In this document: positions 1-57,525 of the stretch, one piece after another | Numbering within the stretch: the first letter of the stretch is position 1 | Layout: each line of letters opens with the position of its first letter | Origin: an uncultured Pelagibacteraceae bacterium | GTDB lineage: Bacteria > Pseudomonadota > Alphaproteobacteria > Pelagibacterales > Pelagibacteraceae | Length of the DNA stretch: 57,525 nucleotides | Direction of reading: 5' to 3' | Assembly (NCBI GenBank): GCA_902631265.1 | Contig: CACOXX010000005.1 | Coordinates: 1-57,525 of the forward strand | Position numbers and translations under genes: made by a program | The notes under the pieces: generated by a model | What the model saw: the letters and a program-made list of their open reading frames with translations, nothing else | Told to the model about the DNA's origin: nothing | Database searches by the model: none

Positions 1-465
1 TACTCCTGCAAGCAATGATTCATCGATCCTATAACTTAAATTAATTTTTGAATTAAAGTCTTTAGTCATTTCCTCTTTAATTTTTTCTATCTGTGAGATA
101 TCTAATTTTTTCGAAGATACAAGCTCAGCTCTAACTTCTCCTCTTTGAATTGAACAATAGGTGGTAAAATCATTCAAAATATTTTTTAAAAAAAATATTC
201 TTCTTTTATGAATAAGAAATTTTATGAACTTAATAAACAAGCTGTTCAATTTTACTTTTTCAAAAATTGCACTAAAAATCTCAAGCTGCTTATCTTGTTT
301 GAATGTAGGATCTTTTATAAAAGTTGAGAAATCCTGAGAGTCTTTAATCACGCTGTATAAAGACTTTGCCTGAGCCTCGATTTCATCTAACACGCTATTC
401 TCTTTCGCAAGCTCAAACAAAGACTGAGAATAACTGTTTGTTGCTTTAGTTTGGGAATTAGACAA
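1..465 (-). CDS. atpH: ATP synthase F1 delta subunit (partial, 3' end outside window)
   Basis: The first 155 codons of F1 delta, the stator subunit that links the F1 head to the peripheral stalk of ATP synthase. The reading frame shows the family's helical N-terminal domain with the typical SYSQSLFELA opening and continues to the window edge, so the C-terminal part is missing. No ATG is available: an in-frame stop lies just upstream, and the best start is TTG at 463-465, preceded by AAAGGA at 472-477. It lies 99 bases downstream of priA on the same strand. The rest of an atp operon presumably continues beyond position 1 (inference). Confidence 0.85.
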   Translation of the reverse strand, partial: MSNSQTKATNSYSQSLFELAKENSVLDEIEAQAKSLYSVIKDSQDFSTFIKDPTFKQDKQLEIFSAIFEKVKLNSLFIKFIKFLIHKRRIFFLKNILNDFTTYCSIQRGEVRAELVSSKKLDISQIEKIKEEMTKDFNSKINLSYRIDESLLAGV

Positions 466-471
466 GTTAGA

Positions 472-477
472 TCCTTT
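472..477 (-). promoter_or_regulatory. Ribosome binding site that decides the atpH TTG start
   Basis: AAAGGA on the minus strand, six bases before the TTG codon at 463-465. Clear Shine-Dalgarno sequences are uncommon in this window, which supports the non-ATG start. Confidence 0.55.
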
Positions 478-535
478 GTTTTTGCTGATAAATTTTCAGA
501 TTAATTAACATATAGGCAAGTAACGATCAAGTAAG

Positions 536-551
536 AGCTTTAAAAAAAGCT
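536..551. repeat. Short inverted repeat between priA and atpH
   Basis: AGCTTT and AAAGCT separated by four bases, 14 bases past the priA stop. It could be a weak terminator, but neither strand has a T-run right after the stem. Confidence 0.2.
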
Positions 552-564
552 ATAAAAATAACAG

Positions 565-2520
565 TTAATTGAAATTTATTGGATCAACATCAACTGAAAG
601 TTTTATTCCCTTTGGGATATTAAATCTTTTAAGAGCCATTTTTAAGTTTTTCTGAGCTGAAATATTCTTTGCAGATCTTAATAAAATCCTATTCCTGTAA
701 TTTCCTCTTACTTTATAAATTGGAGCATTTACTGGTCCAAGAATCTTGACTTTAAGGTTTTTTTTTAAAAATTCTGACAATTCAAATGATGCTTGGTCAG
801 ATTTTTTGCTATTTTGAGCACTAACTATTATTGATATAAATCTCTCATAAGGAGGCAATAAATTCTTTTCCCTCAGAATTAATTCTTTATCCAAAAAAAT
901 ATAAGGATCAGGATTTACGATTTGTGATATGTAATCTGAGTTTAAATTCATCGTTTGAAAATAAACAGTTGAAGGCTTTCCTTCTCGACCGGCTCTGCCT
1001 GATAGTTGGTGGTAAAGCTGTACAGTTTTTTCAGCACTTCTTAAATCGTAACCTCTAGAAGAATAATCAATATCCAATACAATAATACAGTTCAGATTAG
1101 GAAAATGAAAACCTTTTGAAATCAGTTGAGTACCAATTAAAATATTAATCTTATTATCTATTATCTCTTGGATTTTAGAAGATGAGTCTTTTTTATTCAT
1201 GGTGTCACTTGAGAAAATTAAAGTGTTTTTGTCAGGAAAAATCTTTTTTATTTCCTCGAGTATTTTTTCAACACCTGGACCACTAAAGCTAAAATCACAT
1301 TGGAGGTCTTTTGAAGAGCAGTCTCGCTTCATCTCTGCAGAATAACCGCAATAATGACACAAAACTTTATTTCTTATCTTATGATAAACTAGATTGATTG
1401 AGCAAAAAGGACAGTCAAAAGTTTTCAAACAGTTTTTACATAATACAAATGGCGAGTAACCTCTTCTATTTACAAAAAATAAAACCTGACTATTCCTAGA
1501 TAAATTATCTTTTACTTTTTCAATCAATTCCTCTGAAATAAATGTTCCTTTTTTTTCACTTTTTTTTATTTTTATAATTTTATAATCCGGTAGCTTTGCA
1601 TCTCGAAATCGCTCAGTTAATCTAGATGAATGAAACTTTTTTCCTTTAATATTTTTATAAGTTTCTATAGATGGAACAGCAGATATCAAGTTGATAGGTA
1701 TATTTTCAAATGATGCTCTGGATATTGCCATATCTCTAGCATGATAATTTACTCCCTCATCTTGTTTGTAAGATTGGTCGTGTTCTTCATCTATTGTAAT
1801 AAGACCTAAATTTTTAAAAGGTAAAAATAAAGCCGACCTAGCCCCAATAACGACTTTAATCTTTCCTGATTTCAAGCCACTCCAAATTATCTTTTTATTT
1901 TTTTTTGTGACTGATGAATGCCAAATAGCTGGTTTAAAACCAAAAAAAGAAATGAAATTTTTTTCAAATTCTTTTGTAAGGCCAATTTCAGGTAGTAAAA
2001 TTAATGATTGATAGCCTTCATTTAGTTTTTTTTTTATTGCATTAAAATAAACTATTGTTTTTCCTGAACCTGTAGTTCCTTGTAATACATGAACTCTAAA
2101 ATTTTTATCCCCCTTTTCTATTTCTAATAAACTTTTTTTTTGCTGGGTACTAAGACTATAATCTTTGGTTGGGTATCTTTTATTAAACTGATCGTAAATG
2201 TCTGCTTTATAATCTTCTTCTAAGGAATTATTTACTAGATGAAGCTTTAACGCCATACCCTTTGGAACAATATTGTAATCAGAAAACCAATTTAAAAATT
2301 TTATTGTTTTATTTTCTAAAGGATCTTTTGTAAATTTTTTTATAATATCTTTGATTTTAAATTTTTTTTTAGGCCCTTCCTCAAAACCATCCCAGATAAT
2401 ACCTATCATTTTTTTTTTACCAAAAGGGACTTCTACATAATCGCCAATTTTAAGTTTTTCTTTTGAAGTGTATGTAAATGGGTGATCAAAAATATTTGGT
2501 AATAGTACTGGTACTTTCAT
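565..2520 (-). CDS. priA: Primosomal protein N' (replication restart helicase PriA)
   Basis: A superfamily 2 3'-5' DNA helicase that reloads the replisome at stalled forks. At 651 residues it is somewhat shorter than E. coli PriA (about 730). Visible motifs: Walker A GTTGSGKT (about 148-155), the DEEH box (244-247), an SAVPS version of motif III (280-284), and the C-terminal helicase part with QLISKGFHFPN and HQLSGRAGREG. Eight zinc-site cysteines lie at 361, 364, 370, 373, 388, 391, 401 and 408. The last pair is spaced C-x6-C instead of the usual C-x2-C (see findings). It follows lpd by 18 bases at the end of the TCA block and precedes atpH. Confidence 0.95.
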   Translation of the reverse strand: MKVPVLLPNIFDHPFTYTSKEKLKIGDYVEVPFGKKKMIGIIWDGFEEGPKKKFKIKDIIKKFTKDPLENKTIKFLNWFSDYNIVPKGMALKLHLVNNSLEEDYKADIYDQFNKRYPTKDYSLSTQQKKSLLEIEKGDKNFRVHVLQGTTGSGKTIVYFNAIKKKLNEGYQSLILLPEIGLTKEFEKNFISFFGFKPAIWHSSVTKKNKKIIWSGLKSGKIKVVIGARSALFLPFKNLGLITIDEEHDQSYKQDEGVNYHARDMAISRASFENIPINLISAVPSIETYKNIKGKKFHSSRLTERFRDAKLPDYKIIKIKKSEKKGTFISEELIEKVKDNLSRNSQVLFFVNRRGYSPFVLCKNCLKTFDCPFCSINLVYHKIRNKVLCHYCGYSAEMKRDCSSKDLQCDFSFSGPGVEKILEEIKKIFPDKNTLIFSSDTMNKKDSSSKIQEIIDNKINILIGTQLISKGFHFPNLNCIIVLDIDYSSRGYDLRSAEKTVQLYHQLSGRAGREGKPSTVYFQTMNLNSDYISQIVNPDPYIFLDKELILREKNLLPPYERFISIIVSAQNSKKSDQASFELSEFLKKNLKVKILGPVNAPIYKVRGNYRNRILLRSAKNISAQKNLKMALKRFNIPKGIKLSVDVDPINFN

Positions 2521-2538
2521 TTTGTAATGAAAAAAATT

Positions 2539-3939
2539 TTAAGAGTGTATTTGTCTTTTTTCAACAGATAAAGCCGCCTCTTTTATCGCCTCCGAAAATG
2601 TTGGATGAGCATGGCACGTTCGTGCGATATCCTCAGAGCTTGCTCCAAATTCCATTGCAACTGCCATTTCTGCGATCATTTCTCCTACATGAGGCCCTAT
2701 CATATGTACTCCTAAAACTTTATCAGTATCTTTATCGGCTAAGATTTTTACGAATCCTTCAGGCTCGTCAATTGCTTTAGCTCTTGAGTTGGCCATAAAA
2801 GGAAACTTTCCAATTTTATAAGACTTATTCTTTTCTTTTAGTTGCTCTTCGGTTAAACCTATACTTGCTACCTCAGGAGTAGTGTAAATAACCCCTGGAA
2901 TTAAATCGTAGTTAACATGACCAGATTGGCCTGCAATTATTTCTGCAACTGCGATTCCTTCCTCTTCAGCTTTGTGAGCTAACATTGGACCATCAATTAC
3001 ATCCCCAATAGCGTAAATATTTTTTGCTGAAGTTTGAAATTTTTTGTCAATTTTAATCCTTCCTTTTTCATCTGATTTTACTCCTGCAGAATTCAAATTT
3101 AAATTAGATGTAAACGGTTTTCTTCCAATTGATATTAGGGCTACGTCACAATTAAATTCTTTACTATCTCCATTTTTATCTGACGTTGAAATTTGTACCC
3201 CATTGTTAGTTTTTTTAATGCTAGTTACTTTTCTATTTAAGTGAAACTTTATATTTTGTTTCTTCAATATTTTCATAAACTCATCTGAAATCTCTCTATC
3301 CATCCCAGGTGTTATATGATCTAAAAATTCGATTACATTCACTTCAGCTCCTAAACGAGACCAGACAGAACCCATTTCTAAACCTATATAACCTCCACCA
3401 ACGACAACTAGACTTTTTGGTACCTCTTTTAAAGATAGGGCACCTGTCGAAGAGACGATTGTTTTTTCATCGAATTCTACGTTGGGCATGGGCATTGCCT
3501 CAGATCCAGTTGCAATAATAATATTTTTTGCCTCAATCTCTTTTTTTTTACCATCTTCGCTTTTTACTGATATTTTCTTATCAGAAACAAAACTGCCGAA
3601 ACCTTTTAAGTAAGTTACTTTGTTTTTTTTGAATAAAAATTCAACACCCTTGGTCAAAATTGAAACTGCTTTTTCCTTATTTTTCATCATCTTATCTAAA
3701 TTAAGTTTTACATCTCCTGTTTCAATTCCAAGTTTAGAAAAATTTTTAGCCTTTTTAAAATTCTCAGACAAATTTAATAAGCTTTTTGAAGGAATACATC
3801 CAATGTTTAAACATGTTCCACCTAGAGCACCTCTAGCTTCTATACAAGCAGTTTTTTGACCTAACTGAGCTAACCTTATAGCGCAAACATATCCGCCTGG
3901 TCCGCCACCTATTACTACCGAGTCAAATTTTTCTGTCAT
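2539..3939 (-). CDS. lpd: Dihydrolipoamide dehydrogenase (E3)
   Basis: A cytoplasmic FAD disulfide oxidoreductase that reoxidises dihydrolipoyl groups with NAD+. 466 residues, the usual length. It shows the N-terminal GGGPGGY FAD motif, the redox-active pair in GGTCLNIGCIPSK (about residues 41-53), the NAD-binding GGGYIGLEMGS segment (about 180-190) and the C-terminal catalytic HAHPT motif. It lies three bases after sucB, so it most likely serves 2-oxoglutarate dehydrogenase first. It could also supply pyruvate dehydrogenase and glycine cleavage; no second E3 is visible in the window. Confidence 0.97.
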   Translation of the reverse strand: MTEKFDSVVIGGGPGGYVCAIRLAQLGQKTACIEARGALGGTCLNIGCIPSKSLLNLSENFKKAKNFSKLGIETGDVKLNLDKMMKNKEKAVSILTKGVEFLFKKNKVTYLKGFGSFVSDKKISVKSEDGKKKEIEAKNIIIATGSEAMPMPNVEFDEKTIVSSTGALSLKEVPKSLVVVGGGYIGLEMGSVWSRLGAEVNVIEFLDHITPGMDREISDEFMKILKKQNIKFHLNRKVTSIKKTNNGVQISTSDKNGDSKEFNCDVALISIGRKPFTSNLNLNSAGVKSDEKGRIKIDKKFQTSAKNIYAIGDVIDGPMLAHKAEEEGIAVAEIIAGQSGHVNYDLIPGVIYTTPEVASIGLTEEQLKEKNKSYKIGKFPFMANSRAKAIDEPEGFVKILADKDTDKVLGVHMIGPHVGEMIAEMAVAMEFGASSEDIARTCHAHPTFSEAIKEAALSVEKRQIHS

Positions 3940-3942
3940 AAA

Positions 3943-5265
3943 CTATAAATTTAAAAATAATCTTCTTGGATCTTCCAAGTTATCTTTTGTATTTTTTAAA
4001 AAAGATACTGCCTCTTTCCCATCAATTATTCTATGATCATATGATAAAGCTATATACATTATTGGTCTAATTTTAATTTCACCATTTACCACATGTGGCC
4101 TTTCTACAATATTGTGCATTCCTAAAACCCCGGATTGAGGTAAATTTAAAATTGGTGTTGATAACATTGATCCATAGACACCACCGTTACTGATAGTAAA
4201 TGTCCCACCCTGAAGATCGTCAATTGTAATCTTTCCATCTCTTGCTTTATCAGACAATTCTTTAATTTTCTTTTCTATGTCTGCGAAAGACATTTCATCT
4301 GCATTTTTTAAGACCGGAACCACAAGACCTTTATCGGTGCCTACTGCAAAACTTATATTATAATAGTTCTTATAAATTATGTTCTCTCCCTCGATTTCAG
4401 CATTAATTGCTGGAAAAAGTTTTAGACTTTCAATGCAAGCTTTAACAAAAAAGGACATAAAACCTAGTTTTATGCCAAACCTATCTTGAAAATCACTTTG
4501 ATTTTCTTTTCTCATGTCAATTATACCGCTCATATCAACTTCATTAAAAGTTGTAAGCATTGCTGCATTATCTTGAGCTTGTTTGAGTCTTTTAGCAATT
4601 GTTAGCCTTAGCCTTGTCATCTTTATTTTTTCTTCTTGGCCAAATTTTATCTTTCGCTCAGAAGGAGCCGGCTTTACATTCATTAAGCTTAATAGATCAC
4701 CTTTAGAAATTCTTCCACCTTTGCCAGTTCCTTGAATTTTTTTTAGATCAATTTTATTATCTGCAGCAATCTTTCTTACAGCTGGGGAAATTGATAAATC
4801 TATTGTTTTTTTTGATTTCTCTTTTTTTGATGATACTTCTTCAGTAAGAACTAATGGTTCTTCTTTTTTTGTATCATATTCGGGTTCTGAAGTTTCTTCC
4901 TCTTTATCAAATAGTTTTGTTTCAACTTCTTTTGATTCTGCTTCTTTTTTTAAACTAACAACATTATCCTCGTTTTTAATTGGTTCATCCTTTTTTGGTT
5001 TATCTTCACTAACCTCTTTTTGAGAACTTCCACCAATTATTGATCCAAGAACAGCACCAACTTCAACAGTCGATCCATTTTGTGCATTTATTTCGCTTAG
5101 TACTCCATCTGATGGAGATGGAACTTCTAAATTTACTTTATCTGTTTCAAGTTCTACGACAGGTTCGTCAGCCTCAACACTATCACCTTTATTTTTTAAC
5201 CATTTGGCTACTGTTGCCTCTGTTATGCTTTCGCCTAAAACTGGGACTACAATTTTGTCTGACAT
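3943..5265 (-). CDS. sucB: Dihydrolipoyl succinyltransferase, E2 of 2-oxoglutarate dehydrogenase
   Basis: The E2 core subunit, which transfers succinyl groups from lipoyl to CoA. Domain order over 440 residues: one lipoyl domain (1-75) with the lipoyl lysine in [12 protein letters not shown] near residue 43; a long charged Lys/Glu linker (about 80-155); the E3-binding domain beginning ISPAVRKIA (about 160-195); and the catalytic domain ending in SYDHRIIDG with the active-site His and Asp. The linker is longer and more low-complexity than in E. coli. Its start overlaps the stop of sucA by one base. Confidence 0.96.
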
Positions 5266-8123
5266 TATTCTAAAATCTTATCTATAATTTCTTTTTGTTG
5301 TTTTGCATGTCTTTTCGCATATCCTGTAGCTGGTGAAGCTGAAGGATTTCTGCCAATAAACTCAATTTTCTTTTTAACCTCTAAATTATCTAAAGTCCAT
5401 TGAATATAATCCCTTACAGAAAACCAAGCGCCCATATTTTTTGGTTCTTCTTGGCACCAAATGAATTTTGCATTTTCTGCATATGGTTTAATAGTACTTG
5501 CTAAAGATCTTACTGGAAATGGATAAAGTTGCTCTATTCTTATTAAAACAACATCATCGACTTTTGCTTTCTCTCTGGCATCTAAAAGATCAAAATATAT
5601 TTTTCCAGAACAAATAACTACTTTGCTTATTTTTTTTGGTTTTTTGAGTTCAATTAATTTATTTTTTTTATTTAAAGCATGGTCTTCTAAAACTCTATGA
5701 AACGAGTTGTTCTTTCCGAAATCCTCAATGTTAGAAACGCAATATTTATTTCTCAATAAAGATTTAGGTGTCATAATTACAAGAGGCTTTCTGAATTCTC
5801 GATGAATTTGTCTTCTAAGCGCATGAAAATAATTAGCAGGTGTTGTGCAGTTTAATACTTGTAAATTTTCTTGTGCGCAAAGTTGTAAAAATCTCTCAAG
5901 TCTTGCGGATGAGTGTTCAGGTCCTTGTCCTTCATAACCATGAGGAAGTAAAAGAACTAGGCCTGAAGCTCTAAACCACTTTCTTTCTCCAGATGCTATA
6001 AATTGATCAATTACAACTTGAGCTCCGTTTGCAAAATCACCGAATTGAGCTTCCCATACTGTCAAAGTTTCTGGTTCTACTAGACTGTAACCATATTCAA
6101 ATCCAAGTACTGCAAGCTCAGATAAGAAACTATCTACTACCTCAAATTTTTTCTGTTTAGAAGATACATGGTCTAATGGTACATACCTTGAATTGTCTTC
6201 TTGATTTCTCAACACCGAATGCCTTTGGCTAAAAGTACCACGGCCACTATCTTGACCCACTAATCTTACAGGATATCCTTCCTGAAGTAATGTAGCAAAT
6301 GCAAGTGTTTCTGCATTAGCCCAATCTATGTTTTTCTCCTCTTGAACACACTTATTTCTATTTATAAAAATTTTCTGAATAGTTTTATGAATATTAAGCT
6401 CTGGACCAAGAAAGTTAATTTTCTCAGAAAGTTTCTTTAATTTAGGTATATCAACCCCAGTTTGTCCTCTTTTATCTTTACCTTTTTTTGGCTGATATCT
6501 TGACCAGGTTCCTTCGAACCAATTTAATTTTGGCTTATAGTTATTTGCATTTTTGAATTGGTCATCTAAAAGATTTTTAAAATCATTTATCTTATTTTTA
6601 AATTTTTCCTCAGATAAACTATTTTCATCAATAAGTTTTTTTCCATAAATATTTAAAGTTGACGGGTGAGATCTAATTTTTTTGTACATTAAAGGTTGAG
6701 TAAATGACGGTTCATCTCCCTCGTTATGACCAAATCTTCTGTAACAAATCATATCAATAACTACATCTTTATTAAATTTTTGTCTAAACTCGATAGCAAT
6801 TTTCGCACAATGAACGACCGCCTCAGGATCATCACCATTACAATGTAGAATAGGTGCCTCAACAATTTTTCCTAAATCTGAAGGGTAGGGACTTGATCTT
6901 GCAAATCTTGGGCTTGTTGTAAATCCAATTTGGTTATTGACAATTATATGGATTGTTCCACCTGTATTATGACCTTTTAGTCCTGACATAGCAAAACATT
7001 CTGCAACAACACCTTGACCAGCAAACGCAGCATCTCCATGAATGAGTAAAGGTATTACTTTTTTTCTCTCTTTATCGTTATGAAAATATTGTTTTGCTCT
7101 TGTTTGACCAAGAACAACAGGGTTAACTGCCTCCAAATGAGATGGGTTATCTGTAAGGCTTACATGAACTGAATTACCATCAAAAGTTCTATCTGAAGAG
7201 GCTCCTAAATGATATTTTACATCGCCAGTAGAATCTTCGCTAGATGACGCAAATTCACCTGCAAATTCGTTAAAAATTCTTTTATAAGATTTTTGGAGGA
7301 CATTCGCTAAAACGTTTAATCTTCCCCTGTGAGACATTCCAATTTTAATTTCTTTAACCCCTAGTTGACCCCCTCTTTTAATAATTTGCTCTAAAGCAGG
7401 TATCAAGGACTCTGCGCCGTCAAGACCAAATCTTTTTGTGCCAACGTATTTTTTCGCTAAAAATTTTTCAAAACCCTCCGCCTGAATAATCTTGTTTAAA
7501 ATCGCGTCCTTACCTTTTTCAGTAAAATTAATTTGATTTTCGTCTTTTTCCATTCTTTCCCTAAACCAAACTTTCTCAGTTGGGTTCGTAATGTGCATAT
7601 ATTCTGCACCTATTGAAGAACAATAGACCTTTCTTAATTTTGTGATAATTTCATTTACTGATGCATAGCCGACATCCATATATGAGTTAAGATATATTTT
7701 TCTGTCAAAGTCTTCTGATTTAAAGCCATGGTCATTTGGGTGTAGTTCATAAAGATAATCTCGTTTCATTAATCCAAGGGGATCAAGATTTGCTATAAGA
7801 TGACCTCTTATTCTGTATGCTCTTATTAATGCGATTGCTTTAATTGAGTCTATTTTTTCTTTTTCTGAACCACTAAGGTTTTCCTCAAGTTTTTTATTTC
7901 TTTTTGGATTAATTGATATTTTTTTTGGGCCCCATGTAGGACCTGTTATCTCTTTAGTAACTGAATTTAAATCTTCATTTAAGTCACTAAAATATTTTTT
8001 CCAACTATCTGGTAATTCAGGATCATTTTCAATAAATCTAACATACATTTCTTCTATGAATTGGCTGTTAGATTTACTAAGAAAAGACTGTTGCTTAAAT
8101 TCTAAATTTTTCGAAGAGCTCAT
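5265..8123 (-). CDS. sucA: 2-oxoglutarate dehydrogenase E1
   Basis: A thiamine-diphosphate-dependent decarboxylase of the TCA cycle. 952 residues, close to the 930-950 typical of the family. Recognisable parts are the N-terminal E2-binding segment ([11 protein letters not shown], then [11 protein letters not shown]), the [16 protein letters not shown] region, [14 protein letters not shown], the GDDPEAV ThDP/Mg site, [10 protein letters not shown], and the C-terminal transketolase-like domain with [13 protein letters not shown] and [16 protein letters not shown]. It heads the sucA-sucB-lpd set. A TATAAT lies eight bases before its ATG. Confidence 0.97.
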
Positions 8124-8131
8124 TAAAGAAT

Positions 8132-8137
8132 ATTATA
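8132..8137 (-). promoter_or_regulatory. Possible -10 element for sucA
   Basis: A perfect TATAAT on the minus strand in the 31-base gap between sucD and sucA, eight bases before the sucA ATG. A transcript started here would have almost no leader. No convincing -35 is visible, and AT-richness makes chance matches likely. Confidence 0.25.
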
Positions 8138-8154
8138 GTATTAACATTAAAATA

Positions 8155-9030
8155 TTAAAGACCCAATTTATTTTTTAATGTAATTCCCATTTCTGCAGGA
8201 GATTTTGCAATGATAATACCTGCATCTGTCATTGTATCGATCTTATCTGAAGCTCCGCCTTTGCCACCAGAAATTATTGCTCCTGCATGCCCCATTCTTC
8301 GACCAGGAGGTGCTGTTATTCCAGCAATAAATCCTACCATCGGTTTTTTGATTTTATGATTTTTAACAAATTCTGCTGCTTCTTCTTCTGCAGTTCCTCC
8401 AATTTCACCGATCATTAATATAGACTCTGTTTCCGGGTCGTTTAAAAATAAGTCTAAACAATCAATAAAATTAGTTCCATTAATTGGATCTCCGCCTATC
8501 CCTATGCACGTTGACTGCCCCAATCCATTTTCAGTTGTTTGTGCAACAGCCTCATAAGTTAAAGTTCCTGATCTTGAGACTATCCCAACTGATCCCTTCT
8601 TATGAATATTGCCCGGCATAATACCAATTTTACATTCACCTGGCGTAATAATTCCTGGACAATTTGGTCCAATTAATTTTGATGTTGAATTTAATAATTT
8701 TTCTTTAACTTTTAACATATCTAAGATTGGAATTCCCTCAGTTATGCAAACTATCAATTCAATTTTAGCTTCAATTGCTTCTATTATCGCCGCAGCAGCA
8801 AATTTTGCAGGCACATAAATCATTGTTGCGTTCGCATTAGTCTGTTCTTTTGCTTCTTTAACAGAATTAAAAACAGGTTTATTTAAGTGTGTTTGTCCAC
8901 CTTTGCCTGGGGTTACGCCCCCAACTAGATTTGTTCCATATTTTATTGATTGCTCAGAGTGGAAAGTTCCATGAGAGCCTGTGAACCCTTGGCATATAAG
9001 TTTAGTATTTTTATTAATTAAAACTGACAT
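8155..9030 (-). CDS. sucD: Succinyl-CoA synthetase alpha subunit
   Basis: The substrate-level phosphorylation step of the TCA cycle: succinyl-CoA plus ADP/GDP and phosphate to succinate plus NTP. 291 residues, full length. It shows the CoA-binding [10 protein letters not shown] start, [20 protein letters not shown], and the [14 protein letters not shown] segment with the phosphorylated histidine. One base separates it from sucC upstream. Confidence 0.97.
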
Positions 9031-9031
9031 T

Positions 9032-10191
9032 TTATTTCACTTGTTTTACAATTTTTTTTGCTGCATCTCCTAAATCACTTGCAGAGATTATCTTTAATCC
9101 AGATTCATCTAATATCATTTTACCTTCCTCAGAATTTGTTCCAGCGAGTCTTACTACAAGTGGGATATCTATTTTAGTTTCTTTTGCGGCCTCAACAATA
9201 CCTTGTGCAAGGACATCACATCTCATTATGCCACCAAAAATATTTATCAATATTCCTTTAACATTTTTGTCAGATAAAATTATTTTAAATGCTGCTGAAA
9301 CTTTTTCTTTAGATGCGCCACCCCCTACATCTAAAAAATTTGCTGGTTCTTGACCATGTAATTTAATTATATCCATTGTTGCCATTGCCAATCCTGCTCC
9401 ATTTACCATACATCCAATAGTTCCATCTAATTTTATATAAGCTAAATCATGTTTACTTGCCTCTATTTCTGTAGGATCCTCTTCATTCAAATCTCTTAAT
9501 TCTAACAATTCTGGATGTTTAAAAATTGCATTATCATCAAAACTGATTTTTGCATCAAGACAAACAATATTATTTTCTTTTGTAAGTATAAGAGGATTGA
9601 TTTCAATTAAGCTAGCATCAGTTGAAATAAATGTTTTATAAATTGACTTTATAATCTTGATACATTTTAGGTTAGCATCATTATCTAAATTAAAATTTTT
9701 AACTATTTTTTTACAATCCTCATCTTTGATATCTTCCGAAAAATTAATTTTTACAGTACTAATTTTACTTGGATCTTTTTTTGCAACTTCCTCTATGTCC
9801 ATACCACCCTGATCACTAGAGATAAAAGCTATTTTAGAACTTGCTCTGTCAATAAGACAGGATAAATAAAATTCTTTTTTGATATTTGACGGCTCTTCTA
9901 GATAAAGTCTTTTAACTTCCTTACCATTAGGTCCTGTCTGATGAGTAACTAATTTTTTTCCTAATAAATCCTTTGCAGCTTTTTCGAGGTCAACTAAATT
10001 ATCTAATATTTTAACTCCACCGGCCTTCCCTCTTCCGCCAGCATGTATTTGTGCTTTAAGAACATATTTTTTAAGATTGAGTTTTTTGGCTTTTTCTAAA
10101 ACTTCTTGTACAGAAAAGCACGCTTCCCCGTTAGGAACTATTGCACCAAATTTTTTTAAAAGTTGTTTAGCCTGGTGTTCGTGAATATTCA

Positions 10192-10192
<1 letters not shown>
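9032..10192 (-). CDS. sucC: Succinyl-CoA synthetase beta subunit
   Basis: The nucleotide-binding partner of SucD. 386 residues, standard length. It begins with the ATP-grasp opening [16 protein letters not shown]; the [15 protein letters not shown] loop binds nucleotide, and [14 protein letters not shown] with FLDVGGGA and [10 protein letters not shown] marks the C-terminal CoA-ligase domain. Its first base coincides with the last base of mdh, so the two are translationally coupled. Confidence 0.97.
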
Positions 10193-12661
<2,469 letters not shown>

Positions 12662-12685
12662 CGGCGAAATTATTTAATTAAGTAA

Positions 12686-13456
12686 TTAGCTAGTTGCAAG
12701 CATTTTCTTAATTGAGGCTATTGCTTTTGCTGGATTTAAACCTTTGGGGCAAGCATTAGTACAATTCATAATAGTATGACACCTATATAGCTTAAGTTCA
12801 TCTGCAACTTTTTTTAATCTCTCTTTTCTGTCTTCATCTCTTGAATCAATTATCCATCTGTAAGCCTGTAAAAGAACGGCAGGGCCTAAATATTTATCGC
12901 CATTCCACCAATAACTTGGACAAGATGTTGAGCAGCATGCACACATTATACACTCGTAAAGCCCATCAAGTTTAGCTCTATCTTCTTTGGATTGAATATT
13001 CTCTTTTTCAGTTTTTGAGGTTGTTTTTAACCACGGTTCAACAGACTCATATTGTTTATATAAAGTGCTGAGGTCCCCAATTAAATCTTTTAAAACTTTT
13101 AAATGTGGTAATGGATAAATATTAATATCTCCTTTAATTTCAGCGTGTGGCTTCGTACAAGCTAACCCATTTTTTCCATCCATATTCATAGCGCATGATC
13201 CACATACTCCATGTGCACATGATCTTCTGTAAGCAATTGATGGATCTATTTCATTTTTAATTTTGTTCAACAAATCTAAAACTTTTGAAGGACAATTATT
13301 CATATCTACTTCATAAGTGTCGATCCTTGGATTTTCTCCAGTAGATGGATCCCATCTATAGATATTTACTTTACGAATGTTTTTTGAGCCAGTCTTGTCT
13401 TTGAAATACTTGCCTTTTTCAACTTTAGAATTTTGTGGCAAGTTTATCTGAACCAT
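12686..13456 (-). CDS. sdhB: Succinate dehydrogenase iron-sulfur subunit
   Basis: Carries electrons from the SdhA flavin to ubiquinone. 256 residues. All cluster ligand sets are visible: the [2Fe-2S] site in [13 protein letters not shown] plus a later Cys (LACTKP), then [12 protein letters not shown] and [17 protein letters not shown] for the [4Fe-4S] and [3Fe-4S] clusters. The start overlaps the stop of sdhA by one base. Confidence 0.97.
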
Positions 13457-15231
13457 TAATAAACTCTTTCTTGTGGGGGAAAGTACTGTACATCATTTGA
13501 TAGTGTAGATCTGTGGACAGGTCTGTAGTCAATCTTAGTTTTTTTGCCATCACACCAAGATAATGTATGCTGCATAAATTTTTCATCATTTCGCTTTGGA
13601 AAATCTTCTCTAGCGTGAGCTCCTCTACTTTCTTTTCTGTGATAAGCAGAGTCCATTGTAGTTATCGCTTGTCTAATCAAATTATCGAATTCTAATGTTT
13701 CTACAAGATCAGTATTAAAAATTAGAGACTTATCTTTGACAGAAAGGTCATCCATACCCTCAAAAGGTTTTCTAATTTCATTTACGCCCTCTTTTAAAGT
13801 TTTTTCAGTTCTGAAAACAGCACACTTAGACTGCATTGTTTTTTGCATTGCCAATCTTAAATCTGCAGTATTATTTGTGCCAGATGCATTTCTAAGTCTA
13901 TCAAATCTTTCTAAACATTTATCAGTCTCAGACTGTGAAATTTCCTCGTGGGGTGTACCTGGTTTTACCAACTCTGCTGCGCGCTTAGCTGCAGCTCTTC
14001 CAAAAACAACTAGATCAATTAAAGAGTTTGATCCGAGCCTGTTAGCTCCATGAACAGACACGCAAGCCGCTTCACCAATTGCCATTAATCCTGGAACAGT
14101 TTTTTCTGATCCATTTAAAGTTAAAACTTCAGCTTTATAATTTGTGGGGATACCTCCCATATTATAATGGACAGTTGGAACTACTGGTATAGGTTCTTTT
14201 GTTACGTCTACATTCGCAAATAATCTTGAGGACTCTGATATACCTGGTAGTCTTTCTTCTATAACTTTTGGATCTAAATGGTTTAAATGTAAGTGCACGT
14301 GATCTTTTTCATTTCCAACCCCTCTACCTTCATTAATTTCAACCGCAATTGATCTACTTACAACATCTCTTGAGGCAAGATCTTTAGCTTTTGGAGCATA
14401 TCTTTCCATAAATCTTTCGCCTTTGGAATTTACTAAATAACCACCTTCGCCCCTCACACCTTCTGAAATTAAAGTTCCATGACCATAAATTCCTGTTGGA
14501 TGAAATTGGACGAACTCCATATCCTGTAAAGGTAAGCCAGCTCTAAGCACCATAGCATTTCCATCTCCAGTGCATGTATGAGCTGAAGTTGCTGAGTAAT
14601 AAACTTTTCCGTAACCACCTGTTGCGATTATTGTTATGTGAGATCTAAATCTATGAATAGTTCCATCATTCAAATTCCAAGCAATTAATCCTTTGCACTG
14701 ACCATCTTTCATTAAAAGATCCAATGCAAAATACTCAATGAAAAATTCTGTGTTATGTTTTAAAGCCTGACCATATAAGGTATGCAAAATAGCATGGCCA
14801 GTTCTATCCGCTGCAGCGCAAGTTCTTTGAACAGGTTCGTTACCGTAATTTTTTGTCATTCCTCCAAAAGGACGCTGATATATTTTTCCATCTTCAGTTC
14901 TGCTAAAAGGAACACCATATTTTTCTAATTCTAAAACTGCTCTTGGAGCTTCTTTGCACAAATACTCGATACAATCTTGATCACCTAACCAATCTGAACC
15001 TTTAACAGTATCGTACATGTGCCATCTCCAATCATCTTCACCCATATTACCTAAAGCTGCAGAGATACCACCTTGTGCTGCAGAAGTGTGACTCCTTGTT
15101 GGAAAAACTTTAGATACGCATGCAGTTTTTAATCCTGCTTCACTTAATCCAACTGCAGCTCTTAAGCCTGAGCCTCCAGCGCCTAAAACAACTACATCAT
15201 ATTCGTGATCAATAATTTTGTAAGATTTCAT
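13456..15231 (-). CDS. sdhA: Succinate dehydrogenase flavoprotein subunit
   Basis: Oxidises succinate to fumarate at a covalently bound FAD. 591 residues, standard. It shows the [13 protein letters not shown] motif, the flavinylated histidine in [11 protein letters not shown] (about residue 47), EFVQFHPTG, the YNMGGIPTN substrate segment and [11 protein letters not shown]. It is preceded by sdhD with three bases between. Confidence 0.97.
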
Positions 15232-15234
15232 AAT

Positions 15235-15558
15235 TTATAAGTTAGATATAAGTATTATTGTAAATAATGGAATAATCAAAGATGACAAAAAAACACCAAT
15301 ATTTAGGAGCTTTTTAGTGCTCTCCACATGAATATAGTCCTCAAAAACTTCACTTATACTCAAAGCTGAATAAAAAAAAATTGAGACAAGGAATAAAGAA
15401 AAAAATAACTTTGATGGTTGAGAAGATAAAAATGCCAGGACTTCATTATAGCTAGAATTATAAAGTGAAACAAAATTCACTAAAAACCAAAACATTAAAG
15501 GCACCATTATTAAAGATGATACTTTTAAAAAAAGCCATTTTTTTGTTGCTTTGATCAT
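15235..15558 (-). CDS. sdhD: Succinate dehydrogenase membrane anchor SdhD
   Basis: A membrane anchor of complex II with three predicted helices in 107 residues. It is assigned from position (sdhC-sdhD-sdhA-sdhB) and the family EDYIH segment at 73-77, whose Tyr75 matches the quinone-site tyrosine of E. coli SdhD (Tyr83). In most bacterial and mitochondrial SdhD proteins a histidine eleven residues before the Asp of this DY motif ligates heme b; here that position is Tyr63. The start overlaps the sdhC stop by four bases. Confidence 0.9.
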   Translation of the reverse strand: MIKATKKWLFLKVSSLIMVPLMFWFLVNFVSLYNSSYNEVLAFLSSQPSKLFFSLFLVSIFFYSALSISEVFEDYIHVESTKKLLNIGVFLSSLIIPLFTIILISNL

Positions 15559-15941
15559 AATGGTAATAAACCCCTAGATGAATAGATTAATATTGTTAAT
15601 ATAAAAGAACCAAAAATAACTAAAAGTCCGGTTACTTTTGTTGTTTTTAATTCAAAACCCAAACCGATATCCCAAAACCAATGTCTTATTTCACTTAAAA
15701 TTTGAAATGCATAAGACCATATAAATCCAATAATAAAAAATTTTCCAAATATTGAGTTTAAAAATATTTTAAAAATCTCATAGGCACCTTCACCAAAAAA
15801 TAAACTACTTGCCCAAATACAAATAAAGATTGACAAAAAATAATTTACAATTCCTGTTATTCGGTGTGAAATAGACACAAGAGATGATACGTGCCAATTA
15901 TATATCTGTATATGAGGAGATAATGGATTATTTTCTTTCAT
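15555..15941 (-). CDS. sdhC: Succinate dehydrogenase cytochrome b556 subunit SdhC
   Basis: A membrane anchor of complex II: 128 residues with three helices. The family opening NPLSPHIQIY and the quinone-site segment SISHRITG (Ser23 and Arg27 match E. coli Ser27 and Arg31) are intact, as is RHWFWD at 86-91. In E. coli the heme ligand is the first His of H-x3-GIRH; here that position is Gln80 and the motif reads Q-x3-EIRH. Together with SdhD this suggests an anchor without a standard heme b. Confidence 0.93.
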   Translation of the reverse strand: MKENNPLSPHIQIYNWHVSSLVSISHRITGIVNYFLSIFICIWASSLFFGEGAYEIFKIFLNSIFGKFFIIGFIWSYAFQILSEIRHWFWDIGLGFELKTTKVTGLLVIFGSFILTILIYSSRGLLPL

Positions 15942-15943
15942 AA

Positions 15944-16936
15944 TTATCTTTTAATATATGCCTCCGCGATTTCAACGGCATTTAAAGCTGCGCCCCTTAA
16001 TAGATTGTCAGAAACAATCCACATATTCAATGAATTTTTTTTACTATTATCTTTTCTAATTCTTGAAATAAAAGTTTCATTTTTACCCTCTGCATCTATT
16101 GGCGTGATATACCCACCATCAGAATTCTCATCAACCACTTTACAGCCTTCTGAAGCAGTTAAGAGTTCTTTTACTTTTTTTATTGTGAAATCATTTTCAA
16201 ATTCAATATTTACTGACTCTGCATGAGAAACAAGTACAGGAATTCTGACACATGTTGCGGTAATATCAATTTTAGTACCCAATATTTTATTAGTTTCTTT
16301 AATCATTTTTAGTTCTTCTTTAGTATAACCGTCATCAGAAAAACTATCTATATGAGGTATTGCATTAAATGCAATTTGCTTTGTGAAATTTTTCACTTCA
16401 AAATTTTTGTTATCTAATATCGATTTTGTTTGATCGATCAATTCATCCATAGGTTTTTTTCCAGCTCCAGAAGTGGATTGATAAGTGGAAATCACTATTC
16501 TTTTAATTTTGAAAGCATCATTCAATGATTTCAAAACAATGACAAGCTGTGCAGTTGAACAGTTGGGATTGGCAATTATATTTTTTTTAACATTTTTTAA
16601 ATGGTCTTTATTTACTTGAGGAACTATCAAAGGTACATCAGGATCCATTCTAAAAAAACTTGAATTATCAATTACAACTGAATGTTTAGCTGCCAAAGGA
16701 ACATATTTTTCAGAAATTGTTTTTCCAGCTGAAAAAAAGGAAATATTCACTTTGGAAAAATCAAATTTTTCCAAATTTTCAACTTTGATATCTTTATCCT
16801 TAAATTTAAGTGTAGTTCCGGCACTATTAGATGACGCTACAAAGTATAAGTTATCAATCGAAATTTTTTTACTATGTAAAACTTCAATAATTTTTCTACC
16901 CACATTTCCTGTGGCACCTACTATTGCAATATTCAT
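15944..16936 (-). CDS. asd: Aspartate-semialdehyde dehydrogenase
   Basis: Reduces aspartyl phosphate to aspartate semialdehyde, the branch point to lysine, diaminopimelate, threonine and methionine. 330 residues. It shows the N-terminal GATGNVGRKI nucleotide motif, the catalytic cysteine in NPNCSTAQLV, SGAGKKPMDEL and the C-terminal RIPVLVSHAESV with the active-site His. It lies 15 bases after dmdA and two before sdhC on the same strand. DapF, another enzyme of the pathway, is encoded at 28.6 kb. Confidence 0.96.
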   Translation of the reverse strand: MNIAIVGATGNVGRKIIEVLHSKKISIDNLYFVASSNSAGTTLKFKDKDIKVENLEKFDFSKVNISFFSAGKTISEKYVPLAAKHSVVIDNSSFFRMDPDVPLIVPQVNKDHLKNVKKNIIANPNCSTAQLVIVLKSLNDAFKIKRIVISTYQSTSGAGKKPMDELIDQTKSILDNKNFEVKNFTKQIAFNAIPHIDSFSDDGYTKEELKMIKETNKILGTKIDITATCVRIPVLVSHAESVNIEFENDFTIKKVKELLTASEGCKVVDENSDGGYITPIDAEGKNETFISRIRKDNSKKNSLNMWIVSDNLLRGAALNAVEIAEAYIKR

Positions 16937-16951
16937 GATGATTAACTTATA

Positions 16952-18061
16952 CTAGATGAAGGGTAAATCGCAAACTGTTCCTAAATATATTTTATCTTTT
17001 ATTTTGATTTTAAATTGGTTTTTGCCATCCCAATAAGGTTTATTGATCATTGCAATACCAATAACCTTTTTAAAATTTGGGGAATAAGCTGCTGATCTTA
17101 TATATCCAACAATATTATTCTTTTCATCGAACAATTCTTTTTCTTTGCTCATATTGATTTCATTATGATCAATTTTAACTCCCATTAATTTTCTAGAAAT
17201 TCCATCTTTTTTAATTTTTTGTAACTTTTCCTTTCCTAGAAATTTCACATCGGTATCTAAATTTATATACTTATCGAAATTTGCTTCAAATGGGTTATCT
17301 CCATTATCAAAATCATTTCCATACGATAAAAGCGCTGACTCAATTCTTTCAATTAGATTTGGGCATCCAGCTCTGACATTCAACTCCTTACCGTATTCAA
17401 ATAAGCCATCATATAATTTTTGACCAGCAATATCATTCTCAACATACACCTCAAATCCCCCTTGTTTTGACCAACCTGATCTTGCTATGAAATATTTATT
17501 TTGTTTAAATTCAAAGTATTTAAAATTGAAAAATTTTAGTTGTCTTATTTCATCACCAAATAATTTAGCCATTAAGTTGTCTGATAAAGGACCTTGAATA
17601 GCAAGAATGTTTACATTTGGCTCATGAATTTTTACATCAAAATTATGTCCTGCAGCTAAGCCTTTCGCAAAAAAAATTACATCAGAGTCGGCAATTGAAA
17701 GCCACCATCTATCATTTTCAAGTTTATTAATTATTGGATCATTTACTAAAAGTCCTTCGTGGTCAATTAATGGAGCGTAATAGCATTTTCCTATTTTAGA
17801 TTTAGATAAATCTCTACATGTCATTAATTGAACAAGTTCTGCTGAGTCTTTGCCTGATATTTCAACCTGCCTTTCCGCAGCAACATCCCAAACTTGAACA
17901 TATTTTTTCAGATGATTGTAGTCGTCTTCAATTGATTTGAAAGATACTGGTAATAGCATATGATTATAAACTGTATATCCGCTGACACCGTGAGCTTCTA
18001 TTCTTTCTGTGTAAGGTGTGCTTCTAAGTCTACGTGATCTTATAATTGGAAAATTTTTCAT
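16952..18061 (-). CDS. dmdA: DMSP demethylase (DmdA family)
   Basis: A GcvT-fold enzyme expected to move a methyl group from dimethylsulfoniopropionate to tetrahydrofolate, giving methylmercaptopropionate. 369 residues, the length I remember for the Pelagibacter enzyme. DmdA-type features rather than plain GcvT are the start [28 protein letters not shown] at 29-38, [15 protein letters not shown], and a C-terminal [15 protein letters not shown] segment. The usual PRDL reads CRDL here, so it may belong to a divergent DmdA subclade. It overlaps the preceding hydrolase by four bases (ATGA) and ends a DmdC-DmdB-hydrolase-DmdA series, which supports the assignment. The alternative is a related aminomethyltransferase-like demethylase of other substrate. 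Confidence 0.83.
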
Positions 18062-18834
18062 TTTTTTAAAAATTCTGCTACCTTTTCTCTCATTTCAAAA
18101 GCTTTTTCAAACATAATCATATGTCCACACTCATTAATTATTTGGGTCTCTGAATTTTTAATTAAATTTGCGAATTTTTTTCCGTTTTCTATGGGGGCCA
18201 TTTTATCCAGAGCCCCAAAAATTAATAAAGTTGGACAATCAATGGCAGCTGAAGCTTCTTTGCCATTTTTATAGTTATTACAAGCTTTTAAGTCTGTGGC
18301 TAAAATTTCTTTCACCTCTCTTGAGGAATTAATAATTTTCTCGACTGGATTACCTCCTATAAATTTTCTTGAACCTTCGTAACCCCATTTCATCATTAAG
18401 TGTACAGCTTTTTTATCTCCAGAATCTGCTAGATCAATTAAATCTTGGTTAACAGGCATTCTATAGGAGCCCGCTAAAAAAACTAATTTATGAGTATTTT
18501 TTTTAAAACGCGAACCATACTCTAATGCTTCTAAACATCCTTGAGAATGTCCTACTATTGAAACTTGTTCAGTTTTTAAAAAAAGTCTTACTCTTTCAAT
18601 CCAATCTGCAATTTTTTCAATTGAATCGATACAAGGCCCATCTGAATTTCCATGACCTGGTAAATCCAAAGATAAAATATTAAGATCTTTGTTAGATAAA
18701 AATTGTTCTGTAAGAGACCACACAATGTGAGACAATCCACTTCCATGTAAAAGAAATACAGTTTTCTTTGTAGGATCAAAGTCTTTACCTGCAGTAGATG
18801 CAAATACTTGCTTCTTATCTATTTCAAAAATCAA
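18058..18834 (-). CDS. Alpha/beta hydrolase encoded inside the DMSP operon
   Basis: A 258-residue cytoplasmic alpha/beta-hydrolase with a complete apparent triad: Ser97 in GHSQG, Asp210 in GALDKMAP and His238 in ECGHMIMFE. The oxyanion HGSG loop is at 30-33. There is no signal peptide. It overlaps the acyl-CoA ligase upstream and dmdA downstream by four bases each, so it is translationally coupled to both. I do not know its substrate. From context it may hydrolyse a CoA thioester or another intermediate of methylmercaptopropionate breakdown (inference). Confidence 0.85.
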
Positions 18835-20459
18835 CTTAGTTCCTTGGCCTTTTTTCTTAACTCAAATTTCTGAATTTTTCCTGTTGAAGTTTTTGGTAGT
18901 TCGCAAAAAGCAATTTTTTTTGGAATTTTAAAACCAGCCAATGTTTCTCTGCAAAAATCAATAAGTTCTTTCTCTGTTGCCTCTTGATCCTTTGCCTTTT
19001 CAATAAATGCACAAGGTACCTCGCCCCATTTTTCGTCCGGTTTAGCAACTACTGCCGCTATTGAAACGCTAGGGTGTTTAGCCAAAGTATTTTCTATTTC
19101 AATAGATGAGATATTTTCTCCACCAGAGATAATTATATCTTTTGATCTATCCTTGATCTTTATGTAACCATCTGGATGCACCACAGCTAAATCTCCAGAG
19201 TGAAACCATCCGTGAGCCATTGCTTTATCAGTTGCCTCTTTATCTTTAAAATAACCTTTCATGACGATATTTCCTTTAATCATAATTTCACCAATAGTTT
19301 TGCCGTCCTTTGGTACGGGTTTCATGGTTTCTGGATCTATTACTTTTGTATCTTCTGTGTTTGGATATCTAACACCTTGTCTGGCTTTGATTTCATTCTT
19401 TTTGTCTTCATCAAATGAATTCCAATCATCATTCCATGCACATTGCAGGATGTGACCATACGTTTCAGTTAATCCATATACATGCATCACTTCAAAACCT
19501 AAATTTTCCATTTTTTTAAAAATTATACTTGGTGGTGGGGCGCCTGCGGTCAAAACGAAAACTTTTTTCTTCAACTTCTTTCTTTCTGACTCTGAGGCAC
19601 CTGTAATCATATTTAGAACTATTGGTGCACCGCCAAAGTGACTGATGTCGTGTTTTTCAATTAATTCAAAAATTTTTTTTATGTCTATAGCTCTTAAACA
19701 TATAGTTTTTCCGTTTAACATTGGAATTGTCCATGGGTATCCCCATCCATTACAATGGAACATTGGTACAACTGTTAAGAAATTTAATCTGTTAGGCATA
19801 TTCCAAGCTACTGCGCTTCCAGTGGACATTAAATAAGAACCCCTATGATGATATACTACACCTTTTGGATTACCCGTTGTGCCTGATGTATAGCTTAATG
19901 AGATTGCTTGCCACTCATCTTTTGGTTTTTTCCAAACATAACTTTCATCTCCTGTATTCAAAAAATTCTCGTATTCTTTATCACCAATTTTTTTAAGCAA
20001 AGATTGATCTGCGTTATCGTCTTGAATATCGATAATCAAAGGCTTAGATTTTACATTTTCTAATGCTTTATTTATTACTGAATGAAGTTGTCTATCGACT
20101 ATAAGAACTTTTGCCTCAGCGTGGTCTAAAATATAAGAAACTGTTTTTGCATCTAATCTTGTATTGATTGTATTTAGAACTGCGCCAGTCATTGGTACAG
20201 AATAGTGAGCCTCAAATATTTCAGGGGTGTTAAACGCCATCACTGAAACAGTATCACCCTCTTTAATCCCGATCTTCTCTAATGCACTAGCAAACTTAAT
20301 GCAGCGATTGTAAATTTGTGACCAGGTATAAGAACGATTTTCGTATACTAACGCTTCATAATTTGGATATATATCTTTTGCTCTTTCTAAAAAACTTAAA
20401 GGGGTTAAGGGTACAAAATTCGCGTTATTTTTATCCAAATTTTGATTATATTTGTTCAT
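18831..20459 (-). CDS. dmdB: Acyl-CoA ligase, likely methylmercaptopropionate-CoA ligase (DmdB-like)
   Basis: An ANL-superfamily adenylating enzyme that would activate 3-methylmercaptopropionate with ATP and CoA. 542 residues. It shows the P-loop YTSGTTGNPKG (about 185-195), YGLTETYG, WFHSGDLAVVHPDGY, the hinge DRSKDIIISGGENIS and the catalytic lysine near the C-terminus in TSTGKIQKF. The sequence resembles medium-chain ligases of the DmdB type, but ligases of this family often accept several short acids, so the name rests on the operon with dmdA. It shares one base with the dmdC-like gene. Confidence 0.8.
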   Translation of the reverse strand: MNKYNQNLDKNNANFVPLTPLSFLERAKDIYPNYEALVYENRSYTWSQIYNRCIKFASALEKIGIKEGDTVSVMAFNTPEIFEAHYSVPMTGAVLNTINTRLDAKTVSYILDHAEAKVLIVDRQLHSVINKALENVKSKPLIIDIQDDNADQSLLKKIGDKEYENFLNTGDESYVWKKPKDEWQAISLSYTSGTTGNPKGVVYHHRGSYLMSTGSAVAWNMPNRLNFLTVVPMFHCNGWGYPWTIPMLNGKTICLRAIDIKKIFELIEKHDISHFGGAPIVLNMITGASESERKKLKKKVFVLTAGAPPPSIIFKKMENLGFEVMHVYGLTETYGHILQCAWNDDWNSFDEDKKNEIKARQGVRYPNTEDTKVIDPETMKPVPKDGKTIGEIMIKGNIVMKGYFKDKEATDKAMAHGWFHSGDLAVVHPDGYIKIKDRSKDIIISGGENISSIEIENTLAKHPSVSIAAVVAKPDEKWGEVPCAFIEKAKDQEATEKELIDFCRETLAGFKIPKKIAFCELPKTSTGKIQKFELRKKAKELS

Positions 20460-22219
20460 TAATTAAATTTAGCACTCATAGTTGTTTGGCTGCCACTTGT
20501 TCCAACAACGTAATGAGACTGTGCTCTTGGTAAAATTTTTTCAAAATAATACTTTCCTGTATTAATTTTATCTTCATAAAATTCTTTATTTGAATTTTGT
20601 TTTTCAAAACTTATTTTTAAAGTTTTAATCCAAGCAAAAGCTAAGGCTGTGTAACCCAATACTTTTAAATAATCATTACATGCTGCACTTGCATCATCCT
20701 TATTTGATTTGATTTTTTCTCTCATCCACTTGGTAAAAGATACCAAGATTTCTTTATATTTTTCAAAGATATTTAAAAAACTTTCCAGATTTTTTTCGTT
20801 TTTATAATTTTTGATTTCGGTATCCATTGATTTTATAAAGTTTTCAAATATGCCCTCTGAAGAAATTTTTCGGTAGACAAGATCAATTGCTTGAACAGAG
20901 TTTGTACCTTCGTATATTGGTGTTATTCTATTGTCTCTAAATAATTGTTCAATCCCTTGATCTTTCGTATAACCGTATCCACCAAATACCTGAATTGCAT
21001 CATTGGTAATTTCTACACCATTATCAGTAAAAAATGATTTTATAACTGGAGTAAGCAATGCGACCATGTTTGATGCATCGCCTCTTACATCTTTATCATC
21101 GTGAGATAAACTTACATCAATTTGCTGAGACAACCAGAAAGCAAAAGACCTTTGGCCCTCAATAATTGATTTCATATTCATTAGACTTCGTCTTATGTCT
21201 GCATGCTTGATAATTAAATCTGTTTCTCCATTTTTGCTGTTGTTTGCTTTTCCCTGCTTTCTCTCTTTTGAATATGCAACAGCATTTTGATACGCAGTTT
21301 CTGCAATTCCCAAACCTTGAACACCAACTACAATTCTCTCTAAATTCATCATCGTGAACATAGAATTCAAACCTTTATTTTCAGGTCCAATCATAACACC
21401 TTTTGAATTTTCAAAATTTAGAACACAAGTTGGTGAACCTTTAATTCCCATCTTGCTCTCAATTGAGTTTGTGCTAACACCATTTCTAGAACCTACGACC
21501 CCATCGTCGCTGACCTCAAATTTTGGTACAAGAAATAAACTTATTCCCTTTGTTCCTTTTGGTGCATCCGTTGTTCTTGCTAAAACTAAATGAATTATAT
21601 TTTCAGTTAAGTCGTGGTCACCAGAAGTGATAAAAATTTTTTGTCCAGTTATTTCATAGGTTCCATCACCTTTTGGGACTGCTTTAGTTTTTAATAAACC
21701 TAAATCGGTTCCACATTGTGGCTCTGTTAAACACATTGTCCCACTCCATTTTCCCTCTACTATTTTTGGAAGGAATTTATCTTTTATGTTTTGTTCAGCA
21801 TGAGTTAGTATACAATTATAAGCCCCAATACTAAGTTCACTATATAATTTAAATGCTAAACTTGATGATGACAGCATTTCCTCAAAAAAAGTACTTACAG
21901 TCTTTGGGATACCTTGACCACCGTATTTTGGATCACAAGAAAGAGAAGTCCAGCCATCTTCTATAAATTTTTTATAAACTTCTTTATAGCCTGGAGGTGT
22001 TCTCACAACTCCATTTTCATATACGCAAGGATTTTCATCCCCTGCTTTAGCTAAAGGTAAAATAAGCTCTTGGTTTATTTTTGCTGCTTCCTCTAAAATT
22101 CCTTTAACAAGTTCCGAATTAATTTCTTTGTATTTTTCAATTTCTTTATATCTTTGATTGTCTTTAAGATTATCAAAGAGGAACATCATTTCTTCAACTG
22201 GTGCAGTATAAATAGTCAT
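20459..22219 (-). CDS. dmdC: Acyl-CoA dehydrogenase, likely methylmercaptopropionyl-CoA dehydrogenase (DmdC-like)
   Basis: An FAD-dependent dehydrogenase expected to form methylthioacryloyl-CoA. At 586 residues it has the long form of the family, with an extra C-terminal domain as in DmdC. Visible are MCLTEPQCGTDLG, KIFITSGDHDL, the FAD/substrate region GGYGYTKDQGIEQLFRD and the catalytic Glu in ITPIYEGTNSVQA. It is the first gene of the four-gene DMSP set and is 34 bases downstream of leuB. Electrons would leave through ETF, which is not in this window. Confidence 0.8.
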   Translation of the reverse strand: MTIYTAPVEEMMFLFDNLKDNQRYKEIEKYKEINSELVKGILEEAAKINQELILPLAKAGDENPCVYENGVVRTPPGYKEVYKKFIEDGWTSLSCDPKYGGQGIPKTVSTFFEEMLSSSSLAFKLYSELSIGAYNCILTHAEQNIKDKFLPKIVEGKWSGTMCLTEPQCGTDLGLLKTKAVPKGDGTYEITGQKIFITSGDHDLTENIIHLVLARTTDAPKGTKGISLFLVPKFEVSDDGVVGSRNGVSTNSIESKMGIKGSPTCVLNFENSKGVMIGPENKGLNSMFTMMNLERIVVGVQGLGIAETAYQNAVAYSKERKQGKANNSKNGETDLIIKHADIRRSLMNMKSIIEGQRSFAFWLSQQIDVSLSHDDKDVRGDASNMVALLTPVIKSFFTDNGVEITNDAIQVFGGYGYTKDQGIEQLFRDNRITPIYEGTNSVQAIDLVYRKISSEGIFENFIKSMDTEIKNYKNEKNLESFLNIFEKYKEILVSFTKWMREKIKSNKDDASAACNDYLKVLGYTALAFAWIKTLKISFEKQNSNKEFYEDKINTGKYYFEKILPRAQSHYVVGTSGSQTTMSAKFN

Positions 22220-22253
22220 ATTTTTTCTAATTATCTAAGGTAAGTTAATTTAT

Positions 22254-23363
22254 TTATTTTTGCAAACACGCAATAATCGCATCTCCCATCTCTGAAGTAG
22301 AAACTTCTTTTTTTCCCTTAGAAATAATATCTTTTGTCCTTAATCCATCATCTAATACCTTTTGAACAGCGTTATCTAAGGCTTTAGACTCTTTATCTAA
22401 ATTTAATGAATATTTTAACGCCATTGAAAAACTTAATATAGTTGCGATAGGATTTGCAATACCTTTGCCAGTTATATCAGGAGCTGAACCATGCACGGGT
22501 TCATACATCGATCTCATATTTCCATCTTTGTCTTTAGCTCCTAGTGATGCAGATGGTAATAAACCTAAAGAGCCTGTCAACATTGCAGCTTCGTCTGATA
22601 GAATATCTCCAAATAAATTATCAGTTACGATTACATCAAATTGTTTTGGATTTCTTAATAACTGCATAGCACAATTATCTGCTAACATATGAGTTAGCTC
22701 TACATCTTTATATTCTTTGTCATGTAAAATTTGAACTTCTTCTTTCCAAAGCTGACCTGCTTCCATCACATTGGATTTTTCACATGACGTAACTTTATTG
22801 TCTCTTTTTTTAGCTAGATCAAAAGCAACTCGCGCAACTCTTTCAATTTCTTTTGTAGTGTAAGTATGAGTATTAATTCCTTTTCGCTCACCATTATCTA
22901 TCGGTTTAATCCCTCTTGGCTCTCCAAAATATATTCCACCTGTTAATTCTCTTACAATCATTATATCTAAACCCGAAACAATTTCTGGTTTTAAACTTGA
23001 GGCGTCCACTAATTGTTTAAAACAAATGGCAGGTCTTAAATTAGCAAAAAGTTTCAATTCTTTTCTAAGTTTAAGAAGTGCTCTTTCAGGTTTTTTTGAG
23101 AATTCTAGCTTGTCCCATTTAGGTCCTCCTACAGCACCAAGTATTACCGCCTCACTTTCTAAAGCTTTATAAAATACTTCATCTGTTATGGGTGTCTTAT
23201 ATTTGTCATACGCTGCTCCACCAACAAGATCTTCATCAATTTCAAAATCTAGGGATTTGTTTTTATTAAACCACTGAATAATTTTTTTAACTTCCGCGAT
23301 AACCTCTGGACCTATTCCATCTCCTGGTAAAAGAAGAATTTTTCTTTTTTTAACTTTAATCAT
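22254..23363 (-). CDS. leuB: 3-isopropylmalate dehydrogenase
   Basis: Oxidative decarboxylation of 3-isopropylmalate in leucine synthesis. I place the start at ATG 23361-23363 ([16 protein letters not shown]), giving 369 residues. A longer frame would add 13 residues from inside leuD and lacks homology to the family start. Motifs: GDGIGPEV, the substrate [14 protein letters not shown] loop, [13 protein letters not shown] and the adenine-binding [17 protein letters not shown]. It overlaps leuD by eight bases (ATGATTAA). Confidence 0.96.
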
Positions 23364-23961
23364 TAAAAATCCAAGGTCTAGCTGACTTAACCTTTCTTTC
23401 AAATTCGTTGATATGTGATGATTTTTCTAAAGATAAAGCGATATCATCTAGACCTTCAATCAAGCATTTCTTTTTAAAAGGATCTATTTTAAATTTTAAT
23501 TCATTATTTCCAAAAAGAATTTTTTCTTCCTTTAAATCAATTTCAATTTCTTCTTTTCTTTTTGAATATTCAGCTAACTCTTTTATTTTTTCTTCATCTA
23601 GAATTATCGGCAAAATACCATTTTTAAAACAATTATTATAGAAAATGTCTGCATAGCTTGAGCTTATTACACATGTTATTCCAAAGTCTAAAAGTGCCCA
23701 CGGAGCATGTTCTCTCGATGATCCACAGCCAAAATTATTTCCAGCTATTAAAATTTTTGAATTATTGTACGGGGATTTGTTTAATATGAAATTATCGATA
23801 TTTTTTCCGTCATCATCGTACCTCATTTCATGAAATAAGTTTTTTCCTAATCCTGTTCTTTTAATGGTTTTTAAAAACTGTTTAGGAATAATCATGTCCG
23901 TATCTATATTTACAATCGGCAAATAGGCTGGAATGCTTTTAAGTGAGATAAATTTTTTCAT
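23356..23961 (-). CDS. leuD: 3-isopropylmalate dehydratase small subunit
   Basis: The swivel-domain subunit that pairs with LeuC to isomerise 2- to 3-isopropylmalate. 201 residues. It shows the [15 protein letters not shown] start, [15 protein letters not shown] (about 74-88) and [13 protein letters not shown]. It overlaps leuC by one base and leuB by eight, forming leuC-leuD-leuB. leuA is not in the window. Confidence 0.97.
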
Positions 23962-25364
23962 TAGTTTTGATATTTTCTAACATCATCTAGATTTCCAGCA
24001 ATAGCTGCGGCAGCTGCCATACCTGGGCTTACTAAGTGGGTTCTTCCTCCTCTTCCCTGTCTTCCTTCAAAGTTTCTATTCGAAGTAGATGCACATCTTT
24101 CTTGAGGTTTTAATTTATCGGCATTCATTGCTAAACACATTGAACATCCAGGTTCTCTCCATTCAAAACCAGACTCTATAAATATTTTATCTAGACCTTC
24201 TTGCTCAGCTTGTTCTTTAACTAAACCAGAACCAGGGACGACCATTCCATGTACATGTGAAGCCTTTTTCTTATTTTTTAATATTTGTGCAGCCTCTCTT
24301 AAGTCCTCAATTCTTCCATTCGTACAACTTCCTATAAAAACTTTATCAATTTTAATGTCTTGAACTTTCACATCAGGTTTAAGACCCATATAGTTAAGAG
24401 ATCTATTTATCGAATTCTTTTTATCAATATTTTTTTCATTTTCTGGATTAGGGATTTTTCCATTAATTGAAACTACGTCTTCAGGTGAAGTTCCCCACGT
24501 AACCATAGGCGCTATTTCATCACCTTTTAAATTAATTTCTTTATCAAATTTTGCATCGCTATCACTTTTCAATTTACTCCAATAATCAATTGCTTTATCC
24601 CAGTTTTCTTTTTTTGGAGACATTGGTCTATCTTTTAGATAATTAAAAATCTTTTCATCAGGTTGGATTAATCCTGCTCTAGCTCCACCTTCTATAGACA
24701 TATTGCAAATGGTCATTCTCTGTTCGACAGAAAGATTTGATATGACTGAACCAGCATATTCTAACACACATCCCGTTCCTCCAGCAGTTCCTATTTTGCC
24801 AATGATTTGAAGAATGACATCTTTTGATGTTACTCCTAAAGGAAGTTTTCCATTAACATTAATTCTAAAATTTTTTGCTTTTTTCTGAACAAGAGTTTGC
24901 GTTGCTAAAACGTGCTCAACCTCTGAGGTTCCTATTCCAAACGCTAAAGCCCCAAAAGCACCATGAGTTGCCGTGTGACTGTCTCCGCAAACAATAACTG
25001 TTCCAGGTTGAGTAAATCCTTGCTCAGGTCCTACTATATGAACTATTCCTTGTCTTTTATCATTCATTCCAAAAAGTTTGATGTCAAAGTCTTTGCAATT
25101 TTTTTCAAGTGTTTCTACTTGAATTCTAGAGTCGTTGTCATCAATTCCTTTAGATCTGTCAGTTGTAGGTATATTGTGATCAACAACAGCAAGAGTTAAG
25201 TTTGGATGTCTTACATTCCTTTTGCTATTTCTAAGTCCTTCAAAAGCTTGTGGGCTAGTCACCTCATGTATCAAATGTCTATCCACAAATAACAAAGATG
25301 TTCCATCATCCTGTTGGTGGACTAAGTGATCACTCCAGATTTTATCGTATAAAGTCTTTGGCAT
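23961..25364 (-). CDS. leuC: 3-isopropylmalate dehydratase large subunit
   Basis: An aconitase-family [4Fe-4S] dehydratase subunit of leucine synthesis. 467 residues. It shows the [19 protein letters not shown] start, [21 protein letters not shown], the first cluster cysteine in [12 protein letters not shown] and the other two in [11 protein letters not shown]. It lies 12 bases after rplS on the same strand and begins the leucine set. Confidence 0.97.
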
Positions 25365-25375
25365 TTAAAAAAAGA

Positions 25376-25924
25376 TTATTTTTTTAATTCAGTAGAAATC
25401 TTACTATCTTCTTTTTTCTCTTCAAGTTTTTTGGGTGTCCCAGCGACTTTTGTCTCGGCTTTTTCCTCAGTATTCTTTTGTTCTGTTGCTGGTAATACAT
25501 TTTCTTCTGTAACCTGCTCAGGTTTGGCATCAATATCAATACCAATTTTCTTTTTTATCTTTTCTGCAATTCTTGCTGATTTACCGGTTCTTTCTCTTAG
25601 ATAGTATAGTTTTGCACGTCTTACTTTACCAGATCTTATAACTTTGATTGTATCAACTATTGGACTATAGAGAGCAAAAGTTCTTTCAACACCTTCTCCG
25701 AAAGAAATTTTTCTAACTGTAAAAGATGAGTTTAAGTCTCTATTTTTTTTTGCTATGCAAACACCCTCAAAATACTGAATTCTATCTCTCTTTCCTTCAG
25801 TAATTTTTACACCAACTTTTATGATATCTCCTGGAAAAAAATCTGGAAGTTTTTTTTCAGCTGAAATTTTTTTAACGTTAGCTTTATTTATGTCTTCTAT
25901 ATTTTTCATGTTTAAATTTTGCAA
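25376..25924 (-). CDS. rplS: Ribosomal protein L19 with a charged C-terminal extension
   Basis: A 50S subunit protein near the subunit interface. The conserved core is residues 7-125 ([13 protein letters not shown], then [32 protein letters not shown]). After it comes a Lys/Glu-rich tail of about 45-50 residues that ordinary L19 (about 115 residues) lacks. I use the TTG start at 25922-25924 because AAGGA stands six bases before it. ATG at 25907-25909 is an alternative, but it has no Shine-Dalgarno at a workable distance. It lies two bases from trmD. Confidence 0.95.
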
Positions 25925-25926
25925 TT

Positions 25927-26613
25927 TTAATCCTTTTTATATTTTTGCCATAAATCTGGTCTTCGGAGCCGTGTTATAGCCTCAGATTGTGATAAACGCC
26001 AGCTTTTAATTTTATTATGATCTCCAGATAAAAGTATGTCAGGAACACTTAATTTCTCCCATATTTGAGGTTTGGTATATTGTGGATACTCCAAAAGCCC
26101 GTTTTCAAAACTTTCATCTTTTGTAGAATTAAGATTTCCTAATACTCCAGGCACTAATCTTAAAACCGTATCTAGAACAACAAAAGAAGCCATCTCTCCT
26201 CCAGAGAGTATAAAGTCTCCTATACTTATCTCCTCTATATTTCTTGAGTCTAGAACTCGTTGATCGACTCCCTCAAAGTGCCCACATAAAATATTTACTT
26301 TGTTTTTTTTAACAATATCCTTTGCAATATCTTGATTAAAAATTTTACCCTTAGGTGTTAGATAATAAACTGTCTCTTTTTCTTCCAAATTTGCGTCCAA
26401 AGATTTTGCTACTACGTCTGGTCTCATTAACATGCCTACTCCACCGCCATATGGGGTATCATCAACGGTTTTGTGTTTATCGCCTGCATAATCCCTAATA
26501 TTTATAAGTTTTAAATCCCAAAGCTTTTTCTCAAAAGCTTTTTTGCAAATACCTATTTCGAAGGGTCCTGGAAAATATTCAGGATACAAAGTAAAAATTT
26601 TCGCTTGAAACAT
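25927..26613 (-). CDS. trmD: tRNA (guanine37-N1) methyltransferase
   Basis: A SPOUT-class enzyme that makes m1G37 with SAM and so prevents frameshifting. 228 residues. The knot region shows [27 protein letters not shown] and PVPGVLGN-type residues ([11 protein letters not shown]). The gene order rpsP-trmD-rplS is conserved across bacteria, though rimM, which usually lies between rpsP and trmD, is missing here. Confidence 0.97.
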
Positions 26614-26615
26614 AG

Positions 26616-27041
26616 TTATTTTTTCTTCTCTTCCTTAGGTGCCTCTGCTTTCTTTTCTTCTTTTGGTGCTTCAGCTTTTTTCTCTTCCTTAGGTGCCTCT
26701 GCTTTCTTTTCTTCTTTTGGTGCTTCAGAAGCATCTTTCTTTCTGTCTTTTTTTGGAATAGCTTTATTTGGATTATTTCCTGGTTTAGGCATTTCCATTA
26801 AATTATTTTCTCCAAGTAACCTAGCAACTCTAGTTGTCGGCTTTGCTCCTTGGCTTAGCCAATATTTTATTCTTTCTGACTGAAGTCCAACTCTTTCTTT
26901 TTTTTCTTTTGGCATAAGGGGATTAAAAAAACCTAATTTTTCTATAAATCTCCCATCTCTAGGGAATCTACTGTCTGCAACCACAATTTTATAAACTGGT
27001 CTCTTTTTTGTTCCTCCCATTGATAACCTTAACTTTAACAT
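26616..27041 (-). CDS. rpsP: Ribosomal protein S16 with a repetitive C-terminal tail
   Basis: A 30S assembly protein. The conserved part is residues 1-80 ([38 protein letters not shown]). The remaining 55 or so residues are a Lys/Glu/Ala/Pro tail containing four copies of a nine-residue EAPKEEKKA unit, encoded by a 54-base tandem duplication. Tails of variable length are known in alphaproteobacterial S16; the precise repetition is the notable part. It lies 13 bases after ffh. Confidence 0.95.
26628..26728. repeat. rpsP: 54-base tandem duplication inside rpsP
   Basis: The segment starting CTCTTCCTTAGG at 26628 recurs at 26682, an offset of 54 bases, and stays the same up to about 26727. Each copy encodes two EAPKEEKKA-type units. 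Because 54 is a multiple of three, gain or loss of copies keeps the frame. Confidence 0.85.
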
Positions 27042-27054
27042 TTATTTCTCCTTT

Positions 27055-28413
27055 TTATTTAAGTTGATTGAATAGCTCAGGTGGAATTCCTTTTTCCATT
27101 AAGCCTTTTGTGTTTCCTTTTGACATCTTTTTCATCATGTCAGACATCATTTTAAATTGTTTTAACAATTTATTGATAGTGGCAATGTCTGTTCCAGAGC
27201 CATTAGCAATTCTTTTTTTTCTAGAGCCATCGATAATCTTTGGATTTTCTCTCTCTTTTTTAGTCATTGAAAGTATTACCGCTTCATTTTGTGTAATTAT
27301 TTTTTCATCAACACCAGCTTGATCCATTTGAGATTTTATTTTTGAAACTCCTGGTAAAAAAGACATAACACCCTCTAGTCCTCCCATTTTTTTCATTTGT
27401 CTTAATTGAGAAAGGTAATCTTCTAAAGAAAACTGACCTTTCCTTAAACTCTCCTCAGTTTCTTTGAGTTTTTCCTCGTCAATTTCATCTGCTGCTTTTT
27501 CTACAAGGGATACGATATCCCCCATTCCTAAAATTCTGTTAGCAATTCTATCAGGATGAAAACTTTCAAAATTTTCTATTTTTTCTCCAATACCTAAAAA
27601 TTTAATTGGAACATTGGCAATATGTTTCATGCTTAATGCAGCTCCACCTCTACCATCACCGTCAGCTCGAGTTAATATTATTCCAGTAACTTTTACTGTA
27701 TTAGAAAATTCTTTTGCAACACCCGCAGCTACTTGTCCAGTTAATGAGTCTGCAACAAGTATAGTCTCTGTTGGTTTAATTACTTCTTCAATTTGTTTTA
27801 TCTCAGACATCATCTGTAGATCTATTTGTGTTCTTCCTGCCGTATCAAAAATAATTACATCAGACCCATTTAAATTAGCTGCAGATAGGGCTCTTCTGCA
27901 AATGTCAGCTGGAATTTGATCTTTTATCACAGGCAAGGTTTGGATATTATTTTGTTCACCCAAAATTTTTAGTTGTTCCTGAGCAGCTGGTCTATAAATA
28001 TCTAAACTTACCATCATAATTTTTTTCTTATTATTTTTTTCTAAAAATTTTGAGAGTTTTGCAGTTGTGGTTGTTTTTCCTGAACCTTGTAAACCAACCA
28101 TCATTATTGTTACTGGTGGATTGGACTTTAAATTAATTTCTTGATTGCTATCACCTAAAAATGAAACAAGCTCATCGTGAACAATTTTAACAACCATTTG
28201 TCCTGGAGCTGTAGATCTTATTATTTCTTTTCCTAATAATTTTGGTTTAACTTTTGTTACAAAATCTTTTACTACCTCAAGCGATACATCTGCCTCTAGT
28301 AAAGCTTGTCTAATAAGCTTAAGACCCTCATCAACCTGTTTTTCATTAAGTGATGGCGCCTTTTTAAATGTATCGAGTATCCCCTCGAATTTATTTGTCA
28401 AATTTTCAAACAT
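27055..28413 (-). CDS. ffh: Signal recognition particle protein Ffh
   Basis: The SRP54 GTPase that recognises signal sequences of nascent membrane proteins. I place the start at ATG 28411-28413 (MFENLTNKFEGIL), 452 residues; an upstream frame would run through the structured leader. N and G domains: GLQGSGKTTTTAKL (about 110-123), DTAGRTQID, TRADGDGRGGAAL. The methionine-rich M domain carries FKMMSDMMKKMSKGN near the end. Downstream are rpsP-trmD-rplS. Expression is probably controlled by the leader at 28419-28513. Confidence 0.97.
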   Translation of the reverse strand: MFENLTNKFEGILDTFKKAPSLNEKQVDEGLKLIRQALLEADVSLEVVKDFVTKVKPKLLGKEIIRSTAPGQMVVKIVHDELVSFLGDSNQEINLKSNPPVTIMMVGLQGSGKTTTTAKLSKFLEKNNKKKIMMVSLDIYRPAAQEQLKILGEQNNIQTLPVIKDQIPADICRRALSAANLNGSDVIIFDTAGRTQIDLQMMSEIKQIEEVIKPTETILVADSLTGQVAAGVAKEFSNTVKVTGIILTRADGDGRGGAALSMKHIANVPIKFLGIGEKIENFESFHPDRIANRILGMGDIVSLVEKAADEIDEEKLKETEESLRKGQFSLEDYLSQLRQMKKMGGLEGVMSFLPGVSKIKSQMDQAGVDEKIITQNEAVILSMTKKERENPKIIDGSRKKRIANGSGTDIATINKLLKQFKMMSDMMKKMSKGNTKGLMEKGIPPELFNQLK

Positions 28414-28418
28414 AATTT

Positions 28419-28513
28419 CTTCCAGCAGCAATCGCACCAGTGGGCGAACCCTCGCTGACTGGTGTCGATCTCTTTGTTTCCAAAGACACCGCAAAATGCT
28501 GTTTTTGCGGAAG
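28419..28513 (-). ncRNA. Structured ffh leader RNA (cis-regulatory candidate)
   Basis: A G+C-rich island in an AT-rich genome that folds well in the ffh sense. Hairpin 1 is CCGCAAAA/UUUUGCGG (28489-28510). Hairpin 2 is UCUUUG-GAAA-CAAAGA, with a GNRA loop (28471-28486). Hairpin 3 is AUCG/CGAU plus CACCAGU/ACUGGUG plus GGG-UUCG-CCC (28431-28469). A closing helix CUUCC/GGAAG pairs 28509-28513 with 28419-28423; GGAAG is also the only Shine-Dalgarno-like sequence, five bases before the ffh ATG. A published search of Ca. P. ubique reported a cis-regulatory candidate preceding the gene for the cytoplasmic SRP protein; this position fits it. It lacks the 4.5S RNA signature. Confidence 0.8.
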
Positions 28514-28522
28514 TTGTGAGAA

Positions 28523-28548
28523 ACTATAATAGAGGTTCAAAAAGTCAA
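28523..28548 (-). promoter_or_regulatory. Putative ffh promoter
   Basis: On the minus strand TTGACT (28543-28548) and TATAGT (28523-28528) are separated by 14 bases, or 16 if the -35 is read as TATTGA. Transcription would begin just before the structured leader. The short spacer keeps confidence low. Confidence 0.4.
28525..28530 (+). promoter_or_regulatory. Putative -10 element for dapF-ftsY
   Basis: A perfect TATAAT on the plus strand, 40 bases before the dapF ATG, overlapping the minus-strand -10 of ffh. The -35 region (TTTTTG at 28502-28507) is weak. Confidence 0.4.
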
Positions 28549-28570
28549 TAAATAAGTTAAGTATTATTAT

Positions 28571-29383
28571 ATGGATTTTAAAGCTTATAAAATGGATGGA
28601 CTTGGAAATGACTTCGTCATAATTGATCAACGTGAAAAAAAATTTGATCTAAACAATTCTCAAATTAAAAAAATTTGTGACAGAGGTAATATTGGTTGTG
28701 ATCAACTAATTCTTATTAATAGAAGTGATAAATTTGATGCATTTCTAACCTTTAAAAATTCCGATGGCTCGGACTCCGCAGCATGCGGAAATGGGACTAG
28801 ATGTGTAGCTAGTTTGTTATCAAAAGAAAATTCAAAAAACTTAATTACTGTTGAAACTTCTTCAGGAAAGTTAGAATCGAAAATATTAAAAAATAATTTG
28901 ATCCAAACAAATATTGGAAAACCAAAAACTAATTGGGATCAAATACCCCTAAGTGAGAAAATGGATACAAAAAAAATAAGAGTTAAGGTTGGTGATATTG
29001 AGTTCTTCGGCACGGCAATTAATGTTGGAAATCCCCACGTTATTTTTTTTATAAACGAATTAGAAAAGATTGAAATTGAAAAAGTTGGACCAATCGTAGA
29101 AAATCATGAATTATTTCCTGAAAAAGTTAATGTTACTTTTGCAAAAGAAGAAACTAAAAATCATTTTAAAGTATTGCACTGGGAGAGAGGAGCTGGTCTT
29201 ACAAAAGCATGTGGAACTGCAGCATGTGCAACCGCTGTAGCTGGTGAAATTAATGGTATTTCAAAATTTCCAACTGAAATAGAATTTAAATTAGGAAAAA
29301 TTAAAATCAATAAAGACGAACATGGAAACGTTATTATGGAAGGTTTAGTCTCAGAAATAGAACATATTGATATAAATTTATGA
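28571..29383 (+). CDS. dapF: Diaminopimelate epimerase
   Basis: A PLP-independent racemase that converts LL- to meso-diaminopimelate for lysine and peptidoglycan. 270 residues. Both catalytic cysteines are visible: Cys72 in AACGNGTRC and the second in TKACGTAACAT. The N-terminal YKMDGLGNDF motif fixes the start. It is divergent from ffh and overlaps ftsY by four bases (ATGA), so the two are coupled. Confidence 0.97.
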   Translation: MDFKAYKMDGLGNDFVIIDQREKKFDLNNSQIKKICDRGNIGCDQLILINRSDKFDAFLTFKNSDGSDSAACGNGTRCVASLLSKENSKNLITVETSSGKLESKILKNNLIQTNIGKPKTNWDQIPLSEKMDTKKIRVKVGDIEFFGTAINVGNPHVIFFINELEKIEIEKVGPIVENHELFPEKVNVTFAKEETKNHFKVLHWERGAGLTKACGTAACATAVAGEINGISKFPTEIEFKLGKIKINKDEHGNVIMEGLVSEIEHIDINL

Positions 29384-30294
29384 TTAATATTTTTCAAAAA
29401 TTTAAAGATGGCCTAAAAAAAACTACATCAAATTTTTCAAAAGGTATAAAAGACATTGTAATTAACAAAGAAATTGACGATAAAACTTTAGAAGAAATTG
29501 AGGATTTTTTAATTCAATCAGACGTTGGGGTTGAGGCTTCATCAGAGATAAGACAACAAATAGCAAATAGCAGAATTGATCCAAGTAAAAATAAACTGGA
29601 TGAGATTAACAAAATTCTTAAAGAATATATTCTCTTATTAATGAAACCTTTAGAAAATAAAAATTTTTTTAATCAATCTAATGAGAGCAGAACGATTTTA
29701 GTTTCAGGTGTCAATGGAGTAGGAAAAACAACTACAATTGGGAAAATGTCTAAAATATTTCAAAATAATAATAATAAAACAGTGTTAGCTGCTTGTGACA
29801 CGTTTAGAGCTGCAGCAATAGATCAATTAGAAAATTGGTCAAAAAAAGTTGGAAGTGAAATAGTAAAATCAGAGGCAGGAAGTGATCCTGCATCTGTCGC
29901 TTTTAAGGCAATGGAATATTCAAAAAAAAATAACATTCATACAGTTTTGATAGATACAGCTGGTAGATTGCAGAACAAGAAAAACTTGATGGATGAGTAT
30001 AAAAAAATCGCAAATGTTGTTAAAAAAGTTGATAACAATGCGCCTCATGATGTTGTTCTAATCTTGGATGCAACCTCAGGGCAAAACGTAATAAATCAAG
30101 TAACAGAATTTAATAATATAATCCCTTTAACTGGTCTTGTTATGACAAAACTTGATGGAACGGCAAAAGGAGGAATACTAATTGCTGCTGCAAAAAAATT
30201 TAAACTTCCAATAATTGCAGTTGGTCTTGGCGAAAAAGAGGACGATTTACAATCTTTTGATGCTGAAACTTTTGCAGAAAATTTTTTAAGTTAA
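29380..30294 (+). CDS. ftsY: SRP receptor GTPase FtsY
   Basis: The membrane-associated receptor for the SRP-ribosome complex. At 304 residues it consists of the NG domain only, without the long acidic A domain of E. coli FtsY. It shows the four-helix N domain, GVNGVGKTTTIGKM (about 108-121), DTFRAAAIDQL, DTAGRLQN and TKLDGTAKGG. Having dapF-ftsY divergent from ffh places both SRP GTPases on either side of about 160 bases. Confidence 0.97.
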   Translation: MINIFQKFKDGLKKTTSNFSKGIKDIVINKEIDDKTLEEIEDFLIQSDVGVEASSEIRQQIANSRIDPSKNKLDEINKILKEYILLLMKPLENKNFFNQSNESRTILVSGVNGVGKTTTIGKMSKIFQNNNNKTVLAACDTFRAAAIDQLENWSKKVGSEIVKSEAGSDPASVAFKAMEYSKKNNIHTVLIDTAGRLQNKKNLMDEYKKIANVVKKVDNNAPHDVVLILDATSGQNVINQVTEFNNIIPLTGLVMTKLDGTAKGGILIAAAKKFKLPIIAVGLGEKEDDLQSFDAETFAENFLS

Positions 30295-30300
30295 GAAAAA

Positions 30301-31113
30301 TCAATTTAATTCATTAATAAAATTTTTTATATTCCCTAAAAGTTCTTGGTCAAAATCCATCATATGATCATCGTCTAACTTAAAATAACTAAATTTTGGT
30401 TCTGAAAAACTTTCAAACATTCTTTTTCCCATACTAAATGGAACAATGTTATCTTTATCTCCGTGCATAACGAGTTTAGGGAAAGTTATTTTGCTAATCT
30501 TGTTAATGGAGTCATATCTATCTTTCAAGAGTAAGTTCACTGGTAAATAAGGATAATAAATTTTTGAAAGTTCTACCATTGAGGTAAAAGGGGACTCTAA
30601 GATTATTCCTGCAAATGGAAATTTAGAACCAAGGTCCACTGCAACAGCTGTTCCTAAAGATTCTCCGTAAAGAATGATATTGTTATCACTAATGTTGTTT
30701 GAGTTTAACCACCTTTTCGCTGCCATTGAGTCATTGTATAAACCCTCTTCTGTTGGTTTTCCCTCATTTCCACTGAAACCTCTGTAAGCAATAATTAAAT
30801 AATTTACCTCTAGTTCAGCTATCTCGTTTAATTTGTAAATTCTATTTTGTAGATTTCCTGCATTCCCATGAAAAAATAGCAACGTCTTATATTTCTTGTC
30901 TTTAAAATGGTGCCAACCAATTAATTTATTATCTGACTTAACGAATACCTTTTCAATCTTATGTGTCAGTTTGTTCTCATCTAAATAGTTATTTTCGTTA
31001 GGATGATATAATAATTTTCTCTGCGACAGAAAAATTACCAAACAAACAATTAAATAAATAGTGATTAAACCAATGAGAATATTGAAGATAAGCATAATTT
31101 TTTTATTAAACAT
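30301..31113 (-). CDS. Membrane-anchored alpha/beta hydrolase (BEM46-like)
   Basis: 270 residues with one N-terminal membrane helix (about 6-28), then an alpha/beta-hydrolase domain: HGNAGN oxyanion loop, nucleophile Ser in GESLGT, Asp in HGDKDNIVPF and His in DDDHMMDFD. This matches the YfhR/BEM46-like family of unknown substrate. It converges with ftsY (six-base gap) and follows the EamA gene by one base. Confidence 0.85.
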   Translation of the reverse strand: MFNKKIMLIFNILIGLITIYLIVCLVIFLSQRKLLYHPNENNYLDENKLTHKIEKVFVKSDNKLIGWHHFKDKKYKTLLFFHGNAGNLQNRIYKLNEIAELEVNYLIIAYRGFSGNEGKPTEEGLYNDSMAAKRWLNSNNISDNNIILYGESLGTAVAVDLGSKFPFAGIILESPFTSMVELSKIYYPYLPVNLLLKDRYDSINKISKITFPKLVMHGDKDNIVPFSMGKRMFESFSEPKFSYFKLDDDHMMDFDQELLGNIKNFINELN

Positions 31114-31114
31114 T

Positions 31115-31999
31115 CTAAGCCTTTTTTCTTACCAGATAAACTCCAAGGAAAACAAGAAATGTTCCATATAAATGGAAAAGTTCTAAGGTCTCACCAAAGA
31201 ATAATATGCCATAAAATGCTCCATAAACTGTAAATAAATACAAAGTAAATCCTGTCGTTGTGGCACCAAGATATTTTTGAGTGTAAGTGTACAATATAAA
31301 AGCAATTATTCCTGGTGAAATTGCCGCAAATATAACCCAAAAGAAAAATTTCAAATCAAATGTAGTTACGTTGATAAAATTTTGTTCAAACATATAAAAT
31401 GGTAATAAGCTTAAAGCACCAAAAAAAGAAATAGCTGTAAACCTTTCAAAAACGTTCAGGGAAGATTTCCAATTAAACAGAAATATAGAATATAATGCCC
31501 AGCCTATTGAAGCTCCTAACATCCATAAATCTCCCTTTGTAAATTTTAAAGATATCAAAGTAGAATATTCACCTCTTACAATAATAATTAAAACCCCTAG
31601 AAGGCATGATAAAAGGCCAATAAATTTGAAAAAATTCATTTTTTCTTTAAAAAAAAAATAAGAAATTAAAATTATAAAAATAGGTGAAGAAGTGTAAATA
31701 ATTCCCATGTTTATTATTGTAGTTGTCTGACCGGCTATAAATGGAAAAGCTCCACAAACTCCACATCCCATTAATCCTAAAAAGAAAAGTTCTTTATATT
31801 CTTTTAATAAAATTTTTTTTTTGTATAAAATTCTGTAATTGAACAGCATCAATAAAAGAAATACTGATAACCATCTCCAAAAAGCCAGGGAGATCGGAGG
31901 AACAAATTCTACACCCCCTCTTGCAACTACAAGATTGCTCGCCATAAAAATAGGTTGAATAAAAAGAAGTGTGTAAGGTAAAAAATCCTTTTTTTTCAC
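31115..31999 (-). CDS. EamA/DMT-family transporter
   Basis: 294 residues with about ten predicted membrane helices in two EamA repeats (about 8-140 and 153-290). The family is mostly metabolite exporters or uptake permeases; the substrate cannot be read from sequence. It lies between the small membrane protein at 32004 and the BEM46-like hydrolase, all closely spaced on the minus strand downstream of the TRAP genes. Confidence 0.85.
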   Translation of the reverse strand: MKKKDFLPYTLLFIQPIFMASNLVVARGGVEFVPPISLAFWRWLSVFLLLMLFNYRILYKKKILLKEYKELFFLGLMGCGVCGAFPFIAGQTTTIINMGIIYTSSPIFIILISYFFFKEKMNFFKFIGLLSCLLGVLIIIVRGEYSTLISLKFTKGDLWMLGASIGWALYSIFLFNWKSSLNVFERFTAISFFGALSLLPFYMFEQNFINVTTFDLKFFFWVIFAAISPGIIAFILYTYTQKYLGATTTGFTLYLFTVYGAFYGILFFGETLELFHLYGTFLVFLGVYLVRKKA

Positions 32000-32003
32000 T
32001 TAG

Positions 32004-32183
32004 TTACTTAGACTTGTCAAAAAAGGCTTCGTAAATCATCATAGCAATTGCACAACCCATTAATATGTAAACAGGCAATACATCAAGAAAACCAATCATC
32101 ATTGATCTTGTTAATGTAGTAGCTAGTCCTATTAAAAAGAAGATCGCAAAAGATAATCCAACTAATGTAGTAATTTTATTCAT
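32004..32183 (-). CDS. Small two-helix membrane protein, 59 residues
   Basis: I do not recognise this protein. From ATG at 32181-32183 it has two hydrophobic helices (about 4-24 and 29-50) and a charged C-terminus (FFDKSK). The frame could extend 13 residues upstream into the amidase, but the ATG that overlaps the amidase stop by eight bases (ATGAATAA) is the same arrangement seen at leuD/leuB and is preferred. It could be a small accessory subunit for the neighbouring transporter. Confidence 0.65.
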   Translation of the reverse strand: MNKITTLVGLSFAIFFLIGLATTLTRSMMIGFLDVLPVYILMGCAIAMMIYEAFFDKSK

Positions 32184-33513
32184 TAAATTTTTTACTTTCT
32201 TTTTCCAACCAATTAGCAACACCTAAAAATCTTTGATCATCATATTTATCGCCAATTAACTGAAGTCCTAATGGTAAGTTATTTTCTCCCTGAAGTAAAG
32301 GAAGAGAAATTGCAGGTGTGTGCATATAAGACCAAACTCTATTAAAATCAGCACTTCCAGTGCTTTTCAATCCCTTGTCAGCTACACCCGTACTACAAGG
32401 ACTTAATACTCCATGATAGTCCTCAAAAACTTCCTTATATGACTCATAACTTCTGCTCATAAAGTCGACAGCATCCAGATATTCTTTTGCAGAATGTTTC
32501 ATTCCTCGAGAAATTGCTGTTTGCATTTCTTTTGAAAGTTTATTTTTAGATTTCTTATAATAAACTTGAAAATTATTTGCTAAATCAGTCTCATGAATAA
32601 TTCGGTGATACTTATCAATATCTTTAAAATAAGAAGGTGTATCAAATACTTCGATATTTTTTTTGAAACTCTTTATAAAAAATTCAAAAGACTCTCTCGA
32701 TTTTTTATCAATTTTTTTCCAACTTTCAGTTTTATAAAATATAAATTTTGGATCAAACATTGGGCCTTTTTTACACTCCTCCAACATGAATTCGGACGAA
32801 TAATGAATGGTCGCTTTATCATATGAGTCTTTTTTTATTAAAACCTTAGCTAATAACGCAACATCTTCTACCGTTTTTCCAAATACTCCAACATGATCCA
32901 AATGATAGGATGTTCTTAAAACTCCATTTCGTGAAATTAAACCATAACTTGGTTTATAACCAACTACACCGCAGTAAGATGCAGGTCTTATAACCGAACC
33001 TCCTGTCTGTGATCCAATTGATAATGGTGCCATGTGAGATGCTATAACTGCAGCAGATCCACTTGAAGATCCACCTGGTGTTCTAGAATAATCATGAGGA
33101 TTTTTAGTCTCTGGTGGTGCAAGAAATGCTAATTCTGATGTATTTGTTTTACCCATTATAAGGGCTCCAGCAGATTTTAATAAGTCTACTATTTCAGCAT
33201 TTTGAGACTCGGTTTTACCTTTTCTTAAAACAGTTCCACATTCAGTTGGCATATCGTAGGTTCCGATTATATCTTTAAGAGCCACTGGAATACCATGAAG
33301 AGGACCAACTGACTTTCCAGATCGTCTATGTTCATCCGCCTCTTCAGCTTTTTCTAAAAGAAGTTTTTTGTCAAAATGTGCCCATGCCTTTACATCTTTT
33401 TCGAATTTATTTATTTGCTCAATATATGATTTACACAAATCAACTGAGTTTAAATCTGAATTTCTAATTTTTTCCGCAATTTCGGAAACTGATAATGAAA
33501 AGATATTGGACAT
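32176..33513 (-). CDS. Amidase-signature family hydrolase
   Basis: 445 residues with the Ser-cisSer-Lys triad regions: the Lys in PVALKDIIGT (about residue 78), GGSSSGSAAV with the cis-Ser, and the nucleophile in SQTGGSVIRPA. The family includes GatA and many small-amide hydrolases. No gatB or gatC is nearby, so it is unlikely to be GatA. It is six bases from dctM in the TRAP cluster, which suggests that it releases ammonia or an acid from an imported amide (inference). Confidence 0.88.
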   Translation of the reverse strand: MSNIFSLSVSEIAEKIRNSDLNSVDLCKSYIEQINKFEKDVKAWAHFDKKLLLEKAEEADEHRRSGKSVGPLHGIPVALKDIIGTYDMPTECGTVLRKGKTESQNAEIVDLLKSAGALIMGKTNTSELAFLAPPETKNPHDYSRTPGGSSSGSAAVIASHMAPLSIGSQTGGSVIRPASYCGVVGYKPSYGLISRNGVLRTSYHLDHVGVFGKTVEDVALLAKVLIKKDSYDKATIHYSSEFMLEECKKGPMFDPKFIFYKTESWKKIDKKSRESFEFFIKSFKKNIEVFDTPSYFKDIDKYHRIIHETDLANNFQVYYKKSKNKLSKEMQTAISRGMKHSAKEYLDAVDFMSRSYESYKEVFEDYHGVLSPCSTGVADKGLKSTGSADFNRVWSYMHTPAISLPLLQGENNLPLGLQLIGDKYDDQRFLGVANWLEKESKKFNE

Positions 33514-33518
33514 TAAAT

Positions 33519-34880
33519 TTACTCTGCAAATAACGCATCAGGTAGCCATAAAGCTATGCCAGGAAATATGTACATCAAGACCATTGCAAGAATTACTATT
33601 GCTAGGAAAGGCATTATTCCTGTGAATATTTGCATTAGCTCTACATTTCTGCTTTGAACACCTTTTAAGTAGTAAGCAGACATTGCCATGGGTGGTGTTA
33701 AAAAAGAAGTTTGTAAATTCAAAGCAATTAGCATTGCAAAGAAATAAGGGTTTACTCCAAAAAACTCAACTAGGGGCAAGAATATTGGAACAAAAATAAT
33801 TAAAATTTCTGTCCACTCAAGAGGCCATCCTAACAAGAAGATTATTATTTGGGTAATTACTAAAAATTGCCATGGCTGAATATCCATTGACTTAAAGAAA
33901 GTTTCAAAAACCTCATGTCCACCAAGATATGAAAATACGGAAGCAAAGGTCCATGAACCCACAAATAACCACATTATCATCGCACTTGTTTTTGCGGTAA
34001 GAAAAACTGACTCTTTAAAGTTTTTCCATTTCAAAGATTTATAAAAATATGAAAGCACTAATGCTCCGAAAGCACCAACTGCGGCAGCCTCAGCTGGAGT
34101 AGCAAGTCCTGCCAAAATTGTACCAAGTACTAAAATTATTAAAGAAAATAATGGAACAAAAGATACTAAAACCTCTTTTAAAATTTCTGCTCTTGGAGGA
34201 ATTTCCTCAGCGGCAGGTCTAGGTGCTAAAGATGGATTGAAATATGCTCTAATGATTACGTAAAGAATATATAATCCAGCTAACATCAAACCTGGAAATA
34301 TTGCAGCTGCAAAAAGTCTTAAAGGTGACAACTGGGCTATAACAGCATAAACAATTAACATAATGCTTGGTGGAATTAATATTCCCAAACATCCTCCAGA
34401 ACAAATTACACCTGATGCAAATTTTTTATCATATCCAGCTCTTATCATTGCTGGCCAAGCTAGAAGTCCCATTAAAGTTACAACAGCGCCAATAATTCCT
34501 GTTGCTGTAGAAAATAAAGCACAAGTTACTAGTGCTGCTACCGCCATTGATGCTGGCAGTCGATGAGATGCCAGTCTTATCGCAAAAAATAATTTTGCTA
34601 CAATTCCTGCTCTTTCAACGAGATAACCCATAAAAAGAAACAAGGGGACTGCAGTTAAAACGGTGTTATCCATTATCGTATAAGTATTTTGAACTAATAA
34701 AGAAAATATCCGATTATCGAGTAAATGATCCATCCTGCTTGGATCAAAGTATGCATAATAACCAAATCCAACTCCCATCGCTAATAGAGTGAATGCAATT
34801 GGAAAACCTAATAAGACAGCAAATAAAAATAAACTCATCATTAAAATTGCTATCTCAGGATTTGTAAGTTCAAATAACAT
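33519..34880 (-). CDS. dctM: TRAP transporter large permease (DctM type)
   Basis: The main membrane subunit of a sodium-coupled tripartite uptake system. 453 residues with about 12 helices. Family features include the GYLVERAGI segment, ATGIIGAVVTLMGLLAWPAM, CSGGCLGILIPPSI and TPAEAAAVGA. It overlaps dctQ by 11 bases. Confidence 0.93.
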   Translation of the reverse strand: MLFELTNPEIAILMMSLFLFAVLLGFPIAFTLLAMGVGFGYYAYFDPSRMDHLLDNRIFSLLVQNTYTIMDNTVLTAVPLFLFMGYLVERAGIVAKLFFAIRLASHRLPASMAVAALVTCALFSTATGIIGAVVTLMGLLAWPAMIRAGYDKKFASGVICSGGCLGILIPPSIMLIVYAVIAQLSPLRLFAAAIFPGLMLAGLYILYVIIRAYFNPSLAPRPAAEEIPPRAEILKEVLVSFVPLFSLIILVLGTILAGLATPAEAAAVGAFGALVLSYFYKSLKWKNFKESVFLTAKTSAMIMWLFVGSWTFASVFSYLGGHEVFETFFKSMDIQPWQFLVITQIIIFLLGWPLEWTEILIIFVPIFLPLVEFFGVNPYFFAMLIALNLQTSFLTPPMAMSAYYLKGVQSRNVELMQIFTGIMPFLAIVILAMVLMYIFPGIALWLPDALFAE

Positions 34881-35457
34881 CTGCTTGATCGTCCTTTTGT
34901 GAAGTTCTCATTAATACTTTTTCTGTTTCTTCAGCGTCTGCTGATAATCTTTCTGGCCAGTGACCTGTTTTGATACATATAATTGCTCTAAACACTTCGC
35001 TAATACCCTGAATTGCTAATAACAATCCAGACAAAGGTATTATAGATTTTGCCATATAAATTTGTATTTGTGCTGGACTATTCCAGCTAGTTTCTTTTAT
35101 TTTCCAAGCCAATGCTGCGTATTCATATCCGTAAAATACTAAAGCTAAAATACCTGGAAAGAAAAAAATAAAATATAAAACTAAATCAATCCAACCTTGA
35201 ACTCTTGTTGGAAATAATCTGTAAATAACATCTCCTCTGACATGCGCTTCGGTCGATAAACAGTAAGCGCCTGCCATCATGAAAATTGCTCCATACATTT
35301 GTAAACTAAAATCAAAATTCCATAAAGTTGGGCTGTTAAAAGCATAAGCCATTATCACTTCATAACATGTCCCACCCATCAAAATTACTATGCACCATGA
35401 AAAAGCTTTACCCATTGATGCACTTAAAGTGTCTGCAAATTTTATGAAAGATTTCAT
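34870..35457 (-). CDS. dctQ: TRAP transporter small permease (DctQ type)
   Basis: 195 residues with four predicted helices and the family motif HVRGDVIYRLFP (about 67-78). It pairs with DctM. The C-terminus is longer and more charged than usual. It is separated from the binding-protein gene by 86 bases that hold a strong terminator. Confidence 0.9.
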   Translation of the reverse strand: MKSFIKFADTLSASMGKAFSWCIVILMGGTCYEVIMAYAFNSPTLWNFDFSLQMYGAIFMMAGAYCLSTEAHVRGDVIYRLFPTRVQGWIDLVLYFIFFFPGILALVFYGYEYAALAWKIKETSWNSPAQIQIYMAKSIIPLSGLLLAIQGISEVFRAIICIKTGHWPERLSADAEETEKVLMRTSQKDDQADVI

Positions 35458-35495
35458 AGTTCTACTTTATGTTAAATTCTACCTATTAATCAAAC

Positions 35496-35521
35496 AAAAA
35501 AAAGGGGGCCAAAAGGCCCCC
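35496..35521 (-). terminator. Rho-independent terminator between dctP and dctQ
   Basis: GGGGGCC (35504-35510), loop AAAA and GGCCCCC (35515-35521) form a seven-base-pair, all-GC stem. On the minus strand it is followed by eight Ts (35503-35496). It stands 22 bases past the dctP stop and 38 before the dctQ start, so it should end most dctP transcripts. Confidence 0.9.
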
Positions 35522-35543
35522 TTAATTTAATTAAGATAAATCT

Positions 35544-36698
35544 TTAGATTTTAACTTTTCCTAAAGGTCCGAACTCATTTTCATAAGCTAGTCTGTAATT
35601 AGGCTGATTCATCAGCAAGTACTTCATTACTCTCTTAGCGTATGCTTTTTGAGAATCGACGATTTTCTTAAAGAAAGCATCTTTCTTATTGAAATCACCG
35701 ATAACTTTATCCCAACCTTTTAATTGTTGAGCTAAAATTTCATCAGACGTTTGGTAAACGTTTACTTTATGTTGATTCATTAATTTAGATAAATCTGCTG
35801 AATATCTAACTAATGCTTTAAAGTAGTTATCTGTGTTTGCAGCATAAGCAGCATTTTTCAATATTGCTTGGTTTGCTGGTGACAGACCATTAAACGTTTT
35901 GTTGTTAATTGGTATTTCAAACATCTCTTGTGATTGGTGGAAGCTTCCTAAGTGATAATGCTTAGAAACATCTTGCATACCAAACTGAGAGTCTGAAGTT
36001 GGGTTGTTAAACTCAGCTGCTTCAATCAAACCAGTCTTCATTGCCGGTTGGATTTCACCACCTGGTAACTGTCTTACGACCATTCCCATTGCAGTAAGAA
36101 CGTTAGTAGCAAGACCAACTGTTCTGTACTTCATACCTTTAACATCAGATACTTTTGTTACGTTCTTTTTAAACCAACCGAAAGGTTGAGCTGGCATAGG
36201 CATATGGAAAACACCTGTGTAGTCGAAACCAACTTTTTTTAAAGTTTCTTCATACAGTTTTCTTCCTCCACCGTACTCCATCCATCCCATAACTTCTTGA
36301 GATGACATCCCGTATGATGGTCCAGTTCCGAATAAAGATGCGGCTGGATTTTTACCATACCAATAAGCAGTTACCCAGTGTCCCATATCAACAGCACCTG
36401 AGCTTACAGCTTGACCGATCTCACTAGTTTTAACAACTGCTCCAACTGGTTGAAGATCGATTTTTAAAGAACCGCCAGACATGTCGCTAACCATTTTGCA
36501 ATAGTCTCCTGCCATTTCAAAAAAGATGTTAGCACCACTTGGCCAAGCAGCTTGCATTTTTAGAGTTTGTGGAGCTCCGAATGCAATGTTTGGCATTGCT
36601 ACTGCTGCTGTTGCTGCTGCACCAGTTGCCGCCGCTGCCTTAAAGAACTTTCGTCTTGAAGGAATTTTACCCTTCAATGATTTTTTTTCTTTAATCAT
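35544..36698 (-). CDS. dctP: TRAP transporter periplasmic binding protein with Tat-type signal
   Basis: 384 residues. The N-terminus has a twin-arginine signal (SRRKFFKAAAA, about 14-24) and an alanine-rich stretch ending near AFGA (about 42), so it is likely exported by Tat. The mature part has the DctP fold; KGMKYRTVG carries the arginine that usually binds the ligand carboxylate, and IEAAEFNNPTSDSQFG resembles the TakP-like 2-oxoacid binders. It starts after a strong Shine-Dalgarno (AAGAGGAG at 36705-36712). The substrate is probably a 2-oxo or 2-hydroxy acid, judging by sequence type and neighbours. Confidence 0.92.
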   Translation of the reverse strand: MIKEKKSLKGKIPSRRKFFKAAAATGAAATAAVAMPNIAFGAPQTLKMQAAWPSGANIFFEMAGDYCKMVSDMSGGSLKIDLQPVGAVVKTSEIGQAVSSGAVDMGHWVTAYWYGKNPAASLFGTGPSYGMSSQEVMGWMEYGGGRKLYEETLKKVGFDYTGVFHMPMPAQPFGWFKKNVTKVSDVKGMKYRTVGLATNVLTAMGMVVRQLPGGEIQPAMKTGLIEAAEFNNPTSDSQFGMQDVSKHYHLGSFHQSQEMFEIPINNKTFNGLSPANQAILKNAAYAANTDNYFKALVRYSADLSKLMNQHKVNVYQTSDEILAQQLKGWDKVIGDFNKKDAFFKKIVDSQKAYAKRVMKYLLMNQPNYRLAYENEFGPLGKVKI

Positions 36699-36715
36699 TA
36701 TTTTCTCCTCTTATT

Positions 36716-36729
36716 AAGTTAATTAACTT
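36716..36729. promoter_or_regulatory. Palindrome upstream of dctP (possible operator)
   Basis: AAGTTAATTAACTT, a perfect 14-base palindrome starting 18 bases before the dctP ATG and next to its Shine-Dalgarno. It is placed where a repressor could act, but it is AT-only except for one G and one C. Confidence 0.35.
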
Positions 36730-36818
36730 GCAACTATTTAAGCACAATAATGAAAAAGAGTCCTAGTGTTAATTCGCGCTCAGGTAATTTATTTACAACT
36801 ATGAGTGGTATTATTTTA

Positions 36819-37772
36819 TTAATTTACTTTATTTTTACACGAACCTGTTTCGAAAAATTCGCTGATATTATCTATCGCTAAATTAGCCATTGCTGTTCTT
36901 GTTTCAAAAGTAGCGCTTCCTAAGTGAGGTAAAACAAAAGCTCTGCTGTGTTTTAAATACCCAGGATTTAATTTCGGTTCATTTTTATAAACATCTAATC
37001 CAACTGCACTAACTTTTTTACTATCTAATGCTTCAATTAATGCATCGTCATCAACAATATCACCTCTTGCAACGTTCGTGACAATCGCTCCATCAGGCAA
37101 TAAAGAAATAGTTTTTTTGTTGATCAAATTAATTGTTTCCTTTGAAGCTGGGCAACATACCGATAATACATCTGATACTGACATTAAACTTTCTAAAGTC
37201 TTATGATAAATTGCTCCATTTTCCTTTTCGGTATCTAATTTTGATCGATTGTGATAGTGAATTATCATTCCTAAAGAATTAGCAATTTTGCCTATTTTTT
37301 GTCCAATTCTTCCCATTCCTAGTATACCTAATCTAGTTCCAGTTAACTGTTTGCCTATTAAATAATCGGCAGACCATTTCCAATCTCCTTTTTTAGATCC
37401 CTCTATTCCTTCAGGAACTCTTCTACATGCGCCCAAAATTAATAAAATACCTATTTCAGCAGTAGCATCAGTTAAAACTTCTGGTGTATTAGTGACAATC
37501 ATTTTTTTTTCACTAGCTGCCTTTAAATCTATATTTCCAAAACCAACAGCAAAATTTGATAAAATTTTTACACTATCAGGTAAAGATTTAATTGTTTTTT
37601 CATCTAATTTGTCTGTAAGTGCGGATAATATACCATCGCAGCCTTCACTCATTTTAATTAGTTTTTCTTGAGAGTATAATTCATCACTAGGGTTTAACTT
37701 AACATCAAAAAGTTTTTTTAATTTTTCTTCATTAGATTTAAGTAATTTTCTTGTTACCAATATTTTTTTCAT
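36819..37772 (-). CDS. D-2-hydroxyacid dehydrogenase (glyoxylate/hydroxypyruvate reductase-like)
   Basis: NAD(P)-dependent reduction of 2-oxoacids to D-2-hydroxyacids or the reverse. 317 residues. It shows LGILGMGRIGQKIG (about 148-161), the substrate arginine in NVARGDIVDD, the catalytic Glu in YKNEP and the His in LPHLGSAT. It lies seven bases after the FAD oxidase gene. Substrate choice among glyoxylate, hydroxypyruvate and others is not resolved. Confidence 0.9.
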   Translation of the reverse strand: MKKILVTRKLLKSNEEKLKKLFDVKLNPSDELYSQEKLIKMSEGCDGILSALTDKLDEKTIKSLPDSVKILSNFAVGFGNIDLKAASEKKMIVTNTPEVLTDATAEIGILLILGACRRVPEGIEGSKKGDWKWSADYLIGKQLTGTRLGILGMGRIGQKIGKIANSLGMIIHYHNRSKLDTEKENGAIYHKTLESLMSVSDVLSVCCPASKETINLINKKTISLLPDGAIVTNVARGDIVDDDALIEALDSKKVSAVGLDVYKNEPKLNPGYLKHSRAFVLPHLGSATFETRTAMANLAIDNISEFFETGSCKNKVN

Positions 37773-37779
37773 AAGGGAT

Positions 37780-39153
37780 TTAGTTTAAATCAAAAATTTT
37801 ACCTGGATTCATTATATTGTTAGGATCCATTGTTTTTTTTATTAATTTCATTGTTGGAAGATTATCCGCATGTTCTTTTTTAAGATACTCTTTTTTGTGT
37901 AATCCGACACCATGCTCACCGGTAATTGTTCCCTCCAGCTCTAAAGTTTTTTCAATTAATAAATCGCTGAATTTTCTTATCTTTTCGTAAGTTTCTTTTT
38001 TTTCAGGATTATAAGGAAGTAAAACATGGAAATTCCCATCTCCCAAGTGACCTACCATTGGTGCCCTAAGTCCAAACTTTTTTACCTCTTCCTCTGCAAA
38101 TTTCACACATTCAGTAATTTTTGAGATTGGGAGACACACGTCTGTTGAATATACTCTTCCATTATCTATTAAAGCTTTAACTGAATAATATACATCCCAT
38201 CTTGCTTTCCATAATTTATTTCTTTCTTCTAAACTTTTTGCCCATTTGAATGAACTACCATTGTTATTTTTTGACAGTTCTTCTACGAGTTTGATAGATT
38301 CTTTATTTGATGCTTCTGAACCATGAAATTCAAAAAATAATGTTGGTAGCGCTTTAACATCTTCCAATTTTGAGTAATTTATACTTATTTCCATTTGATC
38401 TTTATTTAACATTTCAATTCGGGCAATTTGGATGCCATATTGAATAACATCTTGTGCAGTTTTTACTGCATCTTCTAAAGATGAAAAATGACATACAGCG
38501 CTCATTATACTTTCTGGAATAGGAGATAGTCTTAATTGAATTTCAGTAATAATTCCTAGTGTACCCTCCGACCCAACAAACAAATTTGTTAAATTATAAC
38601 CAGCGGATGTTTTTTTTGTCCTTCCTCCAGTGTTCATTATATCGCCATTAGGTAAAACGACTGTTAAGCCCGTTATTACAGTTTTCATTGTACCGTATTT
38701 TACTGCCATTGTTCCAGAAGCAGATGTTGAAGCCATACCTCCAATTGCAGCATTAGCACCAGGGTCGATTGGAAAAAAAACTCCATCTTCTCTTAAATAA
38801 TCATTTAATTGTTCTCTTGTTACGCATGCTTGAACTCTACAGTCAAAATCTTGCGTGTTAACACTTAAAATCTTATTCATTTTTTCCAACGAAATTGTTA
38901 TTCCCTTATCATTGCCAACAACATTTCCTTCAAGGGATGTGCCAGTACCAAAAGGTACGACTGGAACTTTGTGTTCATTGCAAAGCTTAAGTATTTTAGA
39001 TACTTCCTCATTTGTTTCTGGAAAAACTACTGCTTTAGATAAAATTGGATCGTAAGTATCTTCTCCTCTAGAATAATTAAAACGCGTAGACTCTGACTGG
39101 GAAAATCTACCATTCAAAATTTTTTTTAATTCTTGTTGAAGAATGGTATTCAT
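37780..39153 (-). CDS. FAD-linked D-2-hydroxyacid dehydrogenase (GlcD/D-lactate dehydrogenase type)
   Basis: 457 residues of the FAD-binding type 4 / FAD-oxidase C family. It shows PFGTGTSLEGNVVG (about 72-85), GGMASTSASGTMAVKYG, NLFVGSEGTLGIITE and the C-terminal HLGDGNFHVLLPYN and GEHGVGLHKKEY. It likely oxidises D-lactate or glycolate and passes electrons to a respiratory acceptor. glcE and glcF are not present, so D-lactate dehydrogenase-like activity is somewhat more likely than glycolate oxidase. Confidence 0.88.
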   Translation of the reverse strand: MNTILQQELKKILNGRFSQSESTRFNYSRGEDTYDPILSKAVVFPETNEEVSKILKLCNEHKVPVVPFGTGTSLEGNVVGNDKGITISLEKMNKILSVNTQDFDCRVQACVTREQLNDYLREDGVFFPIDPGANAAIGGMASTSASGTMAVKYGTMKTVITGLTVVLPNGDIMNTGGRTKKTSAGYNLTNLFVGSEGTLGIITEIQLRLSPIPESIMSAVCHFSSLEDAVKTAQDVIQYGIQIARIEMLNKDQMEISINYSKLEDVKALPTLFFEFHGSEASNKESIKLVEELSKNNNGSSFKWAKSLEERNKLWKARWDVYYSVKALIDNGRVYSTDVCLPISKITECVKFAEEEVKKFGLRAPMVGHLGDGNFHVLLPYNPEKKETYEKIRKFSDLLIEKTLELEGTITGEHGVGLHKKEYLKKEHADNLPTMKLIKKTMDPNNIMNPGKIFDLN

Positions 39154-39196
39154 AAGCTCTGATAATATCTAATATTCTTTGGAAATACTATTAAAA

Positions 39197-40360
39197 CTAT
39201 TTCAGCATTTTTTTAATGTTATCCAGTGCTTGGGAAATATTATCTCTAGACGCTGCAAAACTAAAACGTACATAATCGTTGCAAGTCTGACCAAACGCTG
39301 TGCCCGGTACAATAGCAACGCCCGCCTCATGCATAGCTTTATCACAAAACTCAGCACCTGACATACCGGTCCCTTTTACATTTGGAAACGCATAAAATGC
39401 ACCTCCCGGTAAACTACATTCTACTCCTGGTAAATCATTTAAACCTTTATGAATCAAATCTCTTCTTGCGGTAAATTTTTCCATCATCTCATGAATAGAG
39501 TCATCTGACCCATCTAAAGCTGCAATTCCAGCGTATTGTGCCGCAGCATTTACACAAGAAACGCTGTTGATTAGTAATTTATTAACATGCTCTATCAAAT
39601 TTTGAGGCCAAAAACTCCATCCTAGTCTCCATCCTGTCATAGAATAAGCTTTACTCCAGCCCTCTAACACAATTAATCTGTCTCTAAGTTTAGGATAATT
39701 AAAAAAAGTAGGCATTTCTTTTCCATCAAAAATTTGTCTGCTATAAATTTCGTCACTTAATATCGTTACATGCGGGTGTTTTTCTAATCCTTTGGCTAGC
39801 TTATCAATTTCTGACTTTTCTACAAAACTTCCTGTTGGATTGTTAGGATTAATTAAAATTAGTAATCTTGTTTTATCAGTAATAAGTGACAAAATTTTAT
39901 CTGCACTAAATTTAAGATCTTTATCTTCAGTCAAATCATAAGGTACTGGTGTTGAGCCAGTATAATTAATCATAGATTCGTAGATTGGAAAGGCTGGTGT
40001 AGGATGAATGATTTCAACTCCAGGCTCACCAAAACATTGAATAGCATAATGCATGGTTGGTTTACCACCTGGCATAATAATAATTCTTTCAGGATCAACT
40101 TCTTGATTATAAAGTTTTTTAATTTTTCTTGTTACGGCTTGTCTGCATTCTAAAATTCCATTTGAAAGAACATAACCATGATGTCCATCATCGAGTGCTT
40201 TCTTCGCAGCATCAACCACGTGTTTGGGAGTTTTAAAGTCAGGTTGCCCTAAACCTAAATGTATCATTGGTTTGCCTTGAGCCTCTAATTTTTTTGCTTT
40301 AGCCAGAACCGAAAAGGCTGTTTCTGTTCCCAATCTGTTTAAACTTTTTGCTAATTTCAT
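39197..40360 (-). CDS. PLP-dependent aminotransferase (class I/II)
   Basis: 387 residues of fold type I. It shows LINPNNPTGSFV, DEIYSRQIFDG, the PLP lysine in EGWSKAYSMTGWRLGW (about 234-249) and the C-terminal carboxylate arginine in YVRFSFAAS. Similar proteins are annotated as aspartate, alanine or aromatic aminotransferases. In this cluster it could link an amino acid to a 2-oxoacid handled by the flanking hydroxyacid enzymes (inference). Confidence 0.9.
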   Translation of the reverse strand: MKLAKSLNRLGTETAFSVLAKAKKLEAQGKPMIHLGLGQPDFKTPKHVVDAAKKALDDGHHGYVLSNGILECRQAVTRKIKKLYNQEVDPERIIIMPGGKPTMHYAIQCFGEPGVEIIHPTPAFPIYESMINYTGSTPVPYDLTEDKDLKFSADKILSLITDKTRLLILINPNNPTGSFVEKSEIDKLAKGLEKHPHVTILSDEIYSRQIFDGKEMPTFFNYPKLRDRLIVLEGWSKAYSMTGWRLGWSFWPQNLIEHVNKLLINSVSCVNAAAQYAGIAALDGSDDSIHEMMEKFTARRDLIHKGLNDLPGVECSLPGGAFYAFPNVKGTGMSGAEFCDKAMHEAGVAIVPGTAFGQTCNDYVRFSFAASRDNISQALDNIKKMLK

Positions 40361-40378
40361 ATTAACATCTCCTTTTAA

Positions 40379-41530
40379 TTAGTTTCTAAATCTTAAATTA
40401 CCTCTATGAAGATCACTTATTTTGGTACATCCCATTAATTTCATATCTCTTTGTAACTCAGCTTTGTATTGTCCTAAAGCTCTTTCAACACCTGCCTGAC
40501 CAGCTGCTGCTAATGCATACAAATATAACCTTCCACCAGCACATGCTTTTGCACCTAATGATAAAGCCTTAAGCATGTGAGTACCTCTGTGAATTCCTCC
40601 TTCACAAATTACATCAAGTTTGTCACCAACTGCATCTACAATTTCTGCAAGCTGATCAAAGGGAGATCTCGATCCATCAAGTTGTCTTCCTCCATGATTT
40701 GAAACCATTATCCCTGTACATCCAATATCAACAGCTTTTTTTGCGTCCTCTACACTCATAATTCCTTTTAATGCAAAATGGCCTCCCCATTGAGAACAAA
40801 GTTTTTCTGCATCTTTCCAATTCATAGATTGGTCCAGCATGGTAGAAAAATAATTTCCAATTGAAGAATTTGTACTCGTACCTTCTTTAACAAAATCTTG
40901 TAGATGAGGTAATTCAAACTTACCTTTTGTTAAATAATTTATTCCCCACATTGGTTTAGTAGCAAAGCTAAATAAACTTGATAAAGTTAATTTAGGTGGA
41001 GATGTAAAACCTGTTCTTAAATCTCTTTCACGATTTCCCCCAGTAATGGTATCAACTGTCAAGGCCATTACATCAAACTTTGCGGCTTTTGCTCTTTCCA
41101 AACACGATGTGTTTAATCCTCTGTCTTTATGAAAATAAAATTGAAACATCTTAGGGGTGTCAATCATAGATGAGATTTCCTCAACACTTACTGTTGCAAG
41201 TGCAGAAACTCCAAACATAGTATTAAATTTTTGAGCTGCTTTACCCACTGCTCTCTCTCCATCGTAATGAAAAAGTCTTTGAAGTGCCGTGGGTGAAAGA
41301 TAAAAAGGAAGATCTAATTTCTTTCCAAAAATGGTAGTTGATAAGTCAACATTCTCTACACCCCTTAATACATTTGGAACTAAATCCACATCATCAAATG
41401 CACTCGTATTTCTAGCGTAAGTAATTTCGTCATCCGCAGCCCCATCAATATAATGAAATATTGGTGATGGAAGTTTCTTCTTAGCAAGTTTCCTAAAATC
41501 ACGAAAATTATGACAATTCGAAAGTTTCAT
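40379..41530 (-). CDS. lldD: FMN-dependent alpha-hydroxyacid dehydrogenase (LldD/L-lactate type)
   Basis: 383 residues of the FMN-dependent alpha-hydroxyacid oxidase family. It shows FHYIDGAADDE near the N-terminus with the conserved Tyr, QFYFHKDRG, LTVDTITGGNRERDLR, and the catalytic His and Arg in VSNHGGRQLDGS (about 279-290). It probably oxidises L-lactate to pyruvate; other L-2-hydroxyacids are possible. It lies 18 bases upstream of the aminotransferase gene in the same direction. Confidence 0.87.
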   Translation of the reverse strand: MKLSNCHNFRDFRKLAKKKLPSPIFHYIDGAADDEITYARNTSAFDDVDLVPNVLRGVENVDLSTTIFGKKLDLPFYLSPTALQRLFHYDGERAVGKAAQKFNTMFGVSALATVSVEEISSMIDTPKMFQFYFHKDRGLNTSCLERAKAAKFDVMALTVDTITGGNRERDLRTGFTSPPKLTLSSLFSFATKPMWGINYLTKGKFELPHLQDFVKEGTSTNSSIGNYFSTMLDQSMNWKDAEKLCSQWGGHFALKGIMSVEDAKKAVDIGCTGIMVSNHGGRQLDGSRSPFDQLAEIVDAVGDKLDVICEGGIHRGTHMLKALSLGAKACAGGRLYLYALAAAGQAGVERALGQYKAELQRDMKLMGCTKISDLHRGNLRFRN

Positions 41531-41539
41531 AAAGCCACT

Positions 41540-42061
41540 TTAAAAACTTTTCATGAAATTAAACATGTAACTATCTGCCCCAGGATTCGTATCTCCTAAA
41601 TCAGCATTAGATATATGGCTTTGTGAATAACCAAGTTTAGTGCCAGGTAAAAGATCTACTGATAGTTGAACCTCAGATTTAAATTCTAAGGGCGAACCCA
41701 AATCTTTACCATCACCCATAGAATATAAACCGGGTGAGAAACTTGGAATCAAATTTAATTTACCAATTTTATACTCTGCTTGAACTCCTGTATAAAAGTA
41801 TGATGTTGAGTCTTCTGTTATCATAAACCCCGTTATTGGACTAAACTTTCCTAAAAAAGTATCTCGGAATAAATCCTCATTTGAATGTTGAATACCAAGT
41901 AGACTTGAAGTTTTTTTTGAACTAGTGGTGGTATCAAACACTCCTGAGAAGAAACTAAACTGATGGCTATCAGATGGTTTTACTTCATCAGCATTAGTGA
42001 TTTTTGTTAATCCACTAAGTATGAAAAAAATTATTAAAATTTTTATTATTTTATTACTCAT
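41540..42061 (-). CDS. PagL-like lipid A 3-O-deacylase (outer membrane)
   Basis: 173 residues with a signal peptide (hydrophobic 5-22, cleavage near NADE) and a small beta-barrel ending in Phe, as outer-membrane proteins do. Near the C-terminus HISNADLGDTNPGAD matches the PagL active-site segment: His149, Ser151, and, 14 residues after the His, Asp163 where Pseudomonas PagL has Glu. It would trim an ester-linked acyl chain from lipid A. It overlaps ccmH by four bases and precedes lldD by nine. The family name rests on that motif and the fold pattern. Confidence 0.72.
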   Translation of the reverse strand: MSNKIIKILIIFFILSGLTKITNADEVKPSDSHQFSFFSGVFDTTTSSKKTSSLLGIQHSNEDLFRDTFLGKFSPITGFMITEDSTSYFYTGVQAEYKIGKLNLIPSFSPGLYSMGDGKDLGSPLEFKSEVQLSVDLLPGTKLGYSQSHISNADLGDTNPGADSYMFNFMKSF

Positions 42062-42462
42062 ATTTTTTTATAAATTTCTTTTACTATTATTGCACCTCCA
42101 ATTAAAAATAACAATAAGGGCAAAGCCCACAATAAAAGGGTATTTCTTGATATACCTGGATCATAAACTATCCACTGACCATATTTCTCGACAAGAGATG
42201 AAAATATTTCCTCATTGGTTTTCCCATTCTCTAGTTCGCCTCTAATATATTTTTTCATGCTTTCGGCAAAATCCGAGTTAGATTCATGAATAGTTTGACC
42301 CTGGCAAATTAAACATCTCAAATTTTTAGCAATATTTATAGTTTGATCTTCAGAATAGGTTGATGCCATACTGATATTCTTGAAATTAAAAGAAATTAAA
42401 ATAAAGACTATTAAAGTTTTAATTGTTAATAATTTTTTTGATTTCATAAACATCCTTGTCAT
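42058..42462 (-). CDS. ccmH: Cytochrome c maturation protein CcmH
   Basis: A periplasmic, membrane-anchored thiol protein that reduces apocytochrome c for heme attachment. 134 residues: signal/anchor helix (about 10-28), the redox motif LRCLICQ (Cys50, Cys53), the conserved WIVYDPG and a C-terminal helix (about 105-125). The CcmI-like TPR domain found fused or adjacent in other bacteria is absent. Methionines 4 and 6 are alternative starts; all overlap the end of ccmG. Confidence 0.95.
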   Translation of the reverse strand: MTRMFMKSKKLLTIKTLIVFILISFNFKNISMASTYSEDQTINIAKNLRCLICQGQTIHESNSDFAESMKKYIRGELENGKTNEEIFSSLVEKYGQWIVYDPGISRNTLLLWALPLLLFLIGGAIIVKEIYKKI

Positions 42463-42961
42463 TTAATGGACCTATATATTTTTTCAACACTTTATTATCC
42501 TCATTAATTAAAAATGTTTCTGGAACCCCATAAGCACCAAAATTAATTGATATTGTTCCTTGTTTGTCAATAAAGATTCTATCGAATGGATCTCCATATA
42601 ATTTTAAAAAGTTTAAGGCATTTTTTTTTTTATCTTTATAATTTATTCCAATCATCATAATGCGAGTATCTTTTCTTAATTCTAAAAGTTTATCACTTTC
42701 ATCTTTACATGGTTCACACCAAGAGGACCAAATGTTAATTAAATAAAAACTTTTTCCAAGAAGGATTTGGTCAAAATTTATTTTTTTTTCCTCTATTAAA
42801 TCAGTTACCTCAAAATCTGTATAAATTTGGTTATCAGTAATTTTTGGAGAATAGATTTTTTCTTTTTCTAGGGCAAATTTAAATATAAAAAAAGACAATA
42901 TTAAAAGAACTAAAATGATTAAACTAAATATTGACTTCTTTGTTTTTTCTAAAAATTGCAA
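42419..42961 (-). CDS. ccmG: Thiol:disulfide interchange protein CcmG (DsbE)
   Basis: A thioredoxin-fold periplasmic reductant for CcmH and apocytochrome. 180 residues with an N-terminal anchor (about 11-29) and the active site WSSWCEPCKDE (Cys82, Cys85), plus the cis-proline in YGVPETFLIN. Its start lies 38 bases inside the end of ccmF and its end 44 bases inside ccmH, so overlaps here are longer than elsewhere in the window. Confidence 0.95.
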   Translation of the reverse strand: MQFLEKTKKSIFSLIILVLLILSFFIFKFALEKEKIYSPKITDNQIYTDFEVTDLIEEKKINFDQILLGKSFYLINIWSSWCEPCKDESDKLLELRKDTRIMMIGINYKDKKKNALNFLKLYGDPFDRIFIDKQGTISINFGAYGVPETFLINEDNKVLKKYIGPLNDKDVYEIKKIINN

Positions 42962-44810
42962 ATAATCCTCCTAACATTATTAATAAAGTTGAAATCCATA
43001 TCCAAATCATAAATGGCTTATGCTGATACCTTACATTAAAGAGATTTTGATCTTTAATTATATTAATTGTTATAAATCTGTCTTTAAATAATGATGTTTT
43101 TATAGATGCTTCGCTAGTAGCCATTTCTGGTTCATTATAAATTCTAATTTCTGGTAAAAGATTAATAGTTTTATTTTTCTCATCATGTATTTCAAAAAAA
43201 CCAACAATGGACTCATAATTTTTTTCTTTTTCTACTGCAATTTTTTTAAAAATTATCTTCTCATTTTTAAGAATAAAACTCTCTCCAACTTGAATATTTT
43301 TCACTATCTCTTTTGCTGAAAAACTATTTAATAATATTGATATTAAAAGTAACGAAAATCCAGTATGTGAGAATATTTGTGCAAAATTTTTTGTTTTATC
43401 CCTAAATTGACTCAAACTTTTCAGAAGCAAATAAAAAAACCCGATAAATAATAAAAGAATAAATATATTTTTTTCTCCAATATAATAAACGGTTATGAAA
43501 GATAAAATTAATGTAGAAATGATTACAAGAAAACTTTTAGCTCCCATCTTTAAGTTAGTCTTGATCCATTTCATGCTAGGACCAATAGACATAAAAAGAA
43601 CAAAAGGAATAAGGAAAGGTAAAATTAGCTTATTATAAAACGGTGGTCCAACCGAAATTTGCTCATCTAATATTACGTCAAGAAATATTGGATAAATCGT
43701 ACCTATTAAAACAACGCTTAAAAAATACAATATGAACCAATTATTAATTAGAACTGCAGTTTCTTTACTTAAAAGAAAAATTTCACTTTTTTTAGTAAAG
43801 TTTTTATTTCCATAAATTATGAATATTACAAATGACAATAAAACTAAAACAAATAAAAATGTTAGTATGTATACTCCTCTAGATGGATCATTCGCAAAAG
43901 TATGAACTGAATTTAAAATTCCAGATCTTACCAAGAAAGTTCCAACCATACTAAGTGCAAAGGTAATTATGCATAAAACAATTGTCCATTTTTTAAAAAG
44001 CTCTCTTTTTTCTAAAGTTACAATACAGTGAAGCAATGCAGTTAAACTTAACCAGGGCATTAAAGATACGTTTTCAACTGGGTCCCAAAACCAAAAACCA
44101 CCCCAACCAAGTTCGTAATAGGCCCAAATCGAACCTAGTAGAATTCCGCCAGTCAAAAAAATCCAAGAAAATAAAATCCAAAATTTTATATTTTTAGCCC
44201 AATTTTTGTTCACATAATTTGAAATCATTGAAGCTAATGCAGCTGAAAAAATTATCGATGTTCCAACATAACCTAAATATAAAATTGGAGGGTGAATACC
44301 TAATGCAGGATCTTGTAATATAGGATTAAGTCCCAATCCTTCTTTTTGAACTGGAAAAATTTCGTTAAAAGGATTTGATGTCTTTAAAACAAAGAGGAAA
44401 AAACCAATTACTATAATCTGGTGAAATAATGTAGTTAACAGTCTGTAATTGTTTGGTTCGTTTTTAGATTTAAAAATAAATCCTAATAACACTCCAGTTA
44501 GAACCAATAACCATAAAAGTAAACTGCCTTCATGATTTCCCCAGGTCCCTGTAATTTTATAAAACAAAGGTTTTGTTGTGTGAGAGTTGTTATAGACAGT
44601 CTCGTTGCTAAAATCTGAAATTATAAAAGAATAAATTAAAGAGATAAAGGATATAAAAACAAAAAAAAACTGAAAGCCAATTAAACCAGTTGTTTTGTCA
44701 GAAATAACCGAGTTGTTTTTTTTTAATTGAATTAAGGAATTAAAAAAAATAAATATTGATGCCAACAAACCAAAAATTAATGAAAAATATCCTAATTGTG
44801 AAATAATCAA
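42924..44810 (-). CDS. ccmF: Cytochrome c heme lyase CcmF
   Basis: A multi-spanning membrane protein that attaches heme to apocytochrome c. 628 residues with about 14 helices. It shows GTWGNHEGSLLLWLL near the N-terminus and the heme-handling WWD-type domain GGFWFWDPVENVSLMPWL (about 235-252). It is downstream of ccmE by one base. Confidence 0.96.
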   Translation of the reverse strand: MIISQLGYFSLIFGLLASIFIFFNSLIQLKKNNSVISDKTTGLIGFQFFFVFISFISLIYSFIISDFSNETVYNNSHTTKPLFYKITGTWGNHEGSLLLWLLVLTGVLLGFIFKSKNEPNNYRLLTTLFHQIIVIGFFLFVLKTSNPFNEIFPVQKEGLGLNPILQDPALGIHPPILYLGYVGTSIIFSAALASMISNYVNKNWAKNIKFWILFSWIFLTGGILLGSIWAYYELGWGGFWFWDPVENVSLMPWLSLTALLHCIVTLEKRELFKKWTIVLCIITFALSMVGTFLVRSGILNSVHTFANDPSRGVYILTFLFVLVLLSFVIFIIYGNKNFTKKSEIFLLSKETAVLINNWFILYFLSVVLIGTIYPIFLDVILDEQISVGPPFYNKLILPFLIPFVLFMSIGPSMKWIKTNLKMGAKSFLVIISTLILSFITVYYIGEKNIFILLLFIGFFYLLLKSLSQFRDKTKNFAQIFSHTGFSLLLISILLNSFSAKEIVKNIQVGESFILKNEKIIFKKIAVEKEKNYESIVGFFEIHDEKNKTINLLPEIRIYNEPEMATSEASIKTSLFKDRFITINIIKDQNLFNVRYQHKPFMIWIWISTLLIMLGGLFAIFRKNKEVNI

Positions 44811-44811
44811 T

Positions 44812-45228
44812 TTATTCTCCTAAAGATTTTTTAACTTCCGGTGGCATATAATTTTCGTCGTGCTTGGCCAGAATTTTGTCAGCTACCAAAAATTTTTTAT
44901 CATTAAGAAATCCCTCTGCGACAACTCCTTTTTCTTCCTCAAACAAATTTGGAACTGTCCCAGAAAAAGTTACATATAACTCATTTTTAAAATCAGTGAT
45001 AATGAAGTTGATTTTGTTATTGTTCATCATAACTGAGTTTTTTTTTACCATACCCCCGACCCTAATTTTCTTGTTTGAAATTTCTGACAAAAGATTTATT
45101 TCACTAGGAGATTTGAAATATACGACATTATCTTTTAAAACTTTAAGAACTGTGAACGTTGTGAGTGCTATTAATGTTAAAAATACTATAGTGAATATAA
45201 ATCTTAACTTAACTTTTTTGCTGTACAT
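44812..45228 (-). CDS. ccmE: Heme chaperone CcmE
   Basis: A periplasmic heme carrier anchored by one N-terminal helix (about 8-28). 138 residues. The heme-binding His123 stands in [12 protein letters not shown] with the conserved Tyr127. An OB-fold domain with VGGMVKKNS precedes it. It lies nine bases after ccmD. Confidence 0.95.
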
Positions 45229-45237
45229 TAATTAAAA

Positions 45238-45468
45238 TTAGATTTTTTGTGCAGCGTTACTTGAAACTAATACCTGGTTAGTTCTTTGTTTGTAGGCCTC
45301 TGTGTATTTAATTTTTTCTAAATGATTAAATTTCAATTCGAATTTTTTGTTTTCTTTTATTAATTGTCGATTGATTATTACATACAGCATTAAAAAGTTT
45401 ATTAGCGTAAATGCAAAAGCTGACCATACAAATAATCCGTAACCGTTCATTAATAATAAGTTAATCAC
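45238..45468 (-). CDS. ccmD: Heme exporter protein CcmD
   Basis: A small membrane protein that releases holo-CcmE from CcmABC. 76 residues with one helix and the family opening MNGYGLFVWSAFAFT followed by a charged tail. The first ATG overlaps ccmC by four bases; Met7 is an alternative start. Confidence 0.82.
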   Translation of the reverse strand: MINLLLMNGYGLFVWSAFAFTLINFLMLYVIINRQLIKENKKFELKFNHLEKIKYTEAYKQRTNQVLVSSNAAQKI

Positions 45469-46172
45469 AATCTATCTAATCCTTTAGTCTTTATCTTTAT
45501 CAATTCTATATTATATTTCATTAAAAAAATTAATACTGAGAATAGTGCAAATGCCGCAGTCATTAGCAATAATGGCGTCAGCATCGAAGAATGAATTGTA
45601 GTTTCGGAAAGAATTTTGACTGAAGACGGTTGGTGAAGGCTCGCCCACCAATCTACAGAAAATTTGATTATAGGTACATTCACAAAACCAGCGATGGCCA
45701 CTAAACTCGAAATTTTGGCAGCTTTATCATTTTCAAATAATCTCCATGATGAAATGTAAAGGATATAAAATAAAAATAGCACTAACATTGAAGTAATTCT
45801 AGGATCCCAAGCCCACCACGTTCCCCATGTTGGTTTACCCCAAATAGAACCTGTCACTAAAGCAATAAGATTAAAAACTAAACCTGATGGTGCGAAACTT
45901 TTTGCAATGATTACAAAATTTTTATTTTTAAAAATAAAAATACCTAACGATAGGAAAGCTATGAATGAAAATATTCCTAAAGAAATCCATGCTGCTGGAA
46001 CATGGACGTACATAATTCTCACCGCATCACTTTGGATATAATCCTCTGGTGATAATAATAAAGACTCAAAAAGACCAAGCGTAAGGAATATTAAGAAAAG
46101 AGAAAATACAATTATTCTTGTTAATCTTGAAAGTGAAATTATCTTTAGTATTTCAAAAATTTTGTTCATCAT
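45465..46172 (-). CDS. ccmC: Heme exporter protein CcmC
   Basis: The membrane protein that loads heme onto CcmE. 235 residues with six helices. The tryptophan-rich WGKPTWGTWWAWDPR (about 110-124) and flanking histidines (YVHVPAAW, HQPSS) are present. It is the first ccm gene here. ccmA and ccmB are not in the window. A perfect -10 lies about 22 bases before its ATG. Confidence 0.96.
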   Translation of the reverse strand: MMNKIFEILKIISLSRLTRIIVFSLFLIFLTLGLFESLLLSPEDYIQSDAVRIMYVHVPAAWISLGIFSFIAFLSLGIFIFKNKNFVIIAKSFAPSGLVFNLIALVTGSIWGKPTWGTWWAWDPRITSMLVLFLFYILYISSWRLFENDKAAKISSLVAIAGFVNVPIIKFSVDWWASLHQPSSVKILSETTIHSSMLTPLLLMTAAFALFSVLIFLMKYNIELIKIKTKGLDRL

Positions 46173-46193
46173 TTGTGTAATTGAAAAGATTTT

Positions 46194-46199
46194 ATTATA
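46194..46199 (-). promoter_or_regulatory. Putative -10 element for the ccm operon
   Basis: TATAAT on the minus strand, 21 bases before the ccmC ATG. The -35 position falls just at the near arm of the inverted repeat at 46209-46266. Confidence 0.4.
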
Positions 46200-46208
46200 A
46201 AGAAATTA

Positions 46209-46266
46209 ACTGATCAAGAACGTTGAGGGAGATAATGTTGGGAAATATTTAACATCCTTGATCAGT
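46209..46266. repeat. Perfect 10-base inverted repeat upstream of ccmC
   Basis: ACTGATCAAG (46209-46218) and CTTGATCAGT (46257-46266) are perfect complements, with an inner pair ATGTT/AACAT (46235-46239, 46251-46255). It lies in the 162-base gap between hspQ and ccmC, which otherwise holds only the -10 element. It could be a paired protein-binding site, a stem-loop of an RNA, or a poor terminator for hspQ. Confidence 0.6.
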
Positions 46267-46334
46267 AAATTAAAAATAGACTTAAGGTATGTCTAAGATT
46301 TGAGAGAATTGTGTTTAAATGATGACCCAACTAA

Positions 46335-46655
46335 TTAATTTGACTGTTTGAAGTATGAAGAGCCCTTTTTTCCAGAAAATATCTCATTAATTAATGGATG
46401 TTTAATTGGTTCTTTTGAATCGTCTTTCAGAAGATTTTGTTCAGAAACGTATGCTTCATAAGTTACATCTTCATTTTCAGCTAACAAGTGATAAAATGGT
46501 TGGTCTTTTCTAGGTCGTACATTTTTTGGTATAGACTCATACCATTCTTCAGAATTATTAAACTCAAAGTCTACATCGTAAATAACACCTCTGAAATCAA
46601 AGTGTTTGTGCTTTACAACGTCACCGATTGAAAATTTTGCTTTTTGAACACTCAT
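46335..46655 (-). CDS. hspQ: Heat shock protein HspQ (YccV-like)
   Basis: 106 residues of the HspQ / hemimethylated-DNA-binding YccV family. It shows FSIGDVVKHKHFDFRGVIYDVD, a PRKDQPFYHLL core and AYVSEQNLL. E. coli HspQ is a small specificity factor for the Lon protease; the role here is assumed by family. It is divergent from yciB with 78 bases between. Confidence 0.9.
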   Translation of the reverse strand: MSVQKAKFSIGDVVKHKHFDFRGVIYDVDFEFNNSEEWYESIPKNVRPRKDQPFYHLLAENEDVTYEAYVSEQNLLKDDSKEPIKHPLINEIFSGKKGSSYFKQSN

Positions 46656-46660
46656 GCTAA

Positions 46661-46690
46661 ATAATATGGGTATTTGAGATAAAAAATCAA
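46661..46690 (-). promoter_or_regulatory. Putative hspQ promoter at leaderless distance
   Basis: TTGATT (46685-46690), an 18-base spacer and TATTAT (46661-46666), only five bases before the hspQ ATG, so a transcript would start at or beside the start codon. Confidence 0.35.
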
Positions 46691-46733
46691 TAAAAAAATT
46701 ATTAAAAGTTTATAAATCTGATAATATTAAGTT

Positions 46734-47285
46734 GTGAATAAGTCGCTAATAAAATTTTTAACTGACTTTGGTCCATTAATAATTTTCTTTTACTTCTACT
46801 ATAATTCTGGAAAAGATCTTCAGGTAGCTATACCTCCTCTTATAATTGCGACAATAATTTCTATTTTGATTGTTTGGTTTTTTGAAAAAAAAATTCCTAT
46901 GGTGCCTCTTGTGGGAGGTATTCTTATAACTCTTTTTGGAGGATTAACTATCTACTTTAACAACCCAATTTTTATTTACATGAAGCCAACAATAATTAAT
47001 GTTTTATTTGGTTTATCACTTTTTTTTGGAAAATATTTTACCAAAGAACCTCTTTTAAAATTAATTTTGGGAAAATCATTACCTTTGAGTGATGAAGGAT
47101 GGAATATTTTAAATTTTAGATGGATATGGTTATTTTTTGGGTTAGCTATTTTAAATGAAATTATATGGCGAACACAAACTGAAGAATTTTGGGTAAACTT
47201 TAAAGTTTGGGGTATGCTACCGATTACTTTAATCTTTACAGGTTTCCAAATTCCGTTAATTAAAAAGTACTCACAAAATGAATAG
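46734..47285 (+). CDS. yciB: Inner membrane septation protein A (YciB)
   Basis: 183 residues with five or six membrane helices and the family segments LTDFGPLIIFFYFYY and KPTIINVLFGLSLFFG, followed by DEGWNILNFRWIWLFFGLAILNEIIWR. The start is GTG at 46734. YciB affects cell envelope and septation in other bacteria; the mechanism is not settled. It overlaps the DUF2794 gene by eight bases. Confidence 0.93.
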   Translation: MNKSLIKFLTDFGPLIIFFYFYYNSGKDLQVAIPPLIIATIISILIVWFFEKKIPMVPLVGGILITLFGGLTIYFNNPIFIYMKPTIINVLFGLSLFFGKYFTKEPLLKLILGKSLPLSDEGWNILNFRWIWLFFGLAILNEIIWRTQTEEFWVNFKVWGMLPITLIFTGFQIPLIKKYSQNE

Positions 47286-47616
47286 AAATTTAAAATTAGT
47301 TATTAATAACTCGATAAAAAAATACGAAGAGAAATTCTTTTTCGAAAAAAATGAACTTAAAATTATTTTAGATTTATACGCAAAAATGGTTTCAAACGGT
47401 TCATGGAAAGATTATGGTCTTAATATTTCAAACAAACAAGTGAGTTTTAGTGTTTTTAAAAATGCTGCTGAAAACGCAATTTATAATATTTGTAAAAATT
47501 TCAAACCAAACAGTAAAAACTTAAAATACTGTATTACTGATAGCAGGGGCCGTATATTAAAAAATTCACACGAACTTGAAAATTTAATTAATAAAATAAA
47601 TTGGAAAAAACTTTAA
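47278..47616 (+). CDS. DUF2794 family protein
   Basis: 112 residues matching the alphaproteobacterial DUF2794 family as I recall it: RLYAKMV-type opening (LYAKMVSNGSWKDYGLN), then FSVFKNAAENAIYNICK and ITDSRGRILKNSHEL. No known function. It is coupled to yciB by an eight-base overlap, and its stop directly abuts the stop of the convergent Bax-inhibitor gene with no gap. Confidence 0.8.
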   Translation: MNRNLKLVINNSIKKYEEKFFFEKNELKIILDLYAKMVSNGSWKDYGLNISNKQVSFSVFKNAAENAIYNICKNFKPNSKNLKYCITDSRGRILKNSHELENLINKINWKKL

Positions 47617-48369
47617 TTATCTTCTTTGACCAAAAAGTCTTAGAAGCATGATGAATAGATTTATAAAGTCTAAGTAAAGTGTTAATGCACCCATTATTGC
47701 TTTTTTGCCAGATATTTCGACAGTATCTGAAGCTGAATACATGTTTTTGATTTTTTGTGTATCATATGCAGTCAAACCAACAAAAATTAAAACACCTAAA
47801 ATTGAAATTACAAAATACATCATTGCAGATTTTAGAAAAATATTTACTAAAGAAGCAATTATAATTCCTATCAAGCCCATCATTAAAAATGAACCAAACT
47901 TAGTTAAATCTCTTTTAGTTGTGTAACCATAAATACTCATGGCTCCAAAAGTTGCTGATGTAATAAAAAATACTCTAGCAACACTTACTCCTGTGTAAAC
48001 TAAAAGTATCCATGATAATGATAATCCCATTAAGGAAGCAAAGATCCAAAAAACTGTTTGTGCTTTAGCTGCTGACATTTTGTTAATACCAAAACTCATA
48101 TAAAAAACTATTGCTAAAGGTGCTAGCATAATTACCCATTTTAAACCTGAAAAGAAAATTGCGTTACCGAAACTTGTAAATGAAGCGATCGTTCCTACAG
48201 AATCTGTAACTACAGACATTTTAAATGAAATTAATGAAATAATTCCAGTTAAAAGCACTCCAGTTGCCATGTAGTTATACACTTTCAACATGTAAGCTCT
48301 TAAACCGGCATCCCAAACAGCAGTTTTTGCAGATGTCGCTTGGAAGATATTTTGTCTGTTAAAATCCAT
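47617..48369 (-). CDS. Bax inhibitor-1 / YccA family membrane protein
   Basis: 250 residues with seven predicted helices. It shows LRAYMLKVYNYMATGVLLTG at the N-terminus, the family TYDTQKI-type segment (LTAYDTQKIKNM) and a C-terminal ALTLYLDFINLFIMLLRLFG. In bacteria the family includes calcium-leak channels and YccA, which modulates FtsH. The specific role is unknown. Confidence 0.93.
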   Translation of the reverse strand: MDFNRQNIFQATSAKTAVWDAGLRAYMLKVYNYMATGVLLTGIISLISFKMSVVTDSVGTIASFTSFGNAIFFSGLKWVIMLAPLAIVFYMSFGINKMSAAKAQTVFWIFASLMGLSLSWILLVYTGVSVARVFFITSATFGAMSIYGYTTKRDLTKFGSFLMMGLIGIIIASLVNIFLKSAMMYFVISILGVLIFVGLTAYDTQKIKNMYSASDTVEISGKKAIMGALTLYLDFINLFIMLLRLFGQRR

Positions 48370-48422
48370 GATTAGAATATATTAATTTTACAAAAATTTT
48401 CAATGGTCTAAAGGTACCAAAA

Positions 48423-48428
48423 TATTAT
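48423..48428 (+). promoter_or_regulatory. Putative -10 element for the aldo/keto reductase
   Basis: TATTAT six bases before the ATG at 48435, again at leaderless distance. No good -35 is visible. Confidence 0.25.
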
Positions 48429-48434
48429 ATTTTT

Positions 48435-49475
48435 ATGAATTATAAGAAACTAGGTAGCACAGACGTCGATGTGAGTACAATTTGTCTCGGAACCATGACT
48501 TGGGGGGAGCAAAACTCAAAGGCAGATGGTTTTGAGCAAATGGATTATGCAATCGATAATGGAGTAAATTTTTGGGACACAGCAGAAATCTATGCAATAC
48601 CAATGCGAGAAGAAACTTATGGTGAGACTGAAAACATCATAGGTGAATGGTTCAAAAAATCAAAAAAGAGAGACAAAATCATTTTAGCTACAAAAGTCTC
48701 AGGTCCTACTAGTAAAGAATACATAAGAGGTGGTGGATGCAGTTATGATAAAAAAAGTATGTCTGAGGCATTAGAGAAAAGTTTAAAAAGAATGCAAACT
48801 GATTATATCGATTTATATCAATTACATTGGCCTGAAAGGAATACTAATTTTTTTGGTAAGCAAGGATACGAACATGATTCAAATGAAAAAAATTGGATTG
48901 CTTTTGAGGAGATTTTAGAAAATTTAAAAAAATTTGTAGATGCAGGTAAAATTCGATATGTTGGACTTTCAAACGAAACTGCGTGGGGTTTAGCAAAATG
49001 CCTCGAGCTCTCAAAATTAAAAAATTTACCCAAAATGATGGCCGTTCAAAATCCTTACAACTTACTCAATAGGACTTATGAAGTTGGTCTTGCCGAAATC
49101 TCGGTTAGAGAACAAAGTGGTTTGTTGGCTTATTCTCCCTTAGCTTTTGGTTACCTAACAGGAAAATATCGAAATAATAATATGCCAAAAGGTTCAAGAA
49201 TAGATCTTTTTAAAGATTTCACTCGCTACAATAATGAAAATAGCATTAAAGCTATTGAGGAATATTACAAAATTTCTCAAAAATTTAATTTGGATTTTGC
49301 TCAAATGTCTATAAAATTTTGTGAAATACAGTCTTTTGTTACAAGTGTAATAATTGGTGCTACGACTATGCAACAGTTGAAAACAAATGTAGAAAGTGTA
49401 AATGTAAAATTGAATAATGAGATTATTAATGAAATTAACGAAGTTCAAAAAAAATATCCAAATCCATGTCCCTAA
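48435..49475 (+). CDS. Aldo/keto reductase (Tas-like)
   Basis: 346 residues, a TIM-barrel NADPH oxidoreductase. The tetrad is visible: Asp and Tyr in NFWDTAEIYAIP (about 50-58), Lys in LATKVSG and His in LYQLHWPER. The Tas subgroup signature NFFG-type segment (NTNFFGKQGYE) is present. The natural substrate is unknown. The IalB-like gene begins ten bases before its stop. Confidence 0.92.
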   Translation: MNYKKLGSTDVDVSTICLGTMTWGEQNSKADGFEQMDYAIDNGVNFWDTAEIYAIPMREETYGETENIIGEWFKKSKKRDKIILATKVSGPTSKEYIRGGGCSYDKKSMSEALEKSLKRMQTDYIDLYQLHWPERNTNFFGKQGYEHDSNEKNWIAFEEILENLKKFVDAGKIRYVGLSNETAWGLAKCLELSKLKNLPKMMAVQNPYNLLNRTYEVGLAEISVREQSGLLAYSPLAFGYLTGKYRNNNMPKGSRIDLFKDFTRYNNENSIKAIEEYYKISQKFNLDFAQMSIKFCEIQSFVTSVIIGATTMQQLKTNVESVNVKLNNEIINEINEVQKKYPNPCP

Positions 49476-49972
49476 TAAATAAAGTTACAGTATTATTATT
49501 CTGTTTTTTAATTGTCTCTGAAGCCTCAGCCCAGGAAATAAAAAAAGTTGGTAAATTTAAAGACTGGGAAACAATAGTAGTTACTGATGGAGCAAAGAAA
49601 CTATGTTTTGCTCAATCAAAACCAGTTTTACAATCACCAAAAAAAAATCCAAGAGAGGCAAGATTATTTATTAGTTTTAGACCAGCTGATAAAATTAAAG
49701 ATGAAGTTAGTATTACATCTGGTTATCAATATAATACTCAAAATTCAATTACAGCTAAATCTGGAAAAAATAAAATTAAATTTGATGTCAAAAAAGAAAA
49801 CTTTGCTTGGATAGGCGACACAGGTTTAGAGAGAAAAATGGTTAATGTTATGAAAAAAGGATCAAGAATTATGATCACAGGCTATAATCAATCTGGATCT
49901 CAAACAATTGATCACTATTCTTTAATGGGTTTCACAAAGGCTTACAATACTGCAAAAAAAAGTTGCGCTTAA
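49466..49972 (+). CDS. IalB-like periplasmic protein
   Basis: 168 residues with a signal peptide (hydrophobic 8-21, cleavage after EASA). The mature domain resembles the invasion-associated locus B family of Alphaproteobacteria: KVGKFKDWETIVV, a Cys early in the domain (LCFAQS), WIGDTGLERKMVNVMKKGSRIMITG, and a C-terminal Cys that could pair with the first. In free-living bacteria the function is unknown. It overlaps the aldo/keto reductase gene by ten bases and precedes argG by eight. Confidence 0.8.
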   Translation: MSLINKVTVLLFCFLIVSEASAQEIKKVGKFKDWETIVVTDGAKKLCFAQSKPVLQSPKKNPREARLFISFRPADKIKDEVSITSGYQYNTQNSITAKSGKNKIKFDVKKENFAWIGDTGLERKMVNVMKKGSRIMITGYNQSGSQTIDHYSLMGFTKAYNTAKKSCA

Positions 49973-49980
49973 TATCTTAA

Positions 49981-51165
49981 ATGAAAAAAAACAAAAAAAT
50001 TGTTTTAGCCTACTCGGGCGGGCTTGATACATCCATAATTCTAAAGTGGTTACAAGAAAATTACGATAGCGAAGTAATTGCCTATACTGCAGACATCGGT
50101 CAACAAATGGACCGAAAGAAAATTATCAAAAACGCAAAAAAACTTGGCGTTAAAAAAATAATAATTAATAATTTGAAAAATACTTTCGTTAAAGAATATG
50201 TTTTTCCAATGATTAGAGGTCACGCAATTTATGAAGGAGTTTATCTTCTTGGAACATCAATTGCTCGTCCTTTAATTGCAAAAGACCAAATTAAAGTTGC
50301 TAAAAAGTTTAAAGCCTTTGCTGTTTCGCATGGGTCAACTGGAAAAGGTAATGACCAAGTTAGATTTGAACTTGGATATCATTACTTTGGCTCAAAAATA
50401 AAAGTTATTGCTCCTTGGAGAATTTGGAAATTAAAATCAAGAACTGATTTAATTAGTTATGCCAAAAAACATAACATTCCGATTCCAAAAGATAAAAAAG
50501 GTGCACCACCTTTTTCAGTAGACGACAATTTATTTCATACATCTACTGAAGGTAAAGTTTTAGAAAATCCAAAAAATTCAGCTCCTGAATTTATTTTTCA
50601 AAGAACAACTTCACCTGAAAAGGCACCTAATAAACCCACTTATGTTTCCATTGGTTTCAAAAACAGTGATCCAGTTAGTATTAATGGAAAAAAATTAAAT
50701 CCAGGAAAACTTTTAGAAAAATTAAATCAAATCGGTGGAAAAAATGGAGTTGGAAGAGTTGATTTAGTTGAAAATAGATTTATCGGAATAAAATCAAGAG
50801 GTGTTTATGAAACGCCAGGCGGGACATTACTTTTAATCGCTCATAGAGCAATGGAGTCTGTGACACTAGATAAAGATACTATGCATAAAAAAGACTCTAT
50901 TATGCCAAGGTATGCAGAATTAATTTATAACGGTTATTGGTTCTCAAAAGAAAGATTTAAATTACAAAAAATAATAGATCTAAAAAAGAATAAGGTAAAT
51001 GGAAGTGTTAAGCTTAAACTATATAAAGGGAATGTTACAATTCAATCGAGAATGACAAAAAGCAGTGCTTACTCAATGAAAAAAGTTTCTTTTGAAGAAA
51101 ATAAAACTTTTAACAAATCCAATGTTGAAAGATTTATAAATTTCCATAAAAAAAAATTAAAGTAA
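49981..51165 (+). CDS. argG: Argininosuccinate synthase
   Basis: Joins citrulline and aspartate with ATP in arginine synthesis. 394 residues, usual length. It shows the P-loop AYSGGLDTSIILKWL (about 10-24), TADIGQQ, LLGTSIARPLIAK, SHGSTGKGNDQVRFE and KSRGVYETPGGTLL. argH is not in the window. Confidence 0.97.
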   Translation: MKKNKKIVLAYSGGLDTSIILKWLQENYDSEVIAYTADIGQQMDRKKIIKNAKKLGVKKIIINNLKNTFVKEYVFPMIRGHAIYEGVYLLGTSIARPLIAKDQIKVAKKFKAFAVSHGSTGKGNDQVRFELGYHYFGSKIKVIAPWRIWKLKSRTDLISYAKKHNIPIPKDKKGAPPFSVDDNLFHTSTEGKVLENPKNSAPEFIFQRTTSPEKAPNKPTYVSIGFKNSDPVSINGKKLNPGKLLEKLNQIGGKNGVGRVDLVENRFIGIKSRGVYETPGGTLLLIAHRAMESVTLDKDTMHKKDSIMPRYAELIYNGYWFSKERFKLQKIIDLKKNKVNGSVKLKLYKGNVTIQSRMTKSSAYSMKKVSFEENKTFNKSNVERFINFHKKKLK

Positions 51166-51169
51166 AAGT

Positions 51170-52312
51170 ATGAATTTTGAAGCATCCAGAGCGAAAGCTA
51201 TTGATAAATTAAATAATTTTATAGAAAAAAATCTTTCGGATTATTCAAGGTTGAGAAACTTTGATTTTGGACCTGATAAAAGAGATAACGTTTCGTGCTT
51301 ATCGCCCTATGTTACTCATGGGGTTCTTAATGAAATTGAAATTATTAAAAAATCGTTAGCGAAGTTTTCCTTTTCAAAAAATGAAAAGTTTATACAGGAG
51401 GTCCTTTGGAGAACTTATTGGAAAGGTTGGCTTGAATTAAGACCAAATGTATGGACCGATTATTTGGTAAGCTTAAACAGTATAAGAGAAAAATTTAAAG
51501 ATAATAAAGAATACTTAAATGCGATAGAAGGAAATACTAACATCGAATGCTTTAATGAATGGGTAAAAGAACTAAAAGAAAAAAATTATCTTCATAATCA
51601 TACGAGAATGTGGTTTGCAAGTATCTGGATATTCACATTAGATTTACCTTGGCAACTAGGTGCAGAATTTTTTATGCAACATCTTTATGATGGTGATGCT
51701 GCATCTAATACTCTTGGATGGAGATGGGTTGCTGGAGTACAAACTAAAGGAAAACATTATTTAGCAAGTGAATGGAATATTAAAAAATTTACTAATAATA
51801 GATTTAACAATATTAAATTAAATGAAAACGCAACACCAAAAGTTTCTGAAAAAACATACTCAATTGTAAAACAAAATTTTGCTAATTCTCAAGATATTGA
51901 TCAAAATAATTTATTAGTTTTTGAAAATAACTTATCTTTTGAAACAACCGATTTTAAAGATTTTAAATTTAAAAAGATTTACTTGATATCAAACAAAAAT
52001 GAAAACAGATCCATTAAACTAAGTGAGAAAGTAATTGAATTTAAGTCTCATTTAATTAAAGACCAAGAACAAAGAATAAAAAATCAGTCAATTGAATGTG
52101 AGATTAAAGATATAAGTGAGGTCAAAAATATAGGTGAAAGTATTGTTTGTTTATATCCCACTGTTGGTGAAAATTTGGATTATCTAAATTCAAATAACAT
52201 TAAACTTAATTTTTTATACAGAAAATTAGATCAGTTTTCTTGGCAATATTGTAATAAAGGTTTTTTTAATTTTAAAAATTATATCCCAAAAATAATTACA
52301 ATGTTTACTTAG
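51170..52312 (+). CDS. Photolyase/cryptochrome-like flavoprotein lacking the N-terminal antenna domain
   Basis: 380 residues. The N-terminal part (about 1-215) is the FAD-binding domain of photolyases: [47 protein letters not shown] and [20 protein letters not shown] normal photolyase begins with a Rossmann-like antenna domain of about 200 residues; here the FAD domain starts at residue 1. The C-terminal part (about 225-380) has an alternating strand-helix pattern ([31 protein letters not shown]) that may be a divergent or permuted antenna domain. It is tail-to-tail with a DUF2256 gene, overlapping it by eight bases. Whether it repairs DNA or signals light is not evident. Confidence 0.85.
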
Positions 52313-52430
52313 ACGAACATCTTTTTGAGCAATATTTAACTTTATCCCAATTTAATCTCCATTTTTTTCTCCATTTAAATGGTCTTTGACAAACTGGACA
52401 AATTTTAGTTGGAAGGTTTTGTTTCTTCAT
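52305..52430 (-). CDS. DUF2256 zinc-finger-like miniprotein, 41 residues
   Basis: Read from ATG 52428-52430 to TAA 52305-52307. The protein starts [18 protein letters not shown] and continues with [14 protein letters not shown] and SKRCSSK. The cysteine pattern CPVC plus C-x3-C and the WRKKW block match the DUF2256 family as I remember it, a tiny likely zinc-binding protein often found near photolyase-like genes. It overlaps the photolyase-like gene by eight bases at its end and the DUF393 gene by 26 at its start, so it is easily missed. Function unknown. Confidence 0.85.
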
Positions 52431-52776
52431 TAAGTTGATGTTTGTTTTTCAAAAAAAGAAAGTAAGCAACAAATTCATAAAGGTAATGAAATAATATAAA
52501 TAAGGGTTTGAAACTAAATATTTTTGCTAAAAAATTGTATTTTGGAATTTTAGACCAAATAATTATAAATGCTTTTGCACCACCTATAACTTTTCCATTT
52601 TCAATGACATGTAATCTTCTTAATAATTCCGCTGATGATTTTGAAGTTAGATTTATTGCATCTTGATTGTTTGTAATATCAACCCATTCCATATTATCAT
52701 CTGCGTGTTTTTTATAATGGTCAATTTCCATTTTGCAAATATTGCATGAATTGTTAAAAAAAACCTTTATCTTCAT
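52405..52776 (-). CDS. DUF393 (DCC family) thiol-disulfide-type protein
   Basis: 123 residues. The N-terminal [18 protein letters not shown] gives a thioredoxin-like C-x2-C (Cys11, Cys14). Residues about 88-110 form a hydrophobic helix, as in other members. The usual YDG-x-C-x2-C reads NNS-C-x2-C here. The family is of unknown function and frequently accompanies photolyase-like genes. It overlaps the membrane-protein gene by one base. Confidence 0.85.
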
Positions 52777-54005
52777 TAAAATTTATCTCTAATAAAATAC
52801 TTATAAAATTTATAAGGAGTAGCATAAATAGGTTTTGACGCCACATCATCAACCATAACAACTTTAGGGTTCCAGCTAAACGCAAAGAAGAAAAAAACTA
52901 TTATAAAAATTTTTTTGGGCACTTTCGAAATATAATTTGCTTGAACATTTTGTTTGGAAAGTTCAATAAAATTTTCTTTTATTAAATATAAAAATGCTAG
53001 TAAGTAAAAGGTATAGCTTATATGCACTACTCTCGCCCAATCATACATAACTAAATATAAAATTGTACTTGGTAAAAATGCTAAAAAAAAGGGAAAAAAA
53101 AGATTTTTGAATTTTGAGATAAACAATACCTGTTTATTATTATTAACTCTCGAAAAAATGGAGAGCAAATAAAGTGGAAAAAATCCAACTATAATTATAA
53201 TTAAATATCTTATAGCATAAATTAATTTAAATTTTTCTAAAAACATTCTAAAAAGCTCAGAAAAAGAGTTTGCGGATTGTTGTCCCACGAAACCACATGA
53301 CATATAACATGACTCACCAAATTCTTTTTTAAGAAAATCTCGCATTACATTATAATTTTCTACTGGAAAAGGATTAAGATAAATCTGTATTGCTATTAAA
53401 ATTGATATTAAAAAACTTAATAAAATATAGTAAAATTTCTTATCTAAATTCTTTATTTCAAAAACAAATAGATCAACTAAAAAAATAAAACTGAAAAACA
53501 GAAATACGGGTTCCCATATTAAAACACTTATTGGGAATAATATTAGTTTATAAATAAATTGAACTTTAAAACTTTTTATATCAAATAATAAGTAAGATAA
53601 AAAAATCATAAAAATTATTAACTCTTTTCGTCCCAAAACTTCTATTTCTGCAACAGGATATAAAATAAAAATTGGGGAAAAAATCGCTAGAACTATTAAT
53701 CTATTTTTAAATAAATCTTTACAAAATAAATAAACTAAAAAATAATAGCTTATGAAAAAAAATAATTGAAAAATTAAAATCGAATCTCTTAATTTTAACG
53801 ACGCCATAGTAGAAAAATTTGTTATTAATTCCCCGATTAATCCCCTTCGAACAAAACCTCCTTCATAGTTTATAAGCCAATCTGAAAGACTAGAATCGTT
53901 TCCAACATTATGTTTTGAATAAAGAAAAAATGCTCCAAAAAAAATGAGTGTATAGACATAAATTTGAAAATAACCTGACCAACTTTTTTTTAAATTCTCA
54001 CTCAT
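52776..54005 (-). CDS. Polytopic membrane protein, possible GT-C-type glycosyltransferase
   Basis: I do not recognise a named family with certainty. 409 residues, about ten membrane helices, and an N-terminal extracytoplasmic loop with SDWLINYEGGFVRRGLIGEL (about 40-59), a motif I associate with uncharacterised membrane proteins near glycosyltransferase genes. The next gene upstream, one base away, is a GT2 glycosyltransferase that could supply a lipid-linked sugar, so a GT-C or polymerase-like role is plausible (inference). The region is very AT-rich. Confidence 0.6.
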   Translation of the reverse strand: MSENLKKSWSGYFQIYVYTLIFFGAFFLYSKHNVGNDSSLSDWLINYEGGFVRRGLIGELITNFSTMASLKLRDSILIFQLFFFISYYFLVYLFCKDLFKNRLIVLAIFSPIFILYPVAEIEVLGRKELIIFMIFLSYLLFDIKSFKVQFIYKLILFPISVLIWEPVFLFFSFIFLVDLFVFEIKNLDKKFYYILLSFLISILIAIQIYLNPFPVENYNVMRDFLKKEFGESCYMSCGFVGQQSANSFSELFRMFLEKFKLIYAIRYLIIIIVGFFPLYLLSIFSRVNNNKQVLFISKFKNLFFPFFLAFLPSTILYLVMYDWARVVHISYTFYLLAFLYLIKENFIELSKQNVQANYISKVPKKIFIIVFFFFAFSWNPKVVMVDDVASKPIYATPYKFYKYFIRDKF

Positions 54006-54006
54006 C

Positions 54007-54714
54007 TTAATTTATTAAGAGATCAATCTTTACTCTCAATAGTCCTATAAAATTAATTAGTGCAATTTTTGGAAGTCTCCAAACATGAAAGATTTGAGTA
54101 TCACCATATTTTCTTTTTTTATGTTTAATTCCTATTTCTAATATTTTGTAACCCTTGTAAATTGCTCGTGCATTGTATTCCCAAAAAAAACCCTCTGGCA
54201 TAGATGGAGTAAAATTTTGAAGAGATTTGTAAACATCCTTACGTATTAAAGAAAAAGCAAAACTTGGGTCCTTTAATTTAACTTTAAAAAAAAAACCATA
54301 AACTAATCTAGCGAAATCTGAAAAAAATTTCCTATATAAGAAATCTTTTCTTTCAATTCTATATCCAACAACTACATCGGCTTTTTTTCTTGCATTCCAG
54401 AACTTAAAAATTTGTCTTGGATCACATTGACCATCGGAGTCCATTATTAACAAATAATCAGCTGTAGCTTTTTTGATTCCTGACATTACTGCTGTCGAGT
54501 AACCTTGTTTTTCTCTTTTAGATAAAATGTGAACTTTAAATTTTTTTTTCAATCTTTTTAAAATTTCTAAAGTATTATCGGAACTTCCATCTTCACAAAT
54601 CAAAAAAGAAAACTTAATTTTTTTTTTTAAAATGTTATTGACTTTTGTTATGTGATTTTTAATATTTTTGCCCTCATTATGAGCAGGCATTAAAATTTGC
54701 AAAGAATTAGGCAT
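54007..54714 (-). CDS. Family 2 glycosyltransferase (dolichyl-phosphate-mannose synthase-like)
   Basis: 235 residues, GT-A fold, no clear membrane helix. It shows the start LQILMPAHNEGKNIKNHI, CEDGSSDNTLEIL, the metal-binding LIMDSDGQCDP (about 90-100) and a C-terminal FFWEYNARAIYKGYKI. It likely transfers a sugar from a nucleotide donor to a lipid phosphate or envelope polysaccharide. It is the gene before the polytopic membrane protein, forming a probable two-gene unit. Confidence 0.88.
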   Translation of the reverse strand: MPNSLQILMPAHNEGKNIKNHITKVNNILKKKIKFSFLICEDGSSDNTLEILKRLKKKFKVHILSKREKQGYSTAVMSGIKKATADYLLIMDSDGQCDPRQIFKFWNARKKADVVVGYRIERKDFLYRKFFSDFARLVYGFFFKVKLKDPSFAFSLIRKDVYKSLQNFTPSMPEGFFWEYNARAIYKGYKILEIGIKHKKRKYGDTQIFHVWRLPKIALINFIGLLRVKIDLLIN

Positions 54715-54741
54715 TTTTAGTTTTTGTACACTATTATGATT

Positions 54742-56700
54742 TTAAAAAGTATTTTTTTTAATGAAATTGTCTGCCTCTTTTAAGATCAGTTTCTTTCTAA
54801 CTGGGTTCATTTTATCATAAATTCTTACCATCATTGATAATCGAGGATTTTTTAAAAAGAATTTTCTATTTTTATTGATAAATCTCCAATAAAGACCGTC
54901 CATAATATTGCACCAATCTCCTTTTTTAAAATCCATCATTTTTAAAAAATAACTTGAGCCACAAATATATGGTTTAGTTGCAAATATTCCACCATCGCTG
55001 AACAGCCCCATACCGTAAACATTTGGAGACATTACCCAATCAGACGAATCAACAAACATTTCCATAAACCATCTATAAACATAAATTGGTTTAATCTCAC
55101 AAAGATTCATTATGTTAGATAAAATCATTAGTCTTTCTATGTGGTGAGACCAACCATGATCGTTAGCATTTTTAATTGCATAGTCCAACGGTGGTAAACC
55201 AGTGTTTCCATCATACCATGAAGTTTTCATCTTTCTGAAATGCTTAAAGAAGTTTCCATTTTCCAATTTCGAGTCGAAATTTTGATAAATTCCTCTCATA
55301 AATTCACGCCAGCCAATTACCTGTCTAATATAACCTTCCAAAGAATTAATTCTTATTTTTTTCTTTTTGTGACTAGATAAAATTCTTTCTAATACTATTT
55401 CAGGTGTAATTATTCCTAGATTTAAATATGGACTAAGCGCACTATGGAATAATATATTATTACTTTGATCAACAGCATCTTCGAAGTCTCCAAATAAATT
55501 TGATTTTTCTTTAATGAAAAAATCTAATAGTCTCATCACATCTTTGAATTCTGTTGCAAACCAGAAACTTTTTGTTGAACCAGGATGATTCGAAAAATTT
55601 TTTTCAATTACCGCTTTCAGATTTTTTGTGTGAGAAGTTTCATTTATTTTTGGAAAGGTTGGTATTTTAATACCTTTGGGAAGTTTTTTTCTATTATCTT
55701 CATCAAAACTCCATTTGCCCCCAACTGGATCTTCACCATTCATTAAAACATTCATTTTTTTTCTTGTTTCTTTATAAAATACTGCCATGAATGGCTTTTT
55801 TGATTTAGATAAATATTTTTTAAAATCATCCCTTGAATTCAAAAACATTGGGGTTTTAACTAAATTAAATTTTATTTTATTTTTTTTAATAAAATCCAAA
55901 ATTTTTTTCTCAAAAGGTTTATCCTCAATTTCAAAAAAAGAAATTTCTTTTATCTTATTTTTTTTAATAACTTTTTGTAATTTTGTTATATAGTCATTTT
56001 TGAAATCTGAGTTGTCAATTTTAGAGTAGATTACTTTAAACAATTTACCAATTGTATGATCAGTAAAAAATTCTGAGACAAATCCAATTTTAATTCTTTC
56101 GCCCAATTTTTGATTTATTAAAACTTTGTGATTGAGAGGTTCATAAATTTTTTTAAGAGCTTTAACCATCTTTTTATTTATTTCTAAATTATCTTTATCA
56201 GTGTAGGTAATTTCAAATAATGGTGGGGATATTATTTGATCATTATCATAATTTAAATTTTTATTAGAGCTTATAATTTCATCTAAACCCTGATTAATTT
56301 TTTTCCTGTAAATATCAATCTCTTCCTTGTTTTTAGCGACCAAAGGAGAAAGCAATTTTTTTTGTAATTCCCATTTTTCATTTATCAAATTATTTTTTAA
56401 TCCCTCATTAATTATTTCTACCATCTCTACAATTTTATCTTGATTTTTTAAAACACTTGCGAGAAATTGATAAGCAAATGGTTCATCAGGTTTGATTTTT
56501 AAAATCTTTTTAATACATTCTTCTGCTTTTTGAAAATTTCCAGAAAAAGCATAGGAGTGGCTTAAATTACGGAGTATGGACAAATTATCAGGATAGTCTT
56601 TTAAAAGTTTTTCAAATAATTGAGAGGATTTTCCAAATTCTTTTTTTTGAAGATGACTATATGCTCTTTTAAAAAGCTCATCTGCTAAATATTTATTCAC
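54742..56700 (-). CDS. Chimeric protein: TPR/SPINDLY-like N-terminus joined to a photolyase-related (DPRP/PhrB-like) part
   Basis: 652 residues. Residues about 10-110 are TPR repeats. About 158-233 look like the start of a GT41/SPINDLY domain (ERIKIGFVSEFFTDHTIGKL at 201-220). From about 235 onward it is photolyase-related: FYKETRKKMNVLM, EDPVGGKWSFDEDNRKKLP, LFHSALSPYLNLGIITP, VIGWREFMRGIY, HHIERLMILSN, DWVMSPNVYGMG and GGIFATKPYICGSSY, ending with CNIMDGLYWRF. The DPRP N-terminal 90 or so residues are absent. Of the four Fe-S cysteines of PhrB-type enzymes, Cys534 and Cys597 have plausible counterparts, but the central C-x2-C is replaced by a shortened DFKKGDW. Function is therefore uncertain. 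Confidence 0.8.
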   Translation of the reverse strand: MNKYLADELFKRAYSHLQKKEFGKSSQLFEKLLKDYPDNLSILRNLSHSYAFSGNFQKAEECIKKILKIKPDEPFAYQFLASVLKNQDKIVEMVEIINEGLKNNLINEKWELQKKLLSPLVAKNKEEIDIYRKKINQGLDEIISSNKNLNYDNDQIISPPLFEITYTDKDNLEINKKMVKALKKIYEPLNHKVLINQKLGERIKIGFVSEFFTDHTIGKLFKVIYSKIDNSDFKNDYITKLQKVIKKNKIKEISFFEIEDKPFEKKILDFIKKNKIKFNLVKTPMFLNSRDDFKKYLSKSKKPFMAVFYKETRKKMNVLMNGEDPVGGKWSFDEDNRKKLPKGIKIPTFPKINETSHTKNLKAVIEKNFSNHPGSTKSFWFATEFKDVMRLLDFFIKEKSNLFGDFEDAVDQSNNILFHSALSPYLNLGIITPEIVLERILSSHKKKKIRINSLEGYIRQVIGWREFMRGIYQNFDSKLENGNFFKHFRKMKTSWYDGNTGLPPLDYAIKNANDHGWSHHIERLMILSNIMNLCEIKPIYVYRWFMEMFVDSSDWVMSPNVYGMGLFSDGGIFATKPYICGSSYFLKMMDFKKGDWCNIMDGLYWRFINKNRKFFLKNPRLSMMVRIYDKMNPVRKKLILKEADNFIKKNTF

Positions 56701-56753
56701 AATTCAAGAAGAATATATCATTTTATCAAAAATGGTATTTTAATAATCAATGA

Positions 56754-57470
56754 TCAAGTCAATTTTGATCTTCCACCATCAACGCCAATTATTTGACCTG
56801 TTATCCAAGAACTTTCATCAGTTAATAAAAACTTTGCCATAGCCGCTGCATCTTTACCTTCACCTATCCTTTTCATGGGGTGTGCTTTAGCTATACCTTC
56901 AGCAATTAATTTATTCTTAAGCATTGGTTCAGCAATTTTTGAATTAGTCAAACTAGGTGCTATACAATTTACTCTGATGTTTGGAGCAAATTCGGCTGCT
57001 AAAGAAACAGTCAATCCTTCCAAAGCTCCTTTTACAGAAGCGATAATGCTGTGGTTTGTAAATCCTCTTCTGACTGCAACAGTTGAAAAAATTACAACAG
57101 AGCCTTTATTCTTTTTTAAACTTTCTTGAAAGTTTTTAATTGTTTCTACAATTGGGTAAAAATTTAAATCAAAACATTTTTGGAAGTCATCTTTTTTTAC
57201 CATTCTTAATGGCTTTAGGTCTATAGAGCCTACACAGTATGCAATTCCTTTTATTTCATCATTAGCAAACTCGTTTTTTAAGTTTTCAATTTTTGCATTG
57301 TCAAGAACATCCACTACAGAATATTTGAAACCAGTTTCAGATGAAATGTTTTTTAAACTTTCTTCATTTCTTCCAATAAGTTGAACATCTTCATTATTTT
57401 GGGCCATCATTTTAGATAAATTTGAGCCGATAGAACCTGTCGCACCAAAAATTAAATATTTTCCTGACAT
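56754..57470 (-). CDS. Short-chain dehydrogenase/reductase-like protein lacking the catalytic Tyr
   Basis: 238 residues, Rossmann fold. It shows the GATGSIGSNLSK nucleotide motif (9-20), VVDVLDNA, VIFSTVAV with Ser129, then Lys147 in SVKGALEGLTVSLAAEFAP and RVNCIAPSLTNS, and the C-terminal SSWITGQIIGVDGG. In classical SDRs Lys is preceded four residues earlier by the catalytic Tyr (YxxxK); here that position is Ile143. NAD(P) binding looks intact. It stands 53 bases upstream of the chimeric gene in the same direction and is divergent from the gene at the right edge. Confidence 0.88.
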   Translation of the reverse strand: MSGKYLIFGATGSIGSNLSKMMAQNNEDVQLIGRNEESLKNISSETGFKYSVVDVLDNAKIENLKNEFANDEIKGIAYCVGSIDLKPLRMVKKDDFQKCFDLNFYPIVETIKNFQESLKKNKGSVVIFSTVAVRRGFTNHSIIASVKGALEGLTVSLAAEFAPNIRVNCIAPSLTNSKIAEPMLKNKLIAEGIAKAHPMKRIGEGKDAAAMAKFLLTDESSWITGQIIGVDGGRSKLT

Positions 57471-57498
57471 ATCTTATAATAGTATTTATAAATAAATT

Positions 57499-57525
57499 AT
57501 GAAATTGTTTATTACACTTGGAAAT
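57499..57525 (+). CDS. Start of a divergent gene (9 codons, cut by window edge)
   Basis: ATG at 57499-57501 opens a frame reading MKLFITLGN up to the edge. It is divergent from the SDR gene, with 28 bases between. The beginning of photolyase-related (DPRP) proteins typically has a strand followed by LGDQL; ITLGN would fit that, but nine residues cannot establish it. Confidence 0.4.

Follow-up and report, generated by a model that had tools for sequence, protein, structure and literature searches.

The 652-aa reading frame near the right end of the window, in which the front of a TPR/GT41 glycosyltransferase runs into most of a DPRP (prokaryotic 6-4 photolyase-like) protein, is very probably artefactual, produced by whole-genome amplification and the assembly that followed: an inverted chimeric joint lying close to a contig end; a GT41-photolyase fusion is probably not a real feature of this organism. 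The window, the whole stretch of DNA analysed here, is the entire contig C5 (57,525 bases) of the genome designated G000, and the GT41, short-chain dehydrogenase (SDR) and DPRP genes are most likely all ordinary and intact in the living cell. The right end of the window is organized as follows.

54742-56700, minus strand: chimeric 652-aa frame, GT41/TPR residues 1-222 followed by DPRP residues 64-495, with F-K at the joint common to both
54742-56040, minus strand: DPRP gene minus its first 63 codons
56035-56040: joint, hexamer TTTAAA, which the closest relative has at each of the two parent sites
56035-56700, minus strand: front part of the TPR/GT41 glycosyltransferase gene, with TPR repeats only and without a PF13844 match; the whole gene is 555 aa in the closest relative
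56035-57525: inverted stretch, equivalent to G200:C2 139376-140871, plus strand
56754-57470, minus strand: SDR gene, 238 aa, within the inverted stretch; between the GT41 and DPRP genes in relatives
57499-57525, plus strand: first nine DPRP codons (MKLFITLGN), the contig's last 27 bases, on the strand opposite to the rest of the DPRP gene

The chimeric frame and its two halves

The frame is open throughout from a GTG start codon. Pfam assigns TPR repeats to its front and, behind them, DPRP (PF04244, from profile position 61 only) and then FAD_binding_7, which bears out the original prediction that two unrelated halves share one frame and that both proteins are cut inside their folds. The joint itself lies at residues 221/222, about 13 residues away from the position first proposed (near residue 235, 55990-56015), and about 63 photolyase-like residues are absent where some 90 had been estimated; the match on that side ends at base 4001 of locus L031, with which DPRP codon 64 begins.

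Locus L031, from the single-cell isolate AG-916-O13 (genome G200), is the closest relative and the best match to the chimera, with 96% amino-acid identity over query residues 221-652. In ungapped alignment to L031 the GT part, the DPRP part and the SDR are 82.7%, 96.1% and 97.5% identical in protein and 82.4%, 93.7% and 90.7% identical in DNA, and no decay is seen in either half or in the SDR. An earlier suggestion of a young pseudogene pair thus finds no support in decay, and the undecayed state of all three parts means that the inversion, if real, is very recent.

The PF04244 match begins at profile position 3 in the L031 parent, leaving the chimera without a complete N-terminal domain, and the PF13844 match of the L031 GT41 parent (residues 373-542, E 2.7e-13) is found neither in the chimera nor in its front part. 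Because the first 63 photolyase-like residues and the entire GT41 catalytic match are absent, the chimera would be expected, judging by its sequence, to have neither photolyase-like nor GT41 activity.

Parent genes in related genomes

In L031 the parent genes are complete and arranged as follows.

510-1355, plus strand: folD
1347-3014, minus strand: TPR/GT41 glycosyltransferase, 555 aa
3067-3783, minus strand: SDR, 238 aa
3812-5299, plus strand: DPRP, complete, 495 aa
5327-6043, plus strand: GT2

The order GT41-SDR-DPRP is also that of locus L040, which has another gene set downstream of DPRP. We compared 80 related loci (L031-L110), kept from 542 that were confirmed. The DPRP alignment starts at residue 5 or earlier in 79 of these 80 and at residue 8 in the remaining one, and the SDR is on the strand opposite to DPRP in every one; GT41 is on the SDR strand in 11 loci and was not found in the other 69 within the flank examined. 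The head-to-head SDR-DPRP pair is therefore general to these loci, with GT41 as a variable neighbour.

Two further features of this part of the window are recorded. The stretch downstream of DPRP (52796-54740) encodes GT2 and a protein of 409 aa that matches nothing in Pfam; it is kept in L031 and L036, goes unmatched at DNA level in several further close relatives, is replaced by different genes in L040, and looks like an exchangeable cassette. A second photolyase-like protein (51170-52312, plus strand, 380 aa) has only a partial FAD_binding_7 match in Pfam (residues 74-198) and is without the N-terminal photolyase domain.

The joint is an inversion relative to the closest relative

Window positions 1-56040 are collinear with the minus strand of G200:C2, running from 198336 down to 141034 (about 56 kb). 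At the joint the alignment jumps 1.66 kb (from 141034 to 139376, 1658 bases apart) and then switches strand, reading back over the GT front and then the SDR. This second arm covers window positions 56027-57525 on the plus strand of G200:C2. The two arms thus overlap imperfectly by 14 bases (56027-56040), within which lies the shared hexamer. When 200,000 random inverted joints were sampled within a 40-kb portion of this DNA, at least 6 bases were shared in 0.45% of them. As GT41 and DPRP are divergent genes, an inverted joint makes both co-directional, and its being in frame would be a one-in-three chance event.

Inverted joints of this kind were surveyed at the ends of contigs C1-C27 of the 43 contigs of G000 (54 ends), 28 of which could be placed on the examined part of G200 with no more than 25 bp of the end unaligned. 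An inverted joint is present at one of the 28, the right end of C5. Contig C6, which passes between two G200 contigs at the ends of both, was left uncounted as a joint.

Other differences between the two genomes are seen elsewhere. About 1.1 kb of the window (40384-41518) aligns to two adjoining stretches of G200:C2 near 156.7 kb, and seems to reflect either an extra tandem copy in the relative or a collapsed copy in the window. On contig C15 (about 11403-16542), compared with G200:C1 91473-112262, the alignment skips about 17 kb of the relative against about 1.8 kb of G000, which suggests a difference in gene content or an island.

The same joint in other genomes

A search with the whole chimera gave some match in 133 of 150 genomes; residues 1 to 652 were matched by the window's own genome only, and among the matches listed none from the 149 other genomes carries the joint. 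A 101-aa probe spanning the joint was then matched in 287 of 399 genomes including G000 (286 of the 398 others of the genus), with 112 giving no match. Among the matches listed, best first, positions 1-101 of the probe are covered by the window's own genome only, the joint is absent from those of the 398 other genomes, and no frame near 653 codons occurs in them. The original prediction had named the same architecture in many genomes as the sign of a conserved fusion; among the listed matches in the other genomes searched that architecture does not appear. In at least 21 genomes besides G000 both halves are among the listed probe matches, on one contig, on opposite strands and divergent.

Several candidates for a wider distribution were rejected. 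GT41 matches with 47-53% identity reach deep into the probe in G069 (3-99), G349 (4-98), G312 (3-97), G455 (3-95) and G380 (3-93), but their frames of 564-568 codons are of GT41 length and the matches are read as chance extension. Locus L074, matching query residues 156-651, is an ordinary DPRP from residue 1 beside an SDR, and the match in G025 (query 191-651) belongs to a frame of 499 codons.

The contig end and the missing pieces

The last 27 bases of the window are identical in DNA to the DPRP start of L031, and the contig stops in DPRP codon 9, 163 bp short of the joint's mirror position (G200:C2 140871 against 141034). Contig C4 carries GT41 residues 410-555 and folD at its end (69753), and stops 556 bp short of the breakpoint on the GT side. 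For the remaining pieces, GT41 residues about 224-409 and DPRP residues 1-57, there is no credible match elsewhere in G000; the sole other match, 41 bases on contig C6 (E 8e-4), is read as chance.

G000 is 72.46% complete in 43 contigs, its close relatives are named as AG- isolates, and exactly 200 bp of G200 fall between contigs C25 and C3, a gap which fits the trimming of 100 bp from each contig end described for a published single-cell pipeline (PMC5519541). From completeness, contig number, the AG- relatives and this gap we infer that G000 is an amplified single-cell genome. An attempt to derive the precise position of the contig end from assembler words plus trimming did not fit exactly, falling about 63 bp short with 100-bp trimming; if 100 bp was indeed trimmed, about 63 bp still separated the original end from the mirrored joint, and the true DPRP adjacency was then not in the assembly graph.

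Origin of the joint

The joint very probably originated in amplification. Leftward copying through DPRP would be interrupted when the growing strand lost its template; that strand would re-prime, via the few complementary bases of TTTAAA, at a site 1.66 kb away within GT41, on a neighbouring strand of opposite polarity, and copying would then return across the front of GT41 and the SDR toward the DPRP start. The assembler would follow this chimeric molecule, and the contig would stop just ahead of re-entering DPRP sequence that had already been assembled. Three observations count against an artefact: an unrearranged second copy of the locus was looked for in G000 and not found, the contig ends somewhat before the expected stop of a complete foldback, and an inverted joint at one of 28 placed ends means that joints of this kind are not abundant in the assembly.

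The strongest alternative, which we consider unlikely, is that a 1.66-kb segment of the chromosome really was inverted, very recently and through microhomology, with GT41 and DPRP each broken internally and the contig ending at an unrelated coverage gap; such an event would destroy both enzymes and leave an in-frame hybrid. Inverting G200:C2 139376-141034 gives the same left joint, so that the joint and its flanks are equally compatible with this reading, which also accommodates the lack of an unrearranged copy in G000 and is in keeping with the variation in SAR11 gene content around the locus. A real inversion should, however, have a second joint, from the DPRP front to the GT41 back, and this is absent from the G000 assembly. 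It would also make a coincidence of the contig end within 163 bp of the second breakpoint (the chance that a random contig right end lands within a given 163-bp stretch is 0.85%), and it is weakened further by the intact state of both halves and by the lack of the joint among the listed matches from the 398 other genomes of the genus. The stop of C4 at 556 bp from the GT-side breakpoint is a gap that both explanations must accept. An artefact is thus likelier than a recent inversion, and it is slightly more doubtful again that one SAR11 cell underwent a genuine 1.66-kb microhomology inversion that broke both genes and yielded an expressed TPR-photolyase hybrid. Of the three options left undecided in the original prediction, a recombinant gene, a pseudogene pair or an assembly joint, the last is the one favoured here; the inversion of adjacent genes near a contig end had been overlooked.

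A conserved, functional fusion, in which the TPR module would steer the photolyase-like domain, is hardly credible. The frame is single and uninterrupted by stops, with a plausible start and the two halves in frame, but the joint was not found among the listed matches in the other genomes examined, the chimera has neither the GT41 catalytic match nor DPRP residues 1-63, which relatives possess, and the joint is inverted and at a contig end.

Words on which assemblers usually join are longer than 6 or 14 bases. A purely computational misassembly on a short shared word, with no chimeric DNA molecule behind it, is accordingly just as implausible, for although the joint lies on 6 shared bases near a contig end, neither these identical bases nor the 14-base imperfect overlap reach such a length, which makes a molecule or reads crossing the joint likelier.

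With an amplification artefact as the preferred explanation, the locus illustrates that an apparent domain fusion near a contig end can be an inverted joint of neighbouring genes. Since divergent neighbours become co-directional and a third of the joints keep the frame, the resulting fusion proteins are long and look plausible, and they may enter protein databases. Were the inversion true, it would be a gene fusion caught at birth, and an uncommon glimpse of how genes arise and are lost in a streamlined genome.

Comparison with known systems

The GT41 parent matches OGT, HMW1C-like and SPINDLY structures and resembles GT41/SPINDLY/OGT-type glycosyltransferases in having TPR repeats and a GT41 C-terminal match, whereas the chimera keeps the TPR repeats and only the first part of the next region. 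The L031 DPRP parent is similarly alike over nearly its full length to the prokaryotic 6-4 photolyases (PF04244), with matches to the solved structures of CryB (3zxs, E 2.7e-79) and PhrB (4dja, E 1.6e-77), and the chimera differs from them in lacking residues 1-63. The iron-sulfur cluster of PhrB is bound by cysteines 350, 438, 441 and 454, as given in the published account of FeS-BCP proteins (PMC3204975). None of these has a counterpart in the L031 parent when aligned to 4dja: the parent lacks the 10-residue loop that holds positions 438 and 441, and it has P opposite 350 and N opposite 454. Cysteine is conserved at four other alignment columns in all 80 DPRP loci. In being without the cluster cysteines the SAR11 parent differs from PhrB as does subgroup M with PromaPL, so that prokaryotic 6-4 photolyases lacking the cluster are already known from that report (PMC9178010).

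The closest parallel to the joint is the inverted chimera formed during multiple displacement amplification (MDA), where inverted joints of segments less than 10 kb apart that share a few bases are the predominant type of chimera. Published figures put the frequency at about one junction per 22 kb (PMC1855051, Lasken and Stockwell 2007) and, in a marine single-cell study, at one chimera per 13-27 kb (PMC2668756), and raw single-cell assemblies are described as containing inversions relative to references that are removed by cleaning (PMC5794965). The chimeras of Lasken and Stockwell were found in reads, while the present joint is known from an assembled contig in a genome whose amplification is itself inferred. 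In that data set 406 of 475 chimeras were inverted, 337 of these 406 joined segments less than 10 kb apart, priming on 2-21 shared bases was common, and 93.5% of the inverted joints under 10 kb shared bases (PMC1855051). The joint in the window is alike in the opposite orientation of its segments (1-56040 on the minus and 56027-57525 on the plus strand of G200:C2), in its distance of 1.66 kb, below 10 kb, in its 6 shared bases, TTTAAA, as judged on the relative's sequence, and in being private to one sample among the matches listed from the genus.
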